Source: Acidobacteriota bacterium (GTDB lineage: Bacteria > Acidobacteriota > Vicinamibacteria > Vicinamibacterales > UBA2999). Taken from it: a stretch of 64,000 nucleotides of DNA. This document shows positions 1 through 64,000 of the stretch, piece by piece. The first letter of the stretch is position 1. Each line of letters opens with the position of its first letter. The stretch covers positions 62,001 through 126,000 of the forward strand of contig VFZN01000004.1 of assembly GCA_016871195.1 (NCBI GenBank). Direction: 5' to 3'. Below the pieces are notes generated by a model. The model was not told the origin of the DNA, ran no database searches, and saw only the letters and a program-made list of their open reading frames with translations. Position numbers and translations under genes: made by a program.

Positions 1-794
1 AGACCCTGACGCTCTGGAACCAGCCCTTTACGATCGTGGGGGTGATGACCAGCGCCACCTGGGTCGTGCAGCCTGCCCCCGGCGATGATCAGTTCGATGC
101 GGTCTACATGCCGTTCACGACGACCCACCGGCTGCTCAACCTGAGCAAGCTCAATGACATCACCATCACCGCCGAGTCGTCTGGCGCGGTTACCGAACTC
201 GCCCGTGCGATTACCACCCTGCTGCGCCAGCGGCACGGTATCGGCGACAACCAGCCTGACGACTTCACGGTGCTGACGCAGGCCACACGCGCACTCACGA
301 CCGGCGGGCTGCCGCCGAGCGTGGCGCGCGCGGTGGCCGGCAATGTGGCCGAGCTTGAAAAAGTCACGCTCGAGCAGCTGTCAATCACGCTCGAGCGCGC
401 GAGCCGTACGATGACCTGGCTGCTGGCGGCCGTCGCGGCCGTGTCGCTGATTGTCGGCGGCATCGGCATCATGAACATCACGCTGCTGTCGGTGACCGAG
501 CGCACGCGCGAGATCGGTCTGCGGATGGCCGTGGGCGCCCGCCCGTCCGACGTGATGCGCCAGTTCCTGGTCGAGGCCGTCGCCATCAGTCTCGCCGGCG
601 GGCTCGCGGGCATCATCGTCGGCATCGCGGCGGCGCTCATCGTGTCCCGCACGCTGCAATGGGCGACCGTGATTGCTCCGGGCTCCGTGCTGCTGGCCTT
701 CGGGGTCGCAGGTGCGGTGGGCATCTTTTTCGGCTGGTACCCTGCGCGGCGCGCGGCGCAGCTTGATCCGATTGTGGCGCTGCGGCGCGAATAG
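1..794 (+). CDS. MacB-type ABC transporter permease, C-terminal part (cut by window start)
   Basis: The frame is open from base 3 and runs to a TAG at 792-794, giving the last 263 residues of a longer protein. It is an FtsX/MacB-type permease: the end of the periplasmic core domain is followed by three C-terminal membrane segments, with the hallmark TERTREIGLRMAVGARP motif after the first of them and the typical 'YPARRAAQLDPIVALR' ending. Proteins of this family work with an ATPase and often a periplasmic adaptor to move substrates or transmit force across the periplasm. The next gene, 15 nt downstream, is a clear paralogue, so the two probably form a heterodimeric permease. The ATPase and adaptor would lie upstream, outside the window. 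The substrate cannot be told. Confidence 0.93.
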   Translation, partial: TLTLWNQPFTIVGVMTSATWVVQPAPGDDQFDAVYMPFTTTHRLLNLSKLNDITITAESSGAVTELARAITTLLRQRHGIGDNQPDDFTVLTQATRALTTGGLPPSVARAVAGNVAELEKVTLEQLSITLERASRTMTWLLAAVAAVSLIVGGIGIMNITLLSVTERTREIGLRMAVGARPSDVMRQFLVEAVAISLAGGLAGIIVGIAAALIVSRTLQWATVIAPGSVLLAFGVAGAVGIFFGWYPARRAAQLDPIVALRRE

Positions 795-809
795 CGGCGG
801 ACCCTCACG

Positions 810-2153
810 ATGCTGCGTCACCTGTCGATTCTGATCACCATTGCCCTCAGGGCGCTGGCCCGCAACCGCATGCGCACCGTGCTCACCATGCTCGGCGTGG
901 TGATTGGCGTCGCGGCGGTGATCGCCATGGTGGCCCTCGGCAGCGGCGCCCGCGCCTCGGTCGAGCGGTCACTCAAGTCGGCCGGTACCAACATCATTCT
1001 CGTCAGTGCCGGCAACTACACGCGCGGCGGCGAGTCGATGAACATCGCCAGCGGCCTCGGGTCGGCGACGACCCTCACGACCGGTGACGCCGACGCCCTG
1101 CGCGGCATCGCAGGCGTGACACACGTGGCCCCTGGGGTGCGGACCCGTGCGTGGATCGATGCGTCGCATCGGCGCTTCTTCGGTCAGGTGCGCGGCACCA
1201 CGTTCAATCTCGGCGACATTCATGGATGGACGGTGACAGACGGACGTCTGCCCACGGACGACGCCGGCGTGGCCGTGGTCGGGCGCACGGCGGCCGCCGA
1301 ACTGTTCGGCGAAGGCTTCGATGCGGAAGGTGAGGTCATCACCATCGGCGCGCAGCGCTATACCGTGGCGGCGGTCATCCGCACCACCGATGCTGATCAG
1401 GATGAATCGGTCTTCATTCCCCTGGCTGCTGGTCAGGCGTTGCTGGGTATCGGCCACCTGCAGACCATCACCATGGCAATTGAGCAGGCCGGGGAAGCCA
1501 CACGCGTGGCCGACGAGGCCACGCAGCTGCTGCGCCAGCGGCACGGTGCCGGCCGGCAGGCGATGCGCACGCCTGGGCTTGGCGGCTTTCAGGGGCCGGG
1601 CTCTCTCATGGGGCCGGTCGATGACTTCACGGTAAAGACACAGGCGGCCGCACAGGTGACCAAGGGGCTCTACACGTCAGTCGCAGCGTTCGCGCTGGCC
1701 AACATGCCCAAGCTCGACGAAGTGACGATGCAGGAGATGTCGAGCACGATGTCGCGCGCGGGCGGGACGATGACGGCCCTGCTCGGATCGATTGCCGGCA
1801 TTGCCCTCATCGTGGGCGGCATCGGCATCATGAACATCATGCTGGTGTCGGTGACCGAGCGCACGCGCGAGATTGGCCTGAGGCTTGCCGTCGGCGCGCG
1901 GCCCCGCGACGTGATGTGGCAGTTCCTGGTCGAGGCGATCGTCCTGAGCCTCCTTGGGGGGCTGCTGGGGGTCGTGGCCGGCCTTGGCGCCGCTCGGTTG
2001 CTGACGCTGCTGCTCGAGTGGCCGACCGAAGTGACGCCGGGCACCGTGCTGATGGCGTTCGGCATTGCGGCCCTCGTTGGCGTCGGGTTCGGGTACTATC
2101 CGGCCCGCCGCGCCTCACAACTCGATCCGATGACCTCGCTGCGCTATGAGTGA
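810..2153 (+). CDS. MacB-type ABC transporter permease
   Basis: Complete 447-residue permease. An N-terminal membrane segment sits at about residues 18-42 (LTMLGVVIGVAAVIAMVALG), followed by a large periplasmic MacB core domain (about 45-310) and three membrane segments from about 320 to the end. The motif TERTREIGLRLAVGARPRDV is shared almost word for word with the preceding gene, including at the DNA level around 480-550 and 1810-1900, which points to tandem duplication. Length and domain order fit MacB/YknZ/LolC-like permeases. It lies 15 nt after the first permease and overlaps the next gene by 8 nt, so all three are probably one operon. Substrate unknown; the family includes antibiotic, lipoprotein and peptide exporters. 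Confidence 0.93.
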   Translation: MLRHLSILITIALRALARNRMRTVLTMLGVVIGVAAVIAMVALGSGARASVERSLKSAGTNIILVSAGNYTRGGESMNIASGLGSATTLTTGDADALRGIAGVTHVAPGVRTRAWIDASHRRFFGQVRGTTFNLGDIHGWTVTDGRLPTDDAGVAVVGRTAAAELFGEGFDAEGEVITIGAQRYTVAAVIRTTDADQDESVFIPLAAGQALLGIGHLQTITMAIEQAGEATRVADEATQLLRQRHGAGRQAMRTPGLGGFQGPGSLMGPVDDFTVKTQAAAQVTKGLYTSVAAFALANMPKLDEVTMQEMSSTMSRAGGTMTALLGSIAGIALIVGGIGIMNIMLVSVTERTREIGLRLAVGARPRDVMWQFLVEAIVLSLLGGLLGVVAGLGAARLLTLLLEWPTEVTPGTVLMAFGIAALVGVGFGYYPARRASQLDPMTSLRYE

Positions 2154-2517
2154 ATCCACGCCCTCTCACACCCCTCACACGCTGCGTCGGCGATTCCGGC
2201 GGCAGATGGTGGAAAGCCTGTGGGTGGCCACCGCCGGCATGCTCCTGACGCTCGGCATCGGCACGGTAGGTTACCGATGGCTCGGAGGGCTGTCGTGGGT
2301 GGATGCCGTACTGAATGCCTCGATGCTGCTTGGAGGGATGGGGCCGGTGAACGAGCTGACGGGCGATGCCGCCAAGCTGTTCGCCGCCGCGTATGCCCTC
2401 TACTGCGGGATCTTCTTTATTGCCAGTATGGGACTGCTGCTGGCCCCGGTGATGAATCACATCCTCCACCGGTTTCATCTGGACCGCACACTGGACCGCG
2501 ACGGCGAGTCGGGCTGA
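2146..2517 (+). CDS. small membrane protein, ion-channel-like fold without a selectivity filter
   Basis: A 123-residue protein starting inside the end of the permease gene (8-nt overlap), so it is translationally coupled to it. A basic, His-rich N-terminus (residues 1-20) precedes two or three hydrophobic segments: about 24-46, a short re-entrant-looking hydrophobic stretch at about 54-66, and about 78-105. The layout resembles two-TM potassium-channel-like proteins often annotated as 'two pore domain' proteins, but the TVGYG-type filter is absent; its place is taken by a sequence around MLLGGMGPV. A channel function is therefore not supported. Proteins of this general appearance are known as hypothetical membrane proteins. 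Its job in the permease operon is unknown. Confidence 0.7.
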   Translation: MSESTPSHTPHTLRRRFRRQMVESLWVATAGMLLTLGIGTVGYRWLGGLSWVDAVLNASMLLGGMGPVNELTGDAAKLFAAAYALYCGIFFIASMGLLLAPVMNHILHRFHLDRTLDRDGESG

Positions 2518-2529
2518 CGGCGCGCCAGC

Positions 2530-3069
2530 TCAGCGCGTGGGACCGTCGACCGTGGTAGTTGCAGGCGTGTAGGGAATCTCGACCTCGTGCGTCTGGCCCT
2601 GCAGGGTGTACGAGACGGTCACGGTTGCGCTCGGGTCGACGGGGAAGGGCACGCCGGTGCCCACCCAGCTTTCGCCAGACTCATCCAGGGCCATCGCAAG
2701 GTCGCGGGTCTGTCCGCTGCCGAGGGTGACGCGCACCTGCACGTCGCTGGCGAGGCTGGCCGGCAAATCTTCACGCACCGCATTACTCAGCCACAGTTCG
2801 ACGCGGCCCTCGGGATGCATGACCACTTCGTAGTGCGTTTCGCCGTTCATCAGCACCAGACCTCCGTGATGAGGACTGTGGTCGCCGTGGGGTGTTGTGA
2901 TGCCGGCGTGCAGACCATCGCCAGCGGTATCGGTACTGGGTGATGAGCGCTCGGGGGAGGCAGGTGCCTGCGGGGCCTGCGAGCATGCGCCTGACAGGCA
3001 CAGCAGCGCGCCGACCACGAGTGAGACGACCGCGGGTCGCCATGGTGCCGATACCGCCAGCGTGCACAT
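2530..3069 (-). CDS. putative periplasmic lipoprotein with His-rich motif
   Basis: 179 residues. The N-terminus has a hydrophobic signal ending in the lipobox LSGAC, followed by a Pro/Ser-rich tether and then a histidine-rich stretch (HGDHSPHHGG) that looks like a metal-binding segment. The remainder (about residues 75-170) reads as a beta-rich domain in which HYEVVMHPEGRVELWLS is the most recognisable part. I chose the ATG at 3069 rather than the GTG one codon earlier because AAGG lies 7 nt upstream of it. The gene starts 9 nt after the DUF4345 gene and is probably co-transcribed with it. I do not recognise a named family; a copper- or cation-related periplasmic role is only a guess from the histidines. 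Confidence 0.65.
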   Translation of the reverse strand: MCTLAVSAPWRPAVVSLVVGALLCLSGACSQAPQAPASPERSSPSTDTAGDGLHAGITTPHGDHSPHHGGLVLMNGETHYEVVMHPEGRVELWLSNAVREDLPASLASDVQVRVTLGSGQTRDLAMALDESGESWVGTGVPFPVDPSATVTVSYTLQGQTHEVEIPYTPATTTVDGPTR

Positions 3070-3078
3070 CACGGGGCC

Positions 3079-3510
3079 TTACGCTGCGGCGTCGCCTGTG
3101 GACGCCGTCACAGGAGGGGGCAGCGTGCCCAGGTCGGGGCGCGCCACTAGCGCCCCCCACGTCGACACGCCGGCGATGACCCATTCGACGACAGCCGATA
3201 TCAGCTGACTGAATGTGACGCCGTCGAGCATCATGCCCACGGTCCGTGCGGTCGCCATGCCCACGGTGCTGCACGCGGCGGCAAACAGACCGATGCGCAC
3301 AAACTCGCGGCGCACTGCGCAGGCCAGCATGAACCCGCCGAGCCCGATTTCGAGTCCCCCGTACATCGCGCGGAAGTCGGTCCGGGCCGACGGATCGCTG
3401 AAGGTCAGCGACAGGAACGCGGCCAGCTCGCTCGGGCTGAAGAGGAACGCGAACCCGAACCCGACATAGCCGAGGCCGAACCCCACGAGGACAAGGCGCC
3501 AGAACGTCAT
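3079..3510 (-). CDS. DUF4345-family membrane protein
   Basis: 143 residues with four hydrophobic segments and the family-typical FRAMYGGLEIGLGGFML stretch in the second quarter, matching small four-TM DUF4345 proteins of unknown function. The frame stays open 28 codons further upstream, but that extension is basic and non-hydrophobic. The ATG at 3510 puts the first membrane segment at the N-terminus and has a TAGAAT hexamer exactly 7 nt before it. First gene of a two-gene unit with the lipoprotein downstream, and divergent from the MFS transporter. Confidence 0.72.
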   Translation of the reverse strand: MTFWRLVLVGFGLGYVGFGFAFLFSPSELAAFLSLTFSDPSARTDFRAMYGGLEIGLGGFMLACAVRREFVRIGLFAAACSTVGMATARTVGMMLDGVTFSQLISAVVEWVIAGVSTWGALVARPDLGTLPPPVTASTGDAAA

Positions 3511-3517
3511 GCGCGCG

Positions 3518-3523
3518 ATTCTA
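3518..3523 (-). promoter_or_regulatory. -10 element (TAGAAT) of a leaderless-type promoter
   Basis: Read on the minus strand, TAGAAT ends 7 nt before the ATG at 3510, with no Shine-Dalgarno sequence in between. Transcription starting at the usual distance would begin at or next to the start codon. Confidence 0.55.
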
Positions 3524-3575
3524 CCCGAGTACACTTGGCCCCACACATCCTGGCGGCGTGGCCGCGGAGACATGC

Positions 3576-4826
3576 ATGCACGACATCGACTCACGGCCCT
3601 GGTATCGACAGATCAGCCCGCAGCAGTGGAAGACCTTCCTCACGACCTTCACTGCGTGGACGCTTGACTCGTTCGACTTCACCATCCTGACGTTTGTTCT
3701 CCTCGACATCCAGCAGAGCTTCTCGGTCAACCGCGCCCTGGCGGGACTGCTCGGCACGGTCACCCTGCTCTTCCGCGTCGTCGGCGGGATCGGCGCGGGC
3801 ACGCTTGCGGATCGCTTTGGCCGCAAGGGCCCGATTCTGTTTTCCATTGCGTGGTACACCGTGTTCGCGCTGTTGAGCGGGCTGTCCACGACCTACGTCA
3901 TGCTCTTTGCGTTTCGTGGACTGTTCGGTATCGGCATGGGCGGTATGTGGGCCGCAGGCATGCCGCTGGCGCTCGAGCACTGGCCCGACAAGCTGCGGGG
4001 CATCGCCTCGGGCATACTGCAGGGTGGCTACTCGGCCGGATTCCTGCTGTCGTCGCTGGTCTATCAGCTGGGCTATCCGCTGATCAGCAATCGGCCCGAG
4101 TGGGCATGGCGTCTTATGCTGTGGGCTGGCGTCATTCCCGGCACGATCATCTTTTTCCTGATGCGTCGTATCCCCGAAAGCCCGGTGTGGCTGGCGCGCA
4201 AGGCGGCCCTCGAGGCCCGTGGCGAGACGATGGGGGTGTCGCTGACGCGGCTCTTCAGGCGCGACCTGCTGTGGGTCACCGTGCACACGTCGCTGCTCAT
4301 GGGCGGGTTTGTGTCGATGTATCAGAGCACGACGTTCTGGTATCCGACGCTGCTGACGCAGTTGCAGCAGAAGCCGCTGGCCTTTCTGCTGTTGCTGAAT
4401 GCCGGCGGGCTCGTCGGGTCTGCGGCGCTCGGGGCCCTGTCGGAGCACTGGGGCGGACGTCGCGGCGCGGCCACCCTCGGGGTCGTGCTGGGCCTCGCCG
4501 CCTGCCCGGTCTATCTGTTTGCTTCGACGACCTGGGGGATGCTGCTGGGAGCCTGGCTCATCGGGTTTCTCGCCAGCGGTGCCTGGGGCATCGTACCGGG
4601 GTATCTGTCGGAACGCTTTCCGACCGAGGTGCGCGGGGTCGGCACGGGGTTGGCTTATCACGTCGGGGTCGGCATCGGGTCGTATGCCCCCTATCTGATC
4701 GGCGCCCTGCAGGACGGGGGTACCGATCTGCGCACGGCGATGCTGCTGTGCATCCTGTCGGCAGGCACGGCCGTGCTGGTGCTGCTATGGGTGGGGCCTG
4801 AGACACGCGGGCGATCACTTGAGTGA
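3576..4826 (+). CDS. major facilitator superfamily transporter (organic-acid/sialate-type)
   Basis: 416 residues with about twelve predicted membrane segments. The loop after TM2 carries the MFS signature as GTLADRFGRKGP, and the second half repeats it as ALSEHWGGRRGA. The N-terminal segment WTLDSFDFTILTFVLLDI resembles the sialate/lactate and aromatic-acid symporter branch, so an organic acid proton symporter is likely, but the substrate cannot be assigned. The ATG at 3576 is preferred over the upstream in-frame GTG at 3558 because GGAGA (3566-3570) stands 5 nt before it. A TACACT hexamer near 3530 could be its -10. The gene converges on cystathionine beta-synthase, leaving only 28 nt between stops. 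Confidence 0.9.
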   Translation: MHDIDSRPWYRQISPQQWKTFLTTFTAWTLDSFDFTILTFVLLDIQQSFSVNRALAGLLGTVTLLFRVVGGIGAGTLADRFGRKGPILFSIAWYTVFALLSGLSTTYVMLFAFRGLFGIGMGGMWAAGMPLALEHWPDKLRGIASGILQGGYSAGFLLSSLVYQLGYPLISNRPEWAWRLMLWAGVIPGTIIFFLMRRIPESPVWLARKAALEARGETMGVSLTRLFRRDLLWVTVHTSLLMGGFVSMYQSTTFWYPTLLTQLQQKPLAFLLLLNAGGLVGSAALGALSEHWGGRRGAATLGVVLGLAACPVYLFASTTWGMLLGAWLIGFLASGAWGIVPGYLSERFPTEVRGVGTGLAYHVGVGIGSYAPYLIGALQDGGTDLRTAMLLCILSAGTAVLVLLWVGPETRGRSLE

Positions 4827-4854
4827 CCACCCGCGGCGGACCGGGCGGTGTGCG

Positions 4855-6231
4855 CTACTGCAGGGCGCGGATGACGTCCCAGCGCGTGATGATGTAGGTC
4901 TCGTCGCTCTTGAAGTCGCGCACCAGCACCGCCGGGTTCTGATCGGTCAGCATGCCCGCGAGTGCGTCGAGACCGGTGGAAATGTCGGCGAACGGAATCG
5001 CCGGTTCCATGATGGCATCCACCGGGCCCTTGAGCAGTTCGGGGTCGTGCGTGATGCAGCGGTAGAGATGGCTCTCTGACACCGAACCCACCAGACGCCC
5101 TTCAGCCGTGACCGGTAGCTGCGAATACGCGTGCTCGGTCATCAGCGAGGCAGCCTGGCCGACTGGTGCCTGCCGGTCAATGGTAGTGAGCCGGGCCTTC
5201 TGCCGATGTGCCACCAGATCGCGTGCGCTGAGCCCGGTCTTGTCGAGGAAGCCCTTCTCGCGCATCCAGTCGCCGTTGTACATCTTGCCGAGATAGCGCG
5301 TGCCATGGTCGTGGAAGATCACGACGACGGTCTCGCCTGCCTTGAAGTGCGGGGCCAGCTGCAGCAGGCCGGCCATCGCGGACCCGGCCGAGTTGCCGGC
5401 GAAAATGCCTTCCTCGCGGGCGATGCGTCCCGTCATGATGGCGGCGTCGCGGTCGGTCACCTTCTCGAAGTGGTCGATCACCGAGAAGTCGACGTTCTGT
5501 GGCAGGAAGTCTTCGCCGATGCCTTCGGTGATGTAGGGGTAGATCTCGTTCTTGTCGAGCACCCCGGTTTCCTTGAACTTCTTCAGCACCGAGCCGTAGG
5601 TGTCAATGCCCCACACCTTGACCGAGGGCTTGCGCTCTTTCAGATAGCGTCCGGTGCCCGAGATGGTGCCTCCGGTGCCGACGCCCACGACGAGATGGTC
5701 GATGGCGCCACCGGTCTGTTCCCACAGTTCGGGGCCGGTCTGCTCATAGTGCGCCTGAGCATTCGAGGGGTTGTCGTATTGATTGGCCTTCCAGCTGTTG
5801 GGGGTGTCGCGCTCGAGGCGCGACGACACGGAATAGTACGACCGCGGGTCGTCCGGTTCCACATCCGTGGGGCAGACAATGACCTCGGCGCCGAAGGCGC
5901 GCAGCGCATCCACCTTCTCTTTCGACTGCTTGTCAGTGGTCGTGAAAATGCACTTGTAACCCTTGATGACGGCGGCGATCGCCAACCCCATGCCGGTGTT
6001 GCCTGAGGTGCCCTCGATGATGGTGCCGCCTGACTGCAGCCGCCCATCACGCTCGGCGTCTTCGATCATCTTGAGGGCCATGCGGTCCTTGATCGAGTTG
6101 CCGGGATTGAAGGTCTCCACCTTGGCCAGCACGTCGGCGGCGACGATGCCTTTCGGAATGCGGTGCAGGCGTACGAGCGGGGTCTGGCCGATGGTGTCGA
6201 GTATGGTGTTGCAGATACGCGATGACGGCAT
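4855..6231 (-). CDS. cystathionine beta-synthase (PLP-dependent, with C-terminal CBS pair)
   Basis: 458 residues. The N-terminal fold-type II PLP domain (about 1-330) contains the Schiff-base lysine in NPGNSIKDRMAL (K48) and the phosphate-binding loop GTSGNTG (74-80). The C-terminal part (about 340-455) is a tandem CBS-domain pair, as in eukaryotic-like cystathionine beta-synthases that bind S-adenosylmethionine or adenosine there. It would condense serine and homocysteine to cystathionine, or act as an O-acetylserine-type cysteine synthase. There is no N-terminal haem-binding region like that of the human enzyme. The ATG at 6231 matches where homology begins; the frame is open upstream but carries non-protein-like sequence. 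A GGAG about 20 nt upstream and a TACAAT at 6257-6262 indicate an ordinary leadered promoter. Confidence 0.92.
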   Translation of the reverse strand: MPSSRICNTILDTIGQTPLVRLHRIPKGIVAADVLAKVETFNPGNSIKDRMALKMIEDAERDGRLQSGGTIIEGTSGNTGMGLAIAAVIKGYKCIFTTTDKQSKEKVDALRAFGAEVIVCPTDVEPDDPRSYYSVSSRLERDTPNSWKANQYDNPSNAQAHYEQTGPELWEQTGGAIDHLVVGVGTGGTISGTGRYLKERKPSVKVWGIDTYGSVLKKFKETGVLDKNEIYPYITEGIGEDFLPQNVDFSVIDHFEKVTDRDAAIMTGRIAREEGIFAGNSAGSAMAGLLQLAPHFKAGETVVVIFHDHGTRYLGKMYNGDWMREKGFLDKTGLSARDLVAHRQKARLTTIDRQAPVGQAASLMTEHAYSQLPVTAEGRLVGSVSESHLYRCITHDPELLKGPVDAIMEPAIPFADISTGLDALAGMLTDQNPAVLVRDFKSDETYIITRWDVIRALQ

Positions 6232-6256
6232 GGTGGTGCGATGGAACTCCACTGGA

Positions 6257-6262
6257 ATTGTA
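6257..6262 (-). promoter_or_regulatory. -10 element (TACAAT) upstream of cystathionine beta-synthase
   Basis: TACAAT on the minus strand lies 25 nt before the ATG, leaving room for a short leader that contains GGAG. It directly follows the terminator hairpin of the upstream gene. No convincing -35 was seen. Confidence 0.45.
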
Positions 6263-6277
6263 GCCGTGAGATAACAA

Positions 6278-6311
6278 CGGCCGGCCCGGTGCGTGTGCAC
6301 CGGACCGGCCG
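6278..6311 (-). terminator. rho-independent-type terminator after the PQQ-type gene
   Basis: Two 15-nt arms (6278-6292 and 6297-6311) pair with a single mismatch around a GTGT loop. On the minus strand the hairpin is followed by TTGTTAT. It sits 27 nt after the stop of the exported propeller enzyme gene and before the promoter of the next one. Confidence 0.7.
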
Positions 6312-6338
6312 TGTGTGGGTGACAGGTGGCGTGGCGTC

Positions 6339-8420
6339 TTACGGCAGTGCCATCGCGGTGTAGCCGCCGCTGATGGGCATCACGACGTACTGCTTGCCCT
6401 GATGCATGTAGGTCATCAGGCCATAGACGCCCAGGCGGGTGGCCGGCACCGAACCGACGCGCTTGCCGGTCTTCTTGTCGATGCCGAACAGTGCCGGACG
6501 GCCATCGGCCGTCTGGCCCGAGGCGAAGAGCAGCGTGGCGGACGCCGCCAGCGCGGCTTGGCCACGACGGCCCCAGTTGGTGTCGATGTTCATGCCCTTG
6601 AGAAGCGGGTTGTTGCGGAACTCCTCCTGCGCCTTCGCATCCATGTCGCCGTGCGGCACCATCCACATGTGCTCGCCGGTGTTCATGTCGATGGCGGTGA
6701 TGCGGCCGAGCGGGCCCTTGAACAGGTCGGGGATGCCGGCCAGCGGGTCGTTTGCGATCGGCTTGCGGGCGGGCGGGCCGCCGGCGCCACGGATGACGGC
6801 CCAGTCGGCCACGGTTTCACCCGTCATGCGCGGGTTGTCACGTTCCTTGGCCGGGGCCAGCAGCACAGGCGAGCAGCCGCTGTAGGACGTGATGAACAGC
6901 ACACCGGCCGTCGGGTCTGACGCCGGTGGACCGGTGATGTTCGCACCACCGTTGCCGCCGGGGCACGTGTTGGCCGGACCTGCGCCCTCGGCATTGCCGC
7001 GGTGCGTCGGGGCCACGAAGAGGGGCGCCAGCAAGCCGTACTCCTTGGCACGTTCAAGCGCGATCTTCTTGATCTCGGGAGTGTAGTCGATGACGTGCGC
7101 CTCGGTGCGGCCCTGCAGATCGAACGGTGCGGGCTTGGTCACGTAGGGCTGCGTCGCCGGCAGCTTTTCGCCGGGGACCTTCGACTGCGGAGCCGGCCGC
7201 TCGGGCATCGGCCACAGCGGCGCGCCGGTCTGGCGGTTGTAGGAATAGACCCACGCCTGCTTGGTGACCGAGAAGAGGCCGGGCACGCGCTTGCCGTTCT
7301 GCATCACGTCCATCACGATGGGCGAGGTCGGCACGTCGTAGTTCCAGATGTCGTGGTGCACCTGCTGGTGGTGCCACACGCGCTTGCCCGTCTTCACGTC
7401 GAGCGCAATGACCGACGTGCCAAACAGGTTGTTGCCCGGGCGGAAGCCGCCCCAGTGATCCATCGTCGGACCGTTGGTGGGCACGTAGACGAGGCCGAGA
7501 GCCGGGTCGGTGGATATCGGCGCCCACGACGAGATGTCGCCGGTGCGCTTCCAGGCATCGTTTTCCCACGTGTCGTGGCCGAATTCGCCCGGACGGGGCA
7601 GCACGTGGAACTTCCACATGAACTTGCCGGTCTTGAGGTCGTAGGCGAGGATGTCGCCGGGGACGTTCTCGATACGGGTCTGGTTGTAGCCCTGTTCGGC
7701 CGAGTTGCCGACCACCAGCACATCGTTGACCACGATGGGCGGCGACGAGTTGGTGACGTAGCCGAGCGTCAGAGGCAGGCCCTTGGCCGCGTCGTAGGGG
7801 AGCTTGGCCGAGGTCCAGGGTTCCCAGTCGGCAATCAGGTCCTTGAGCAGGTCGATCGAACCCGACTTGGGGAAGCCCTCAACCGGAACGGCGCCGCCCC
7901 AGCCTTCGATGGGCTTGCCGGTCTTGATGTCGAGCAGGTGCGCGAAGAAACCCGGCGTCACGATGATTACGACACCCTTGCCGTTGATCTTCGTGTAGGT
8001 CACGCCCTTGCCATGGTTCGAGCGCATCGAGTATTCGTGGCGGGGTGTGAGAGGTTCCTGGAACGCCCACACGGTCTTGCCCGTGGCCGGGTCCATCGCC
8101 ACGACAGTGCGGCGCGGACCTGAGGTCGTGACCAGCATGCCGTCGGCGTAGATGGGCAGGCCGCGACCGTTGATTTCGCCGATCTCCATCCCGGGCACTT
8201 CACCGCGCCACTCCCATGCAACCTTGAGGTTGTTGAAGTTCGACGCGTTGATCTGGTCGACCGTCGAGTACCGGTGCGACTGATTGTCCCCGTTGATATT
8301 GGTCCACTCGCCCTGCTGCTGCGCCTGGCCCGGCATGCCGACAATAGCCAGCCCGATGACAACCGCCATCAGACCGCCGAGGGCGGGTGCCGCCCACTTC
8401 CACCTGGATTCAGTGCTCAT
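6339..8420 (-). CDS. exported PQQ-dependent dehydrogenase-like beta-propeller protein
   Basis: 693 residues with an N-terminal signal/anchor (about 10-35) and an eight-bladed-propeller type sequence rich in PQQ repeats, such as '[11 protein letters not shown]', '[13 protein letters not shown]' and '[14 protein letters not shown]'. It resembles membrane or periplasmic quinoprotein glucose/alcohol dehydrogenases, which pass electrons to quinone or cytochrome c. No CxxCH haem motif and no vicinal Cys-Cys pair are present, so an external electron acceptor would be needed and true PQQ binding is unproven. The ATG at 8420 has GAGGT 4 nt upstream; a GTG two codons earlier lacks one. Single gene flanked by its own terminator. 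Confidence 0.85.
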
Positions 8421-8550
8421 GCACACCTCAATGTTTCAATGTCTGACACACGGCTTCGCAAGGGGCCGCGGCCGTAAGATTCTCCCGTCTGCCGGCGATT
8501 GTCAATGGATTCTGTTTACGGGTCCGATGGGTTTAAGCTGAAAGTTCCCC

Positions 8551-10140
8551 ATGGCACACCGTCTCCAGTCTGCCCCCCCTCTTGACCGGCCCGGTGCTCC
8601 GGGACCCTCCGTCATGCTCTGGCCGCTGGGAGCGACCGCCGGGCTGCTGGCCCTCGGCTGGCTGCCCCGCGTGCAGCAGAGCCCGCAGGTGGCCTGGGCC
8701 GTCTGGGGCGCGGCCGTCGGGCTGCTGGCCTGGCAGGTGTTGCTGGCGCTGCGGTTCCGATCGGGCGGCATGCCCGGTCTGACCTTCACCACCCCCCGGG
8801 CGCAGCACTACATTCAGGCCTGCTGCCAGCTGAGCATCTATGCCTACTGGGGCCAGTTCTGGCCGCCGGTCTACCAGTATTTTCCGCTGCTGCTGGCCCA
8901 GATGCTGTTTGCCTATGCCTTCGGCATGCTGCTCAGCTGGACGCGCAAGCAGCCGTACCAGATGGGACTCGGGCCGGTGCCGATCATCCTTAGCACTAAC
9001 CTCTTCATGTGGTTCAAGGACGAGTACTACCCCCTGCAGTTCGTGCTGATTGCGGTGGGCGTGCTCGGGAAGGTCTTTGTGCAGTGGGAGCGCGACGGGC
9101 GCCGCGTGCACATCTTCAATCCGTCGGCGTTCACGCTGGCGCTGTTCTCGCTGATCCTCATTACCACCGGGCAGACCAGCATGACCTGGGCGCAGGAGAT
9201 TGCCCCCACCATCGGCCTGGGACCGCACACCTACAAGGTGATGTTCGCCGTCGGTCTGGTAGCGATGTACAACTTCTCAACAACCCCGGTGTCTGCCACG
9301 GCGGCCGCGACGCTCTTCATCGGCAGTGGTCTTGTCATGGCCATCGCCGGGGTGCCCTACTTCGTCGACTCTGACATTCCCGCCGCGGTGTTTCTGGGCC
9401 TGCACTTGCTGGTGACCGACCCGTCGACGTCGCCGCGCACGACGGTGGGGCGCGTCATCTTCGGCATGGGTTACGGTGTCAGCGTGTTCGCCCTCTACGC
9501 GATTCTCGGGGCGCTCGGGGCGCCCACGTTCTACGACAAGCTGCTCTGCGTGCCCATTCTGAACCTGCTCGTGCCGACCATCGATCGCCTGGTGACACGG
9601 CTGGGCGACCGGCCCCTGTTCGACAGGCTGGGGTTCAGCGGGCCGCTGGGCCGGGCCAACCTGCCGCACATGGCCGTCTGGGTGCTGTTCTTCGGCGCGA
9701 TGACCATGCGCGGCGTGACGGATGGCATGCATCCTGGGGATGCCCTGCCGTTCTGGCAGCAGGCGTGCGAGGCCGGGAAGCCGAAGGCCTGCGACCGGAT
9801 GCTGAACATCGAGGCCAACTACTGCCGCGATAACGCCGGGTGGGCCTGCAACGAGCTGGGCCGGCACTTTACCGAAGGTCGGCTGGTGTCGGCCGATGCC
9901 GAACGGGCTTTCGGCTATTTCTCGCGGGCGTGCGAAGCGCGCTATCAGCCCGGCTGCCTCAACATGATCAGCGAGCCGACGGATGCGGTGGTGGCGACGG
10001 CGCCGCGGCCGTTCGACCTGCGGCTGCTGCTGCGCGAAGGGGGCCCGAATCTGCTCGAGATGAACGAGCCCGACCTGTACGCCCGCGCGTGCCGTCACGG
10101 ATGGACCGAGGCCTGCCCGAAAGCCGCGGCGGCACGATGA
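8551..10140 (+). CDS. NqrB/RnfD-like membrane protein fused to Cys-containing Sel1-like repeats
   Basis: 529 residues. Residues about 20-390 form a polytopic membrane domain of the NQR2/RnfD/RnfE family, with recognisable HIFNPSAF (187-194) and TDPSTSPRTTVGR (289-301) motifs; the latter matches the DPxTSP motif of NqrB and RnfD. The canonical SGAT flavinylation motif is not seen; the closest is VSATAAAT (247-254), so covalent FMN is doubtful. Residues about 400-475 are two Sel1/HcpA-type repeats with paired cysteines (ACEAGKPKAC, CNELG, ACEARYQPGC), likely on the far side of the membrane. The next gene overlaps it by 4 nt (ATGA). None of the other Nqr or Rnf subunits is nearby, so this is a stand-alone electron-transfer-type module. 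Confidence 0.83.
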   Translation: MAHRLQSAPPLDRPGAPGPSVMLWPLGATAGLLALGWLPRVQQSPQVAWAVWGAAVGLLAWQVLLALRFRSGGMPGLTFTTPRAQHYIQACCQLSIYAYWGQFWPPVYQYFPLLLAQMLFAYAFGMLLSWTRKQPYQMGLGPVPIILSTNLFMWFKDEYYPLQFVLIAVGVLGKVFVQWERDGRRVHIFNPSAFTLALFSLILITTGQTSMTWAQEIAPTIGLGPHTYKVMFAVGLVAMYNFSTTPVSATAAATLFIGSGLVMAIAGVPYFVDSDIPAAVFLGLHLLVTDPSTSPRTTVGRVIFGMGYGVSVFALYAILGALGAPTFYDKLLCVPILNLLVPTIDRLVTRLGDRPLFDRLGFSGPLGRANLPHMAVWVLFFGAMTMRGVTDGMHPGDALPFWQQACEAGKPKACDRMLNIEANYCRDNAGWACNELGRHFTEGRLVSADAERAFGYFSRACEARYQPGCLNMISEPTDAVVATAPRPFDLRLLLREGGPNLLEMNEPDLYARACRHGWTEACPKAAAAR

Positions 10141-11012
10141 ACGGGTCGCCGACCACGCCGCAACCGCCACGCGCAGGACGCAGGCGACTGCCCGCCGCAG
10201 CGCTGACGCTGGCCCTCGCGGTCATGGGGACGATGCGAGCGCCGATGGCGCAGGGGGGCTTGCCCCCGATGCCCGAGTGGATCGACGTGGCCGGGGCCAC
10301 CCTCGCCATGGGCGCGGGCACTGACCCCGAGGCCTACGACAACGAACGGTGGCCCTCGGCGACCGGCACGGGCCCGGTGCCCGTCGCGGGCTTCCTGCTC
10401 GCGCGCACCGAAACGACGGTGGCGCAGTTTGGCGCGTTTGCGGTGGCCACCGGCTGGCGCAGCGAGCCTCGTGCCCTGGCCGAGGCTCCCGACTTACCGG
10501 TGACCTTTGTCTCGTGGACTGATGCGGTGGCCTACACACGCTGGCTCGAGCGCGCCCTGCGCTCGACGCCATCCGCCCCGGCGGTCGTGCGCGACCGTCT
10601 GGCGGCGGGCTGGCACGTGCGGTTGCCGACCGAGGCGCAGTGGGAACTGGCCGCGCGTGCAACCGATGGGCGCCGCTATCCCTGGGGCAACGAGGCCCGC
10701 CCCGATCGGGCGACCTACAACACCACGGGACCGACACCGGTCGGGCAGCATCCGTGCCCCGAGTGCGTCCTGCCCCTCGCCGACATGAGCGGCAATGTCT
10801 GGGAATGGACGTCGAGTCCGTATCAGCCGTATCCGTTCACGGCGGCGGACGACCGGACGGGGCTCGAAGCCGATGCCCTGTGGGTCATGCGGGGCGGGCA
10901 CTTCGGCGACCCGCCGCGCCTGCTGCGGGCCACCGCCCGGGGGGCGGCCGAGCCCGGTGCGCGGCGGGCCTTCATCGGCTTCAGGGTCGCGCTGGTGCCC
11001 CCGGCTCGCTAG
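10137..11012 (+). CDS. formylglycine-generating-enzyme-like (SUMF1/FGE-sulfatase domain) exported protein lacking the catalytic cysteines
   Basis: 291 residues: a basic N-terminus and hydrophobic signal (about 17-38), then an FGE-sulfatase domain (about 45-288) with VRLPTEAQWELAAR (161-174), PWGNE (182-186), SGNVWEW (218-224) and a final GFRVAL. In genuine formylglycine-generating enzymes two cysteines precede the last motif. Here that region reads RGGHFGDPPRLLRATARG, and the only cysteines are C207 and C210, elsewhere. It is therefore probably a structural or ligand-binding relative, as in EgtB- or PvdO-type branches, not an activator of sulfatases. Start ATG overlaps the stop of the NqrB-like gene (ATGA), so the two proteins are made together and may act as a complex at the membrane. 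Confidence 0.85.
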   Translation: MNGSPTTPQPPRAGRRRLPAAALTLALAVMGTMRAPMAQGGLPPMPEWIDVAGATLAMGAGTDPEAYDNERWPSATGTGPVPVAGFLLARTETTVAQFGAFAVATGWRSEPRALAEAPDLPVTFVSWTDAVAYTRWLERALRSTPSAPAVVRDRLAAGWHVRLPTEAQWELAARATDGRRYPWGNEARPDRATYNTTGPTPVGQHPCPECVLPLADMSGNVWEWTSSPYQPYPFTAADDRTGLEADALWVMRGGHFGDPPRLLRATARGAAEPGARRAFIGFRVALVPPAR

Positions 11013-11018
11013 AGCCGG
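11001..11018 (+). terminator. hairpin at the end of the SUMF1-like gene
   Basis: CCGGCTC-GCTA-GAGCCGG, a perfect 7-bp stem, overlaps the stop codon. A second, competing stem (11015-11028) follows. There is no U-tract, so termination is only possible. Confidence 0.35.
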
Positions 11019-11066
11019 GAGCGCCCGGACATGCCACAATCGGACCGCGCGAGAAGAGGCGGCGCG

Positions 11067-14000
11067 CTATTGCGCCAGCTTCCTGAACGCCGCCTGCAGT
11101 CGGGCCAGCTCGGCCTGCAGATCACCGAAGCGGTCGTAGGCGTCCTTACCGACCTTCTGATCGGCCTGGCTCACCATGCGCTGCACATTGCCCAGCTGGT
11201 CAACAAGCATGCCCTGCGTGTAGATGCCGGGCGAGGTGGCCACCTGCGCCCACATCTGCTGCAGCGGGTGGTCGTACTTCGTCGTCGACGGACTCATGCC
11301 GGCCATCTGCGGCCCCACCGGCTTGACGCCGGCCTTCTGCATGGCGGCTTCGATGTCGGCCTGGAGCTTGCGTGCATCGCTGACCGCATCGCGCACGCTC
11401 AGCTGGAAGCGCACCTGTTCGCTGAGATCCGCATCGGTCACGCCATCGGCGGCAATGCGCGGGTCGCTCTTCACATCGAGCGGCCGCGTGGTGGTCTCGC
11501 CGCCGGCGGTCATCTTCACCGTATAGCGACCGGGGGGCACCATCGGGCCGCCCGCACCGCCGTTCGGGGCATTGGGTGCCCACGGGCCGGGATACCGCAT
11601 GTCCCACGTGAGGCGCTGCAGGCCCGCTTCAGCCCTGAGGCCCGCCGATGACCCGCCGCCGCGTCGGAAGCCGCCACGCATCTCCTGCCCGGCGCCGGCA
11701 CCACCACCCGAGAGCAGCGGGAAGCTGCGAATCACCTGACCACGCGCGTCCGTAATCTCGACCGTGGTGTCGGCCGGAGGGACCGACGCGAAGAACACAT
11801 CAATCTGTGCAGCGCCCGCCGGATATTCGGGGCCATCGGGTGAGGCCGGCAGCGCCGAGTTGCGCATCCGCATGGCCTCGCGCGGCGCAAACAGATACAC
11901 CGCCGGCACCGTTCCGGTGGCCTGTGACTGCGCCTCGTCAGCTGACGGGCCCGAGCCGCGGCGACCGCGGGCCGGAGCGGCATCACTCGGACGCGGTGTC
12001 CCGCTGACGAGCGAGGTCAGCTGCTGCAGCGGCGTCACGTTGTCCATGATCCACGCCGAGCGCCCCATCGTCGAAATGACGAGGTCATTGCGGTGCACGC
12101 GGATATCGGTGACGGGCGTCACGGGCAGGTTGCGCTGCAGCGACTGCCAGCGCGTGCCCGCGTCGAACGAGACGAACGCGCCGAACTCGGTGCCGGCGTA
12201 GAGCAGGCCCGACTGCTTCGGATCTTCGCGGACGACGCGCGTCGGATAGTCGACGGGAATGCCGTTCGTGCCGTCGGTCAGCAGTGTCCAGGTCGCGCCG
12301 TAGTCATCGGTGCGATAGATGTACGGCTTGAGATCGTGCTCGCGCATGAAGCGATAGGCGGCGACGTACGCGCGCCCCTTCGCATGCGGCGAGTCTTCGA
12401 TGTTCTGGATGCGCGCGCCGACGAGCCCCTTCGGCGTGACGTTCTTCCAGGTCTTGCCGTTGTCGCGCGAGACATGCACCGGACCGTCGTTGGCCCCGAC
12501 CCACAGCACGCCCTTTTCGTTACGGGCCTCGACCATCGCGTAGATCGTCGAGTAGACCTCTTCGCCCGTGACGTCGCGGGTGATGGGGTTACCGGAGACG
12601 ATCTGATACTGGGCTTCCTTCGCCGTCAGATCGGGACTGATGGTTTCCCACAGCATGCCCTCGTCTGTCGACCGGTGCAGCACGTGCGAGGCCTGATAGA
12701 TGATGCGCGAGTCGTGAGGTGAGACAAACACCACCGTCTGTCGCGGGAAGCGGTATTTGATGTCGTCGGGGTCGGTGCCGTAGCGGTTCTGCGGATAGAC
12801 CCAGTAGTGCTTCTCCTGGCCGGTCGTCGTGTTGTAGCGGCCCACTTCGCCTTTGCAGGCGCCCCACACAATCTTGCCGTCGGGCTTGGGCCAGATGGCG
12901 CCGGTCTCGCAGCCCGAGGCCTGCTGCCAGGTCTGCGCGGGATGCTCGAAGCCCCACGAGATCGGCGGCGTGCTCGGAATAATGATCGTGCTGTTGTCCT
13001 GCTGCGGCATGTAGAGCCGGTAGGGATACTGCTCGTCGACCGCCACCATGTAGTACTCGGCCGTCGGCTGGTTCAGAATCGACGACCAGCTGCGGCCGCC
13101 GTTGAGGCTGACATTGGCGCCGCCGTCATTCACCTGCAGGATGATCTCCGGGTGGTCAGGGTTGAACCACATGCCGTGGTTGTCACCGTGCGGCGTGTCG
13201 ACCGACGTGAAGGTCTTGCCATCATCGACACTCTTGTGGAGGCCGAGCTCGTTCACCCACACTTCGTGTTCATTCGTCGGGTTGACGGTGACGTAATGGA
13301 AGTAGAACGGCCGCGCGCGCAGGCGCTGGCTGTTGTTGACGAGCGTCCAGCTCTCGCCCGCGTCCGTCGACTTGTAGAGGCCGCCCTTCGGCCCTACCGC
13401 CTCGACCATGGCATACAGCACATTGGGATTGCTGCGCGCGATATCGATGTCGATCTTCCCGATGAGATCGTCGGGCAGCCCGCGCGTGATCTTCTTCCAC
13501 GTCTCGCCGCCGTCGGCCGACTTGTAGATGCCGCCCTCCGAGGCCGGTCCGCCGCTGATGATGTCCCAGCCTTTGCGGAACCCGCGATACATCGCCGCAT
13601 AGACGATGTCGGGGTTGTCGGGGTTGATTTCGATGTCGCGTCCCCCGGTCTCGTTGTTCACAAACAGCGTGCGCTTCCACGTCTTGCCGCCATCGGTGGT
13701 CTTGAAGATGCCGCGCTCATCATTGGGGCCGAACGGGGAGCCGAGCGCTGCCAGCCACACCGTATTCGTGGTGTACGGATGCACCTTGATGCCGCCGATC
13801 TGGCCCGACTCCTTGAGGCCCATGAACTGCCATGTCTTGCCGGCATCCGTCGATTTGTAGACGCCACGGCCGATGATGACATTCGAGCGGATGGCCGCGC
13901 TGCCGGTGCCGACCCATACGTGGTTCGGATTCGAGGGGGCCACATCGATCGACCCGATCGAGCCGGTGGCGATCTGGCCGTCCGAGACCGGCACCCACGT

Positions 14001-14288
14001 GATGCCGGCATCGTCGGTCTTCCAGACGCCGCCGCCGGTGGCGCCCATGTAGAACGTGTGCGGCTGCTGCCGCACGCCCGAGTAGGCCGTGACGCGGCCG
14101 CCGCGGGTCGCACCGACGCTGCGCCACTTGAGCGCCTGCATGGCCGAGGCCGGCACGATCTGGTTGGCGTCGCCCTGCGCGCGCACCTGCGAGTGTGGTG
14201 CGGCGAGCAGGAGGGCGCCGATGGCGCAGGCGGCCAGCAGCCCGCGCAGGAACAGGGAAGCAGAAAGCGGTCGGACGGAAGTGCGCAT
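11067..14288 (-). CDS. large exported VPS10/BNR-repeat protein (sortilin-like, 'glycosyl hydrolase' family)
   Basis: 1073 residues with a signal peptide (cleavage near VRAQ, residue 38). A long beta-propeller region (about 45-720) carries many repeats of the BNR/sortilin type, e.g. GGVWKTDDAGITW, GVYKSTDAGKTW and GIFKTTDGGKTW. The C-terminal part (about 740-1070) holds a FlgD-like/Ig-like fold ending in a helical tail. Proteins of this layout are abundant in Acidobacteria and are annotated as glycosyl hydrolases or VPS10 proteins, although catalysis has not generally been shown; carbohydrate or protein binding at the surface is the safer reading. The ATG at 14288 begins the signal peptide; TATACT lies 7 nt before it and no Shine-Dalgarno sequence is visible, suggesting a leaderless transcript. 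Confidence 0.88.
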   Translation of the reverse strand: MRTSVRPLSASLFLRGLLAACAIGALLLAAPHSQVRAQGDANQIVPASAMQALKWRSVGATRGGRVTAYSGVRQQPHTFYMGATGGGVWKTDDAGITWVPVSDGQIATGSIGSIDVAPSNPNHVWVGTGSAAIRSNVIIGRGVYKSTDAGKTWQFMGLKESGQIGGIKVHPYTTNTVWLAALGSPFGPNDERGIFKTTDGGKTWKRTLFVNNETGGRDIEINPDNPDIVYAAMYRGFRKGWDIISGGPASEGGIYKSADGGETWKKITRGLPDDLIGKIDIDIARSNPNVLYAMVEAVGPKGGLYKSTDAGESWTLVNNSQRLRARPFYFHYVTVNPTNEHEVWVNELGLHKSVDDGKTFTSVDTPHGDNHGMWFNPDHPEIILQVNDGGANVSLNGGRSWSSILNQPTAEYYMVAVDEQYPYRLYMPQQDNSTIIIPSTPPISWGFEHPAQTWQQASGCETGAIWPKPDGKIVWGACKGEVGRYNTTTGQEKHYWVYPQNRYGTDPDDIKYRFPRQTVVFVSPHDSRIIYQASHVLHRSTDEGMLWETISPDLTAKEAQYQIVSGNPITRDVTGEEVYSTIYAMVEARNEKGVLWVGANDGPVHVSRDNGKTWKNVTPKGLVGARIQNIEDSPHAKGRAYVAAYRFMREHDLKPYIYRTDDYGATWTLLTDGTNGIPVDYPTRVVREDPKQSGLLYAGTEFGAFVSFDAGTRWQSLQRNLPVTPVTDIRVHRNDLVISTMGRSAWIMDNVTPLQQLTSLVSGTPRPSDAAPARGRRGSGPSADEAQSQATGTVPAVYLFAPREAMRMRNSALPASPDGPEYPAGAAQIDVFFASVPPADTTVEITDARGQVIRSFPLLSGGGAGAGQEMRGGFRRGGGSSAGLRAEAGLQRLTWDMRYPGPWAPNAPNGGAGGPMVPPGRYTVKMTAGGETTTRPLDVKSDPRIAADGVTDADLSEQVRFQLSVRDAVSDARKLQADIEAAMQKAGVKPVGPQMAGMSPSTTKYDHPLQQMWAQVATSPGIYTQGMLVDQLGNVQRMVSQADQKVGKDAYDRFGDLQAELARLQAAFRKLAQ

Positions 14289-14295
14289 GCGCAGA

Positions 14296-14301
14296 AGTAT
14301 A
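14296..14301 (-). promoter_or_regulatory. -10 element (TATACT) of a leaderless-type promoter
   Basis: TATACT on the minus strand ends 7 nt before the ATG of the VPS10-like gene. Its presence shows that this gene is not simply read from the lipoprotein gene upstream. Confidence 0.55.
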
Positions 14302-14329
14302 GCCCTGCGCCACGGCACCACCGAGCGGA

Positions 14330-14998
14330 TCAGCGGAGGGACGCGGTCGTGTCTGCCCCGAGGGCCGTCAGGGCCGCGCAGGCGCGGATAGCCGCAGGGC
14401 CGCCCCCTCGGCACAGGGCCTCGGCCTCGGGTCTGGCTGCCGACGGATCGCGGAGGCGCGCGATGCCCACCAGCCCGTACCACGACGCCTCGGCCATCTC
14501 GGCGGGCGTGGCGGTGCCGGGAATGCCCCGCAGCAGTTCGAGGGCGTTGGGCACTTCGTCCTGATAGAGCCGGCAGATGCCAAGGTAGAGCGCAGCGGTG
14601 GCGTCATCGGGCGCGTCGAGCCTGAGGCTGTCAAAGGCCGCGGCGGCCGCGGCGTAGTCTCCGCGGCGATAGGGCACAAACGCGGCACGCAGTGCACGTG
14701 TGCGCGCGTCACTGCCCGACAGGGCCGGGGGCGGCAGTGGTGTCAGGGGAAACGCGGCCAGCCAGCGTGCGCGTTCCGCGTCAGAGACCGGCGCCAGGTC
14801 GGCGGGTGGCGCCGATGGCGACGCGCCAGTGGTGGCGCCAGGCCCCAGGGCCGCTCCGGCCGGAAGCGCAGCGGGGGTTCCTCGCGCTGACGACGACTCG
14901 GGGGGGGCGCCGCAGGCCGTCAGCAGCCCGGCGCACATCGACGCCGTCAGCCATGCGCCCACGCGCCGTCGTCGGCCGGCGACCACAGGGGAAATCAC
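14330..14998 (-). CDS. putative lipoprotein with a short TPR-like region
   Basis: 222 residues from a GTG at 14998. The N-terminus is Arg-rich and leads into a hydrophobic stretch ending in the lipobox LLTAC. A low-complexity Ala/Pro/Ser linker follows, then helical repeats of tetratricopeptide appearance (YRRGDYAAAAAAFDSL and ALYLGICRLYQDEVPNALEL). The GTG is chosen because a TATACT hexamer ends exactly 6 nt before it and because an earlier in-frame start would run into the divergent gene. Function unknown; TPR lipoproteins usually act as scaffolds. It precedes the VPS10-like gene by 41 nt. Confidence 0.62.
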   Translation of the reverse strand: MISPVVAGRRRRVGAWLTASMCAGLLTACGAPPESSSARGTPAALPAGAALGPGATTGASPSAPPADLAPVSDAERARWLAAFPLTPLPPPALSGSDARTRALRAAFVPYRRGDYAAAAAAFDSLRLDAPDDATAALYLGICRLYQDEVPNALELLRGIPGTATPAEMAEASWYGLVGIARLRDPSAARPEAEALCRGGGPAAIRACAALTALGADTTASLR

Positions 14999-15001
14999 CG
15001 A

Positions 15002-15034
15002 CGCAGTATACGCGGGGGCGTCCGGTATACTGCG
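15002..15034. promoter_or_regulatory. divergent leaderless promoters forming a perfect palindrome
   Basis: CGCAGTATAC (15002-15011) and GTATACTGCG (15025-15034) are exact inverted repeats. Each arm contains TATACT pointing outward: 6 nt before the GTG at 14998 on the minus strand and 8 nt before the ATG at 15040 on the plus strand. The palindrome could also be an operator, but two mirrored -10 boxes explain it. Confidence 0.55.
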
Positions 15035-15039
15035 CGCCC

Positions 15040-16371
15040 ATGTGGATTCCAACTGCCGCGCGAGAAGTTGCGCTCGCCACCCTGATCGTTGCCCTGATGG
15101 TCACGGGTCGCAGCACTCTTGTGGCCCAGTCGCCGGCACCGCCGCGTACAACGGCACCGCCGGTCACCGACGTGCTGCTGGTGCCCGATGCGGTGTTCGA
15201 TGGTGGCGTGCGTCACCAGGGCTGGGCCGTGCTGGTGCGGGGCGAGCGCATCGAGTGGGCCGGGCCGCTGTCGTCAGCGCCCATGTCAGCCGGCGTGCGA
15301 CGTACGCCGCTGCCGGGCACCACGCTGATGCCCGGGCTCATCGAGGGACACTCGCACCTGCTGCTGCACGCCTATAACGAAACCCCCTGGAACGATCAGG
15401 TGCTGCGCGAACCGCTGGCCTATCGCGTCGCCCGTGCCGTCGTGCATGCAAGGCAGACGCTGATGGCCGGTGTCACCACCGTGCGTGATCTCGGCAGCGA
15501 AGGTGCCGGCTATGCCGACGTCGGCCTCAAGCGCGCCATCGACGAAGGCATCGTGCCCGGTCCCCGCATGCTCGTGGCCGGGCCGGCCATGGTCGCCACG
15601 GGCAGCTACGCCCCGAAAGGCTTCGCCCCCGAGTGGCATGTGCCTCAGGGCGCCGAGGAGGCCGATGGGCTCGACGGCGTGACCCGTGTGGCGCGCGACC
15701 AGATCGGGCACGGCATCGATCTGGTGAAGATTTACGCCGACTATCGCTGGGGTCCAAACGGCGAGACGCGACCGACCTTCACCCGGGACGAGATTACGCG
15801 CATCGTCGAGGTGGCGCGCAGCAGCGGACGTCCCGTGGTGGCCCACGCCTCAACGCCGGAAGGCATGCGCCGGGCCATTCTCGGTGGGGTGTCGACCATC
15901 GAGCACGGCGACGAAGGCACGCCCGAGATCTGGCAGCTCATGGTCGCGCGCGGCGTGACGTACTGTCCGACGCTCGCCGCGCCCGATGCCACCAGCCAGT
16001 ACGCCGGATGGAAGAAGGGTGTCGAGCCCGAGCCAGCGCGCATTGCGAAGAAGCGTGAGACCTTTGCCGCGGCCATGGCCGCCGGGGTGCGCATCTGCTT
16101 CGGGGGCGATGTGGGTGTCTATCCGCACGGCGACAACGTGCGCGAACTCGAACTGCTGGTGCAGTGGGGCATGACGCCGCTGGCTGCCGTGACCTCGGCG
16201 ACCGCGGTGAATGCCGATGCGTTTCAGATCGCCGATCGTGTCGGTCGCGTGCGCGCCGGCCTGCTGGCCGATCTCATTGCGGTGCAGGGCGACCCCACGA
16301 GCGACATCACCGCACTGCGGCGAGTGTCGTTGGTCATGAAGGGCGGCGCGGTCGTCTCGCCTGCGCGGTGA
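15040..16371 (+). CDS. exported amidohydrolase (imidazolonepropionase/prolidase-like)
   Basis: 443 residues with a signal peptide (about 1-30). The amidohydrolase fold shows the metal motif HSH (104-106) in GLIEGHSHLLLH, the bridging-lysine region DLVKIYADY, later metal histidines in VVAHAST and TIEHGDEG, and the catalytic Asp region CFGGDVGVYPHG. These fit the mononuclear/binuclear Zn amidohydrolases annotated as imidazolonepropionase-like or Xaa-Pro dipeptidases. The true substrate, an exported cyclic amide or dipeptide, is not predictable. Leaderless-type start (TATACT, 8 nt). Confidence 0.88.
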   Translation: MWIPTAAREVALATLIVALMVTGRSTLVAQSPAPPRTTAPPVTDVLLVPDAVFDGGVRHQGWAVLVRGERIEWAGPLSSAPMSAGVRRTPLPGTTLMPGLIEGHSHLLLHAYNETPWNDQVLREPLAYRVARAVVHARQTLMAGVTTVRDLGSEGAGYADVGLKRAIDEGIVPGPRMLVAGPAMVATGSYAPKGFAPEWHVPQGAEEADGLDGVTRVARDQIGHGIDLVKIYADYRWGPNGETRPTFTRDEITRIVEVARSSGRPVVAHASTPEGMRRAILGGVSTIEHGDEGTPEIWQLMVARGVTYCPTLAAPDATSQYAGWKKGVEPEPARIAKKRETFAAAMAAGVRICFGGDVGVYPHGDNVRELELLVQWGMTPLAAVTSATAVNADAFQIADRVGRVRAGLLADLIAVQGDPTSDITALRRVSLVMKGGAVVSPAR

Positions 16372-16407
16372 TCCCGCCGGGGGAACTCATCCCGCGCACC
16401 CTCGCCA

Positions 16408-17589
16408 TCAGACGACGTTGTGCTCGCCGGCCGTGCCGGCGCGCGTGAACCGGTCCGCGGCAAACGGCGACAGGTCAAACTGAGGGTCGTGCCCCGTCAT
16501 CAGGTCGGCCAGAATGCGTCCGGCCGCCGGTGCATGCTGGAAGCCATGGCCACTGAAGCCCGCGATGATCTGGAAGCCCTCGACCTCGTGGTGCGGACCG
16601 ATGATCGGGTTGTGGTCGGGCGTCATTTCATACAGCCCTGCCCACGCGTGCGAGACCGCGGCATCGGCCATCACCGGCAGACGTCGCACGGCCACTTCCG
16701 TCACCTTCGGCAGAAAGTCCCAGCGCACCGTGATGTCGAAGCCCGGACGCTCGTCCGGGTCGCCCATGCCGAACAGCACGCCGGGCCCTTCGCGGTGGAA
16801 GTAGAAGCTGGTGTCGAAGTCGATCACGAGTACCTTGCTGCGCGGCATGCGTCCCTCGAAGGCCGGCACGTCCCATGAGCCGCCCTGCTCTGGCGTCGCG
16901 ATGAAGATGTGGCGGCGCTCGGGTTCCACGGGCACGTCCACACCGCAGAAGCGGCCGATGCCCTTGGCCCACGGCCCGGCCGCATTGACCACCACCGGCG
17001 TGTCGATGGCGCCGCGCGAGGTGTGCACCGACGACACACGTCCACCGGTGAGGCCGATGCCGGTCACCTCGGTGTCGCGCACGACCTCGACGCCGAGGGC
17101 CTGCGCCCCCTTGGCAAAGCCGACCGTGACCCCGTTCGGATCAGCCACCCCATCGGCCGCGCACCACGCGGCCCCGCGAATGCCCTCGGTACTGATGCCC
17201 GGCGCCAGGCGCACGGCTTCGTCGGCCCCGAGCCATTGCACATCGATGCCGTGGCGGCGCTGCAGGGCGACATTGCGTTCAAAGACCTCGACGCTCGAGG
17301 TCTTCGAGATCAGGAACAGATAGCCGTCGCGATGGAAGTCGACCGGTGTACCCACGCGCGACTCGAAGTCGGCCATCATCGCGATCGATTCCACCGAGAG
17401 CGCGATGTTCGCGGGATGCGAAAACTGGTGACGCACGCCACCGGCGTTGCGGCCGGTAGACCCGGTGGCCAGCTGGGCCTCACGTTCGACGAGCACCACG
17501 TTGGTCATGCCGCGCTGCGCCAGGTGCCACGCCACGCTGGCCCCCATGCATCCGCCACCCACAATCACTGCATCAGCCGTGCTTCGCAT
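16408..17589 (-). CDS. FAD-dependent oxidoreductase, sarcosine oxidase beta/DadA-like
   Basis: 393 residues. The N-terminal Rossmann motif VIVGGGCMGASVAWHLAQRG (9-28) binds FAD, and the C-terminal half contains HAWAGLYEMTPDHNPIIG, typical of the DAO/sarcosine oxidase beta family. It would oxidise an N-methyl or D-amino acid in the cytoplasm; no other sarcosine oxidase subunits are near, so it may be a monomeric type. The ATG at 17589 is preceded by TACAAT at exactly 6 nt and no Shine-Dalgarno sequence. Single gene; converges on the amidohydrolase. Confidence 0.9.
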   Translation of the reverse strand: MRSTADAVIVGGGCMGASVAWHLAQRGMTNVVLVEREAQLATGSTGRNAGGVRHQFSHPANIALSVESIAMMADFESRVGTPVDFHRDGYLFLISKTSSVEVFERNVALQRRHGIDVQWLGADEAVRLAPGISTEGIRGAAWCAADGVADPNGVTVGFAKGAQALGVEVVRDTEVTGIGLTGGRVSSVHTSRGAIDTPVVVNAAGPWAKGIGRFCGVDVPVEPERRHIFIATPEQGGSWDVPAFEGRMPRSKVLVIDFDTSFYFHREGPGVLFGMGDPDERPGFDITVRWDFLPKVTEVAVRRLPVMADAAVSHAWAGLYEMTPDHNPIIGPHHEVEGFQIIAGFSGHGFQHAPAAGRILADLMTGHDPQFDLSPFAADRFTRAGTAGEHNVV

Positions 17590-17595
17590 CTGCTG

Positions 17596-17601
17596 ATTGT
17601 A
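17596..17601 (-). promoter_or_regulatory. -10 element (TACAAT), leaderless-type
   Basis: TACAAT on the minus strand, then 6 nt, then the ATG at 17589. A near-consensus -10 with no room for a leader. Confidence 0.6.
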
Positions 17602-17637
17602 GTGGGTGCGCCCGCCTCGGGCGAGCGCTGGCCCCCG

Positions 17638-20220
17638 TCAGCGCCGACTGGCAGGCGCGGCGGCTCGGAACAGCTCGTCGGCCGACTGCAGCGTGATCTG
17701 TCGCAGCCGCTCGGGATAGTCGGACGGCCGCGAGTCGAGGAATTGCCGCACCATCGACGCCACCTCGGGCGAGCGGTGTCCGCCGAGTGTGGCATCGAGC
17801 CATCGCTTCGGAAAAAAGATGTCGCCGGTCTTCTGGATGTCCCAGAGCAGTTCGAGGCCGGGCGCAATGAAGCCGGCCGACGCTCGTGCACGCAGCGGAT
17901 GATGCAGATACGAAAGTCCTTCCAGCACCCACGGTTCGCGCCGGCGGTTGCCGGCATCCGCCAGCGCGCGGAACCAGCGCTCGCGGACCACCGGATCGGC
18001 CGACAGGGCCGGCATCACAAACGAAAACCGCGCCTTCCGATCGGGATTGGCGATGCGCGCCAGCTGGGTGTCGAGCACGCCCTGCCATCCGTCAACCTCG
18101 CGCACGGCCAGTTCGAGTGCCAGCGCCGTCTCGTCAGTCTCCGAGAGCGGCAGGCCGTCGATGCGCACCTGTCGTGCCCACACCTGCCGCAGCCAGTCGA
18201 CGGTGGGCGCGGTCAGCGCCACGTCCCGCAGGGCGCTGAACCACGAGGCTTTCTGTCCGGCCGTCGAGGCGCGCGTCAGCCCGTCGCGCAGCAGGGCTTC
18301 GAGGGCCGGCGCCTGCGCCATCCGCGCAGCGGGATCGAGAAAACGCCACCATGCCGCCTGCGTATAGCCGAGGATGCGCGCTGTCAGCTGCTCGTCGGTC
18401 TCGCGCGGCAGCGCAGCCATGCTGACCGTGAGGAACTCGTCGGCGCTGATGGCCTGCTCGAGCAGCCCGTCCCACAGCGTGACCCACGCCGATCCACGCA
18501 GCAGCGGATCGCCAAGCGTCGGCAGGTCACGCGGCAGTGCCACGCGCGACCCGGCATCAAGGACGATGTTGGCGTAGGCCCAGCCTTCGGCCGAGGGCAG
18601 CACCCAGTGCGGTGCGGGCAGGCCGACCGCCTCGGGCACCTCAACGGCGGCACCGTCCATCATGACCGGCAGCACGCGCACGCCCTCGGGCAATCTGATC
18701 GCCACGCGCAGCTGCTGCGGCCAGGCGAGGCCGCGCTGGCGCGGGTCGCGCTGCGTGAAGCGCAGGCGTGCGATGCGCCCGTCGCGAACGTCGAGCATCG
18801 TGCTGATGGTCGGTCGTCCAGGTGCCTCGACCCACACGCGGCTCCATGCCTCCAGGTCGGCAGGCGTGCGCCGATCGAGCACGTCGATCAGGTCGCTCCA
18901 GGTGGCATTGCCGAACCGGTGTGCGGCCAGGTATTCACGTAGGCCATCGCGAAACGAGGTCTCGCCGAGCAGCGACTCGAGGTGACGCATCATCACCGGC
19001 GCCTTCTGATAGATGATCGCGCCGTAGAGGCTGCCGGCCTCCTGTAGGTTGTCGAGCGGCTGGCGGATGGCATTGGCGCCGGCCGTGCGATCGACCTCGT
19101 AGGCCGCAGGATAGTGCGCCAGCAGGAAGCGCAGCGAATGATTCACCTGCGGAAACGACGGGTTGACGATCTTCGCCGCCATGAAATTGGCGAAGACCTC
19201 CTTCATCCACACATCATTGAACCAGCGCATCGTCACCAGATCGCCGAACCACATGTGGGCCGTCTCGTGTGCGATGACCGAGGCCCGCCCGAGCTGCTGG
19301 TTCTGCGTGGCCGACTCGTCGAGCATGAGGCCCGAGGCGTTGTAGAGAATCTTGCCGGCGTGTTCCATGCCCCCGAACTGGAACGCCGGAATCAAGACGA
19401 AGTCGAACTTCCCGAACGCATAGGGCAGCGCCGTGTAGTCTTCCATGAAGGCCAGCGCGCGCGCGTGCAGGTCGAAGATGGGGTCGCGGTTGCGCGCCAC
19501 CTTGGCCGCATCGGTTTCACGGTGGAACATGCGGAAGGTGCGTCCGTTCCGCTCGGCCTCTTCCATCTTGAAGTCGCCGACGACAAACGAGAACAGATAC
19601 GTCGACAGCGGCGCCGTCTCGGCGAACCGGGTGGTGCGCGTGCCGGGTGTGCCGTTCGTCGACGGGGACTCGGGCAGGGCGGCACCGTTGCTGACCGCCT
19701 GCCACTCGGCGGGATAGGTCAGCGTCAGCGACCAGCGTGCCTTCAGGTCAGGCTGATCGAAGACGGGCAGGGCCTGACGTGCGCGCGCGGGCACGAAGAG
19801 CGCGTAGAGAAAGTCGGCATTGCGGTTGAGCGGCACGTCACCCGCACGGAACGAGACGGTCACGTCGTTGCGGCCGGCGCGCAGAGCGGCGGCGGGGACG
19901 ATGAGATGGCCGTTGGTGACCTGCGGTGTCACGGCGGCGTCGTTCACCGTCAGGGCCTGCACGGCCTCGGGTGTGGTGTCGAAGTCGATGACCAGCGGCA
20001 CGCCCGTGTGGCGCAGTGTGAAGCGGATGCGTGTCGTGCCGCGCACGGGCTCTGTGGCAGCCCTGGGCACCGTGAGCGACAGATCGTAGGCAATATCGCG
20101 CAGATGGGCGGCACGGAACTCCGCAAGCGGCAGGGGCACGCCGGCGGCCGGCCGGTCGGTCTGGCCTGCCGCGAGCAGCGGCCAGAGGAGGAATGCACAC
20201 AGAAGGAGCCGCACAGCCAT
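17638..20220 (-). CDS. M1-family zinc aminopeptidase, exported
   Basis: 860 residues with a signal peptide ending near AAGQ (20). The gluzincin core has the exopeptidase motif as GGMEHAG (283-289, a variant of GAMEN) and HETAHMWFGD (318-327), with ligands H318 and H322, catalytic E319, and the third ligand E341 in MKEVFANF. The rest is the long helical ERAP1-like C-terminal domain, so the protein is full length for aminopeptidase N. It would trim N-terminal residues from peptides in the periplasm or outside the cell. The frame remains open far upstream, but the ATG at 20220 starts the signal peptide. A TAACGT stands 8 nt before it. Confidence 0.92.
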   Translation of the reverse strand: MAVRLLLCAFLLWPLLAAGQTDRPAAGVPLPLAEFRAAHLRDIAYDLSLTVPRAATEPVRGTTRIRFTLRHTGVPLVIDFDTTPEAVQALTVNDAAVTPQVTNGHLIVPAAALRAGRNDVTVSFRAGDVPLNRNADFLYALFVPARARQALPVFDQPDLKARWSLTLTYPAEWQAVSNGAALPESPSTNGTPGTRTTRFAETAPLSTYLFSFVVGDFKMEEAERNGRTFRMFHRETDAAKVARNRDPIFDLHARALAFMEDYTALPYAFGKFDFVLIPAFQFGGMEHAGKILYNASGLMLDESATQNQQLGRASVIAHETAHMWFGDLVTMRWFNDVWMKEVFANFMAAKIVNPSFPQVNHSLRFLLAHYPAAYEVDRTAGANAIRQPLDNLQEAGSLYGAIIYQKAPVMMRHLESLLGETSFRDGLREYLAAHRFGNATWSDLIDVLDRRTPADLEAWSRVWVEAPGRPTISTMLDVRDGRIARLRFTQRDPRQRGLAWPQQLRVAIRLPEGVRVLPVMMDGAAVEVPEAVGLPAPHWVLPSAEGWAYANIVLDAGSRVALPRDLPTLGDPLLRGSAWVTLWDGLLEQAISADEFLTVSMAALPRETDEQLTARILGYTQAAWWRFLDPAARMAQAPALEALLRDGLTRASTAGQKASWFSALRDVALTAPTVDWLRQVWARQVRIDGLPLSETDETALALELAVREVDGWQGVLDTQLARIANPDRKARFSFVMPALSADPVVRERWFRALADAGNRRREPWVLEGLSYLHHPLRARASAGFIAPGLELLWDIQKTGDIFFPKRWLDATLGGHRSPEVASMVRQFLDSRPSDYPERLRQITLQSADELFRAAAPASRR

Positions 20221-20479
20221 GACGTGAGACGTTACAGGCAGGGCCGCACCGAGAGCAAGGACGCGATGGGCGTGCGCGGGGAGCAGGTGGCCGCCCCTGC
20301 GGCGTGCCGTGTCTGGCTCAGGCTGGCGTGGCAGACGTCCCAGCGACGGGTTCCCGTCCGTGGTGCCAGTCCGGGCCGAGGTGGGCACCGTCGCAGGCAA
20401 GACAACCGGCGCCCCGTGGGGCGCAGAGGCGGTCAGGGCGCATGTTTCGACGGGCCTCCGTCGCGTCCATGCGCGCGCG
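20221..20479. other. longest intergenic stretch; hairpin only
   Basis: 259 bases between glutathione peroxidase and the aminopeptidase. I see no convincing coding sequence or RNA gene. GCGCCCC-GT-GGGGCGC (20409-20424) is a strong GC hairpin and may stop transcription from the peroxidase gene. TAACGT (20229-20234, minus) is a weak -10 candidate for the aminopeptidase. Confidence 0.4.
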
Positions 20480-21079
20480 CTACGGCGTGAGGGCCTCTTC
20501 GATGGCGCGGAGCAGGGCCGGGTCGTCTGGCTGCACCAGGGGGCCGAAGTACGCCAGCGGCCGACCGTGCCGGTCGACCAGATACTTCCCGAAATTCCAC
20601 GGCGGCGTTTCCCCGGTCGCGCGTGCGAGGAACCGATACAGCGGATGCTGCTCGTCGCCCCTGACATGTGTGCGGGCGAACATCGGATAGGCATAGCCGC
20701 GCGCCTGGCACATCCGGGCGATGCCCGTCTCGTCGAGCACTTCCTGCAGGAAGTCGTTGCTCGGAAACGCCAGCACCGTGAAGCCCCGTGACGCGAAGCG
20801 CCGGTGCAGCGCGTCGATGTCCTGATACTGGCCCGCGAGGCCGCACTCACTGGCGACGTTGACGATGAGGCTGACCGTTCCCTGGTAGGTGGCGAGGGGC
20901 GTGGGGTTCCCGTCGAGGGCCGCTACCGAAAATTCGTAGGCCGACCCGTCGACGCCCGCCGAGTCGACCCGCGCGGTCGCCGACATCTGACGGACGGCGA
21001 GCGACGCAGCCGCCACCAGCAACCCTCCGGAGAGGGCCACGGTGAGCAGGAGGCGTTTCAGCGAGACTCGGAAAGCCAT
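20480..21079 (-). CDS. membrane-anchored glutathione peroxidase-like thiol peroxidase
   Basis: 199 residues: an N-terminal membrane anchor or signal (about 8-30), then a thioredoxin-like peroxidase domain. The peroxidatic cysteine is C79 in NVASECGLAG (Cys, not selenocysteine) and the resolving cysteine is probably C124 in RMCQARGYAYP. The Trp and Asn of the catalytic tetrad are present in PPWNFGKY. The Gln normally found in PCNQFG is replaced by Asp (FPSNDFLQE, D109), so activity may differ. As a thioredoxin-dependent, exported peroxidase it would detoxify hydroperoxides in the periplasm. It ends 259 nt before the aminopeptidase. Confidence 0.88.
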   Translation of the reverse strand: MAFRVSLKRLLLTVALSGGLLVAAASLAVRQMSATARVDSAGVDGSAYEFSVAALDGNPTPLATYQGTVSLIVNVASECGLAGQYQDIDALHRRFASRGFTVLAFPSNDFLQEVLDETGIARMCQARGYAYPMFARTHVRGDEQHPLYRFLARATGETPPWNFGKYLVDRHGRPLAYFGPLVQPDDPALLRAIEEALTP

Positions 21080-21119
21080 GGGTGCAGCGGTTACGACGCC
21101 GACCCACGCGAGGAGGGTT

Positions 21120-21136
21120 CCCCCGGTAGCCGGGGG
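21120..21136 (-). terminator. GC hairpin after the aminotransferase
   Basis: CCCCCGG-TAG-CCGGGGG, a perfect 7-bp stem with a 3-nt loop, lies 26 nt past the stop of the aminotransferase gene and before glutathione peroxidase. There is no U-tract. Confidence 0.4.
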
Positions 21137-21161
21137 CAGGCCGGCGCACCGACCGGCGCCC

Positions 21162-22424
21162 CTACATCGCCCCGGCCAGCCGGCGCAGGCCTTCCTCGAT
21201 GCGCGCGGTGTCGTGCACGAGCGGACCGAACGACACGCGCACGCCGTTGGCGATCGACGGGCCGAAGCCGCGGCCCGGGACGAGCAGCACGCCGGTGGTC
21301 TTCAGCGCATGCGGCACGAAGGCATCGGCGTCACGACCGACATCCATCACCGTGTAGAGCCCGCCCCGGGGCGTCAGCCGGGGACGTCCGAGATACCGGT
21401 CGATGGCCTGCAGTGTGACCTCGGCGGCGCGGGCATACAGGTGGTTGGTCTCGTCGACGTAACGACGCAGTGCCCCCGAGGGAATCGCCCCGGCCAGGTA
21501 GCGCGCCATGGTCATCTGCTCGAGGGTGTCGGGGCACAGGATGCTGCACTGCTGCACCCGCTCCATCGCCTCGATCACCGGGGCCGAGGCTTCAATCCAC
21601 CCGAGCCGGCGGCCGAGCCCGCGCGCCCACTTCGAGTTGCTGTGGATGCCAATGACGTGCGGGTGCTCGGAAGGCGACCACGCATAGTAGGCCGGCCACG
21701 GCTGGAAGTACTGGCACTTGTAGGCGTAGTCGATGGCCAGCCAGGCGCCGGTCTCGGCGGTGCGCGCGCGCATGTGCTCGGCCAGGGCCTGCGGCACAAT
21801 CTGGCTCGTCGGGTTGTCGGGCGCGCCGAACAGCACCAGCCGCGGGCGGACACGATCGACCAGCGCATCGAAGGCCTTCCGCACACCCTCGGGATCGGTC
21901 TCGGGCAGGTAGGCCCATGTTTCAGGATCGATCACCCGCAGCCGCTCGATGCGTACGCCGGGCGCGGCAAACTGCAGCTGGCCCTCATAGTTCGCATAGG
22001 TGGGATCAAGCAGCAGCACCGTGTCGCCCGGATTCACCAGCGCGCGGAACAGGTCATGCGTGATCTGCGTGCTGCCCATGCCCACCGCAATATGTTCGGG
22101 GCCGAGGCCGCGCATGCCGAACAGATCCGCTTCAAACGCCGCCAGCTGCTCGCGGCACCGCCAGTCACCAAGCGTCGCGGTGTAGGCACCACTCGCATGA
22201 AACACGGTCGGGTCACTGACGATGTCGACGTAGGCCTGGCGGAATTCTTCGGGTGCCGCATGGTTGACCCAGCCCCCGCCGAACGAAATCACCTCATCGG
22301 GGTCGAGGCCCATGGCGACGATGTTCTGCCGCTCGGCCATCTTCATGATCTGGCGGATGGGAGACGGTGAGGACAGCTGGTGCTGCACCAGCGTTGAGAT
22401 GGAAGGCACGGCAGCCGACGGCAT
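21162..22424 (-). CDS. PLP-dependent aminotransferase, class I/II
   Basis: 420 residues of fold-type I. The expected pattern is present: GMGSTQITHDLF near the cofactor phosphate, NPGDTVLLLDPTYANYEG, APDNPTSQ (the NP(T) substrate motif), the Asp of AIDYAYKCQY, and the Schiff-base lysine in SNSKWARGLGRRLGW. It belongs with aspartate/alanine-type aminotransferases and MocR-like enzymes without a DNA-binding domain; the amino acid used is not clear. The ATG at 22424 (MPSAAVPS) has TATCAT exactly 6 nt upstream; a longer start would overlap the divergent gene. Confidence 0.88.
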   Translation of the reverse strand: MPSAAVPSISTLVQHQLSSPSPIRQIMKMAERQNIVAMGLDPDEVISFGGGWVNHAAPEEFRQAYVDIVSDPTVFHASGAYTATLGDWRCREQLAAFEADLFGMRGLGPEHIAVGMGSTQITHDLFRALVNPGDTVLLLDPTYANYEGQLQFAAPGVRIERLRVIDPETWAYLPETDPEGVRKAFDALVDRVRPRLVLFGAPDNPTSQIVPQALAEHMRARTAETGAWLAIDYAYKCQYFQPWPAYYAWSPSEHPHVIGIHSNSKWARGLGRRLGWIEASAPVIEAMERVQQCSILCPDTLEQMTMARYLAGAIPSGALRRYVDETNHLYARAAEVTLQAIDRYLGRPRLTPRGGLYTVMDVGRDADAFVPHALKTTGVLLVPGRGFGPSIANGVRVSFGPLVHDTARIEEGLRRLAGAM

Positions 22425-22430
22425 GTGGCG

Positions 22431-22455
22431 ATGATAGCAGCCGGCGGCGTACCAT
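22431..22455. promoter_or_regulatory. head-to-head leaderless promoters (TATCAT minus, TACCAT plus)
   Basis: TATCAT on the minus strand (22431-22436) is 6 nt before the aminotransferase ATG at 22424. TACCAT on the plus strand (22450-22455) is 6 nt before the YbaK ATG at 22462. The two genes are only 37 nt apart. Confidence 0.58.
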
Positions 22456-22461
22456 ACGGCG

Positions 22462-22956
22462 ATGTCTGTCACTGCGGCTGTCCGCGTGCTGCGTGCGCAT
22501 GCCGTGGCCTTTACCGAGCATGCGTATCGTTACGAGGAGAAGGGCGGCACGCGCGTGTCGTCGCGCGAGCTGGGCGTCGACGAACACGAGGTCATCAAGA
22601 CGCTGGTGATGCAGACGGACGACCGCGCGCCGCTCGTCGTGCTGATGCACGGCGACTGCTCGGTGTCGACCCGCGCGCTGGCCCGGCAGATCGGCGCCCG
22701 AGCGGTAACCCCGTGCGATCCGGCCGTCGCCGAGCGCCACAGCGGCTATCAGGTCGGGGGCACCTCGCCCTTCGGACTGCGCACACCGATGCCCATCTAC
22801 ATCGAGCGCAGCATTCTCGCGGTACCGCGCCTCTTCATCAACGGCGGTCGGCGCGGCTTCCTCGTCTCGCTCAGCCCAGACGACCTCGTGCGTGTGCTCT
22901 CACCCGTGCCCGTGGACGTCGCCCAGCCGACGCGTCCGTCGCCCGAGGGCCACTAG
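22462..22956 (+). CDS. ybaK: YbaK/EbsC-family aminoacyl-tRNA deacylase
   Basis: 164 residues. It matches the YbaK fold: VIKTLVMQTD (with the conserved Lys), GGTSPFGLRTPMPIYIE (GxxSPxG motif) and the C-terminal RLFINGGRRGFLVSLSP. The family hydrolyses Cys-tRNA(Pro) or similar mischarged tRNAs in the cytoplasm. The 3' end overlaps the opposite-strand amino-acid permease by 57 nt, so about 19 codons are shared. Start supported by TACCAT at 6 nt. Confidence 0.88.
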   Translation: MSVTAAVRVLRAHAVAFTEHAYRYEEKGGTRVSSRELGVDEHEVIKTLVMQTDDRAPLVVLMHGDCSVSTRALARQIGARAVTPCDPAVAERHSGYQVGGTSPFGLRTPMPIYIERSILAVPRLFINGGRRGFLVSLSPDDLVRVLSPVPVDVAQPTRPSPEGH

Positions 22957-24270
22957 CAGCCCGATTCCGCCCCATACCAGTCCCAGCGCCTGGGCGAACG
23001 GACTCGCCTCGACCAGCACCCACCCGGTCACCGCCAGGCCCAGCAGGGGAATGACGACGTGCGGTGGCCCCCACGGAGCCAGACGGCGATGCACGAAATA
23101 GCCGATGACCGAGGCATGCAGCAGCGCGAAAGCGGCCAGCGCCCCCACATCGACCAGCGAGACCAGTTGCGCCAGCCCGTCATCACGGCGGGCCGCGACC
23201 ACTGACACCAGCAGGGTGAGCCCGGCCGTGGCCACCAGGGCGCGCTGCGGCGTACCCGTCTCGGACGACACGGAGGCGAGTGCCGCTGGCAGGCGTCCAT
23301 CACGTGCCATGCCGAACAGGAGACGCGCCGCCGCGGCTTGACCGGCCATGGCGGCAAAGGCCGGGCCGATGGCCTTGGTCAGGGCAATGGCCGTGGCCAG
23401 CCCGGGCAGCGGAAGCGACCGCACCATGTCGTAAAACGCTGTCCCCTGCCGAGCGGGTGCCGCCGCGAGGGTGGACGGCGTCCACGGACTCAGCCACGCC
23501 CCCAGCAGCGTCTGGAGCACGAAGAGCACCCCCGACAGTACGAGACACACCGTGATGGCCCGGCCGACCGTGCCGGATGCGCCCGTGGTTTCCTCGGCGA
23601 AGCCCGCGATGGCATCGAAGCCCAGATACGACAGCACTGCTATCGACACGGCCCCCATGACCTGCGGAGCCGACAGCACACCGAACGAGGCGAACGGCGA
23701 ACTCCACGGGCGCGACGGCCCGGTGGTCATGACCACGGCGAGGGCACCGACGAGAAACAGCCCCAGCACCAGCACCTCGAGCACCAGCACGACCCAGCCC
23801 ACCCGCGCGGCCACCCGGACACCGGCAAAGTTGAGGGTGGTGGTGACGACAAACGCCACGGTTGCGAACACCCAGGCCGGCACCGCGGGCACCAGGGCAT
23901 GCAGGGCGATTCCCGAGAACAGATAGGCCACCGACGGAATCAGCAGATAGTCGAGCAGGGCCAGCCAGCCGGCCAGAAAGCCGACGGTGGTGCCGAGTCC
24001 GTGCGTGGCATAGGCGAACACCGACCCGGCGTGCGGGACGACGGCCGCCATGGTGGCGTAGGACCACGCCGTCAGGCCCATCGCGGCGGTGGCCGCCAGA
24101 TAGACCGTGGCGACGGCTCCGTCGGTGCGGGCATCAAGGACGCCGAAGACCCCGACGGGAGCCAGCGGGCCGATGAACAGCAGCCCGTAGACGAGCAGAT
24201 CGCGGAACGAGAGAGACCGGCGCAGGCCGGCCGGGGCGTCAGGAGCGAAGGCCATCGGCCGCCGCATCAT
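22900..24270 (-). CDS. APC-superfamily amino acid permease
   Basis: 456 residues, about twelve membrane segments. The N-terminal segment FRDLLVYGLLFIGPLAPVG and the later LSYLGFDAIAGFAEET correspond to the substrate-binding TM1 and TM6 of amino acid/polyamine/organocation carriers. The substrate, probably an amino acid or amine, cannot be narrowed down. The upstream HTH-like gene ends one nucleotide before its ATG (TGA-G-ATG), so the two are translationally coupled. The 3' end overlaps ybaK tail to tail by 57 nt. Confidence 0.9.
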   Translation of the reverse strand: MMRRPMAFAPDAPAGLRRSLSFRDLLVYGLLFIGPLAPVGVFGVLDARTDGAVATVYLAATAAMGLTAWSYATMAAVVPHAGSVFAYATHGLGTTVGFLAGWLALLDYLLIPSVAYLFSGIALHALVPAVPAWVFATVAFVVTTTLNFAGVRVAARVGWVVLVLEVLVLGLFLVGALAVVMTTGPSRPWSSPFASFGVLSAPQVMGAVSIAVLSYLGFDAIAGFAEETTGASGTVGRAITVCLVLSGVLFVLQTLLGAWLSPWTPSTLAAAPARQGTAFYDMVRSLPLPGLATAIALTKAIGPAFAAMAGQAAAARLLFGMARDGRLPAALASVSSETGTPQRALVATAGLTLLVSVVAARRDDGLAQLVSLVDVGALAAFALLHASVIGYFVHRRLAPWGPPHVVIPLLGLAVTGWVLVEASPFAQALGLVWGGIGLLVALGRRTRRLGDVHGHG

Positions 24271-24271
24271 C

Positions 24272-25570
24272 TCACGGACGCGCGGGGGTCTCGGCGTTCG
24301 CGCTGGTCATCGGCACCCGATAGAGCACCTGGCCGGGCCAGCGGAAGACGCCGAGGTCGTACTGGTCGTTATTGACCTGGTCGCGCTCTTCGTACGAGAG
24401 CCGGCGCTGGTTCATGAAGTAGTTGATGAAGTGCGGGGGCGTTTCGCCGCTGAGCCAGACGTTGAAGCACCGCGACGCCGCCTCGTTTTCTTCCCAGGTG
24501 TGGCGTGCGAGGCCGACCCGGTCGCCAAACTGCTCGCCCCGGGCCTCGCTCCCGTTGAGCAGGGCCTTCAGCATGGTCCACGTGACCGGAGAGGCCAACG
24601 GCGTCTCGTCGCCCCTGACGGCCCGCAGGAAGCTCGTGTCGTAGTCGTAGACCCGACGGCTGAGCAGGTAGCGCCAGCCCTCGACCTCGAACCCCGGTCC
24701 TGGCGGCAGGGTGCAGCCGGCCGGACCGGGGGCCTGCGTGAGGCGCACCTCTCGGCTGCCGAAGCGGAGAACGGCGACCCGCGGTTCCGCGGTGTGATTC
24801 GCCGTGAACTCGATGGCCAGCCGGTCGGCATTCGGATCGTAGGGTGGCATGGCGAGCGGATGGTTTGGCGACAGCAGCAGTCGCGCCGGCACCGACAGCT
24901 CCGACGGCGGCACCACAAGCAGCCACCGCGCCTCGGTGCGCGGCACCATCCAGTCGCAGGGTGTCGTGGTGTGACGCACTGCTACACGCACGCGACCGCC
25001 GCGCGAGGGCAGCGGTTCGGTGGGCCAGGCGCTCGCGTGGCAGGGGTCCACGGTGACAGACGGCGATCCGGAAGGGATGACAGAACCGATCATGCCCGCC
25101 AGCCGCAGCATGCCCAGGGTCATGCCGCTTCCGAGCACCGCGGCCCCCACCATCACCAGCAGCGTCTGGGGCCACGGCATGCGGGCAATCACGACGGGAG
25201 CCGGCGCGGAAGGGTCCGTCCGGTGACCTGGGGAGGGCTCCGGCCGCACGGGCTGCGACGCAGGCGCCACGGGGGCGACGCTGGGGGGCGACGCAGCGGC
25301 CGTGACCCGAGGCGATGCGCCTGAAGCGTCCACAGCATCGGAACCGTCATCGAGGGTAGCGCGCTCAGCACCCTGGCGACTAAACCAGGCATCAATTTCC
25401 CCGGTAAAGGCGAAGACACTGCCCGTGCCCCCGATGCGGTGCACAGGAAATCCCCGCTGAGTCGACCAGCGCTGAACGGCACGTTCAGAACGGTCGGCAT
25501 AATCAGCGATGGCTTTCCAGCCATCAAGACGCTCGCCCCGACTGCGAATCTCGCCCGATTCTGCAGTCAT
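24272..25570 (-). CDS. membrane-anchored protein with N-terminal HTH domain and unknown exported domain
   Basis: 432 residues. Residues about 12-65 form a winged-HTH/excisionase-like module (RLDGWKAIADYADRSERAVQ... GSVFAFTGEIDAW), the type that in Acidobacteria usually heads TPR or WD40 signalling proteins. A Ser/Pro/Ala-rich linker (75-130) and a single membrane segment (about 134-156) follow. The remaining 270 residues, with four cysteines (in VDPCHAS, TPCDWM, PAGCTL and ASRCFN), match no family I know and would lie outside the cytoplasm. It could be a ToxR/CadC-like one-component sensor. I chose the ATG at 25570 over a GTG 10 codons earlier. It is coupled to the amino acid permease, so it may sense or regulate uptake. 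Confidence 0.68.
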   Translation of the reverse strand: MTAESGEIRSRGERLDGWKAIADYADRSERAVQRWSTQRGFPVHRIGGTGSVFAFTGEIDAWFSRQGAERATLDDGSDAVDASGASPRVTAAASPPSVAPVAPASQPVRPEPSPGHRTDPSAPAPVVIARMPWPQTLLVMVGAAVLGSGMTLGMLRLAGMIGSVIPSGSPSVTVDPCHASAWPTEPLPSRGGRVRVAVRHTTTPCDWMVPRTEARWLLVVPPSELSVPARLLLSPNHPLAMPPYDPNADRLAIEFTANHTAEPRVAVLRFGSREVRLTQAPGPAGCTLPPGPGFEVEGWRYLLSRRVYDYDTSFLRAVRGDETPLASPVTWTMLKALLNGSEARGEQFGDRVGLARHTWEENEAASRCFNVWLSGETPPHFINYFMNQRRLSYEERDQVNNDQYDLGVFRWPGQVLYRVPMTSANAETPARP

Positions 25571-25638
25571 GTCGGAATTAGTCGTGTTTTGACGGTTCAC
25601 GGCCGAAGAGGTCGCTATGGCCCTTCACACCATTTCTA

Positions 25639-25644
25639 TACCGT
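25639..25644 (+). promoter_or_regulatory. -10 element (TACCGT), leaderless-type
   Basis: TACCGT ends exactly 6 nt before the GTG start of the LuxR-type regulator at 25651. No Shine-Dalgarno sequence is present. Confidence 0.5.
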
Positions 25645-25650
25645 TTCTTC

Positions 25651-25972
25651 GTGCCCAAACAGCATCGCAGCGCCGAACCAAAAACGCTAGAGTCGAAATA
25701 CTCATCTGACGGTGGAAACACCGGTCATCGGGGCCACGGCCAGACGGTGACCGTGGTGACCCATCGGCAGATGGAAATCGTTCAGTTCCTTGCCGACGGG
25801 GCGACCGATCGCGAAATCGCCGACACCCTCTCCCTCAGCATCCGCACCGTCAGCAACACGCTGCACCGGCTCTACGACCGTATTGGAGTGTCGAGCCGCG
25901 TTCGCCTGGCCGTTATGTGCAGAGACGGGCAGATCGAAGAACGTCCCAACGGCCACGCCCGTCGTCAGCCGG

Positions 25973-25995
<23 letters not shown>
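25651..25995 (+). CDS. small LuxR/GerE-type DNA-binding regulator
   Basis: 114 residues from a GTG start. Residues about 37-95 are a GerE helix-turn-helix: [20 protein letters not shown], then [20 protein letters not shown] with the recognition helix. There is no receiver, PAS or ligand domain; the first 35 residues are His/Gly-rich and probably disordered, and the C-terminus is basic. Such orphan LuxR proteins act as transcription factors alone or with a separate sensor. It is divergent from the membrane HTH gene, 80 nt away, and overlaps the end of glnS by 23 nt tail to tail. Confidence 0.78.
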
Positions 25996-27721
<1,726 letters not shown>

Positions 27722-27727
27722 CAGCGC

Positions 27728-28561
27728 TCACGGAGCCGGGCAGGCAGTGCCGGCGAAGAAGGCCAGGACGATTAGCGGATTGCGTCCGCGGCGGGTGAAG
27801 GCATACGACGTGCCTCGGGGCACGACCGCAAAGCTGCCGGCCGCCAGCGTGACATCGCGGGCGTCGAGGCGGACGCTGCCCTCACCGCCCATGACGTAGA
27901 GCATCACATCGGCGTCATCATGCGATCGTGCAGGCCACGGGTCGCGCACCTGCCACAGCACACCGCGACCGAGGCCCGAGCAGCCCACCTGGTCCTCGCG
28001 CTGGGCGTCGCGACCGCCGATGAAGTTCTTTTCGATGAAATCCGGCAAGGCCATCGACGTGGCCCGATCCGGCGGTGGCAGCACAGGAGCGACGGGGGCC
28101 GGTGGTGGCGGCGGCGGGGGAGGGGCCGGAGGCGGTGGCGCCGGCGAGAGGGTCACCAGCAGCGACGGGGCGGGTTGGCCTGCGCGCCACACGAGTTCCT
28201 TTTCGAAGGTATGGAAGCCCTCGCGCGAGAATCGCACGCGCCAGGTGCCCGCCGGCAGGGTCTGCAGCCGGGCGAATCCCGTGTCCGAGGTGCGGGCTTC
28301 ACGGTCGGTGGTGCCGATGAGCGAGACCATGACATCGCCGAGCACGGCGCCCTCGAGGTCGGTGACCGTCACGGCCAGCGAGGTCGTGGGCGTCGGGGCA
28401 GGTGCTGCCGATGCGGCTCGGGGACGCGCAGGCGCTGAGCCCTGCGGCACGGGCGCCGGCGGCTTCTGGGCTGGTGCCGTCTGAGTTGCCGTGGCTGCCT
28501 GCAGGGGGGCCGCAGCCTCGGGCCCGGCCAGCACGGCCACCGCCAGAACACAGGCAATCAT
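27728..28561 (-). CDS. exported carboxypeptidase-regulatory-like plus cupin protein
   Basis: 277 residues: signal peptide (1-22), Pro/Ala-rich linker, a carboxypeptidase-regulatory/PEGA-like beta domain (about 60-140; VTVTDLEGAVLGDVMVSLIG ... TWRVRFSREGFHTF), a second very Pro-rich hinge (about 142-165), and a C-terminal cupin (about 170-270; HDDADVMLYVMGGEGSVRLD, AAGSFAVVPRGTSYAFTRRG). The cupin looks like a sensor or binding domain rather than an enzyme, since only some of the metal-ligand histidines are present. Start ATG has TACCAT exactly 6 nt upstream. It leads an operon with glnS, an odd partnership that may just reflect read-through. Confidence 0.75.
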   Translation of the reverse strand: MIACVLAVAVLAGPEAAAPLQAATATQTAPAQKPPAPVPQGSAPARPRAASAAPAPTPTTSLAVTVTDLEGAVLGDVMVSLIGTTDREARTSDTGFARLQTLPAGTWRVRFSREGFHTFEKELVWRAGQPAPSLLVTLSPAPPPPAPPPPPPPPAPVAPVLPPPDRATSMALPDFIEKNFIGGRDAQREDQVGCSGLGRGVLWQVRDPWPARSHDDADVMLYVMGGEGSVRLDARDVTLAAGSFAVVPRGTSYAFTRRGRNPLIVLAFFAGTACPAP

Positions 28562-28567
28562 CCTGTG

Positions 28568-28573
28568 ATGGTA
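28568..28573 (-). promoter_or_regulatory. -10 element (TACCAT), leaderless-type
   Basis: TACCAT on the minus strand, then 6 nt, then the ATG at 28561. It lies in the 31-nt gap after the anion transporter gene, so the cupin-glnS unit has its own promoter. Confidence 0.58.
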
Positions 28574-28592
28574 CTACCGTCGCGCCTGCGCG

Positions 28593-29804
28593 TCAGCCGA
28601 CCATCCACAGCCAGCCGCCAGACAGCACGAGCGTCGCCAGCGTCACCGGTGCCCCGATGCGCAGGTGCATCCGCCAGTCGTTCCGCACGTCTGCCCGTCG
28701 GGCCTCTTCAACCACGATGAGGTTGGCGATGCTGCCGACCAGCAGCAGATTGCCCGCCAGCGTCGAGGCCAGGGCGAGGATGGGGCCTGCCGGCACATGC
28801 GTGGCTGCCGGCAGCAGCAGCATCACGGCGGGCACATTCGACACCAGATTCGACAGCAGGACGGTCGTGGCAAACAGGGGCACAGGCTGCGCCAGATCGA
28901 GGCCGAGCTGCCGGGCCGAGGCCAGTAGGGCCGCCGGGGCACCGGTCTGCTGCATCGCGTGGTTCACGATGAACAGTCCGCTGAACAGCACCAGCAGATG
29001 CCAGTCGACCAGCGCCACCATCTCGCGCGACGCCAGGTCACGCGACACGAGCAGCACGCCCGCCGCGGCGAGCGCCACCAGCGCGCGCGGCCAGTCGGTC
29101 AGCAGGAAGGCGGCCATCACCAGGGCCACCACCACGAGTCCCTTGATGGTGGGCCCTCTGCGACAGACGGGGACCTCCGGATCATCACCTGCGGTGATGC
29201 ACGGGTAGCGCGTGCGCCAGTGCTGGTGCACGATGGCCCAGACCGCCCCGAGTCCTGCCAGGGCCGGCACCCCGGTGGTCCACAGATATCCGGTGAACGG
29301 CAGGCCCAGCACTTCGCCGACCAGCATGTTCTGCGGATTCCCGATGAGCGTGGCTGCCGACCCGGCGTTCGACGCGCAGGCGAGGGCCAGGAGGAACGGA
29401 CGAGCATCAAGCTGCTGTTGACGGCACAGCGTGATCACCGCCGGGGTCATCGCCAGGCACACGATGTCGTTGACGAGGATGGCCGACAGCAGGCCCGCCG
29501 CTCCGATGACCAGGGCCAGCAGGTACGCAGGGGAGGGGCGACGGCGGGCCAGCCGATCGACGATCGCGCCGTAGAACCCGCTGAGGCGGAACTGCGCCGA
29601 CACCACCATGAGCCCGAAGAGCAGCGCCAGCGTGGGCGCATCGATGGCCTCCACGGCCCCGTCCATCGTGATGCGCCCGGTGGCCAGCAGCACAATCGCC
29701 CCGAGCAGCGCGATGCCCGAGCGGTCGAGTGCGAGACCGGGCCACCCGCCGAGCATCATGCCCGCATAGGTCAGTGCAAAGACCGCCGTGACAAGCGGGT
29801 CCAT
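28593..29804 (-). CDS. SLC13/ArsB-type anion transporter
   Basis: 403 residues, ten to eleven membrane segments. It has the two-fold ion-transporter layout, with the NPQN-containing loop SAATLIGNPQNMLVGEV in the first half and the matching SNLVSNVPAVMLLL in the second half. This places it with ArsB/NhaD/DASS carriers of dicarboxylates, sulfate, arsenite or sodium. It is the last gene of a five-gene minus-strand operon, 13 nt after the M20-like gene. It could move the product of that exported protein, but nothing in the sequence names the ion. Confidence 0.85.
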   Translation of the reverse strand: MDPLVTAVFALTYAGMMLGGWPGLALDRSGIALLGAIVLLATGRITMDGAVEAIDAPTLALLFGLMVVSAQFRLSGFYGAIVDRLARRRPSPAYLLALVIGAAGLLSAILVNDIVCLAMTPAVITLCRQQQLDARPFLLALACASNAGSAATLIGNPQNMLVGEVLGLPFTGYLWTTGVPALAGLGAVWAIVHQHWRTRYPCITAGDDPEVPVCRRGPTIKGLVVVALVMAAFLLTDWPRALVALAAAGVLLVSRDLASREMVALVDWHLLVLFSGLFIVNHAMQQTGAPAALLASARQLGLDLAQPVPLFATTVLLSNLVSNVPAVMLLLPAATHVPAGPILALASTLAGNLLLVGSIANLIVVEEARRADVRNDWRMHLRIGAPVTLATLVLSGGWLWMVG

Positions 29805-29817
29805 CCGATCAGGCCCC

Positions 29818-31182
29818 TCAGGCGAGGGCCCAGCGTTCCGACGCGAGCATCACGACGGCCACGAGCCGCACGAGGTCATCGATGTCCACCCACTCGTCGG
29901 GACCATAGAAGCCGCCGGCCAGCGAGCCGATCCCGAAGGCCGGCACGCCTGACAGGCGAATCGGATAGCGGATATCGCCGGCGTAGTGCGTCGGATACGA
30001 CGCGGGCTCGCGCCCGGTCACCTCGGCAATGGCCGTGCGCAGCGTGCGGCAGGCCGGGTCGTTCCAGTCGACCGCACCGTAGTTGGCCCCGAGACCTTCG
30101 CGAGCGACGATGACGGTGAAGGCCTGTGGGCCGCGCCGGCGCTCCTCGGCCAGTCGAGAGGCCTCCTGCTGCGCGGCGCTGACCAGATCGCCGAAGGCCC
30201 GCTGCCGGTCGTCAAAGAGAACGCGGATGCGCACGCGCGCCTTGTCAGGCACCGAGCCGACGCGATCGCCGGCGACCAGCTCGCCCACATTCGTCTCGCA
30301 CCCGCGCAGCGCGGTCTGCTGCAGTCGCGGCACGAGTGCCATGGCGAGCGCGAGGGCATCGCCACCCTCGGCGTAGGGGGCGCTGTCGGGGCTGCCGATT
30401 TCGCGCGGGGCGGCGCGCCAGCCGGTGATGTCGATGCGGAGGTCGACGACCCCGCGAACAATGTGCTTGATGTCGACAAGGCCGCGGCCCGTCTCGGCCG
30501 GATGCACGTAGAGCACCTGCGACAGATCGCGCAGGCGCTCGAAGGTCGGCAGGCTGCCGCGGCTGCCGCCGCCCTTGCCGTGCAGACTCAGCACCAGCGG
30601 ACTCGGGCGGCCCTCGGCCTGCAGTACGGCGGCGGCCACGGCCATGGCCGCAACCCCACCTTTGTCATCGGCGGCGCCCAGCCCATAGAGGCGCCCGTTG
30701 CTGATGCGCGGCTGCAGCGGCGCCGAGGTCCAGCCGGCACCGGCTTTCTCGGTGTCGATGTGCGCAAACAGCGCCACCCGTGAACTGCGCTGCGCGGCTC
30801 GCGCCATGAGGTTCGTCGCCGGGGCCGGATACGGGACGGCCGGGGCCATGTAGTCGGGATGCGACACATACCGCGTCGGGTCATCAACCACGAGATCGGG
30901 CGTGTAGCCGCGTGTGCGCAGATAGTCCGCCATCATGCGCTGACCCTCGGCTGCCGATTCCCCGAGCGGACTGCTGACGGTCACCAGCCGCGACAGCAAC
31001 TGCACGAGCTCGTCGCGTCGGGCCCCGGCGAGGCGCAGCGCCTCCTGGGACGACAGCGGTGCCTGCGCGGCGCGTATGCCGTCGGTGTCGAAGGCGGCGC
31101 CGGCGACGAGGCCGGCCGCCCCGGCGGCCGACTGCGACAGAAAATGCCGGCGTGTCGGCGGCGGCGTCGGGCGTGTCGACAT
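29818..31182 (-). CDS. Tat-exported M20-family peptidase-like protein lacking key catalytic residues
   Basis: 454 residues with a twin-arginine signal (PTRRHFLSQSAAGAAGL). The M20 fold is clear: FAHIDTEKAGAGW (H141, D143) and GRLYGLGAADDKGGVAAM (D172). At the site where M20 enzymes have the catalytic base and metal ligand as Glu-Glu, the sequence reads SLHGKGGGSRGS (200-210). The late His that normally precedes DE is replaced in FYGPDEWVD. The protein is intact otherwise and sits in a tight operon, so it may be a binding protein or use altered chemistry. Its nearest relatives would be DapE/ArgE/carboxypeptidase G2-type enzymes. Confidence 0.82.
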   Translation of the reverse strand: MSTRPTPPPTRRHFLSQSAAGAAGLVAGAAFDTDGIRAAQAPLSSQEALRLAGARRDELVQLLSRLVTVSSPLGESAAEGQRMMADYLRTRGYTPDLVVDDPTRYVSHPDYMAPAVPYPAPATNLMARAAQRSSRVALFAHIDTEKAGAGWTSAPLQPRISNGRLYGLGAADDKGGVAAMAVAAAVLQAEGRPSPLVLSLHGKGGGSRGSLPTFERLRDLSQVLYVHPAETGRGLVDIKHIVRGVVDLRIDITGWRAAPREIGSPDSAPYAEGGDALALAMALVPRLQQTALRGCETNVGELVAGDRVGSVPDKARVRIRVLFDDRQRAFGDLVSAAQQEASRLAEERRRGPQAFTVIVAREGLGANYGAVDWNDPACRTLRTAIAEVTGREPASYPTHYAGDIRYPIRLSGVPAFGIGSLAGGFYGPDEWVDIDDLVRLVAVVMLASERWALA

Positions 31183-31194
31183 GCGAACCTCGTG

Positions 31195-32178
31195 CTACTT
31201 CGACAGCAGCGCCATCAGCGCCCAGCTCGTCGTCGAAATTTTTTGTGCGTAACTTTTCTTGCCGGCCTCGCGCATGGTTTCGGTCCAGCTGCCGTCGGGC
31301 AGCTGCTGCGCCGCCAGCCAGCGGCGTCCGCGATCGAGCGCATCGCGCAGCTCTTCGGGCCGATAGGTCGAGCGCGCCAGGCGCGGGTCTGACACGTACT
31401 GCTGCAGGGCCAGCACGGCAATCGCCGAGTGGAAGACGGTGGCCGGCGCATCGGCGCTCGGGCCCCAGCCCCCATCTGCCCCCTGCGCACGGCGCAGGAT
31501 GCTCAGCGAAACGGCGCGCTGCCGGTCGGCCATCACATCCGAGGTGACATTCATCGCCAGCAGCACACCCGCCGCGTCGGCGGTGTGCACCACTTCGTAG
31601 GTGCGCAGCCACCGATCCGTCTGCGCCACCGCAAAGTCGTCTGGCTCACGGCCGGCGGCAATCAGCGTCGATCGCGCCAGCCACGTCGCCAGCGCTGGAC
31701 CGTAGGTGACGGGTGTGGCGTCGGTGTGGGCCGGGTAGGGCGACCACGATCCGTCTGCCTGCTGGTCGCCGATGATGAGTGTGGCCGCCTGCACCAGCGC
31801 ACGCGCGGGCGCGGCGTCGCGTTCGCCCGCCATCGCGAGGGCTGCCGTATACGACACCCGGCCCAGCGGACGGTTGGCTTCGATCTGCACCTTGGTCGTG
31901 GCCCAGGTGTCAGGGGCCCGCAGGAAGGCGAGGCTTGTCTCGAGGGACGGGCCCACGTCATATCCGCGATGGGAGGCCATCAGCAGCGCGCGCGCCCCGT
32001 CCCCGTTGTTGTGGCACGAGTAGCAGCTGTTGGTCGTGTGCCACTTGGGCACTTCCTTCGACAGATAGGTGACCGCCCGGGCCTCGGGCGAATCGGCCGG
32101 GGCCGGCTGCGCGGCACCGGGCAACGGCGACAGCACGACAAGGGCCAGCAGGAAGGTGAGGAACCGCATACGGCTCAT
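31195..32178 (-). CDS. exported squalene-cyclase-like (alpha/alpha toroid) protein with a CxxCH haem motif
   Basis: 327 residues with a signal peptide (1-23). Immediately after the mature start is a haem c attachment motif, CYSCH (52-56). The remainder is a prenyltransferase/squalene-cyclase-like helical barrel with QW-type repeats: QQADGSWSPY, QGADGGWGPS and QLPDGSWTET. No DxDD-type cyclase motif is seen, so terpene cyclisation is unlikely. Similar domains occur in exported proteins of planctomycetes and acidobacteria, sometimes with cytochrome motifs. It starts one nucleotide after the stop of the ABC permease gene, so they are translated together. Confidence 0.78.
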   Translation of the reverse strand: MSRMRFLTFLLALVVLSPLPGAAQPAPADSPEARAVTYLSKEVPKWHTTNSCYSCHNNGDGARALLMASHRGYDVGPSLETSLAFLRAPDTWATTKVQIEANRPLGRVSYTAALAMAGERDAAPARALVQAATLIIGDQQADGSWSPYPAHTDATPVTYGPALATWLARSTLIAAGREPDDFAVAQTDRWLRTYEVVHTADAAGVLLAMNVTSDVMADRQRAVSLSILRRAQGADGGWGPSADAPATVFHSAIAVLALQQYVSDPRLARSTYRPEELRDALDRGRRWLAAQQLPDGSWTETMREAGKKSYAQKISTTSWALMALLSK

Positions 32179-32179
32179 G

Positions 32180-34921
32180 CTACCGCACCCTCCAGCCCTC
32201 GGGCAGTGCCTGAGGGGGTCGGGTCACGACACCGTGCGCGCCCAGCCGATCGCGCAGTGCTGCGGCGATCGTGTCAGCATCGGCCCGCGGAGCCACAATG
32301 CACCAGTAGCGCGGCCCCTCGTGCAGCGGAAAGGCACGCGCAAAGATGGTCTCGGTGACGAGCAGACCCGGCGGCAGCACGGCTGCCGCTGCAGGCACAC
32401 TGCCCGCAGTGGCCACGAGGGCCTCGGCATCGCGCGGGTCGAGTGACCGGGGCTGCGCTGGCGCAGGCACACCCAGCAGACGTCGCCACCGCGTCGGCCA
32501 TGCCCGCACCGCCTCGGCCGGCAGCTCGTTGAGATCGAGGGCCGTGGCCAGCGACGCCGGCACACTGAACACCGGCACGCTGGCCTCGCGGATGCGAACG
32601 GAGGCGACCATCGCACGCTCCCAGGGGGGATGCTCGTCGAGCCCGAGCGCGGCGCGCGCATCACGGCTCGACGGGGTCAGCACCACGGCACGCGGCACGT
32701 CGACGCGCAGCAGCACCGGCCGGTCAGCCGCGATCGACTCGGATAGAACTCCGCGAGTCAGCGGCCACACGGCCCACGCGCACGTGACCACCAGCGCGCC
32801 CACGACGCCCGCCCGCAGCCCCCGCGTGGTGCGTGTGTGTCGGTCTCGACGGTTGTCGCGTGCGTGCGCGACGCCGAAGGCGAGCGGCGGCTCGCCCGAT
32901 GTGGCCGCCAGTCGCGCCTCGGCACGCACGACCAGCCACAGCACGCTGCCCGACAGCACGGCGGCCGCTGCGAGGACGAGCGCATCGAGGCCGTCGAGTG
33001 TCCGGGCCGCCCACAGCCGCGCGGCGGCTCCGATCGCCGTGGCTGCGACACTCGCCAGCGCCACAGGTATACGCGCTCGCCGCAGACGATCGTCGGCAAT
33101 CTCGCGGCGTGTGAGTCCGTTCATCGAGAAGATCGCTGCGCGCCTCGCCTGCGTTGCACCGGGGCGCCGCAGGGCCAGCCCGAGCCAGGCCACGAGCAGG
33201 AGGGCCAGCATCCACACCGGCGCGCTCGTGCGCAGCAGACCGATCAGGTCGGCCCGCAACCGTGCGGAGGCGTCGAGGGCCGGGTGGCGGAGGCGCACGC
33301 GCGCGGTGACAGCGTCACGCACGGCCGCGGCCACCAGGTCGGCGTCACCGAGGGCGAAGCGGATGGACGAGAGCGCGCCTGGCGAGGCCGACAGCAGCTG
33401 CTGGCCTCGCTCGAGGGGCAGCAGCACCCTCGGTGCCGTATTCCACTGACGCCAGTAGGCCTCGTCGTCAGGGCGGATCGGCGCGTCAGGATCGCGCCAG
33501 GCGGCAGGCCAGGCGCGAGGCGAGTCGACGGCCGAGAGCACGGGCAGGTCGGGCAACAGCGAGCGGTCGCCGCCGATGCGCATCATCGGGACGGTGCCCG
33601 CGACGTCAAAGGTGCCGTGTCGTCGCGTCAGGCCGCCTTCGTCCTGCCAGACGGGCCAGGACATCTGCACCTGGTCACCGGTGGAGACCTGCAGGTCGGC
33701 GGCGGCCCACTCGTTGAGCCACACGGCACCGTCGGGGGCGGGCGTCGCCGGCACGCGGGCACCGGACGTGCGGGGCCGGGGGGCGCGCTGGGACGGACGG
33801 GCGGGCGTCAGGTCGGTGACCTGGACGCGACCGACGCGAACGCCGCGGCGCCCGACATTGACCTGCAGCGCGCTGCGGAGCAGGGCATCGTCGGTGCCCG
33901 CCGACCCGTCGCCCGGCCGCGCCGGTCCCGAGGGTAGCGACAGCGCGAGATACGCATCAGGGTCGATGGCCGTGATCGTCGAGGCGGCGACGACACGATC
34001 ACCGGCACGCAGCGTCACGCCCACGCTGCTCAGTGCGGGCACCGCCGGACGCCCGGCACGAGACAGCGCCGTCATCACGCGCGTGGCCAGCGCGGGATCG
34101 AAGACGCCGCCGAGGGCATCGAGCGCCATCACGTTGTCGCCCGGCACCCGCCGGATGCGCACCCCGTGATCCGGCAGTGCCGCAGCCGCCAGCCAGGCCC
34201 GCAGGATCACCTCATCCGCCGGAGGCCCGCCATCGTCATGTCGGGCATCGGCCGAGAAGCGCAGCAGCACCGTATTGATGCGGCCGGCGAGCTCGAGCTG
34301 CCGCTGCATCCACGCGAGCGACACATACACGATGCGGGGCTCGTCGGGTTCCACCTCCACGGTGACGCTGTCGCCGGGGCCCGGGGCACGCACGGCGGCG
34401 ATGCGGACGTCGATGGGCTGCGCGCGCAGCCCGGCGGCCAGGGCGCTCTGCTGGGGCACGTCCGACGGCACCGAAAGGCTGAGCCGCAATCGTTCTCCCG
34501 CCTGGGCACCGAGGGCGCGGGCTGCGGCCTCGGTGATCACGGCCGTGCCTGCACCGGGTGCTTCCCTGTCCCGTGCATGGAAGGTCCAGAACAGGTCGTC
34601 GACCGCATGCACACGCACGGGCGTGTGCGTCGACGTGCCGTCGCGTGTGGCGACGCCCTCAACCACGAGCAGGCCGACCGCCTCGGTGACCGTACCGCCC
34701 GCGGCCACCTTGAGTCCCGCAGGCAGGCGTGCGCTGAACGTGCCCTGAGTCGTGATGACCGATTCGGTACGACCGACGGGCATGCGCACACGCTGCACCC
34801 GTGCCTGCCACGCGTGCCACGGCCACACCACAGCGGCCACCAGCAGCAGCGCCGACAGCAGCAGCGACGGGGGCACCGACGCGCAGCGATCACGCAGCGC
34901 CGCAACGACGGGTACCGTCAT
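32180..34921 (-). CDS. large FtsX/MacB-like ABC transporter permease
   Basis: 913 residues. One membrane segment at the N-terminus (about 18-40), a very large extracytoplasmic region (about 45-610), then three to four membrane segments (about 620-790) and a second exported domain at the C-terminus. The cytoplasmic loop with NGLTRREIADDRLRRARIPV corresponds to the FtsX coupling loop. The organisation is that of LolC/MacB/BceB-type permeases but much longer and strongly diverged. The ATG at 34921 overlaps the stop of the ATPase gene by 4 nt (ATGA). It should pair with that ATPase, which is itself degenerate. Confidence 0.72.
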   Translation of the reverse strand: MTVPVVAALRDRCASVPPSLLLSALLLVAAVVWPWHAWQARVQRVRMPVGRTESVITTQGTFSARLPAGLKVAAGGTVTEAVGLLVVEGVATRDGTSTHTPVRVHAVDDLFWTFHARDREAPGAGTAVITEAAARALGAQAGERLRLSLSVPSDVPQQSALAAGLRAQPIDVRIAAVRAPGPGDSVTVEVEPDEPRIVYVSLAWMQRQLELAGRINTVLLRFSADARHDDGGPPADEVILRAWLAAAALPDHGVRIRRVPGDNVMALDALGGVFDPALATRVMTALSRAGRPAVPALSSVGVTLRAGDRVVAASTITAIDPDAYLALSLPSGPARPGDGSAGTDDALLRSALQVNVGRRGVRVGRVQVTDLTPARPSQRAPRPRTSGARVPATPAPDGAVWLNEWAAADLQVSTGDQVQMSWPVWQDEGGLTRRHGTFDVAGTVPMMRIGGDRSLLPDLPVLSAVDSPRAWPAAWRDPDAPIRPDDEAYWRQWNTAPRVLLPLERGQQLLSASPGALSSIRFALGDADLVAAAVRDAVTARVRLRHPALDASARLRADLIGLLRTSAPVWMLALLLVAWLGLALRRPGATQARRAAIFSMNGLTRREIADDRLRRARIPVALASVAATAIGAAARLWAARTLDGLDALVLAAAAVLSGSVLWLVVRAEARLAATSGEPPLAFGVAHARDNRRDRHTRTTRGLRAGVVGALVVTCAWAVWPLTRGVLSESIAADRPVLLRVDVPRAVVLTPSSRDARAALGLDEHPPWERAMVASVRIREASVPVFSVPASLATALDLNELPAEAVRAWPTRWRRLLGVPAPAQPRSLDPRDAEALVATAGSVPAAAAVLPPGLLVTETIFARAFPLHEGPRYWCIVAPRADADTIAAALRDRLGAHGVVTRPPQALPEGWRVR

Positions 34922-35589
34922 CGCACCCACTCCGTCAGTTCGCCGTCGCGCAGGGCCAGCACCGCGTCGCAGGCGGCCCCCTCGGCCGGGGTGTCGCAGA
35001 GCATCAGCAGCGCCGCGCCCGAGCGGTGCTGCAGCCGCAGCAGCACGTCGGTCCACGACCGCTGTTCATCGGGGGCGAGGCCGCGGAGGGCGGTATCGGC
35101 CACGATCAGTCGAGGCAGGCGCACCGCGGCACGCGCCAGAGCCACGAGGCGCTGATCGAGCAGAGCCAACTGCGAAGGGCGCGCATCCTGCACGTGGTCG
35201 AGCGACAGTGCCGCCAGCAGCGCACGGCCCTGGTCACGCGCTTCGAGGTCGGGGACGGGACCCGACAGGGGAAGGCAGACGTTGTCGAGCACGGTCAGCG
35301 TGGGACACAGCAGGGGAGCATCGGTGACGACGCCAATGTTGCGCCTGCGCACGCGCGCCCGCTCATCGGTGTCGAGCGCCGACAGGTCGCAGCCGTCGAC
35401 CAGCACCGGGCCTGCATCGGGCACCAGCAGGCCGGCAGCGAGCAGGCCGAGTGTGGTCTTGCCCGACGCCGGGGCCCCGACCACGGCGAGGCGGGCCCCC
35501 GCGGCAATTTCGAGAGAAATCGACCGGAGCGGTGCGACATCGCCTGTCGGCGTCGCGAATGTTTTCGACACCGCCCGCAGCGTCAGCAC
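34918..35589 (-). CDS. degenerate ABC-transporter ATPase-like protein (Walker A only)
   Basis: 223 residues, GTG start with AAGGGAG (35596-35602) six nt upstream. It aligns with LolD/MacB-type ATPases throughout. Walker A is intact (GAPASGKTT, 38-46). The Q-loop Gln is Thr (T89), the LSGGQ signature is LALLD (141-145), Walker B ends in ADT instead of ADE (T166), and the H-loop His is Cys (C198). With four of five catalytic elements lost, it should bind nucleotide but hydrolyse it poorly or not at all. Yet the frame is intact and it is coupled by a 4-nt overlap to its permease, so it is not an obvious pseudogene. It opens the five-gene operon running down to 28593. Confidence 0.8.
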   Translation of the reverse strand: MLTLRAVSKTFATPTGDVAPLRSISLEIAAGARLAVVGAPASGKTTLGLLAAGLLVPDAGPVLVDGCDLSALDTDERARVRRRNIGVVTDAPLLCPTLTVLDNVCLPLSGPVPDLEARDQGRALLAALSLDHVQDARPSQLALLDQRLVALARAAVRLPRLIVADTALRGLAPDEQRSWTDVLLRLQHRSGAALLMLCDTPAEGAACDAVLALRDGELTEWVR

Positions 35590-35605
35590 AGCAGACTCCC
35601 TTGCG

Positions 35606-35611
35606 ATTCTA
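35606..35611 (-). promoter_or_regulatory. -10 element (TAGAAT) of the ABC/haem operon
   Basis: TAGAAT on the minus strand lies 16 nt before the GTG start, leaving a short leader that carries AAGGGAG. This operon therefore uses a leadered start, unlike many first genes here. Confidence 0.45.
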
Positions 35612-35691
35612 GTGGATCTGTCCGAGGGCCATGTCTCTCGCCATTCCCGTTCCCCGGCATCTTCCCGGTGCGCACCGGCGTCTCACTGGGG

Positions 35692-37263
35692 GTGCCATCC
35701 GCGTTCCGCACACGACTTCGCCAGCACGCCGTTCCTGTCGAGGGACGGACATGGACCTACGTGCCGTACGACCAACTCTCGGCACACACCGGTGCATGGA
35801 CCCGACGGCCCACCCGCGAGGTGGGGCTCGTGTTTGTGGAAACCACCGCCAAGGGCCGACGTCGTCCGTATCACAAGCAGAAGCTCGCCCTGATTCTCGC
35901 CAACCAGCGGCAGTTCGCGCTCGAGCAGGCAGCGCGCGGCGTGGCCATCGACTACGTGATGGCCGACACCGATTACGACGTGGCCCTCGCCGGTCCGCTG
36001 GCGAGGCACGGCACCCTCGAGTGCCAGCGCCCTGCGGAGCGTGAGCTGCGTCAGACGCTCGCCCCCCTCGTCGCCGCTGGCCGCATCGACGAACACCCGC
36101 ACGAAGGCTGGCTCACCACGCGCGCGCACTTCGAGGCCAGCCACAATGGGCCGCCCTATCGGATGGATGCGTTCTATCGCCACGTGCGCCGGGCGACCGG
36201 CATCCTCATGGACGGGGCGAAGCCTGCAGGTGGCAAGTGGTCGTTCGACGCCGAGAACCGCAAGGCATGGAAGGGCACACCGCCGGCGCCCGAGCCTCCG
36301 ACGTTTGTCGCTGATGACGTCACGGAAGAAGTGGGGCAACTGGTGCGCGATCGGTTTGCCGATCATCCCGGCCGGCTCGACCTCGCACACCTGCCGGCGA
36401 CGGATGCCGATGCGGCGCAGCTCTGGCAGTGGGCGAGACAGTCGTGCCTGCCGCAGTTCGGTCCGTATGAAGACGCGATGTCGGTGCGCTCACGCGGTCT
36501 GTTTCACACGCGCATTGCGCCGCTGCTCAACCTGCAGCGTGTGCTGCCGCTCGCCGTGGTGCGCGACGTCGAGGCCCTGCCGATTCCCCTCCAGAGCCGG
36601 GAAGGGTTCATCAGGCAGATTCTCGGGTGGCGCGAATTCGTCAGGCACGTGCACGAGGCGACCGACGGCTGCCGCACCGGCATCGGGTCCGAGGCCATCG
36701 CGGGCACCACACCACTGCCCGCCGCCTACTGGGGCACCGTGTCGGGCCTGACGTGCCTCGACCGTGTCGTCGCTGATGTCTGGGAGGAAGGCTGGAGTCA
36801 TCACATCACGCGGCTGATGGTGCTGGCCAACCTGGCCTCGCTGCTCGAAATTTCGCCGCGCGAACTGACCGACTGGTTCTGGGTCGCGTTCATCGACGCC
36901 TTCGACTGGGTGGTCGAGCCGAATGTGCTCGGCATGGGCACCTATGCACTGGGGCAGATGATGACCACCAAGCCCTACATCTCAGGGGCCGCCTACATCG
37001 ATCGCATGAGCGACTACTGCGGGCACTGCGCATTCGACCCGAAGACCACGTGCCCGGTGACGCCGCTCTACTGGGCCTATCTCGCCCGTCACCGCGAGGC
37101 CCTGCGCGACAACATCCGCGTCGCCATGCCCCTGCGCTCCCTCGACAAGCGCGCCGACGCCCGGCGTCAGGCCGATGCGCGGGTGTTTGCGGTGGTGTCG
37201 GAGGCCCTGGCCGAGGGACGGCCGGTGCAGCCTGCCGATGTCGTCCGGGCACTCGCCGACTAG
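35692..37263 (+). CDS. FeS-containing photolyase/cryptochrome-related protein (PhrB type)
   Basis: 523 residues if the GTG at 35692 is the start; another in-frame GTG at 35668 is possible. The N-terminal region (TWTYVPYDQLS, then YHKQKLALILANQR) is the antenna-binding alpha/beta domain of FeS-BCP proteins. The C-terminal helical domain binds FAD and carries the four cysteines of the [4Fe-4S] cluster: one in GLTCLDRVV, two in SDYCGHCAFD and one in KTTCPVTPLYW. Members repair (6-4) photoproducts or act as light sensors. The gene's 3' end overlaps the opposite-strand DUF1295 gene by 4 nt. The frame is open far upstream, but that part is not protein-like and lies opposite the ABC ATPase gene. Confidence 0.9.
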   Translation: MPSAFRTRLRQHAVPVEGRTWTYVPYDQLSAHTGAWTRRPTREVGLVFVETTAKGRRRPYHKQKLALILANQRQFALEQAARGVAIDYVMADTDYDVALAGPLARHGTLECQRPAERELRQTLAPLVAAGRIDEHPHEGWLTTRAHFEASHNGPPYRMDAFYRHVRRATGILMDGAKPAGGKWSFDAENRKAWKGTPPAPEPPTFVADDVTEEVGQLVRDRFADHPGRLDLAHLPATDADAAQLWQWARQSCLPQFGPYEDAMSVRSRGLFHTRIAPLLNLQRVLPLAVVRDVEALPIPLQSREGFIRQILGWREFVRHVHEATDGCRTGIGSEAIAGTTPLPAAYWGTVSGLTCLDRVVADVWEEGWSHHITRLMVLANLASLLEISPRELTDWFWVAFIDAFDWVVEPNVLGMGTYALGQMMTTKPYISGAAYIDRMSDYCGHCAFDPKTTCPVTPLYWAYLARHREALRDNIRVAMPLRSLDKRADARRQADARVFAVVSEALAEGRPVQPADVVRALAD

Positions 37264-38021
37264 CGACGAGGCGGCCACGGCGCAAACGCCGATGTCGTGG
37301 CGATATAGCGGGCGTAGTCAGGGCGCCGGTCGGTGATGTCGCGTTCCAGCAGCGTGACGCCCGAGACGCGCATCAGCAGGAAGGTCATCGCGGCCGGCCC
37401 CACCAGCGTCATCCACCCGCCGGGGGCGGCGAGCGCCAGCGCCCCGAATCCCCACCAGACCACGGCATCGCCGAAGTAATTCGGATGGCGCGAGTACCGC
37501 CACAGGCCGGTGTCGAGCACGCGTCCCCGGTTGGCGGGGTTGGCGCGGAAGCTGGTGAGCTGCCGATCGGCGACCGTCTCGCAGGCGAGGCCTCCGAGGA
37601 CCAGCGCGAGGCCCAGCAGATCGGTCAGTACCGGAAAGGCGGCGCCGCTGGTCAGGGCCGCATGCACGGGCCAGCCCACGCCCCACGCAATCACGGCCTG
37701 CAGCACGAACACCTGCAGATAGCTGCGCCACCACCAGCGACGGCCGTGCTGCGCGCGCCAGGCGGCATAGCGAGGGTCTTCACCGTGTCCGATGTTGCGG
37801 CGGCCCAGATGCAGCGCCAGGCGTGCGGCCCACAACGCCACCAGCCCCGTGACCGTCAGCGCGCGAGGCGAGACCGTCTCGAGCGACTGCAGCGTCACGA
37901 GGGCGGCCAGCAGGAAGGCCGGCCCCCAGCAGATATCCACAATCGACGCGTCGCGCAGCGCAAGCGACAGCAGCCACAGCACCGTGAAGGCCGCCAGCAG
38001 CGCGAGCAGCGGTGCGGTCAT
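37260..38021 (-). CDS. DUF1295/steroid 5-alpha-reductase-like membrane protein
   Basis: 253 residues, about six to seven membrane segments. It carries the family's C-terminal motif around NRGRVLDTGLWRYSRHPNYF and GDAVVWWGFG, where the HPNYFGD residues form the NADPH/substrate site of the steroid-reductase-like fold. The physiological substrate in bacteria is unknown. It follows the cytochrome c gene by 6 nt and belongs to the sulfite-dehydrogenase operon. Confidence 0.88.
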   Translation of the reverse strand: MTAPLLALLAAFTVLWLLSLALRDASIVDICWGPAFLLAALVTLQSLETVSPRALTVTGLVALWAARLALHLGRRNIGHGEDPRYAAWRAQHGRRWWWRSYLQVFVLQAVIAWGVGWPVHAALTSGAAFPVLTDLLGLALVLGGLACETVADRQLTSFRANPANRGRVLDTGLWRYSRHPNYFGDAVVWWGFGALALAAPGGWMTLVGPAAMTFLLMRVSGVTLLERDITDRRPDYARYIATTSAFAPWPPRR

Positions 38022-38027
38022 CTGGCG

Positions 38028-38576
38028 CTACCTGACGGGATAGGTCGCTGCCAGCCACGCCACAAGCGCGGCCTTGTCGGCCTCGTCCACCTTCGCGCCC
38101 CAGCGCATCATCTTCTCGACCTCGCGGGTCCACCCTGTCGTGGTCAGGCGCTGGCCCTCGGTGAGATCGCGCCCGTGGCAGCTGAGGCAGCTGCGCGTGA
38201 AGACCGCCTCGCCTGCCGCGGCCGTCGCCGATGACGCCGACGCGACAGTCGCCCCGGAGGCGGTCACTGGTGCCGCGGAGGGCCGCACGCCGAAGTGCGC
38301 GGCGAGATAGGCCACGAGCGGCGCCTTCTCGGCGTCGGTGACCCGCGCACCCCATCGCACCATCTTCTCGACCTCGCGTGTCCAGCCGGTCGTCGTGAGA
38401 CGCTGCCCCTGAATCAGGTCGTCGCCGTGGCACGACAGGCACCGCGACTGCACGACCTCGAGCCCGGCACCCTGCGGCAGCGCGGGCAGCCCCTGCGCCC
38501 CGGTGCGCCCGGCGAGCAGTGCGAGGGACGCGGTGAGCAGCAGCGTGCTCGTCAGCGCGCGTGTGGAGGCCTTCAT
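38028..38576 (-). CDS. exported dihaem cytochrome c with two near-identical domains
   Basis: 182 residues with a signal peptide (to about TGAQ, 28). Two copies of a roughly 55-residue haem domain each carry CLSCH and the string QRLTTTGWTREVEKM, separated by an Ala/Ser/Thr linker. They are very similar also in DNA (around 38050-38170 and 38300-38420), a recent internal duplication. It would accept electrons from the sulfite-oxidase-like protein encoded upstream; the two genes overlap by 4 nt (ATGA). Each domain has a conserved Met near the middle (EKMVRW/EKMMRW) that could be the sixth haem ligand. Confidence 0.88.
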   Translation of the reverse strand: MKASTRALTSTLLLTASLALLAGRTGAQGLPALPQGAGLEVVQSRCLSCHGDDLIQGQRLTTTGWTREVEKMVRWGARVTDAEKAPLVAYLAAHFGVRPSAAPVTASGATVASASSATAAAGEAVFTRSCLSCHGRDLTEGQRLTTTGWTREVEKMMRWGAKVDEADKAALVAWLAATYPVR

Positions 38577-39751
38577 CGCGACGCACCCACCTGCACGCGC
38601 ACGCTGTCGTACTGATTCCACAGATAGCCCGACGGATTCCAGTGCGAGACCGCCGGCTGTGTCACGCCGCGGCTGTCGGTGGCGCGCGACAGGATGAGGT
38701 GCGAGCCGACCGGCAGCGCCGGCGCGGCGTACTCGAACCGTCGCCACGTGTAGCGGGCCTGCTCGCCGGTGAGCGTCGCCCGGATCCATGTGGCGCCGCT
38801 GTCAAGCGAGACATCGACATGGGCGATGTCGTCCTCGCCCGCCCAGGCGAATCCGGTCACGGTGAAGGGCGACGCAGGCAGGGCCGCCCCTTCGAGCGGG
38901 GCTGTGATGAGCGACTTGACGACCAGACCGGTCAGCGGGGCCATGTCGCGGGCATCGACGGCGTCCCCCGGCGAGACGCGGCGGGTCGGATATCTGTAAC
39001 CGGTCGCCACCCAGAAGCTGTTCGACGAGGCCTCGGCCACGGTGAGGCGGGTGAGCCACTTGATGGCGTACGCCCCCTCCCATCCGGGAATGATGGCGCG
39101 CAGCGGCGCACCGTGGACCGGGGGAATCGGCTGGCCATTCATCGAGAGGGCAATCAGCGTGTCCTCGTGCATGGCCTTCGCCATCGGCACCTGGCGCACA
39201 AACGCCGGCATGGTGCCCAGCGGACGGTCAGCGCCTTCCATGTGCACGAAGGCCGCTTTCGGACCGACACCGGCCCGCGCGAGGATGTCGCGCAGGCGCA
39301 CGCCGGTCCAGCGCGCCGTGCCGACGGCACCCTTCTTCCACTGCAGTCCCGCGACGGGTGGGTCGAAGAATGCACGCCCGTTGCCGGCGCACTCGAGGGT
39401 GACGGTGACGGTGTGCTGCGGCAGCGCCCGCAGGTCGGCCACCGACAGCGAGAGTGGCGTCGACACCAGACCATTCACAGTGAGTGTCCACGTGGCGGCG
39501 TCGAGTGCGGCAGGCACCGGCAGGTGCGACCGCACGTAGAAGTGTTCGATGGGCGTGATGAGGTCGCTCAGCAGTGCCACCGGCGTCTCATAGTCCGGCG
39601 GACGCGCCGACAGTCGCGTCAGTCGTGCCTTGCCCCACAGATCGGCGGGCATCGGGGCCGGGGCCTGCCGGGCCCAGGCGGGCACGGTCGTCAGGGCCGC
39701 ACCGGCAGCGGCCGCGCGGGCGGCCTGCGCAATCAGCTCACGTCGTGTCAT
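38573..39751 (-). CDS. molybdopterin-dependent sulfite oxidase/dehydrogenase-type enzyme
   Basis: 392 residues with a Tat signal (MTRRELIAQAARAAAAGAA). The sulfite oxidase fold shows the Mo-coordinating cysteine C121 in TLECAGNGRAFF, the SNSFW and KWLTRLTV elements, and a C-terminal Ig-like dimerisation domain (about 290-385; VDVSLDSGATW). With the dihaem cytochrome next to it this looks like a SorAB-type periplasmic sulfite dehydrogenase, oxidising sulfite to sulfate and passing electrons to cytochrome c. Other sulfur or organic S-oxide substrates are possible. TACAAT stands exactly 6 nt before the ATG at 39751. Confidence 0.9.
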   Translation of the reverse strand: MTRRELIAQAARAAAAGAALTTVPAWARQAPAPMPADLWGKARLTRLSARPPDYETPVALLSDLITPIEHFYVRSHLPVPAALDAATWTLTVNGLVSTPLSLSVADLRALPQHTVTVTLECAGNGRAFFDPPVAGLQWKKGAVGTARWTGVRLRDILARAGVGPKAAFVHMEGADRPLGTMPAFVRQVPMAKAMHEDTLIALSMNGQPIPPVHGAPLRAIIPGWEGAYAIKWLTRLTVAEASSNSFWVATGYRYPTRRVSPGDAVDARDMAPLTGLVVKSLITAPLEGAALPASPFTVTGFAWAGEDDIAHVDVSLDSGATWIRATLTGEQARYTWRRFEYAAPALPVGSHLILSRATDSRGVTQPAVSHWNPSGYLWNQYDSVRVQVGASR

Positions 39752-39757
39752 GTGGGC

Positions 39758-39775
39758 ATTGTAGCCAAGTAGCAT
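39758..39775. promoter_or_regulatory. head-to-head leaderless promoters (TACAAT minus, TAGCAT plus)
   Basis: TACAAT on the minus strand (39758-39763) is 6 nt before the ATG of the sulfite-oxidase gene at 39751. TAGCAT on the plus strand (39770-39775) is 8 nt before the ATG of gluQ at 39784. Only 32 nt separate the two genes. Confidence 0.55.
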
Positions 39776-39783
39776 GGTCTCTG

Positions 39784-40677
39784 ATGCCAGCCGCGCCGAT
39801 GGTCACGAGATTTGCCCCGGCCCCCACGGGCTACCTGCACCTCGGGCATGTGGTCAATGCGCTGTATGTGTGGACGGCAGCGTCGCGCGCCGGCGGCGAG
39901 GTCAGGCTCAGGATTGAAGACCACGACCGCCAGCGCAGCCGGCCTGCCTATGACGAAGCACTGCGGGAAGATCTGGCGTGGCTGGGCTTTGTGCCGCAGG
40001 GGGCCGTAGTGCGGCAGCACGAGCGCGACGACATCTACCGCGAAGCCGTCGCCCGTCTGCAGCGCGACGGTCGGGTGTACGGCTGCCGCTGCACGCGGGC
40101 CGACCTCGACCGCGTGCCCGCGGGGGACGACGGCGAGCGCCGCTACCCTGGCACGTGCCGCACGCTCGAACTTCCCCTCGACGATAGCTGTGGCTGGCGC
40201 GTCAGGCTCGATGATGTCCGTGAGTCATTTGTCGACGGATTGTGCGGCCTGCAGGTGCAGTGGCCGGCGCAGCAGTGCGGCGACCTGCTGATTCGCGATC
40301 GCCTGGGCAACTGGACGTATCAGTACGCGGTCACGGTCGACGACTTCCACCAGCAGGTGACCGACATCATCCGCGGCATCGACCTGCTGCCCTCCACGGG
40401 TCGGCAGTTTCAGCTGGCGCGGCTGCTGGGCCGCCCCGAGCCGCCGCGCGTGATGCACCATCCCCTCGTCATGAAGTCGGCGACGGCCAAGCTCAGCAAG
40501 TCTGACCACGACACGGGCATCCGTGACCTGCGCGCGGCTGGGTGGTCTGCGCATGACGTGCTGTCCCACGCGCGCATGCTGGCCGGGCCCGTCTTCGACG
40601 AATGGCTGGCACGCGAGGCGGGCGCACGCGCGTCGGGCGCCGATGCCCGCTGTGACTACCGCGGCCCGGTCCGCTGA
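39784..40677 (+). CDS. gluQ: glutamyl-Q tRNA(Asp) synthetase
   Basis: 297 residues, a class I synthetase core without an anticodon-binding domain. HLGH motif in APAPTGYLHLGHVVNAL (12-28), the KMSKS equivalent KLSKSDHD, and the zinc site CRCTRADL together with YPGTCR. Such enzymes attach glutamate to queuosine in tRNA(Asp). The ATG at 39784 has TAGCAT 8 nt upstream. The 3' end overlaps the D-aminoacylase gene tail to tail by 22 nt. Confidence 0.93.
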   Translation: MPAAPMVTRFAPAPTGYLHLGHVVNALYVWTAASRAGGEVRLRIEDHDRQRSRPAYDEALREDLAWLGFVPQGAVVRQHERDDIYREAVARLQRDGRVYGCRCTRADLDRVPAGDDGERRYPGTCRTLELPLDDSCGWRVRLDDVRESFVDGLCGLQVQWPAQQCGDLLIRDRLGNWTYQYAVTVDDFHQQVTDIIRGIDLLPSTGRQFQLARLLGRPEPPRVMHHPLVMKSATAKLSKSDHDTGIRDLRAAGWSAHDVLSHARMLAGPVFDEWLAREAGARASGADARCDYRGPVR

Positions 40678-42275
40678 TGCCGCAGCACCTGCCCGGGGCG
40701 GGCCTCGAGCTGGGCCCCGTCCCGCACCACCGGCACTCCGTTGACCAGCACGTGGAGCACGCCGGCCGGATACTGGTGCGGTTCGGCGTAGGTCGCGCGG
40801 TCACCGACGGTCTTCGGATCGAAGATCACCACGTCGGCGGCGAGGCCCTCTGCCAGTCGGCCGCGATCGGCAAAGCCGAACTGCCCGGCCGGCAGCGACG
40901 TCATCTTCCGGATGGCTTCTTCGAGGGAAATCACGCGTTCGTCGCGCACATACCGGCCCAGCACCCGCACGGCGTTGCCATAGCCGCGCGGATGCGGCAC
41001 GCCTTCGCCGAACACGTTCAGGCCAGAGTCAGACGCCACGGCGACCATCGGGTGCCGCAGAATGCGCGTGAGGTCATCGTCCGACATGAAGTGATACACC
41101 ATCGACGCACCGCCGGCCCGCAGCATGCGCCGCATCAGTTCCTGCTGCGAGGCGAGGTCACTGTTTCCGAGCACCTGCTGCGCCGCTTGCGGCAACGTGA
41201 GGCCGTTGAGGGCACGGTCGGCGCGGTACTCGGCGATGCGGGCAAACGCATAGTCCTCGAGCCCGCGCTCCCGAATCAGTTCACGCATCTCGGCCTTGAT
41301 CTTCTGCCATGTGGCTTCGTCGTCCAGCCGCGCCGTGATCGACGCCTGTCCGCCCTCGAGCACCCACGAGGGAAAGCGGATGCCGAGGTTTGAACTGGCG
41401 GCGTCGTAGAGATACTGGTCGGCCAGCACCGTCAGGCCCCGGGCCCGCGCGGCATCAATCATGTCGAGGGCACGCGCGCTGGCGCCCCAGCGGCTCGGCG
41501 CGTCCACTTTCAGGTGGGAAATCTGCAGGGGCAGCCGCGCCTGCTCGGCGATGTCGATGGCCTCGGCCACGGCGGCCTCGAGCGTCGTGCCTTCATTGCG
41601 CATGTGGGTGGCATACACCCCGCCCCGCTGGCCGGCCACGCGTGCGAGCGCGGCAATCTCGGCCGTGGCCGCATAGGTACCCGGCACATACTGCAGCCCC
41701 GATGACAGGCCCACGGCCCCGGCGTCCATCGCGCGGGCCACGAGCGTTTCCATCTGCCGCAGCTCGTCGGGGGTGGCCTGTCGATTGGCCGTGCCCATCA
41801 CCGCGCGGCGCACGGTGTTGTGGCCAATCAGCGTGGCGTAGTTGATCGCAGGCCGGGCCCCGTCGATTGTGCGGAATGCCGCAGCCACATCGTCGGTCGA
41901 CCCGCCGCAGTTGCCGGCGATGACCGTCGTGACGCCCATGCGCACGAAGTGGGGAATGGCGGGCTGGCTGGCAATCTCGTCGACATGGGTGTGCACGTCG
42001 ATAAAGCCGGGCGCGACGACCAGACCGCGGGCGTCGAGGGTCTGCGGGGCCGTGGCTCCGGCGAGCGGCCCGATGGCGGCGACCCGGCCATTCCGGATGC
42101 CTACGGACGCCACGCGGCCCGGCCGGCCTGTGCCATCGACGACGAGGCCGTTCCTGATGAGCAGATCGAACGCGGGCGCCGACTGGGCGTGCGGAGTACC
42201 GGGGGCCGATACGACCGCGGCCGCCACCGCGATCGCCAGCCCGGATGCGGACAGCAGGCGAGTCACGCTGCCCAT
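40656..42275 (-). CDS. exported D-aminoacylase (N-acyl-D-amino-acid deacylase family)
   Basis: 539 residues with a signal peptide (about 1-32). Amidohydrolase fold with VVAPGFIDVHTHVDE (metal HxH), GNCGGSTDD, the conserved ATHMRNEG, QISHLKVDAPSRWG and a late VAVASDSGLNVFGEG with the catalytic Asp. These match D-aminoacylases, which release D-amino acids from N-acyl derivatives, or related D-glutamyl deacylases. Export suggests action on cell-wall or environmental compounds. It is divergent from the flavin module, 33 nt away, with no clear -10 at the leaderless distance. Confidence 0.9.
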   Translation of the reverse strand: MGSVTRLLSASGLAIAVAAAVVSAPGTPHAQSAPAFDLLIRNGLVVDGTGRPGRVASVGIRNGRVAAIGPLAGATAPQTLDARGLVVAPGFIDVHTHVDEIASQPAIPHFVRMGVTTVIAGNCGGSTDDVAAAFRTIDGARPAINYATLIGHNTVRRAVMGTANRQATPDELRQMETLVARAMDAGAVGLSSGLQYVPGTYAATAEIAALARVAGQRGGVYATHMRNEGTTLEAAVAEAIDIAEQARLPLQISHLKVDAPSRWGASARALDMIDAARARGLTVLADQYLYDAASSNLGIRFPSWVLEGGQASITARLDDEATWQKIKAEMRELIRERGLEDYAFARIAEYRADRALNGLTLPQAAQQVLGNSDLASQQELMRRMLRAGGASMVYHFMSDDDLTRILRHPMVAVASDSGLNVFGEGVPHPRGYGNAVRVLGRYVRDERVISLEEAIRKMTSLPAGQFGFADRGRLAEGLAADVVIFDPKTVGDRATYAEPHQYPAGVLHVLVNGVPVVRDGAQLEARPGQVLRHQRTGPR

Positions 42276-42308
42276 TTTAGCGAGTGTCGAAGTATTCTGT
42301 GTGTGCCC

Positions 42309-42761
42309 ATGTCAAAGCCTGTCATCACGCATCGCCTCGAGGTCGGTGTCGCGGAGCCAGACGTCGACACCTCTGACCTGTCTGTGCTCTGGCGCGCCTT
42401 CTATGGCAGCGCACCGCCTCCGGTGCCGGTGCCGACGGCCGTGCGCGAGGCGAGCCTCACGTTCACCCGCGGCGGGCGCGACGTCTTCAAGGACCGGCCG
42501 ATTTTGATCTACGTCGACGGCGAGCTCTGGGGGCGGCTGCGGCACGAGCAGCAGTTGACGCGGGCCATTGCGCCGGGCCGCCACAGCGTGCGCGTCTTCA
42601 ATACGCTCTTCTCACGGACGCTGGACGTCGACGTCACGCCGGGGGAACAGGTGCGCATGCGCTGCGGCAACGGCTTTCCGAAAGCCGGCTGGCTGCTGAT
42701 GATGTTCCTGCACGTGACCTACCTGCACGTGCACCTCGAGCGCGAACCCGCGACGGCGTGA
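42309..42761 (+). CDS. unknown protein, first of two tandem paralogues (beta-rich plus C-terminal hydrophobic end)
   Basis: 150 residues, no signal peptide. Residues 65-120 form a PEGA-like beta domain (ILIYVDGELWG, then AIAPGRHSVRVFNTLFSRTL), and the C-terminal stretch GWLLMMFLHVTYLHVHLE (127-144) is hydrophobic and may be membrane-associated. The first 50 residues are Pro-rich. The next gene encodes a shorter protein with the same core, so they arose by duplication. The ATG at 42309 is chosen; a GTG two codons earlier is possible, with TATTCT at 42293-42298 as a likely -10. It heads the run leading to the FMN-binding and ferredoxin genes. No known family was recognised. Confidence 0.62.
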   Translation: MSKPVITHRLEVGVAEPDVDTSDLSVLWRAFYGSAPPPVPVPTAVREASLTFTRGGRDVFKDRPILIYVDGELWGRLRHEQQLTRAIAPGRHSVRVFNTLFSRTLDVDVTPGEQVRMRCGNGFPKAGWLLMMFLHVTYLHVHLEREPATA

Positions 42762-42777
42762 CCGCGCGCGAGCGCTG

Positions 42778-43101
42778 ATGCGCGACCACGGGCAGGACGT
42801 GCAGGACCGCATCGTCCACCTGTGGCTCGACGAGGAACCCCTGGGCCCCATGCGCTACGGCGACACCATCAGCCGGCCCCTCCCCCCGGGCACGCATACG
42901 CTGCGCGCCTGGAACACGCTCTTCACCACGCGCCACACGTTCGAGGCGGCACCGGGCGGAGAAGTGCGGCTGCAGGTCGTGCACGGCATGACCGGCGGCG
43001 CACGCCTGATGGTGCTGATGCTCGGCGTAGCCTATCTCAGGGTATCCTTCCAGCCATTGCCCTCAGGGCAGGTGACCGAGGCAAGCGAGGCGATGGCATG
43101 A
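42778..43101 (+). CDS. unknown protein, second tandem paralogue
   Basis: 107 residues. Core residues 12-92 repeat the plan of the preceding protein: HLWLDEEPLGPMRYGDTIS, LPPGTHTLRAWNTLF (compare IAPGRHSVRVFNTLF), then GEVRLQVVHG and a hydrophobic tail LMVLMLGVAYLRVSFQ. The long N-terminal part of the first copy is missing. It begins 16 nt after its paralogue and overlaps the FMN-binding protein gene by 4 nt (ATGA), which ties both small proteins to the electron-transfer module. Function unknown. Confidence 0.6.
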   Translation: MRDHGQDVQDRIVHLWLDEEPLGPMRYGDTISRPLPPGTHTLRAWNTLFTTRHTFEAAPGGEVRLQVVHGMTGGARLMVLMLGVAYLRVSFQPLPSGQVTEASEAMA

Positions 43102-43637
43102 GGCGTGTGACGCTGGTGGTGTTCGCCACCCTGATGACAGTGGCAAGCGTGGCGGTGCTGGCACAGCGACGCGTCACCAACCCCAAACCTGAACCGTACC
43201 TGAAGCAACTGTTTCCCGAGGCCGTGGCATTCTCGCCCCTTGAGGGCACGCCCCTGCACTTCAAGGCCTACGCCGTCGATCCGACGAAGAACCCCGGTGC
43301 CAAGCCCATCGGCTATGCCTTCTGGACCACCGACGTCACCCCGAAAGAGTACGGCTACCACGGCCCCATCTTCTTCATCGTCGGACTCAATCTGCAGGGA
43401 CGCCTCACAGGAGCCATCCTCGACTTCGACACCGAACCCTACGGCTATTTCTCGATTCAGCCGAAGAAGTTCGGGGCGCAGTTCGTCGGCAAGAGCGTGC
43501 GCGATCCGTTCCGGGTGGGTGAAGATGTCGACGCCGTGTCGAGTGCGTCGATCAGCGTGGCCAGCGCCACCCGCGCCATCCGCGACGGCAGCCGCATCAT
43601 GGCCCGGCAGTTCCTCAATCCGGCGGACGTGAAGTGA
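43098..43637 (+). CDS. exported FMN-binding domain protein (NqrC/RnfG/NosR-like)
   Basis: 179 residues with a signal or N-terminal anchor (1-22). The FMN-binding domain spans about 55-170: GYAFWTTDVTPKEYGYHGP, IFFIVGLNLQGRLTGA, and the flavinylation motif DAVSSASIS (145-153), where NqrC-type proteins have SGAT. The acceptor would be Ser151 instead of Thr. ApbE, needed to attach FMN, is encoded just downstream on the other strand. It overlaps both neighbours by 4 nt. It probably passes electrons between the membrane ferredoxin and a periplasmic partner. Confidence 0.88.
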   Translation: MRRVTLVVFATLMTVASVAVLAQRRVTNPKPEPYLKQLFPEAVAFSPLEGTPLHFKAYAVDPTKNPGAKPIGYAFWTTDVTPKEYGYHGPIFFIVGLNLQGRLTGAILDFDTEPYGYFSIQPKKFGAQFVGKSVRDPFRVGEDVDAVSSASISVASATRAIRDGSRIMARQFLNPADVK

Positions 43638-44527
43638 CCTGGCAGCCCGAGGCCGACCCGTGGGGCTTTGAGGCCGAGCCCGTCGAAACCTGGGCGGACG
43701 TCATCACCGCCCAGGCACCCGACCTGGCGATCATGGTGGCCTTCTTCGCGCTGGCACTCTTCAGCTTTCATCGCAAGAGCGTGCGTCTTAAGTACGTCAC
43801 GCTCATCGCCGCCGTGCTCCTGCTCGGCGTGCGCAGCAGCTTTCTGCTGTCGATCGTCAACGTCTTCGGCGTGTTCCATGGCGAGCTGCCCGTCTTCCGC
43901 CACAACCTGGCGTGGTACGTGTTTGCCGGCGGGACGCTGCTGATGACGGTGCTGTTCGGACGGTTCTACTGTGGGCGCGTGTGCGCGTATGGCGCGTTGA
44001 CGCAGCTGCTCGACGCCGTGCTTCCCGCAACGTGGCGCATCGAGATGCCCCACCGCATCGAACGCCGCGCCGTGCACATCAAGTTCGGTGTGCTCGCGGC
44101 GGTGACGGGCTATCTGCTGATCACCCGCGACATGGGCATCTACCGCTATGTCGAACCATTCTGGATGTTCGGCGGCTTCGGCACCCCGATCATGTGGACG
44201 GGCCTGGCGCTGCTGATCGGCGTCACCGTGTTCGTGCGCAACGCGTACTGCCGATTCCTGTGCCCGCTCGGGGCGACACTTGGGCTGCTCTCGGCGGTGA
44301 CGGTGTTTCCGATTAAGCGGTGGAGCGAATGCTCGACGTGCCGCATCTGCCAGAAGACCTGCGAGTGGGGCGCCATTGACGAAGGCCGCATCATCCGCAC
44401 CGAGTGCGTGCGCTGCGATGACTGCGAGCGGCTCTACGACGACCACGCCAAGTGCCCGCACTGGCGCATTCTCGACTACCGGGCCAGCGGCGGGCGCAAG
44501 GTGCTGCCGCTGCGGCCGGTCACCTAG
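43634..44527 (+). CDS. NosR/NapH-type membrane ferredoxin
   Basis: 297 residues from a GTG overlapping the previous stop (GTGA). Five membrane segments. Cysteine motifs on the cytoplasmic loops, FYCGRVCAYGALTQ (C113, C117) and YCRFLCPLGA (C206, C210), are the hallmark pairs of the NosR/NapH/CcoG/RdxA family. The C-terminal domain holds two [4Fe-4S] clusters: CSTCRICQKTC (233-243) and CVRCDDC with a later Cys (258-274). It should carry electrons from the quinone pool or cytoplasm across the membrane to the FMN protein. No nitrous-oxide or nitrate reductase is near, so the end acceptor is unknown. Confidence 0.9.
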   Translation: MTWQPEADPWGFEAEPVETWADVITAQAPDLAIMVAFFALALFSFHRKSVRLKYVTLIAAVLLLGVRSSFLLSIVNVFGVFHGELPVFRHNLAWYVFAGGTLLMTVLFGRFYCGRVCAYGALTQLLDAVLPATWRIEMPHRIERRAVHIKFGVLAAVTGYLLITRDMGIYRYVEPFWMFGGFGTPIMWTGLALLIGVTVFVRNAYCRFLCPLGATLGLLSAVTVFPIKRWSECSTCRICQKTCEWGAIDEGRIIRTECVRCDDCERLYDDHAKCPHWRILDYRASGGRKVLPLRPVT

Positions 44528-45596
44528 TCGGCGCGTCGGTGTAAGGCAGGCGTTGCACCTGCAGCCGGTCGCGCAGCCGCGACGACACACGCAGGTCGCC
44601 GGTCGCCGTCACGATCACCGCGCCCACGTCGGGCAGCGACTCGACCAGCGCCATCCCCGTGTCAGGCCCCATGATGAACACGCCGGTCGACAGCCAGTCG
44701 GCGTCGACCGCGCGCCGCGCCACAATCGTCACGCTGCGCATGCCGGTGGCCGGCCAGCCCGAGTCAGGGTCGAGCAGGTGGTGATAGCGCACGCCGTCAC
44801 GTTCGAAGAACCGCTCATAGTCGCCTGAGGTCGACACGGTTTCGTTCTCGACCGCCAGTGTGGCGAACGTCTCGTCCGGGGTGCCGCGCGGGTCCTGAAT
44901 GCCTACTCGCCAGGCACGTGTGCCGTTTCGCCCGGACGCAAAGAGGTCGCCGCCACCCTGAATGAGGAAGTCGTGGAAGCCTCGTGCGCGCAGCAGTGCC
45001 GCCACGCGATCGACGGCATAGCCCTTCCCGATACCTCCGAGATGCACGCGGACACCGGCCGTGTCGATCGAGGCCCGGTGCCGCGCCTCGTCCACGTGCA
45101 CCCGCGCAGAGTCGATGAAGGGCAGACGCGCCGCGATCGCTTCCGCCGAGGGAACACTGTTGTTCTGGTCGTGATCGAACCGCCACACGTCAGACAGCGC
45201 ACCGAACGTCACGTCGAACTTGCCGCCCGTGGCCCGACCCGCTTCCTGCGCAATGACCAGCAGACGCGCGGTGTCTTCTGCGACGTCGATGGCCATTCCC
45301 GAACCCGCCGCCGCATTGAGCCGGCTGATGTCACTGGAATCACGCCACACCGTCAGCAGGGCCTCGAGCCGCTGCACCTCGTCAAACGCCTCGCCGATGG
45401 CGGCTGACGCTTCGGCGCGTCGCGAGGAGGCCACCGCAATGCGCAGCGACGACCCCATGGCCATGCGTGTCTCCTCGACCAGGTCGACCTGCGGAGGCTC
45501 ACCCTCGCAGGCCCCCGCGCAGAGGGCCGCGATCACCGCCACCAGTACGCCGATTCGCCGGGCCCGGTGAATCGGCCGAGTGGCCCCCTGTGTCAC
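44520..45596 (-). CDS. apbE: FAD:protein FMN transferase, lipoprotein (ApbE)
   Basis: 358 residues, GTG start. Signal with lipobox ending at C30 (LCAGAC). ApbE fold with TRMAMGSSLRIAV, GGKFDVTFGALSDVW, the FAD-site motif VHLGGIGKGYAVD, and HHLLDPDSGWPATGMRSVTI with the metal-binding Asp/Thr region. It transfers FMN from FAD to Ser/Thr of exported flavoproteins. The clear client is the FMN-binding protein at 43098. It is convergent with the ferredoxin gene, overlapping by 8 nt, and lies 12 nt after a chimeric gene remnant, whose promoter probably drives it. Confidence 0.93.
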   Translation of the reverse strand: MTQGATRPIHRARRIGVLVAVIAALCAGACEGEPPQVDLVEETRMAMGSSLRIAVASSRRAEASAAIGEAFDEVQRLEALLTVWRDSSDISRLNAAAGSGMAIDVAEDTARLLVIAQEAGRATGGKFDVTFGALSDVWRFDHDQNNSVPSAEAIAARLPFIDSARVHVDEARHRASIDTAGVRVHLGGIGKGYAVDRVAALLRARGFHDFLIQGGGDLFASGRNGTRAWRVGIQDPRGTPDETFATLAVENETVSTSGDYERFFERDGVRYHHLLDPDSGWPATGMRSVTIVARRAVDADWLSTGVFIMGPDTGMALVESLPDVGAVIVTATGDLRVSSRLRDRLQVQRLPYTDAPTR

Positions 45597-45608
45597 GCGT
45601 AACGCGCC

Positions 45609-46046
45609 TCAGGCCCAGCGGAATCCGTGGCGGGTCAGCGGCAGGGAACCCACGCGCGTGCCTGTGATCGTGAACAGCGCGTTGCGCACCGCCGGCAGCA
45701 CCGGCGGAAGCGCCGGTTCGCCGAGCCCCGTCGGCGGGTTGTCGGTGCGGAGGAAGTGCACGTCGATCGTGGCCGGCGACTGACGCATGCGCATCAGCGG
45801 GAACTGCGTGAAGTTGCTCTCGACCGTGCGCCCGCCCTCGATCGTGGTCTCCTGCGCCATCAGCTCGGCCTCGGGCACATAGGCATCGTCGACGGCGTAG
45901 TCGAGGGTGAGTGATTCGCCCGTATGGGTGTGGTGGAAGGAGAGGGCGCGGCTGCGGCGCCGGGCACCGGCGACCGAGGGATGCAGCAGCAGCGGAACAT
46001 CCACGGCGAGTGCGGTGGCAAACGACCGGCGAGTCATGGCGATCAT
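45609..46046 (-). pseudogene. chimeric remnant: start of a YcbK/DUF882-like gene fused in frame to the 3' end of a molybdenum hydroxylase gene
   Basis: 145 residues that make sense only as two halves. The N-terminal 60 have a Tat-like start ([12 protein letters not shown]) and the DUF882 signature [16 protein letters not shown] of YcbK murein peptidases, broken off before its catalytic part. The last 75 ([18 protein letters not shown], then [17 protein letters not shown] and [18 protein letters not shown]) match the extreme C-terminus of the large subunit of isoquinoline 1-oxidoreductase/xanthine-dehydrogenase-type enzymes. The junction is near 45840-45880. A deletion that kept the frame is the simplest explanation; an assembly join is the alternative. 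A leaderless-type promoter is intact, so the fusion and apbE may still be transcribed. Confidence 0.75.
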
Positions 46047-46051
46047 ACCCA

Positions 46052-46057
46052 ATGATA
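46052..46057 (-). promoter_or_regulatory. -10 element (TATCAT), leaderless-type
   Basis: TATCAT on the minus strand lies 5 nt before the ATG at 46046 of the chimeric gene, which is followed by apbE. Confidence 0.45.
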
Positions 46058-46082
46058 CGCTCGGAGGCTGCAGACAGTTCCG

Positions 46083-47654
46083 ATGACCTCAGAAGCCATT
46101 GCCCGTGAGGCGGCGCGGCGCCGCACGTTCGCCATCATTTCTCACCCGGACGCGGGCAAGACCACGCTGACGGAAAAGACGCTGCTCTATGCCGGGGCCA
46201 TCGAACTGGCCGGGGCGGTGCGGGGCAAGAAGAGCCAGCGGCATGCGGTGTCGGACTGGATGGAGATCGAGCGCGAACGCGGCATCTCGATCACCTCGGC
46301 GGCGCTCGAGTTCGAGCTGTTCGACCGGCATGTGACGCTGCTTGACACGCCCGGCCACAAGGACTTCAGCGAAGACACCTATCGCACGCTGCTGGCTGTC
46401 GACAGCGTGGTCATGGTGATCGACGCGGCCAAGGGCATCGAGACGCAGACGCGCAAGCTGTTCGCCGTGGCCAGCCAGCGGCACCTGCCGATGCTGACGT
46501 TCGTCAACAAGCTCGACCTGCCGGCGCGCGACCCGCTCGAACTGCTCGACGAAATCGAGCGTGTCCTCGGGGTGGCGGCCGTGCCGATGAACTGGCCGAT
46601 CGGCATGGGCGATCGCTTCCGCGGCGTGTATGACCTGCGGACGCAGACGGTGCTCTTCTACGAGCGGGGCAGCGGTGACCGGCGCGCCCCGGTGCAGGTG
46701 GCCAGCGCCGATGATCCGGCGCTTGTGGCCCTCATCGGCCCCGATCGGCACGCGGAACTCATCGAGGCCGTGTCGCTGCTGCAGGCCGCCGGCACGCGGT
46801 TCGATCACGAGGCGTATCTGGCCGGCAGGCAGACGGCAGTGTTCTTCGGTTCGGCCATCTCCAATTTTGGTCTCGAGTCGTTCCTCGCCGCCCTCGTCGA
46901 GCTGGCACCCCCGCCGTCGCCACGCGACAGCGAGGGGACACTGATCGATCCTGCCGACACCGACTTCAGTGGTTTCATCTTCAAGATTCAGGCGAACATG
47001 AACCCGCGCCACCGCGACCGCGTCGCGTTCCTGCGCGTGTGTTCGGGCGTGCTCACGAGGGACATGCTCGTGACCAACGCGCGGCACGGTGAGTCGGTGC
47101 GGCTCTCACGTCCGAGCCGATTCTTCGGGCGCGACCGCGAAACGGTCGACACGGCCTATCCTGGTGATGTGGTGGGCCTGGTCAATCCGGGCCGCTTCGG
47201 TATCGGCGACACCCTCTATACCGGGCGCCCGATCCGCTATGCACGCATTCCGCATTTCCCGGCCGAGCATTTCGGCGCGCTGCGCCTGCGCGACGTGAAG
47301 TTCAAGCAGTTTGACGAAGGCATCCGCCAGCTGGAAGAGGAAGGCCTGATGCAGGTGGTCTTTCCCGTCTACGGCAAGCGCGAGCCCATTCTCGGTGTGG
47401 TCGGCGCGTTGCAGTTCGACATCGTCGAAGCGCGCATGAAGAATGAATACGGCGTCGTCTGCGGCGTTGATCGGCTGCCCCATACGGCGGCGCGCTGGAT
47501 TGCCGACGACACCGGGGCGCGGCTCAAGCTGCCGCAGGGCGTGCTCGAAACGGTCGATCGCGACGAGCGGCGCGTGCTGCTGTTCCAGTCCGACTGGGAA
47601 CTGCAATACACGCAGCGCGAAAACCCCGGCGTCCGTTTCCTCGACGTGGCGTGA
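46083..47654 (+). CDS. prfC: peptide chain release factor 3
   Basis: 523 residues, full length. GTPase motifs: [14 protein letters not shown] (G1), GISITSAAL (G2), [16 protein letters not shown] (G3) and NKLD (G4), followed by domain II ([17 protein letters not shown]) and the RF3-specific C-terminus with EDYGV-like [15 protein letters not shown]. It recycles RF1 and RF2 after termination. GGAGG at 46063-46067 is 15 nt before the ATG, longer than usual. Alone in its direction, convergent with the phosphatase gene. Confidence 0.95.
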
Positions 47655-47708
47655 CCGCGCGTCCGGCAGGCCCTGCGTGCCCCGCGCGCATCGTGCCGTC
47701 TGCCGACG

Positions 47709-49274
47709 TCAGCGCCGCGGTGCCGGCAAACGCCGCTGCGCGGCACGCACCTCGTCTTCTGTGAACGCGGCGGCCAGATAGTCTTCGGTCTCGAGCCAGC
47801 GGGCAATCTGCGCGGGCGTGATCTTCAGGGCCTCGAGCCGAGCCGGGTCGAGAAAGATCTGATTGTTGGCCGCGTCACCGTAGTAGGTGACGAGCGCCTT
47901 GCCCCCGGGGTCAAACTGTGTGTGCAGACGGTCGACGATCTGGGGTGTGAAGTAGCGGCGTCCGGGAGGCGGTTCCGACGGCATCCCGTGGTCGGCCGTC
48001 AGGGCCAGCAGGCGTCCGCCGGGACCGGCCTTCCGATCGATGACCTCGAGCAGGCGGGTGACCTGACGATCGAGTTCCTCATAGAGCGCGCGCATCTCGG
48101 GGGCGTCGGGGCCATAGGCGTGGCTCACATAGTCGGGCCCCTTCATGTTGACCAGCAGCAGGTCGGTGATGCCATCGGCACCGAAGGCCTCCTGTGTGGC
48201 CACCGCCACCAGCGCATCGCCCTCGAAGCGCTGATAGAGGCTCGAGGCGCGGAACAGGCCGGGGTTCGAAATGTCGTGCCCCATCCAGCGTCCGCCGGCG
48301 GCTTCCCAGTAGGTCTTGCCATTGATCGCCGACAGGTAGGCGGGCATGCGATAGCACTCAGGGTTGGTTTCCCAGCCGGCATCGCGGGTGGCATAGCTGG
48401 CCGCGAGCACCGGGCGTCCGTTGACCAGGCAGGCGCCCCGGCCGACCAGGCCGGCGGCGGCGCGGATGGCCCCGCCCTGACCGGCGATGATGGCGCGTCC
48501 GTCGGTGAAGAGGTTCCAGCTGTCGGCCAGCGTGAGGGCCATCAACTCGCGCGGGTCGAGTTTTTCGTAGGCGGGCTGCGGCTTGCGGGTTACGCGGTTG
48601 AACAGGTTGTTCGCGGCCAGCCCGTGAAAGCGCGGGTCGGTGCCGGTCCCGATGGTGGCGTGTCCGACACTGGTGAGCGTGGGCAGATAGTTGATGCGCG
48701 TGTTGCCGAACCAGGCGCCTTCGGCCTTCAGGCGCGAGAGGGTGGGCATCACGGCGGCATAGTGTTCGAAGGCGTCGGCGCGCATGCCGTCCATGACCAG
48801 CAGCACGACGACGCGCGGGGCGGCGGCGCCGGGGACGAGCGCATCGCGCAGCACCTGCCCGGTGAAGGTCGGCAGCGCCGGGGCGCCGATGGCGGCGGCC
48901 AGCGTGGCGGCCACGTCCTGCTGGGTGGCCGGTGCGGCAAAGCTGCCGCGGGTCACAAGGCCCTGGCCGTGAAACAGCAGGGGAATATGCGTGTCGTAGT
49001 CCCACGGCGACCCGTGCATGAACCCGTAGAGCGGGTCGCGTTCGGTGATGACCGTGCCTTCCTTCGGGATGACAAACAACTGCCCGCTGCGCCCGGGGAA
49101 ATAGCCGCGGGCGAACATCTCGAGCCAGCGGTCACGGCGGCGCAGGTCTTCGGGCGTGTCCACCTGGCGCTGCATCGTGGTGGTGGCCGGGCGGCTGCTG
49201 GTGCCGGCGCAGCCGGCCAGCAGGGTCACAGTGGCCATCAGCGCAGAAAAATGAAGCAAATGACGGTTCGTCAT
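47709..49274 (-). CDS. alkaline-phosphatase/phosphodiesterase-family lipoprotein with circularly permuted domain order
   Basis: 521 residues; lipobox LLAGC (C22). The segment normally at the C-terminus of PafA-type phosphatases stands first: ARGYFPGRSGQLFVIP (55-70), then HGSPWDYDTHIPLLF (87-101) with the last metal histidines. The usual N-terminal part follows: VVLLVMDGMRADAF (156-169), the nucleophile region PTLTSVGHATIGTG (198-211), KGPDYVSHAYG (378-388) and TADHGM (426-431). It ends at FTEDEVRAAQ, exactly where ordinary members run on into the PGRSG segment. All metal and catalytic motifs are present, so it should hydrolyse phosphate mono- or diesters in the periplasm. The ATG at 49274 starts the signal; a TTG seven codons earlier is less likely. 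Confidence 0.85.
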   Translation of the reverse strand: MTNRHLLHFSALMATVTLLAGCAGTSSRPATTTMQRQVDTPEDLRRRDRWLEMFARGYFPGRSGQLFVIPKEGTVITERDPLYGFMHGSPWDYDTHIPLLFHGQGLVTRGSFAAPATQQDVAATLAAAIGAPALPTFTGQVLRDALVPGAAAPRVVVLLVMDGMRADAFEHYAAVMPTLSRLKAEGAWFGNTRINYLPTLTSVGHATIGTGTDPRFHGLAANNLFNRVTRKPQPAYEKLDPRELMALTLADSWNLFTDGRAIIAGQGGAIRAAAGLVGRGACLVNGRPVLAASYATRDAGWETNPECYRMPAYLSAINGKTYWEAAGGRWMGHDISNPGLFRASSLYQRFEGDALVAVATQEAFGADGITDLLLVNMKGPDYVSHAYGPDAPEMRALYEELDRQVTRLLEVIDRKAGPGGRLLALTADHGMPSEPPPGRRYFTPQIVDRLHTQFDPGGKALVTYYGDAANNQIFLDPARLEALKITPAQIARWLETEDYLAAAFTEDEVRAAQRRLPAPRR

Positions 49275-49345
49275 AGGATGATTGAAGGCAATCAACTGGC
49301 GCTCCGGAAAATATCACGGGGCGCCCCACGAAGGGTGACAACGAG

Positions 49346-49762
49346 ATGACGGCACGAGTGTTGGGTTCCGTGGCCACGGGCGTGGCCGGAGTGATGCTGG
49401 TGAGTGCACTGGCGGTCAGCGCCTCGGCGCAGGCCCCGAAGTCGATTACGGCCGGTGTCTACACGAAGGCGCAGGCCGATCGCGGCAAGGAAACCTTCTC
49501 GAATAACTGCCTCGACTGCCACGAGGCCGATCGCTTCACCGGCCCGGCCTTCATGGCCGACTGGAACGGCAAGGCGCTGTCGAGCCTCTGGGACAAGGTC
49601 AACTCGATGCCCGAGGACAACCCGGGCAGCCTCAAGCCGCAGGAGTACGCCGACATCCTCGCGTTCTTCCTGAACATCGGCCAGTTCCCGGCGGGTGAGG
49701 CCGAGCTTCCGGGCGACGCCGCGGCGATGAAGGGCTACTGGGTCGAGCCGGTCAAGAAGTAA
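49346..49762 (+). CDS. exported class I cytochrome c
   Basis: 138 residues with a signal peptide to about SASAQ (29). A single haem motif CLDCH lies in ETFSNNCLDCHEADRF, and a Met in the later NSMPEDNPGSLKPQEYADIL region serves as the sixth ligand. The layout fits small mono-haem c-type electron carriers often paired with quinoproteins. ACGAG lies directly upstream as a weak ribosome-binding site. It is followed by the structured region before icd. Confidence 0.9.
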   Translation: MTARVLGSVATGVAGVMLVSALAVSASAQAPKSITAGVYTKAQADRGKETFSNNCLDCHEADRFTGPAFMADWNGKALSSLWDKVNSMPEDNPGSLKPQEYADILAFFLNIGQFPAGEAELPGDAAAMKGYWVEPVKK

Positions 49763-49777
49763 CCGCGCGCGATTCGT

Positions 49778-49798
49778 CGGCACCACAGGCTGGTGCCG
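49778..49798 (+). terminator. hairpin after the cytochrome c gene
   Basis: CGGCACCA-CAGGC-TGGTGCCG, a perfect 8-bp stem, begins 16 nt after the stop codon. No U-tract follows, so it may be a terminator or part of the folded leader of the next gene. Confidence 0.45.
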
Positions 49799-49807
49799 CG
49801 CAACTGT

Positions 49808-49851
49808 GCGACCGCTGCAGGACAGGCCGAAGCGCCTGTCCGGGCGGTCGC
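49808..49851 (+). promoter_or_regulatory. nested hairpin in the leader of isocitrate dehydrogenase
   Basis: An outer stem GCGACCGC (49808-49815) with GCGGTCGC (49844-49851) encloses an inner stem GGACAGGC (49820-49827) with GCCTGTCC (49834-49841), all perfect. A CTTTCG follows, then AGGAG and the GTG start at 49874. It could be a terminator or attenuator, or simply a leader structure. No known riboswitch was recognised. Confidence 0.45.
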
Positions 49852-49873
49852 TTTCGTGAAGGAGCAGAGGCCC

Positions 49874-51091
49874 GTGGCCAAGATCAAAGTGAAGAACCCC
49901 GTGGTCGAGATGGACGGGGATGAAATGACCCGCATCATCTGGCAGAGGATTCGCGAACAGCTCATCCTGCCGTATCTCGACATCGACCTGAAATACTTCG
50001 ACCTGGGCATCGAGGCCCGCGACCGCACCAACGACCAGATCACCATCGACTCGGCCAATGCGACGCGCGAGTACGGGGTGGCCGTCAAGTGCGCCACCAT
50101 CACGCCCGATGAAGCGCGCGTGAAGGAGTTCGGGCTCAAGCAGATGTGGCGCTCGCCGAACGGCACCATCCGCAACATCCTTGACGGCACGATCTTCCGT
50201 GAGCCCATCATCTGCCGCAACGTGCCGCGCCTCGTCGGCCACTGGGACAAGCCTGTGGTGGTCGCCCGCCACGGCTTCGGCGACCAGTACCGCGCCCAGG
50301 ACTTCCACTTCCCCGGTGCCGGCACCATCACCATCAGCTGGACGCCAGAGGGCGGTGGCGAGCCGATTGCGCGAGAGGTCATCAAGACCAGGGGCGGCGG
50401 CGTGGCGATGGGCATGTTCAACCTCGATGCCTCCATCGAGGGTTTTGCGCGCGCCTGCTTCACCTATGCGCTCGGCCGCAATTACCCGGTCTACCTGTCG
50501 ACCAAGAACACGATTCTCAAGGTCTACGACGGCACCTTCAAGAACACGTTCCAGGCCGTGTACGACACCGAGTTCAGGGACGCGTTCGAGGCACGCGGGC
50601 TCACCTACGAGCACCGCCTCATCGACGACATGGTCGCCTCGAACCTCAAATGGAACGGCGGCTATCTCTGGGCCTGCAAGAACTACGACGGTGACGTGCA
50701 GTCGGACACGGTGGCCCAGGGCTACGGGTCACTCGGGCTGATGACGTCGGTGCTGATGTCGCCCGACGGCAAGGCGGTGGAAGCCGAGGCGGCGCATGGC
50801 ACCGTCACGCGCCACTACCGCATGCACCAGCAGGGCAAGCCGACGTCGACCAATCCGATTGCGTCGATTTACGCGTGGACGCGCGGGCTCCAGTACCGCG
50901 GCCGCTTCGATGACACACCCGATGTCGTGCGCTTTGCCGATACGCTCGAGCAGGTCTGCGTCGATGTGGTCGAGTCGGGTCGCATGACCAAGGACCTTGC
51001 CATTCTCATCCGGCCCGATCATCCGTATCTGTCGACCGACGAGTTCATCACGGCGATTGACACGGAACTGCGCGCCCGGATGTCGCACTGA
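49874..51091 (+). CDS. icd: NADP-dependent isocitrate dehydrogenase (homodimeric, eukaryote-like type)
   Basis: 405 residues from the GTG at 49874, preceded by AGGAG. The start begins with [19 protein letters not shown], the standard beginning of the dimeric NADP-IDH family, and the length fits. Isocitrate-binding residues are visible in [17 protein letters not shown] and [38 protein letters not shown] is the cofactor/dimer region. It makes 2-oxoglutarate and NADPH in the TCA cycle. The frame is open upstream to 49793, but that sequence is the leader hairpin. The next gene starts 2 nt after the stop. Confidence 0.95.
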
Positions 51092-51093
51092 CC

Positions 51094-52884
51094 ATGGCGA
51101 TGGCCGCGGTCCTCGCGGCCGTCGTCTTCGTGTCGTTCACGCCCCCGATGGCACAGGCCCCAGCGGCCTGTGCCACCTGGCAGGCCTGCCGCGAGGCCGC
51201 CGATCAGGCCATCCTCGATTCCCGCTATGAAGACGCGCACGACCTGGCCTGGCGAGCCGTGCAGCGCGGGCCCCGGGAAGATGCGGCGCTGCTGACCCTG
51301 TTGGCCCGTGCACAGGCGCTCAGCGGGCGCACAGACGATGCTTTCGTCATGGTGCGACGGCTCGCCGATCGCGGTGTGCCCGTCGCCGCGCGCACGGACG
51401 TAGCGTTTGCGCGGCTTCGTGCGCGCACCGCGTGGGCCGAGCTTGATGCCAGGCTCGCAGACCTCGAGCAGCGGCTGGCCGAGGCGCCATCGCCTGCGGC
51501 CCTCGCCGGGCCTGCCCCGTCCAGTGCCACGGCGGCTGAACGCACGCCACAGCGGCGCTCAGGCCCCGCCGCCACGTCGGGTGTGCGTGCGCGCGACGTG
51601 GTCACCCCCCCTGGACCGAGTGCGTCCACGTCTCCCACCTCGCCCTCGGCGTCATCTGCACCTGCTGCGCGGGGCACGGCGTCCTCGCGAACTGAGCCTT
51701 CGACGTCGGTTCCTCCTGCGGTGAGCGCTGCCGACGAAGCCCCCCGAGCCGCGCGATCGTCGACTGCGGCCAGCGCACCCGCATCGCCAGCCGGCGTGCC
51801 GGCGCCCGTCGTCACGCGTGCCGCCGAGACCGCGTCGCCGTCGACGGGTGCGACCCCTCGGGACGGTGCGGGCACGACAGCGTCGGCGTCAGCACCGGCT
51901 CGACGCGCACCTGCCGGCACGGCATCGACGGGCCCGGCGGTCGCTTCGGCAGCACGACCGCCTGCCGCACCGTCACGGGCAACGTCGTCCAGTGCTGCCA
52001 CGCCGACGGCCGTGGCCGAGGTGCTCGATGTGGCATTCGAGGAACGCGTGCGTCTCAGCGGTCCGGCCTTCCGCCTGTCGGCACTCGTCTATGACGCGGT
52101 CTCGGCACGGCTGCTGCTGGCCGATCGCGATGGCCGCAAGATTCGGGTGCTGGGCGATGGCTTCGAGACACCGGTCGATCTCGTGCGGGCCGAATCGGCG
52201 GGGTTCGGCACGATCACCGCCGCCGACATCGATCGAGTACGGGGCGATCTGTGGGTGGCCTCGGCGCAGGACGCCGTCGGCGCGGCCGGCGGGTTGCACC
52301 GGATGCAGCTCATCTCGGGCCGTCCCCTGCAGTCCATCGCACCTCCGCCCGACCATCAGCCCTGGCGCCCGGTCGCACTGCATGTCATCGGGGCTGGCGT
52401 GCTGACGGCCGACGATCAGGGGCACGTCTGGCTGACTCCGCCCGGCGGCACCTCGCTGCGCCGTGTAGCCACCGTGCCTGCACAGGGCCCCCTGACGATG
52501 ACCGCCGCGCCGGGGCGCGATGGGGCCCTGCTCGTGGCCAGTGCGTCACAGGTGTTTCTTGTGACGCTCGACACGGGCCGGGTGACCGAGGTGACGGCCT
52601 CCATCGAGGGTGCGCTGACCGGCATCGAGCAGATGGCCACGTGGCATGACCGCGTCGTGGTGATTCAGCAGACTGCGGAGGGCACCCGGCAGCTCGCGCA
52701 CTGGCGGTTGAATACGCGAGGCCGTCAGGCCACGAACGTCGTGCGCATCCAACCGTCGCTGTCGGCACAGACGCCGCCGCCGATGCTCGCGGTCGTGGGC
52801 GACGAGGTGCTGCTGACGGCGCCAGCCGCCGACGACGCGGGTGCGTCGTCATCGCTGCGCGTGCTCCGGGTGCGCCTGCGCTGA
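51094..52884 (+). CDS. exported protein: TPR-like domain, long Ala/Ser/Thr/Pro linker, beta-propeller
   Basis: 596 residues with a signal peptide (to about AQAPA, 24). Residues 28-125 are helical with TPR character and include CATWQACREAADQAI with a Cys pair. Residues about 130-305 are a low-complexity linker made nearly only of Ala, Ser, Thr, Pro and Arg. Residues 310-596 look like an NHL/SMP-30-type six-bladed propeller (LVYDAVSARLLLADRDGRKI, DIDRVRGDLWVASAQDAVG). It starts 2 nt after icd and is probably in its transcript. No catalytic residues stand out; a surface or periplasmic binding role is possible. Confidence 0.68.
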   Translation: MAMAAVLAAVVFVSFTPPMAQAPAACATWQACREAADQAILDSRYEDAHDLAWRAVQRGPREDAALLTLLARAQALSGRTDDAFVMVRRLADRGVPVAARTDVAFARLRARTAWAELDARLADLEQRLAEAPSPAALAGPAPSSATAAERTPQRRSGPAATSGVRARDVVTPPGPSASTSPTSPSASSAPAARGTASSRTEPSTSVPPAVSAADEAPRAARSSTAASAPASPAGVPAPVVTRAAETASPSTGATPRDGAGTTASASAPARRAPAGTASTGPAVASAARPPAAPSRATSSSAATPTAVAEVLDVAFEERVRLSGPAFRLSALVYDAVSARLLLADRDGRKIRVLGDGFETPVDLVRAESAGFGTITAADIDRVRGDLWVASAQDAVGAAGGLHRMQLISGRPLQSIAPPPDHQPWRPVALHVIGAGVLTADDQGHVWLTPPGGTSLRRVATVPAQGPLTMTAAPGRDGALLVASASQVFLVTLDTGRVTEVTASIEGALTGIEQMATWHDRVVVIQQTAEGTRQLAHWRLNTRGRQATNVVRIQPSLSAQTPPPMLAVVGDEVLLTAPAADDAGASSSLRVLRVRLR

Positions 52885-52955
52885 GCGGCGTCGTTACGAC
52901 GCTCCGGCCACGCCTCTGCCATGCCCCGCGCTGCACGGCCGCGCACGGCAACACC

Positions 52956-54422
52956 TTACTGCGGCGGCTTGTGTTCGTGCGTCTTCCCCGACGGAGGGCC
53001 GACCTGCACCGTGCTCATCAGTCCCCCTTCGGCGTGATCGAGGATGTGACAGTGGAACATCCATTCACCTGGGCGTTCGTTTAAGTCGATGAGCACGCGA
53101 ACCGTCGATTTCATCGGCACGTTGAGCGTGTCTTTCCACGCAAGCGGCTGTACCGGCTGATCGCGGTCATCGAGCTGCATGAAGAAGTAGCCATGCAGAT
53201 GAAACGGATGATCCCAGTCGGTGTCGTTCCTGAGGATCCACACCTGGCGCTCGCCCAGCGCGGCGGTGAAGGGTTTCGATTCCCAATAGGGCACGCCGTT
53301 CACGCGGAAGGCCGACTTGCCGTCCTTGCCCGCAGGCGGCAGCGTGAGCACCACCGGCACTTCCGTCGCGCCGGCGCGCATCGTCGGCACGATGCGTCGT
53401 GACGTCGCAGGCATCGCGCGGGCAGGCAGCGCGGGGGCATCGGTAAAGCGGATGCGCATCAGTTCCTCGACGTCGCGGTACTGCACGCTGCCGTAGCCGC
53501 GGTTGTAGAGCATGGCGCGCACACTCAGCGTCGACCCCGGCACCCCGCGCGGGGCCACCAGCACGTCAACCCGCTCGCCCGTCGTCACCAGCAGCGTCTG
53601 CTCGGTGACCGGTGTCGATTGCAGTCCGCCGTCGCCCCCGATCACGGTGAATGGCTGGCCATCCATATCGATGAGGAAGAACCGGCTCTTCGCCGTGTTG
53701 ACGATGCGCCAGCGCTGCAGTGTGCCAGCGCGCATGGTGAGCGTGGGGGTGCGGCGACCGTTGACGAGCACATACTCACCCTCGCGTCCGAACACCATGC
53801 CCGCCGGACCACCACTCTCGGCTGGTTCAAGCGCACCGACTGTGTTGAACCCGATATCACTCAGCACCAGCGTGACCTCATCGTCGACGGTGATGCCGTC
53901 GGCGGGGTTGTCCACCTGCAGGGCGCCGTACAGGCCAAAGCCGACCTGTGCGGCGGACATCACGTGCGGGTGATACCAGAACAACCCGGCATCGCGCAGC
54001 ACGAAATCGTAGGTGAACGTGTCGCCGGTCTGCATGGGCGGCTGCGAAATGCCCGGCACGCCGTCCATCTCAATGGGCACGCGCACGCCGTGCCAATGCA
54101 TTGTCGTCGCTTCGGGGAGCCGATTGGTGAAGTGCACGATGAGACGGTCGCCGATCTTCGCGCGCAGAAACGGCCCTGGAATGCCGCCGTCATACGTCCA
54201 CGCCTTCACCTTCAGGCTGGGGCCGATCTCCACATCGGCCAGGTAGGCACTGATGTTGACCTCAAGTATCGAGGGGTCGGGATTGATGTCGACCGGCACC
54301 CGAAGGGGCGGCGCATCGACGGCGCGGTGACGATCGGCGAGTGACTGTGCCGACGAAGTGACCGGCGCCGCAACGCCCATCACCAGCAGGCCCGCAATCA
54401 GCGTACGAAGCACTGAGCCCAT
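52956..54422 (-). CDS. exported multicopper oxidase
   Basis: 488 residues with a signal peptide (to about SSAQS, 26). Three cupredoxin domains. Copper ligands are complete: TMHWHGVRVP and FWYHPHVM for types 2/3, HPFHLHGYFF, and HCHILDHAEGGLM carrying the type 1 Cys, two His and axial Met. It resembles laccase/CueO-like oxidases and would oxidise phenols or metal ions with O2 in the periplasm. A tail HEHKPPQ could bind metal. TAGCAT stands exactly 6 nt before the ATG. Confidence 0.92.
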   Translation of the reverse strand: MGSVLRTLIAGLLVMGVAAPVTSSAQSLADRHRAVDAPPLRVPVDINPDPSILEVNISAYLADVEIGPSLKVKAWTYDGGIPGPFLRAKIGDRLIVHFTNRLPEATTMHWHGVRVPIEMDGVPGISQPPMQTGDTFTYDFVLRDAGLFWYHPHVMSAAQVGFGLYGALQVDNPADGITVDDEVTLVLSDIGFNTVGALEPAESGGPAGMVFGREGEYVLVNGRRTPTLTMRAGTLQRWRIVNTAKSRFFLIDMDGQPFTVIGGDGGLQSTPVTEQTLLVTTGERVDVLVAPRGVPGSTLSVRAMLYNRGYGSVQYRDVEELMRIRFTDAPALPARAMPATSRRIVPTMRAGATEVPVVLTLPPAGKDGKSAFRVNGVPYWESKPFTAALGERQVWILRNDTDWDHPFHLHGYFFMQLDDRDQPVQPLAWKDTLNVPMKSTVRVLIDLNERPGEWMFHCHILDHAEGGLMSTVQVGPPSGKTHEHKPPQ

Positions 54423-54428
54423 GCGGCC

Positions 54429-54434
54429 ATGCTA
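54429..54434 (-). promoter_or_regulatory. -10 element (TAGCAT), leaderless-type
   Basis: TAGCAT on the minus strand, then 6 nt, then the ATG at 54422. It gives the multicopper oxidase a promoter separate from the lipoprotein gene 30 nt upstream. Confidence 0.58.
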
Positions 54435-54452
54435 CACCCGCGAACAAGGACG

Positions 54453-55736
54453 TTACGGGTCTGCGATATCGAATGACCGCACGTGCCAGCGATCGTCTTC
54501 GCGTGTCCACAGAAGTACGAGAATGGCACCGGTCTGGCCATCGCGCGGCCGGAACTGGAACAGCGTCTGGGCCCAGGTGGTCGAGGGCGCCGTCGCACCC
54601 GCGGCAGTCTCGCAGAGGAAACCGCGGGCCTCGGCGTCATCAATCATCGCCAGTGTGAACGCACGGTCAAAGGGATGGGCGATGACACGCAGGTCGGTGT
54701 CCCATGGCTGCACCGGCATGATGACCTCGGCCAGATGCCGCACACGCCGGCCCCTGGCCGCCTCGCGCATGAGGCGCGCCAGCGCGTCGCGCGTTTCGGT
54801 ACTGCGGAGGCGTTCGTTCTCGGCATCCTCGTCTGTGTTTGTGCACCCGGTCGCCTGTGGAGACACCACCGCCAGCGCCTCGTCGACGTCGCGCCGAATC
54901 AGCCAGTCGGTCAAAAACTCGGTGGTCGCCACGGCCGGCGAATCGATGGCGGCGTCGCGTCCGAACGACGGCAGATCGGGTTCATCATCGGGGCGGGCTT
55001 CGGGTCCGGCCACGGGGGCCGCCGGCGCCGTCGAGGTGGTGAAGAAGGCCAGCACGGCCGTCCACCACGGACGCAGGTCATTCCACCGCCGGTTGTGCCG
55101 CATGTCGTTGCCACGCGCGCGCACATCGCTGTTGGCCGAGCTCAGATGCCCGTTGAACAGGCCCTGGGGAATATGCGACGACAGGTAGTCGACATCGATG
55201 TCGGCCTGCGTGTGCTCGGGTGTCATCGAAATCTGAATGCTGGGGAACCGGCCGCCGAGCCGGTAGTTGACCGGATAGCCCTTGTGAAACACCGTGTTGT
55301 CCTTGTCACGGTAGAACTCGCGCGATGCCTGGACGCGGTCGAAGGCATCGGGACGCAGGTCGACGTAGAGACGGAACTGCCGGTCGCCGCGGACGCCGGC
55401 TTCCTGCCCGGCGACACGATCGATGCGGGCGATGAGCGACAGCCCGTGCCCGAGGTCGCGGCCCTCGGCATCCGTCAGTGTCGTGCGCAGCAGCGAGTGC
55501 GTGGCTGCCTCGAAGGTCGTCTGCCGGTGCAGGGGCCGGGCGCCGTAGAAGGCGGCGGGTGAGTCGGCGCCAGCCGCGGCACCGGCGTCGCGGAACATCT
55601 GCTCGAACAGAGCCTGCTGGGCCGGCTGCAGGCGCACGTAGGCGTCGGCATTGTTGAGGGCGGTCGGTGTCTGCGGCGCGGCTTTCGGTCCGCAGCCCGC
55701 GAGAACCAGCACACACAGCAGCACGAGTCGGCGCAT
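54453..55736 (-). CDS. conserved-looking lipoprotein of unknown function
   Basis: 427 residues with a short signal and lipobox LVLAGC (C15). Two folded regions can be seen: residues about 25-215, with FHKGYPVNYRLGGRFPSIQI and a Asn/His-rich DYLSSHIPQGLFNGHLSS, and residues about 265-427, with LTDWLIRRDVDEALAVVS and LLWTREDDRWHVRSFDIADP. The last part resembles the accessory domains that end SnoaL/NTF2-like or DUF-type lipoproteins. No family is assigned. It lies 30 nt before the multicopper oxidase and is divergent from the SnoaL-like gene. Confidence 0.62.
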   Translation of the reverse strand: MRRLVLLCVLVLAGCGPKAAPQTPTALNNADAYVRLQPAQQALFEQMFRDAGAAAGADSPAAFYGARPLHRQTTFEAATHSLLRTTLTDAEGRDLGHGLSLIARIDRVAGQEAGVRGDRQFRLYVDLRPDAFDRVQASREFYRDKDNTVFHKGYPVNYRLGGRFPSIQISMTPEHTQADIDVDYLSSHIPQGLFNGHLSSANSDVRARGNDMRHNRRWNDLRPWWTAVLAFFTTSTAPAAPVAGPEARPDDEPDLPSFGRDAAIDSPAVATTEFLTDWLIRRDVDEALAVVSPQATGCTNTDEDAENERLRSTETRDALARLMREAARGRRVRHLAEVIMPVQPWDTDLRVIAHPFDRAFTLAMIDDAEARGFLCETAAGATAPSTTWAQTLFQFRPRDGQTGAILVLLWTREDDRWHVRSFDIADP

Positions 55737-55774
55737 GGTCTTCAGTGTGCCGTACTTGTGGCACCATGCTCCAC

Positions 55775-56266
55775 ATGAAGCGTCGCACCCTGCTGCAGTC
55801 GATCACCGCCGGACTGATGGCCCTGTCGGCCCGCATCTCCCTGAGTGCCCGCAGTGCCGACGGCCCCTCGCCAGATCAGGGCGCGGCCGACCCGGCCGCG
55901 GCAGCCACGCTGGCCCTGCTCGACCGCTTTGCCGCGGCGTGGAATGCCCATGACGTCGACACGCTGATGGCCTGCATGACCGATGACGGCGTGTTTGAAT
56001 CGGCGGCGGGAGGCACGGTGGCGGGTACGCGCTCGGTGGGGGCGGCGGCCGTGCGGCGGGCGTATCAGGCCATCTTCGAGACCTATCCCGATGCCCGCTG
56101 GAACGAGCCGCGACACATCATCGCCGGCACGCGTGCCGTGACCGAGTGGCGCTTCACCGGCACGACGCGCGACGGGCAGAAGGTCGAGGTGAACGGCTGC
56201 GATGTCTTCATCCTGCGCGGCGGCCGCATCGCCCTCAAGAATTCCTATCGCAAGCAGCGCAGCTGA
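55775..56266 (+). CDS. exported SnoaL/NTF2-like protein
   Basis: 163 residues from the ATG at 55775; an in-frame ATG three codons earlier is possible. The N-terminus MKRRTLLQSITAGLMALSAR is Tat-like. The NTF2-like domain (about 45-155) has ALLDRFAAAWNAHDVDTLMA and a closing FILRGGRIALKNSYRKQ, typical of SnoaL-like polyketide-cyclase/ester-cyclase relatives. Catalytic Asp/His residues cannot be judged. One nucleotide separates its stop from the next gene. Confidence 0.8.
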   Translation: MKRRTLLQSITAGLMALSARISLSARSADGPSPDQGAADPAAAATLALLDRFAAAWNAHDVDTLMACMTDDGVFESAAGGTVAGTRSVGAAAVRRAYQAIFETYPDARWNEPRHIIAGTRAVTEWRFTGTTRDGQKVEVNGCDVFILRGGRIALKNSYRKQRS

Positions 56267-56267
56267 C

Positions 56268-56684
56268 ATGGGGCCACCGTTCATCCTGCGGCCGCGCCTC
56301 GCTGCGGTGCTGGCACTGGCCCTGGTGCTGGCGGCGTGTCGACAGGTGGCGCCTCCGCCCCCGCCACTGGTGCCGGTCGTGCAGACGATGGGCACGTGGG
56401 AAGGGCGGGGAGACCACACCATCGGCATCACCAGCCAGTCGGGGAAATTCCAGATTCGCTGGCGTACCACCGAGTCGGCCGACGCGATGGCACCCGGCGT
56501 GTTCCGCGTGACGGTGCACAGCGCCGTCAGCGGGCGGCCGCTGCATGAGGTCATCAGTCATGTGGGCGCCGGCAGCGGGGCCGTCGACTACGAGGAAGAT
56601 CCCCGCCAGTTCAACCTGATGATTGCCTCGGCCGACGTCGACTGGGTCGTCACGGTCGATGAGACGGTACTGACCCGGCCCTGA
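56268..56684 (+). CDS. small lipoprotein of unknown function
   Basis: 138 residues with a signal and lipobox LVLAAC. The mature part is beta-rich, with GTWEGRGDHTIGITSQSGKF near the front and FRVTVHSAVSGRPLHEVISH in the middle. Its general shape resembles CUB-like or DUF-type ligand-binding lipoproteins. It starts one nucleotide after the SnoaL-like gene and is surely co-transcribed with it. Confidence 0.6.
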   Translation: MGPPFILRPRLAAVLALALVLAACRQVAPPPPPLVPVVQTMGTWEGRGDHTIGITSQSGKFQIRWRTTESADAMAPGVFRVTVHSAVSGRPLHEVISHVGAGSGAVDYEEDPRQFNLMIASADVDWVVTVDETVLTRP

Positions 56685-56700
56685 GGGACTGGCGGTCCCT
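56684..56700 (+). terminator. weak hairpin at the end of the lipoprotein gene
   Basis: AGGGAC-TGGCG-GTCCCT, a 6-bp stem touching the stop codon. Only a short T-run follows. Confidence 0.35.
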
Positions 56701-56765
56701 TCCGCCCCGTGCGGCTGCGCGCCGGGCCCATTCGGTGTATCGTGTCGCCTTCGGAGATCTGACGC

Positions 56766-58487
56766 ATGACCATTCGTTCTCTTGCTGCCGTGCTGCTTGC
56801 GGCCTCGCTCGCCTCGGCCACACTTCTGGCCCAGCGACCGGCCACCCTGCTCGAGACCCTTCCCGGGGGCACGCCCCCTGACAGTGTGTTCATCGAAGAC
56901 CTGACGTGGGCCGAGGCGCGCGATCTGGTGAGGGCGGGGTGGACCACCGTCATCATCGGCACCGCCGGCACCGAGCAGAAAGGCCCGCACATGGTCGACG
57001 GCGAGCACAAGTTCGTCATGACCTATGCGGCCGATCGCATCGCGCGCGCGATGGGCAAGACGCTGGTCGCCCCGGTCGTCACGTATGTGCCCGAGGGCAG
57101 CTGGGATCCGCCGATGGGCCACATGGGCAAGCCCGGCACCATCACGCTGCCCGAAGATCGGTTTGTCGAATTGCTCGTCAGCGCCGGCCGCAGTCTCAAG
57201 GCGGGCGGCTTCACGCGCATCATGTTCCTGGGGGAATCGGGCGGCAACCGCACCGGCATGCGTTCCGCGGCTGAGGCGCTCAACAAGATCTGGGCCGGCA
57301 CCGGTGCCACGGCACACTGGATTGACGACTACTACACGAAGTCGCACGCCGACCAGGATGTGTTTGCGGCCAAGCTCCTTGGGGTGGCCCCGGGGCAGGT
57401 GGGCAATCACGCCAACATCCTGGATACCTCCGAGTTGATGTTCGTCGCACCGCAGCACATCCGCAACGATCGCCTGGTGGGCAACGACTACGAGAACAAC
57501 GGCGTCAGCGGCAACAACCAGTCGAAGGCGTCGCCGCAGATCGGCCGCGAGTTGCTGCAAATCAAACTCGACAATGCGCTGGCGCAGATTCGGCGGCAGG
57601 TGAGTGGCGCCGAGCCGCCGGTGCCGGCTCTGCCCGCCCCGCAGGGTGGTGGGCGCGGTGGCAACCGTCCGCCCCCCCCTCCGGGCCCGCATCGCCCGAC
57701 CTTCGAGACGGCCCCGGCCAGCCGCACGCCCACGAAGGCACCCGATACGGTGTTCATCGACGAGCTCACCTGGGAAGAGACGCGCGATGCGCTGAAAGCC
57801 GGGCGTCGCACGGTGATCATTCCCACCGGCGGCACCGAGAAAAACGGGTACCACATGGTGCTCGGCAAGCACAATTTCGTGGTCAGCCATGCGGCGAACC
57901 TCATGGCGCGCCGCCTGGGCAATGCGCTCGTGGCCCCGGTGATTCAGTATGTGCCCGAGGGTGACCCCGATCGTCAGGTGCCCGGCGCGATTTCGCTGCC
58001 GTCGCCAGCCTACGACCAGCTGCTCGATGCGGCAGCGCGCAGTCTGCAGGCACATGGCTTCACCGACATCCTCTTCATCGGCGACAGCGGCGGCAACCAG
58101 GGCGGCATGACGGCCGTGGCCAACGCCCTCACCGCCGAGTGGAAGGATCGCGGCGTGCGCGTGTATGCGCTCACCGATTACTACAACGTCGGTCGCGACC
58201 ATTACCGCGCCTGGATGCTGGCGGCCTTTGGCTATGGCGATGACATCGTCGGCAGCCATGCGGGCATCAGCGACACCTCCCAGATGCTGCATGTGCACCC
58301 GGCGGGCATTCGCCGCGACCGCATCATGGCGTGGGGCGGGGCGAAGGACTCAGGCGTGACCGGCGACCCGGTCAGGGCGACCGCCGAGATCGGGCGCATG
58401 GGCATCGAGTTCAAGGTGAATGCCGCCCTGAACCAGTTCCAGACCCTCAAGAATCCCCCGCCTCAGCGGGGACGGGGCGGTAACTAG
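56766..58487 (+). CDS. exported double creatininase-family protein
   Basis: 573 residues with a signal peptide (to about LLAQ, 23). Two creatininase domains in one chain: residues about 40-280 and about 325-560, joined by a Gly/Pro-rich hinge (GGGRGGNRPPPPPGPHRP). Each half repeats the same landmarks: FIEDLTW/FIDELTW, GTAGTEQKGPH/PTGGTEKNGYH, GESGGN/GDSGGN, and HANILDTS/HAGISDTSQM. Ordinary creatininases have EQHGPH and HGGN; here the His residues of both motifs are partly replaced (Lys/Asn and Ser), so metal binding and substrate are uncertain. GGAG 10 nt before the ATG and TATCGT near 56739 suggest a leadered transcript. Confidence 0.87.
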   Translation: MTIRSLAAVLLAASLASATLLAQRPATLLETLPGGTPPDSVFIEDLTWAEARDLVRAGWTTVIIGTAGTEQKGPHMVDGEHKFVMTYAADRIARAMGKTLVAPVVTYVPEGSWDPPMGHMGKPGTITLPEDRFVELLVSAGRSLKAGGFTRIMFLGESGGNRTGMRSAAEALNKIWAGTGATAHWIDDYYTKSHADQDVFAAKLLGVAPGQVGNHANILDTSELMFVAPQHIRNDRLVGNDYENNGVSGNNQSKASPQIGRELLQIKLDNALAQIRRQVSGAEPPVPALPAPQGGGRGGNRPPPPPGPHRPTFETAPASRTPTKAPDTVFIDELTWEETRDALKAGRRTVIIPTGGTEKNGYHMVLGKHNFVVSHAANLMARRLGNALVAPVIQYVPEGDPDRQVPGAISLPSPAYDQLLDAAARSLQAHGFTDILFIGDSGGNQGGMTAVANALTAEWKDRGVRVYALTDYYNVGRDHYRAWMLAAFGYGDDIVGSHAGISDTSQMLHVHPAGIRRDRIMAWGGAKDSGVTGDPVRATAEIGRMGIEFKVNAALNQFQTLKNPPPQRGRGGN

Positions 58488-58518
58488 CCGGCACGGGTGA
58501 TCACGGGCGCCGCTGCGC

Positions 58519-58524
58519 TATGCT
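58519..58524 (+). promoter_or_regulatory. -10-like hexamer (TATGCT) before the DUF305/LVIVD operon
   Basis: TATGCT lies 9 nt before the ATG at 58534, with GAAGG between them. The leader would be only a few bases. Confidence 0.4.
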
Positions 58525-58533
58525 GAAGGCACC

Positions 58534-59205
58534 ATGATCACCCGCGTCCTTCCGACAGGGGCGCTGGCCCTGCTGGTGGCCCTCGTGGCCCTGCCGGCGG
58601 CGGCCCAGCCCCCGCAGACCCCGCGGCCCCCAGATGAGGGCCCCCCTCCGCTGCTGATGCCCGGCGCTCCGGGCAAAGATACGCGCACCATCACGGCTAC
58701 GGCCGCCACTGACCTGTCGAAGGTGGGCTTCACCAAGGCCGATGTGGCCTTCATGCAGGGCATGATCGGCCACCATCGTCAGGCCCTCGAAATGGCGGCC
58801 CTGCTGCCCGATCGCACCAGCCGCGACGACATGAAGCTGCTCGCCAAGCGCATCGAGGTGTCGCAGGCGGATGAAATCGACATGATGAAGGCGTGGCTGA
58901 CCTCGCGCGGGCAGTCGCTGCCTGACGAGCACGCCCACCACGAACACAGCGGGCTGATGCCGGGCATGCTCACCCCGGACGAGATGATGAAACTCGGACT
59001 GACCACGGGCGTCGAGTTCGACCGGATGTTTCTCGAAGGCATGATCCGGCATCACGGCGGGGCCCTGACGATGGTGAAAGACCTGTTCGGGTCGCCTGGC
59101 GCCGGGCAGGACAGTGACATCTTCGCGTTTGCCTCGGACGTCGAAGCCGACCAGCAGATGGAAATCGAACGCATGAGTGCGCTTCTGAAGGAGCTGCGGA
59201 AATGA
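58534..59205 (+). CDS. exported DUF305 protein (ferritin-like four-helix fold)
   Basis: 223 residues with a signal peptide (to about AAAQ, 25). Two DUF305 halves carry the diagnostic MIGHHRQALEMA and MIRHHGGALTMV motifs plus a His-rich DEHAHHEHSG between them. The family binds metals and is often associated with copper or heavy-metal handling, but its activity is not established. Overlaps the next gene by 4 nt (ATGA); this pairing with an LVIVD-repeat protein suggests one functional unit. Confidence 0.9.
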   Translation: MITRVLPTGALALLVALVALPAAAQPPQTPRPPDEGPPPLLMPGAPGKDTRTITATAATDLSKVGFTKADVAFMQGMIGHHRQALEMAALLPDRTSRDDMKLLAKRIEVSQADEIDMMKAWLTSRGQSLPDEHAHHEHSGLMPGMLTPDEMMKLGLTTGVEFDRMFLEGMIRHHGGALTMVKDLFGSPGAGQDSDIFAFASDVEADQQMEIERMSALLKELRK

Positions 59206-61106
59206 GAGCTGTTGTGGGATGGGGGGCCAGTGCGGCCCTGGTGGCGCTGATCGGCGCCGGTGTGGTCTCGGCCCAGAACCAGAACGACCCGCGCGTGGGG
59301 CTGAAAGCCGGCATGACAGATGCCGGTGTCGCGGCGAAGAACATGGAACTGACGGCCACGCTGCCGCGCCCGGAGGGGTTCTTCGACCCTGCGGCGCCGG
59401 CGGGTGATGCGATGCCCCCCGAGCGACCCGCGGGTCCGCCAGCGGCGGCCGGCACTGCCCCTGCTCCTGCACCGGCTCCCGCGCCGGCACCGGGGGCAGC
59501 CCCCGGGGCCCCGGCCCCGCGCGGCAGTGGTCTCGACTTTGCCAACTCTGATCTGGCGTTTGCCGGCACCAACATGTGGGTCGGCAACTTCCACGGCTTC
59601 AACGTCTACGACATCGAGAACGCCCGCAAGCCTCGGCTGATGGCGTCGATTGTGTGCCCGGGCGGCCAGGGCGACGTGTCGGTCTACGGCACGCTCCTGT
59701 TCATGTCGGTCGAGCAGACGCGCGGCCGCATCGACTGCGGCGTGCAGGGCATCGGCGACACGGTCAGCAAGGAACGCTTCCGCGGCGTGCGCATCTTCGA
59801 CATCAGCGACATGCGCAAGCCCCGCCAGGTGGCGGCGGTGCAGACCTGCCGCGGATCGCACACGCACACGCTGGTGCCCAATCCGAAGGACCCGTCAAAG
59901 ATCTACGTGTACGGCTCGGGCACCGGTGGTGTGCGCTCGGGCGAGGAACTCGACGGCTGCTCAAACCTCGACCCTGAGAAGGACACGAACACCGCCCTCT
60001 TCAGCATCGACGTGATTGAAGTGCCCATCGCCGCGCCGCAGACGGCGCGCATCGTCAACCGTCCGCGCATCTTCGCCGACGAGAAGTCCGGTGCCATCGC
60101 GGGTCTCTGGAAGGGCGGCGACAGCGGCCCCGGCACGCAGCGCACCAGCCAGACCAACCAGTGCCACGACATCACGGTCTATCCGCAGGTGGGCCTGGCG
60201 GCCGGCGCCTGCTCGGGCAACGGCATCCTGATGGACATTTCCGACCCGGTCAACCCGAAGCGGCTCGACCACGTGTTCGACAAGAACTTTGCCTACTGGC
60301 ACTCGGCCACGTTCAATAACGACGGCACGAAGGTGCTGTTCACCGACGAGTGGGGCGGCGGCACGCGTCCGCGCTGCCGTGCGACCGATCTGCCCAACTG
60401 GGGTGCCAACGCGATCTTCGACATCGTCGACCGCAAGATGGTGTTCAAGGGCTACTACAAGATGCCGGCGGCCCAGTCCGAGCAGGAGAACTGCGTGGCC
60501 CACAACGGCTCGCTGCTGCCGGTGCCCGGGCGCGACATCATGGTGCAGGGCTGGTATCAGGGCGGGTTGTCGGTGTTTGACTTCACCGAGTCGGACAAGC
60601 CCGTGGAAATTGCCTACTTTGATCGCGGCCCGCTCGACGCCGAGAAGCTGATTGTCGGCGGCTACTGGTCGACCTACTGGTACAACGGCCGCATTTACGG
60701 CTCGGAAATCTCGCGCGGCATCGACATCTTCGAGCTCAAGCCCAGCGAATACCTGACCCAGAACGAGATTGACGCCGCGGCGCTCATCCGCTGGGAGGAA
60801 TTCAATCCGCAGATGCAGCCCAAGGTCACCTATCCGGCGGTGGCGGTGGTGGCCAAGGCCTACATCGACCAACTGAACCGGACCAAGGCCATCGCGGCCG
60901 ACCGGGCGCAGGCCGTGGCCGGCGCCATGGACCGGGCCGAGGCCCTGCGCACCCCGCGTGACCGTGGCGCTGCCGATGCCGTGGCCGACCTGACCCGGCT
61001 TGCCGGACAGCTCGATGCGGACGCCGCCCGGGCCACCGGACGCGATCAGGCCCGCCTGCGGGCCCTGTCCGACACGCTCAAGACCCGGGCCGCACGCCTG
61101 CGCTGA
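59202..61106 (+). CDS. exported LVIVD-repeat beta-propeller protein
   Basis: 634 residues with a signal peptide (to about VVSAQ, 23), a Pro/Ala-rich linker (about 65-108) and a propeller made of LVIVD-type repeats: HGFNVYDIENARKPRLMASI, VRIFDISDMRKPRQVAAVQT and LSVFDFTESDKPVEIAYF. A helical tail (about 555-634) is rich in Ala and Arg and may be a coiled coil. Such proteins are probably surface adhesion or binding proteins; some have been linked to c-type cytochrome-like partners. It is coupled to the DUF305 gene by a 4-nt overlap. Confidence 0.88.
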   Translation: MRAVVGWGASAALVALIGAGVVSAQNQNDPRVGLKAGMTDAGVAAKNMELTATLPRPEGFFDPAAPAGDAMPPERPAGPPAAAGTAPAPAPAPAPAPGAAPGAPAPRGSGLDFANSDLAFAGTNMWVGNFHGFNVYDIENARKPRLMASIVCPGGQGDVSVYGTLLFMSVEQTRGRIDCGVQGIGDTVSKERFRGVRIFDISDMRKPRQVAAVQTCRGSHTHTLVPNPKDPSKIYVYGSGTGGVRSGEELDGCSNLDPEKDTNTALFSIDVIEVPIAAPQTARIVNRPRIFADEKSGAIAGLWKGGDSGPGTQRTSQTNQCHDITVYPQVGLAAGACSGNGILMDISDPVNPKRLDHVFDKNFAYWHSATFNNDGTKVLFTDEWGGGTRPRCRATDLPNWGANAIFDIVDRKMVFKGYYKMPAAQSEQENCVAHNGSLLPVPGRDIMVQGWYQGGLSVFDFTESDKPVEIAYFDRGPLDAEKLIVGGYWSTYWYNGRIYGSEISRGIDIFELKPSEYLTQNEIDAAALIRWEEFNPQMQPKVTYPAVAVVAKAYIDQLNRTKAIAADRAQAVAGAMDRAEALRTPRDRGAADAVADLTRLAGQLDADAARATGRDQARLRALSDTLKTRAARLR

Positions 61107-61125
61107 CCCCGGGGAAATCATTCCG

Positions 61126-61167
61126 TTGCATCTGCCGTCGATGGGTGTAGTATGTCGGCGGCAGATG
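61126..61167 (+). promoter_or_regulatory. promoter flanked by a 9-bp inverted repeat
   Basis: TTGCAT (61126-61131), 16 nt, TAGTAT (61148-61153) is a good -35/-10 pair for the aminotransferase gene. CATCTGCCG (61129-61137) and CGGCAGATG (61159-61167) are perfect inverted repeats around the -10, placed as an operator or a leader hairpin would be. Confidence 0.5.
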
Positions 61168-61217
61168 GAACGGGTGCCGTATCGGTGCCCGGGTGCCGTC
61201 CATGGGAGCATCTGGAA

Positions 61218-62612
61218 ATGACACAGCACAAGGGTCTCGATCGCCGCTCATTCCTCCGCAACACCGGATGGACTGCACTGGTGGCCGGCGCCGCCGCGAA
61301 CACGCCGCTGGCCGCCGCCCCGTTTGACCTTGCCGAGACCGCACAGGCTCCGGCCGGCACCTTCGACTTCGACACGCCGTATAACCGCCTCGGCACCGAT
61401 TCCATCAAGTACGACCAGCCCAACCGTACCTACGGCAAGGGCAGCGTCGAGGTCGGCATGGGCATCGCCGACATGGACTTCCGCGCGGCGCCGTCGATTA
61501 CCAAGGCCCTGCAGGAGCGCCTGCAGCACGAAAACTGGGGTTATCTCGACACCCCGGCCTCGTTCGCCGAGGGCATCATCGCGTGGAACAAGAAGAAGTA
61601 CAACGTCGACATCAAGCCCGGGGAGCTCATCGTGACGATGGGCGTGCATCCCGGCCTGATCGCCACGCTCAAGGCCTTCTCGCCTGTAGGCAGCAAGGTG
61701 CTGCTGCAGACGCCGACCTACAACGGCTTCTACGGCGACCTGACGGCGTCGCGCACCATCTCGCAGGAAGTGCTGCTCAAGCGCGTGAACGGGAAGTTCG
61801 AGATGGACTTCGACGCGTTCGATGCGGCCATCGGGCCCGAGACCTACGCGTTCATTCTCTGCAATCCGCAGAACCCCACGGGCAACTGCTGGAGCGAGGC
61901 CGATCTGATGAAGATCGGGGAAATCTGCCTCAAGCGCGGCGTCCTCGTGATGGCCGACGAAATCCACTGCGACTTCGCCATGAAGGGGCAGAAGTACACC
62001 CCCTTCGCCAATCTGCCCGACAAGAAAATCGTCAACAACAGCATCACCTACAAGGCCGCCAGCAAGTCGTTCGGCCTGGCCGCGCACAAGACGGCGTGGT
62101 TCCACTCGACCAACCCCGAGCTGCTCGCCAAGGTGCGCGTCCATCATCGCGCCGAAATGAACACGCTCGGCATCGTGGCCAACCAGGCCGCCTACGCGGG
62201 CGGTGAAGAGTGGCTGCGGCAGTGCGTCAACTACATCGATGGCAACCACGACTTCGCGGTGGACTACATCAAGAAGAACCTGCCGCTGGTGAAGGCCTAC
62301 AAGGCCGAGGGCACCTACCTGATGTGGCTCGACATGACCGGCCTCGCCGAGAAGATCGACGCCAAGGGTCGCGCCGACAAGTTCAACCGCGAGAAGGCGG
62401 CGAATGTGGCCGCGCGCAAGCCGGAGCAGATGATCGAAGAGTGGCTGGTGCGCAACGCCAAGGTGCACCTGAACTCGGGGGCGTCCTACGGCAAGGGCAG
62501 CGACAACCACATGCGCATGAACATCGCCACCTCGCGCAAGACGCTCGAGAAGGCCCTGTCAAACATGGCGAGCGCCATGCGCGCCGGTACGACCTCGATG
62601 GCGCAGGGCTGA
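61218..62612 (+). CDS. Tat-exported PLP-dependent aminotransferase/C-S lyase (MalY/PatB type)
   Basis: 464 residues. The N-terminus has a twin-arginine signal (DRRSFLRNTGWTALVAGAA), unusual for a PLP enzyme. The fold-type I domain shows MGIADMDF (PatB/MalY hallmark), NPQNPTGNCW, ADEIHCDF with the cofactor Asp, and the Schiff-base lysine in TYKAASKSFGLAAHKTAWF. PatB-type enzymes cleave C-S bonds of cystathionine-like substrates or transfer amino groups. Export implies that PLP is loaded in the cytoplasm before Tat transport. GGAG lies upstream of the ATG at 61218; a factor-independent terminator follows the gene. Confidence 0.9.
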   Translation: MTQHKGLDRRSFLRNTGWTALVAGAAANTPLAAAPFDLAETAQAPAGTFDFDTPYNRLGTDSIKYDQPNRTYGKGSVEVGMGIADMDFRAAPSITKALQERLQHENWGYLDTPASFAEGIIAWNKKKYNVDIKPGELIVTMGVHPGLIATLKAFSPVGSKVLLQTPTYNGFYGDLTASRTISQEVLLKRVNGKFEMDFDAFDAAIGPETYAFILCNPQNPTGNCWSEADLMKIGEICLKRGVLVMADEIHCDFAMKGQKYTPFANLPDKKIVNNSITYKAASKSFGLAAHKTAWFHSTNPELLAKVRVHHRAEMNTLGIVANQAAYAGGEEWLRQCVNYIDGNHDFAVDYIKKNLPLVKAYKAEGTYLMWLDMTGLAEKIDAKGRADKFNREKAANVAARKPEQMIEEWLVRNAKVHLNSGASYGKGSDNHMRMNIATSRKTLEKALSNMASAMRAGTTSMAQG

Positions 62613-62645
62613 TTCAGCCTCGCGGTCACCTCACGCACTGACGAC

Positions 62646-62674
62646 GGGGTGGAACCCTTCTCGGGTTCCACCCC
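62646..62674 (+). terminator. strong rho-independent terminator
   Basis: GGGGTGGAACCC-TTCTC-GGGTTCCACCCC, a perfect 12-bp stem, followed by GTCTCTTCTTGT. It lies 33 nt after the aminotransferase stop and 17 nt before the next start codon, so the next gene must have its own start signal downstream of or within the hairpin. Confidence 0.85.
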
Positions 62675-62691
62675 GTCTCTTCTTGTACGGC

Positions 62692-63960
62692 ATGGCGCGC
62701 ATCCTCATCCCGACGTTTGGCTCGTTCGGCGACGTCAATCCGTACATCGCGCTGGGCCTCGAGCTGCAGCGCCGCCGACACACACCGGTGCTGGCCATGC
62801 CCGCGATTTTCCGCGAGGCGGTGGAAGCCACGGGGCTGGCATTCGCCCCCGTCAGGCCCGACCTCAATCCTGACGACACCGCCTTTGCCCGGCGGCTGCT
62901 CGACCCCTATCGCGGCACCGAGGTGCTGTTCCGCGAACTGCTGATGCCGGCCCTGCCTGCGGCCTTCGATGACCTGTGGGCGGTGTCGGCTGATGCCGAC
63001 CTGTTCGTCACGCATCCGGCGGCCCTGGCGGGTCCGCTCGTCGCCGATGCGCGCCGGGTGCCCTGGCTGTCGACGGTGCTCGCGCCCATTTCGTTCTTTT
63101 CCCCGCGTGATCCGATGGTGCCGCCGCAGGTACCGTTCCTCTTTCCCCTGCTGACCCGTTCGCCGCTCGCGAGCCGGGTGTTCTACGCCACCGCCAGTGC
63201 ACTCACTTCGTGGTGGAGCCGACCGGTCCGCACGCTGCGCCGGGCGAAAGGGCTACCCGACCGGGGAAATCCGGTGATGCAGGGGCAGCATTCGCCCTGG
63301 GGTGTGCTGGCGATGTTTTCGGCCGCCCTGGCACCGCCACCCGAGGCCTGGCCCGCACACACCACCGTGACCGGCGCGGCACGCTACAACGCGCCGGCTG
63401 CAGCCGGGACAGACGAGGCGCTTGCGAGATTTCTGCGCGAGGGCGAGGCTCCGGTGGTGTTCACGCTGGGCACGGCCGCTGTCGAGCTGCCTGGCGACTT
63501 TCACGAGGTCAGTGCCGCCGCCGTCGAGCGACTCGGGTGCCGGGCGGTGTTGATGGTCGGCAGACATGCCCATCACCGGCCGGCCGGTGTCAGCGCCCGG
63601 GTGCTGGTCGTCGACAGTGCGCCGCATGCTGCGCTGTTTCCGCAGGCGTCCGCGGTCGTGCACCAGGGTGGGGCTGGAACGCTGCATCAGGCCCTGGCCG
63701 CAGGCGTGCCCTCTCTGGTCGTGCCGCACGCGCATGACCAGGCCGATAATGCGGCGCGTCTGCAGCGGCTGGGCGTCGCCCGTGTGCTCACACGGCGGCA
63801 CTACACCGTAGAACGCGTCGCCGAGACGCTGCATCAGATGCTGCACGATACGGCGCTGCGGGCCAGAGCCACGGCGATGGGAGCCCGTGTCGCATCCGAA
63901 GACGGGGCGGCGGCGGCTGCCGATGTGATTGAGCGGGTGCTGCGGAACCAGCAGCGCTGA
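62692..63960 (+). CDS. macrolide/UGT-type glycosyltransferase (GT1 family)
   Basis: 422 residues. The N-terminal half begins MARILIPTFGSFGDVNPYIA, the standard start of GT1 enzymes. The C-terminal half has the nucleotide-sugar motif as PHAALFPQASAVVHQGGAGT followed by HQALAAGVPSLVVPHAHDQA, with the H-x7-GT-type residues in place. It transfers a sugar from a UDP- or dTDP-sugar to a small acceptor, perhaps a lipid or secondary metabolite. The ATG at 62692 is taken over a TTG three codons earlier. No Shine-Dalgarno or clear -10 was seen next to the terminator. Confidence 0.9.
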   Translation: MARILIPTFGSFGDVNPYIALGLELQRRRHTPVLAMPAIFREAVEATGLAFAPVRPDLNPDDTAFARRLLDPYRGTEVLFRELLMPALPAAFDDLWAVSADADLFVTHPAALAGPLVADARRVPWLSTVLAPISFFSPRDPMVPPQVPFLFPLLTRSPLASRVFYATASALTSWWSRPVRTLRRAKGLPDRGNPVMQGQHSPWGVLAMFSAALAPPPEAWPAHTTVTGAARYNAPAAAGTDEALARFLREGEAPVVFTLGTAAVELPGDFHEVSAAAVERLGCRAVLMVGRHAHHRPAGVSARVLVVDSAPHAALFPQASAVVHQGGAGTLHQALAAGVPSLVVPHAHDQADNAARLQRLGVARVLTRRHYTVERVAETLHQMLHDTALRARATAMGARVASEDGAAAAADVIERVLRNQQR

Positions 63961-64000
63961 CGGGCTGACAGTGCCATTCACCGCTGCGGTGGCCTGGCGG
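63961..64000. other. window end, nothing recognised
   Basis: Forty bases after the glycosyltransferase stop; no signal seen. Confidence 0.4.

Follow-up and report, generated by a model that had tools for sequence, protein, structure and literature searches.

The five-gene run at positions 35589-28593 of the window, by which we mean the whole stretch of 64,000 nucleotides analyzed here (bases 62001-126000 of contig C4, from a genome of 3.08 Mb that is 98% complete), is probably a compacted remnant region. It would combine a decayed or converted exporter pair with a retooled M20-fold protein and an independent SLC13-type transporter, and would not encode an assembled machine. All five frames are open and lie on the minus strand in the order ATPase, permease, haem/toroid protein (HEM), M20-like protein, and SLC13-like transporter. 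The genes, their relevant motifs and domains, and the neighbors that define the syntenic block are as follows.

37260-38021, minus strand: DUF1295 protein, opposite edge of the syntenic block (domain match and synteny)
34918-35589, minus strand: relative of ABC ATPases (LolD/YbbA class) with its motor motifs lost; 223 aa, GTG start
35455-35478, minus strand: Walker A of the ATPase, kept (GAPASGKT; alignment, residues 38-45)
35155-35169, minus strand: ATPase signature position, LALLD instead of LSGGE (alignment, residues 141-145)
35092-35094, minus strand: position of the ATPase catalytic Glu, here Thr (alignment, residue 166)
32180-34921, minus strand: remnant of a large FtsX/MacB-like permease; 913 aa, ATG start (homology and alignments)
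33287-34786, minus strand: first extracytoplasmic domain of the permease (MacB_PCD-like in the relative G004), selectively conserved (50 of 93 conserved columns)
32852-33286, minus strand: eroded FtsX transmembrane core of the permease (14 of 64 conserved columns)
31195-32178, minus strand: HEM, exported single c-haem (alpha/alpha) toroid protein; 327 aa
32011-32025, minus strand: CYSCH haem-binding motif of HEM (sequence)
29818-31182, minus strand: M20-fold protein with a Tat-type signal and a replaced active site; 454 aa
30547-30582, minus strand: invariant HGKGGGSRGSLP block replacing the catalytic Glu pair (8 of 8 members)
29905-29907, minus strand: Tyr426, replacing the last metal-binding His (alignment, 8 of 8 members)
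28593-29804, minus strand: SLC13/ArsB-type transporter (CitMHS); 403 aa
27728-28561, minus strand: CarboxypepD_reg plus cupin protein, inherited neighbor (domain match and synteny)
25973-27721, minus strand: glutaminyl-tRNA synthetase-type gene (GlnRS), inherited neighbor (domain match and synteny)

The frames and their spacing agree with the first-pass annotation: the ATPase and permease genes overlap by 4 nt, and the gaps that follow measure 1, 12, and 13 nt. For the permease, a longer mechanical ORF extends to 35056 and overlaps the ATPase gene. Close spacing alone is not unusual in the window, where gaps of 20 nt or less separate 14 of the 31 codirectional neighbor pairs (approximate gene calls). 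Scanning the operon ends for promoters and terminators gave nothing convincing, and no RNA families were found within the window. The five genes may be co-transcribed; there is no sign of joint action.

The order of the genes was compared with that in two genomes of the same genus. On the minus strand the window reads SorA-type (sulfite-dehydrogenase-like) protein, cytochrome c, DUF1295, ATPase, permease, HEM, M20, SLC13, cupin, and GlnRS. In G003 (contig C73), DUF1295, three enzyme genes, the ATPase, and the permease are followed by approximately 13 kb of other genes and then by M20 (75% identity), SLC13 (64%), cupin, and GlnRS. In G004 (contig C114), the block runs from GlnRS, cupin, SLC13 (64%), five other genes, and HEM (56%) across approximately 18 kb to the permease, ATPase, three enzyme genes, DUF1295, cytochrome c, and SorA-type genes. 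All five genes of the run sit at inherited positions, and what separates them in the relatives is missing from the window. This matching order, with intervening genes in both relatives, indicates that the run arose by compaction of an ancestral stretch. Homology searches did not find HEM in G003 or M20 in G004, so that no one relative has all five genes, and no other locus examined carries all five in compact form. At 3.1 Mb versus approximately 3.9 to 6.1 Mb, the window genome is smaller than the other four genus genomes compared, and its GlnRS is 77 to 79% identical to that of each of them. The CarboxypepD_reg plus cupin gene adjoins GlnRS in the window, in G003 and G004, and in other genomes of the family. 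The slot between DUF1295 and the ATPase, taken by the three enzyme genes in G003 and G004, contains in the window a gene for a photolyase-related DPRP protein (PF04244, 158 bits; 35821-37263, plus strand).

In the g21 loci, M20 adjoins DUF1295 in three of four cases and lies one gene off in the fourth, which is another sign that the neighbors of M20 are positional. Identities between the window and one of these loci (L083) are 70% for M20, 65% for the SorA-type protein, 61% for DUF1295, and 50% for the cytochrome. A neighborhood search for the ATPase-permease-haem trio, proposed in the first-pass annotation, recovered it in one further genome, G002, and in no others. There, a 3.8-kb contig of an assembly that is 6% contaminated carries a truncated ATPase, a 943-aa permease, and HEM next to one another. 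Homology searches found neither the permease nor HEM in G001, and among the 20 loci examined with an intact permease, most of them spanning about 20 kb, HEM occurs in only one, approximately 18 kb off.

The ATPase matches ABC_tran with 66 bits, and its best models are LolD (105 bits, cut-off 308) and YbbA. Alignment with 14 relatives showed that it retains Walker A, in a stretch reading GAPASGKTT, and has lost the Q-loop, LSGGE, the catalytic Glu, the D-loop Asp, and the H-loop His. Every one of these motifs is intact in all 14 relatives, and the window protein keeps 39 of the 91 columns conserved among them, in agreement with the first-pass label of pseudo-ABC-ATPase. The fragment in G002 has lost the signature, D-loop, and H-loop His, and carries Asp in place of the catalytic Glu.

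Homologues of the permease were found in 34 of 59 genomes, the window genome included, mostly as frames of approximately 1,100 to 1,200 aa versus 913 aa here. The intact relatives match the FtsX, MacB_PCD, LolCE, and ADOP (TIGR03434) models. The window protein has no Pfam match of its own, and on sequence grounds it is FtsX-like solely via these relatives. MacB_PCD itself is recognized only in the G004 permease and not in the window protein, which does contain the homologous region. A permease query of the named genome collection gave no relative (12 pattern matches, none confirmed).

Conservation was scored at columns in which a single residue is shared by 90% or more of 20 intact permeases. 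The window protein keeps 50 of 93 such columns in the first extracytoplasmic domain versus 33 of 194 elsewhere (Fisher, 3.6e-10). The latter break down into 5 of 20 for TM1, 14 of 64 for the FtsX core, 2 of 14 for the next TM, 12 of 56 for the second extracytoplasmic part, and none of 40 for the C-terminal three-helix bundle, which is absent (all gaps). With the same column totals, the G002 permease keeps 64 in the first domain versus 55 of 194 elsewhere (Fisher, 1.5e-10), namely, 8 in TM1, 17 in the FtsX core, 7 in the next TM, 17 in the second extracytoplasmic part, and 6 in the bundle. Between the intact permeases of G003 and locus L070, identity is 77% in TM1, 54% in the FtsX core, and 60% in the second half, and 40% and 58% in the two parts of the first extracytoplasmic domain, the latter part being conserved as well as the TM parts. 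In these two intact relatives conservation is thus mostly higher in the TM parts, a pattern that is reversed in both decayed copies.

The G003 and G004 permeases are 87% identical, whereas the window permease shares 39% with that of G002 and 36% with that of G003. For a common origin of the two decayed permeases, they pair as long branches in the tree and share 14 of 79 replacements versus 7.4 expected (p 0.010), a modest excess. Against it, GlnRS weakly groups G002 with G003 and G004, in a tree that is not clear-cut as to species order and was read without its G001 row (wrong reading frame, 10-unit branch). Both decayed copies have a gap of approximately 70 to 100 residues near the helices at G003 residues 708-763, with different edges.

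An analysis of dN/dS for each gene had also been proposed. Neutrality (omega=1) was rejected on the window branch for the permease (2dlnL 195.7), the whole ATPase (36.5), M20 (55.4), and SLC13 (204.4), as well as for HEM (17.4 with G002 and 53.0 with the four-sequence set). It was not rejected for the 86 codons of the ATPase C terminus that are present in G002 as well (2.5). The fits used our own codon model on star trees, with the synonymous distance at its bound on the window branch in most of them; since synonymous change is saturated there, the value of omega is unreliable and serves only as a test against omega=1, on a branch that also spans time preceding the decay. The free-omega fits of SLC13 and DUF1295 were not interpreted on one short branch, which ran to the upper bound (20). 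Nonsynonymous change on the window branch (t x omega) was approximately 1.9 for the permease, 2.0 for the ATPase, 0.7 for SLC13, and 0.3 for GlnRS. In 30 runs of neutral drift to 36% identity over 848 permease codons, a mean of 13.4 stops and a minimum of 7 accumulated versus none observed, and for the ATPase a mean of 3.5 and a minimum of none; these runs begin at full identity and contain no indels, which makes them a yardstick only.

The ancestral setting of the pair can be seen in the intact permease loci of the order, which are stretches of approximately 9 to 20 kb, some ending at contig edges. A full series of AMP-ligase-like, ALDH-like, GT4 (glycosyltransferase), ATPase, and permease genes occurs in 12 of the 20; three have the ATPase with only part of the series, and five have no such adjoining ATPase (a match in L073, with 30% identity and on the other strand, was scored as absent). 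An example of the series is L059:3911-12114, with equivalents in L055, L056, L057, L060, L062-L064, L067, L068, L070, and L071; its permease is of the FtsX type with approximately 1,140 aa and its ATPase of the LolD class. The label AMP-ligase reflects a sub-threshold match (24 bits versus 29.9). The ALDH-like reductase is present in G003 and G004, is represented in G001 by a 28% partial match only, and was not found in the window genome or in G002. Assignment of this gene to LuxC (PF05893) was rejected, with no match in G003 or G004; Pfam assigns Aldedh. The product of the series may be an exported glycolipid.

HEM combines a single CxxCH and an export signal (judged by eye) with QW-like repeats and SQHop_cyclase matches, in keeping with its earlier description as a haem-motif squalene-cyclase-like protein; the DxDD cyclase motif is absent from the window protein, nine homologues, and five long relatives. 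At E <= 0.001, HEM is found in 17 of 59 genomes, the window genome included. The CxxCH is present in seven of nine aligned close homologues and missing in G005 and G002, and the G002 protein also shows no visible signal peptide at its start, which suggests that the trio may still be decaying. All haem-bearing members have only the proximal His in common, with no common second His or Met. AlphaFold2 predicts an (alpha/alpha) toroid (pLDDT 83.8), for which Foldseek gave as best PDB matches the single-domain squalene-hopene cyclases 8paj and 8pak (TM approximately 0.57), with similar TM-scores against GH105 and prenyltransferase toroids. Proteins with ankyrin repeats, CxxCH, and SQHop are encoded at L034:8927-10675, L031:628-2535, L035:9143-11407, L033:197-2074, and L032:2331-4223, and one of these five also has PSCyt1.

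The M20-like protein matches Pfam M20 with 68 bits and M20 structures in Foldseek with an E of 8e-21 (model pLDDT 73); its Tat-type signal was read by eye from RRHFL. That it has no catalytic Glu pair had been noticed from the start. The pair is replaced by HGKGGG, and SLHGKGGGSRGSLP is invariant at this site in all eight aligned members, which span three families; His141 and Asp172 are kept in all eight. Mapped on 3pfo, the block falls at the TEEE stretch, model confidence being low at site loops 204-206 and 397-409. The protein is 67 to 73% identical to members from the same family, where the gene occurs in 6 of 43 genomes, its own included (E <= 1e-20). In a phylum sample it occurs in 4 of 297 genomes (E <= 1e-60), which may be an undercount given that five candidates were scored per genome. 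The exact DNA pattern of the block was found in 5 of 396 phylum genomes, all known carriers, and its reversed control gave 0 among the matches listed. When the M20 alignment was run against the named genome collection, five loci were recovered, each labelled as an Acidobacteria or Acidobacteriota MAG, and plasmids gave none. In G066 the M20-like gene lies between two large permease genes (L109:5756-8527 and 10707-13301) that look ADOP-like by eye. Relatives with full catalytic motifs, which the first-pass annotation had named as evidence against reuse, exist for the ATPase and the permease and not for M20. These features suggest that the M20-like protein is retooled, not decaying, with a predicted new site. 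Neither this variant nor the ATPase-permease-HEM trio was met in a literature search at the level of abstracts, with subscription journals outside its range.

The SLC13 protein matches CitMHS with 192 bits over residues 26-349, as expected from its first assignment to SLC13/ArsB, and nothing in it is visibly degenerate. Its orthologues adjoin the cupin and GlnRS genes in G003 and G004, and it is an ordinary transporter, presumably an independent one.

In the history that we favor, the five-gene run would have arisen by loss of intervening genes from the longer ancestral region. The ATPase and permease descend from an intact LolD/MacB-class ABC pair that presumably exported an acyl or glycosyl product of the AMP-ligase-like, ALDH-like, and GT4 genes, and transport would have lapsed with the loss of these biosynthesis genes. 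Judging from conservation alone, what persists of the permease may be an extracytoplasmic domain, anchored in the membrane, for binding or scaffolding, and the Walker-A-only ATPase may be a non-hydrolyzing partner or a fading remnant. Rather than a cyclase, HEM may be an exported haem toroid to which a ligand or redox partner binds, and the M20 protein may be periplasmic, its M20 fold carrying a new site for a ligand or for catalysis. A further account, which we hold tentatively as a real possibility, places two repurposings side by side. One would be an exported Acidobacteriota M20-fold family whose glycine/Lys/Arg loop (HGKGGGSRGSLP) binds an anionic ligand or performs new chemistry; the other, a pseudo-transporter with inverted conservation, its ABC pair, now without motor or pore, being kept by selection as an extracytoplasmic receptor or scaffold anchored in the membrane.

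Three other explanations were weighed. That the ATPase and permease are pseudogenes in progress, without retained function, appears unlikely: motor motifs and the C-terminal bundle are lost, nonsynonymous change on the window branch is approximately 2 to 6 times that of the neighbors, and the ATPase C-terminal piece fails to reject omega=1, but the 913-codon permease frame is intact and rejects omega=1, and the domain-specific retention recurs in G002. It is very improbable that the five genes form one co-evolved envelope system in which enzyme folds are reused for sensing, binding, or gated transport, as the first-pass annotation had it. The tight spacing, the adjacency of ATPase, permease, and HEM in G002 too, and the presence of three proteins without canonical catalytic features, all in open frames as originally noted, are what this idea has in its favor. 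Against it stand synteny, which accounts for the order as inherited from a longer region, and the distribution of HEM and M20, which is independent of the ATPase-permease pair and extends to places away from it; the G002 HEM has lost its haem motif, and SLC13 is part of an SLC13-cupin-GlnRS run. We see hardly any chance that the pair still functions as an ABC machine whose motor is non-canonical, e.g., by forming a heterodimer, as its degenerate half, with an intact ATPase encoded elsewhere in the genome. Walker A is kept, the window genome has 55 ABC_tran matches, and partner sharing is conceivable given the five relatives whose permease has no adjoining ATPase; heterodimers in which one site is degenerate are known (PMC12038006). 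The eroded FtsX core and the absent C-terminal helix bundle of the permease nevertheless speak against it.

The favored reading, a compacted remnant, implies that a compact "operon of odd enzymes" can come from genome reduction, which is a warning for guilt-by-proximity reasoning. Two changes of function are also opened to testing: in the permease, conservation has moved from the pore to an extracytoplasmic domain, and in the M20 family, a replacement of the active-site loop has become fixed.

Compared with known systems, the pair resembles ABC pairs of the LolD/YbbA/MacB class in the top models of the ATPase (LolD and YbbA) and in the FtsX, MacB_PCD, LolCE, and ADOP matches of the permease's intact relatives, and differs from them in the lost motor motifs, the eroded core, and the missing bundle. 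HEM shares the (alpha/alpha) toroid and QW-like repeats of single-domain squalene-hopene cyclases but lacks DxDD, with an N-terminal CxxCH instead in seven of nine homologues. The same haem-toroid unit occurs in the ankyrin, haem, and SQHop proteins of related genomes (five of five long relatives scanned), whereas in the window it stands alone, without ankyrin repeats. The M20-like protein agrees with M20 metallopeptidases and deacylases (3pfo, carboxypeptidase G2, and DapE) in its M20 match, fold, and the positions of His141 and Asp172, and departs from them in having an invariant HGKGGG for the Glu pair and Tyr for the last His in all eight members. The SLC13 protein is like other SLC13/ArsB (CitMHS) transporters over residues 26-349, with no notable difference.

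Follow-up and report, generated by a model that had tools for sequence, protein, structure and literature searches.

Evidence for a natural circular permutation of a PafA/SPAP-like phosphatase in Acidobacteriota

The window, by which we mean the whole 64,000-nucleotide stretch of Acidobacteriota DNA that was analysed, carries a genuine open reading frame on its minus strand which runs from an ATG at 49274 to a stop at 47709 and encodes a protein of 521 amino acids (P0002; Table 1). The protein begins with a signal peptide followed by a LAGC lipobox at residues 19–22, as expected of a lipoprotein. A variable linker leads from Cys22 to a segment comprising residues 45–147, after which come the nucleophile segment (VMDGMRAD ... 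PTLTSVGHATIGTG) and the DxxxH and ADHG metal motifs, and the chain ends in FTEDEVRAAQRRLPAPRR. Present within residues 45–147 are PGRSGQLFVIP, of which PGRSGQLFV occupies residues 60–68, and HGSPWDYDTHIPLLF, while HGSPWDYDTHIP occupies residues 87–98. In PafA/SPAP-type phosphatases, PGRSGQLFVIP and HGSPWDYDTHIPLLF, N-terminal here, are the motifs that close the chain. An earlier sequence-only reading of this DNA had placed the PGRSGQLFV segment directly after the lipobox; the segment is indeed N-terminal, but it lies about 39 residues beyond Cys22.

Neighbouring genes, named by eye, are housekeeping or unrelated (prfC, isocitrate dehydrogenase, a DPP4-like peptidase and a creatininase-like gene), and no functional partner was seen among the flanking genes. 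Isocitrate dehydrogenase, often together with the DPP4-like peptidase and the creatininase-like gene, also lies within a few kb of the permuted gene at six loci containing relatives (L006, L007, L010, L012, L015 and L016). These recurrent flanks look like a shared chromosomal location and not an operon.

Table 1. Coordinates of the permuted gene and its parts in the window.
Feature	Position	Strand	Basis
Permuted PafA/SPAP-like phosphatase, whole gene	47709..49274	-	ORF; full-length conservation in L006–L016
Signal peptide and lipobox LAGC, residues 1–22	49209..49274	-	Sequence; lipobox pattern count over 26 relatives
Residues 45–147, former C-terminal segment (RSGQ... HGSPWDYDTHIP...), bears metal-ligand His87	48834..49142	-	Linear-family profile 430–529; PafA 446–516
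His87, equivalent of SPAP His491 (Zn ligand)	49014..49016	-	His in 24/24 permuted and 31/31 linear; SPAP ligands from PMC3145672
Short linker, residues 148–151, old C-terminus to old N-terminus	48822..48833	-	Two residues between profile matches (147/150)
Residues 152–521, old N-terminal and middle portions with nucleophile, metal site and small C-terminal domain; ends in the new C-terminus	47712..48821	-	Profile/phmmer; VIA-align Z 29.6 to 5tj3 24–450
Thr201, nucleophile (PafA T79/SPAP T89)	48672..48674	-	Thr in 24/24 permuted
Ala269-Ile270-Arg271 at the place of PafA K162-D163-R164	48462..48470	-	Lys 0/24 permuted vs 31/31 linear; Arg 23/24 permuted
Lys378, new invariant lysine, 3 residues ahead of Zn ligand Asp381	48141..48143	-	24/24 permuted; Ser/Ala in 31/31 linear
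Asp381-x3-His385, Zn ligands	48120..48134	-	Sequence alignment
Asp428-His429, Zn ligands	47988..47993	-	Sequence alignment
Region bounded by Cys282 and Cys307, probable disulfide	48354..48431	-	Cys pair invariant in permuted, absent from linear

Comparison of the protein with PafA (5tj3) by phmmer gave three stretches in rotated order, with query residues 151–229, 361–431 and 56–129 matching chain residues 16–96, 274–344 and 446–516, respectively, and the matches to SPAP come in the same permuted order. A linear-family profile of 531 positions was built from 31 linear Acidobacteriota homologues and an annotated Spirosoma PafA. Query residues 45–147, 150–237 and 354–511 match profile positions 430–529, 9–97 and 260–427, each with about 70 bits. 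Profile positions 427 and 430 flank the break, with no overlap, loss or duplication, and the old ends lie two residues apart; by profile order, every part of the linear fold is present once, rotated, in one chain. The protein was predicted to end where ordinary members run into the moved segment, and the profile cut agrees with this. When the 26 aligned permuted proteins were rotated to the linear order, the mean best single-domain score against the linear profile rose from 81.4 bits (native) to 158.0 bits, and shuffling the moved segment in the rotated sequences brought it back to 81.4 bits.

The N-terminal segment could instead be a convergent or unrelated domain, with the true C-terminal segment missing, and a single-sequence phmmer match of only about 20 bits would fit such a reading. 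The profile match, however, reaches 70 bits, and in the reverse direction a profile built from the N-terminal segment of the permuted proteins matches the C-terminus of all 31 linear homologues (27–66 bits) as well as the N-terminus of every intact permuted relative. Judged from these sequences, such two-way matching is far beyond chance. Furthermore, His87 is invariant, the segment folds confidently in the predicted model and no second copy was seen in the scanned loci. An unrelated segment is therefore highly improbable, and the segment is best regarded as the true PafA/SPAP one, as had been claimed.

Proteins with the same order, for which a search had been proposed, were readily found. The 26 aligned permuted genes share 40–69% identity with the window protein and a common order, and one of them comes from a single-contig genome of 7.5 Mb. 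The window itself belongs to a draft genome of 51 contigs, which leaves room for the idea that an assembly or binning artefact at 48820–49000 created the permuted order; since all 26 aligned permuted genes keep that order, even at 40% identity and including the one in the single-contig genome, such an artefact is hardly credible and misassembly was rejected. When about 85,000 species genomes were scanned with peptides of the window protein, 11 relatives were obtained (best segments 55–72% identity), all in permuted order. Profile searches within Acidobacteriota found the family in 14 genomes of a phylum-wide sample of 396 and in 24 of 162 genomes of the home order, and they also gave a second, more divergent permuted set (40–48% identity) and one single-contig genome. 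A tblastn search of plasmids returned eight partial homologues, none with 80% query coverage, and no relative was present among the IMG/VR viral contigs. The restriction to Acidobacteriota is thus only what was seen with profile searches inside the phylum and, for other phyla, with exact peptides, plasmids and viral contigs.

Some of the records deserve comment. In one genome (G041, loci L030 and L032) the permuted gene is split in two frames, which may reflect a pseudogene or a sequencing frameshift. Two proteins from records titled Cyanobacteria (L013) and Acidimicrobiia (L016) are identical to those of L019 and L021 from the window's own family, and these records are probably mislabelled bins. 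Weak apgM matches in the relatives were considered and rejected as candidates, being either ordinary iPGMs or matches located at the permuted genes themselves.

In a maximum-likelihood tree of de-permuted sequences, a branch supported at 100/100 separates 24 permuted proteins from 31 linear homologues, and the permuted group sits on a long stem of 1.25 changes per site. The monophyly of the permuted clade points to one permutation event. In iPGMs, which belong to another branch of the superfamily, the matching segment is also C-terminal, and therefore the linear order is likely to be the ancestral one. The window's own genome carries a linear paralogue as well, so the permuted protein is an additional enzyme and not a replacement. 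Neither tandem duplicates nor duplicated or split intermediates were seen in the scanned loci, which, like the long stem, counts against the permutation history favoured below.

Structure prediction with AF2, run on an alignment that held the 26 permuted sequences and no linear ones, gave a model with a mean pLDDT of 90.8 and a pTM of 0.88, in which residues 61–147 are mostly above 90; an earlier model from 12 sequences (pLDDT 67) was set aside. Both Foldseek and VIA-align placed PafA and SPAP as the top fold matches, above NPP. Residues 148–517 of the model align with chain residues 24–450 of PafA (5tj3) with a Z score of 29.6 and an rmsd of 3.2 over 353 residues, leaving complementary ends over. 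This order-dependent alignment ends at the cut; an aligner that keeps chain order is expected to stop at model residue 148 and PafA residue 450 if residues 1–147 correspond to the part of PafA that was moved. For SPAP the Z score is 27.3, and the SPAP/PafA fold is recognised over about 355 residues, the remainder being aligned by sequence only. The model suggests that the chain, although permuted, regains the usual core on folding. Taken with the profile order, the many independent genomes and the single-clade phylogeny, this confident model supports the true circular permutation put forward by the sequence-only reading.

The two-metal site of SPAP consists of D49, D300, H304, D345, H346 and H491 (PMC3145672). 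In the permuted proteins the corresponding ligands D162, D381, H385, D428, H429 and H87, together with the nucleophile T201, are invariant (24/24), and hence at the level of sequence both the metal-site residues and the nucleophile of the alkaline phosphatase superfamily are present. The phosphate-binding residues Asn222 and Arg271 are mostly kept (21/24 and 23/24, respectively), while the phosphate-binding lysine (PafA K162/SPAP K171), present in all 31 linear homologues, is replaced by Ala, Thr or Ile in all 24 permuted proteins. The title of PDB entry 5too lists T79, N100, K162 and R164 of PafA, and the SPAP class is recognised by Thr89, Asn110, Lys171 and Arg173 together (PMC3145672); with the lysine in none of 24, the permuted proteins fall outside this signature. 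It had been stated that all catalytic and metal motifs are kept. This holds for the zinc ligands and Thr201, but the equivalent of Lys162 and the Gln beside the first zinc ligand are lost and Lys378 is gained. Loss of the lysine in all members and of the asparagine in three would be compatible with a metal-binding protein that is catalytically weak or non-hydrolytic; the invariant threonine and metal ligands in 24 proteins and the strong overall conservation make this unlikely.

Lys378 is found in all 24 permuted proteins, where the 31 linear homologues have Ser or Ala, so that the clade displays an apparent lysine swap, with a loss at A269 (48468–48470) and a gain at K378 beside a zinc ligand. 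SPAP Gly295 stands where the third-metal ligand Glu322 of the E. coli enzyme is located (PMC3145672). N376, two residues upstream of Lys378, aligns with this Gly295, and it is therefore plausible, from the alignment, that Lys378 points to the spot of the E. coli third-metal ligand. Cys282 (48429–48431) and Cys307 (48354–48356) form a pair that is invariant in the permuted proteins and absent from the linear homologues, a probable clade-specific disulfide.

These changes bear on the substrate. The permuted enzyme may have shifted to another substrate class, such as phosphodiesters as in NPPs, instead of being an ordinary phosphomonoesterase, a possibility to which we give somewhat less than an even chance. 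SPAP Lys171, whose equivalent is lost, reportedly acts with Arg173 and Tyr301 in blocking the diester R' site (PMC3145672). SPAP Gln50 forms a hydrogen bond to Asp300 that is seen in monoesterases and absent in NPP, and it has been tied to monoester preference (PMC3145672); 28 of 31 linear homologues have Gln at this position, where every permuted protein has Ala or Gly. The best Pfam match of the window protein is Phosphodiest. Arguing against the shift, the equivalent of Arg173 is kept in 23 of 24 proteins, the Tyr301 position is still Tyr or Phe, the invariant Lys378 could restore the charge, and the fold matches to PafA and SPAP outrank NPP. NPP phosphodiesterases have an active site without equivalents of either Arg173 or Lys171 (PMC3145672), whereas the permuted proteins lack only the lysine. 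Two monoesterase determinants are lost, one arginine is kept and a new lysine is gained, and since the signature lysine is among the losses, monoesterase activity should not be assumed.

A strict lipobox is present in 17 of the 26 permuted proteins, and in 19 when LDAC and VFAC are counted; the other seven have none. The altered membrane tether that had been proposed for the window protein is borne out by its LAGC, but as 7/26 permuted proteins show no lipobox, it is not inherent to the permutation. Judging by these predicted signals, the former C-terminal segment commonly carries the anchor, but the permutation does not dictate it.

PafA of Elizabethkingia (5tj3, 5too) is the closest solved fold and best family match, with common metal ligands, Thr, Asn and Arg, but it is linear and has Lys162, whereas the permuted protein begins at the equivalent of PafA residue ~446 and lacks the lysine. 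Against the NCBIfam PafA equivalog NF042991 the window protein scores 155.8 bits in three stretches, below the cut-off of 650, and linear Acidobacteriota homologues also stay under it. SPAP/PhoK of Sphingomonas (3q3q, 5xwi, 5xwk) shares the HGSPWD-type segment with the metal ligand His491 and the equivalents of Thr89, Asn110 and Arg173, but is linear and retains Lys171 and Gln50. With NPP-type phosphodiesterases (Xac NPP, ENPPs; PF01663) the protein shares the core Pfam domain (122 bits against a gathering threshold of 23), the metal site, Thr and Asn; unlike them it has the permuted order, the active-site Arg and full PafA/SPAP-type segments. To our knowledge, a natural permutation of a large metalloenzyme with its metal ligands split across the cut is unusual. 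Our literature search, whose coverage did not extend to subscription papers, found no natural circular permutation described in the alkaline phosphatase superfamily. PafA homologues in Acidobacteria have been noted before (PMC8812569), and a text search of that paper gave no mention of permutation. AlgX and PatB1 are circularly permuted SGNH hydrolases (PMC9487903), that is, natural enzymes with permuted motif order, but of an unrelated superfamily. Engineered circular permutants of E. coli alkaline phosphatase have high specific activity according to the title of Kojima et al. (2005; a reference in PMC2395249), which suggests that the superfamily fold can tolerate permutation; as far as that reference goes, these differ in being laboratory constructs from another family and not natural.

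The window protein is therefore very probably an exported two-metal hydrolase of the alkaline phosphatase superfamily with the PafA/SPAP fold, whose gene was circularly permuted once, early in the history of the family in Acidobacteriota. The old C-terminal segment now leads the chain, with some two to four residues connecting it to the old N-terminus, and the new ends are placed at the return from the small inserted domain to the main one. Tandem duplication and truncation may have produced this arrangement, and the export signal in front would be a new acquisition. By homology with SPAP and PafA, the protein would be exported and then fold to the alpha/beta core, where His87 of the new N-terminal segment would complete the zinc site with Asp381 and His385. 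Thr201 would attack phosphorus to give a covalent phospho-threonine intermediate which is hydrolysed by water, as in SPAP. The fold and the metal-ligand residues are well supported, and most likely this is a two-zinc Thr-phosphoenzyme hydrolase of known fold and new topology. More tentatively, Lys378 may take over the charge lost at the PafA K162 position, or the substrate may have changed to a diester or another phospho- or sulfo-ester.

It is possible, although we would not yet wager on it, that the family is a natural permuted branch of the superfamily with a rebuilt active site, in which the lysine is gone and a new invariant one stands by a zinc ligand, and that it forms a catalytic class with its own substrate. 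Some two dozen homologues, the linear paralogue from the window's own genome and the well-studied PafA, SPAP and NPP are at hand for comparison. With them one can test if the order of the chain affects how enzymes of this superfamily fold and catalyse, and if a phosphate-binding lysine is able to change its place. Linear PafA profiles split or under-score the permuted genes, and hence part of the capacity of Acidobacteriota to use organic phosphorus may go uncounted or be misassigned.
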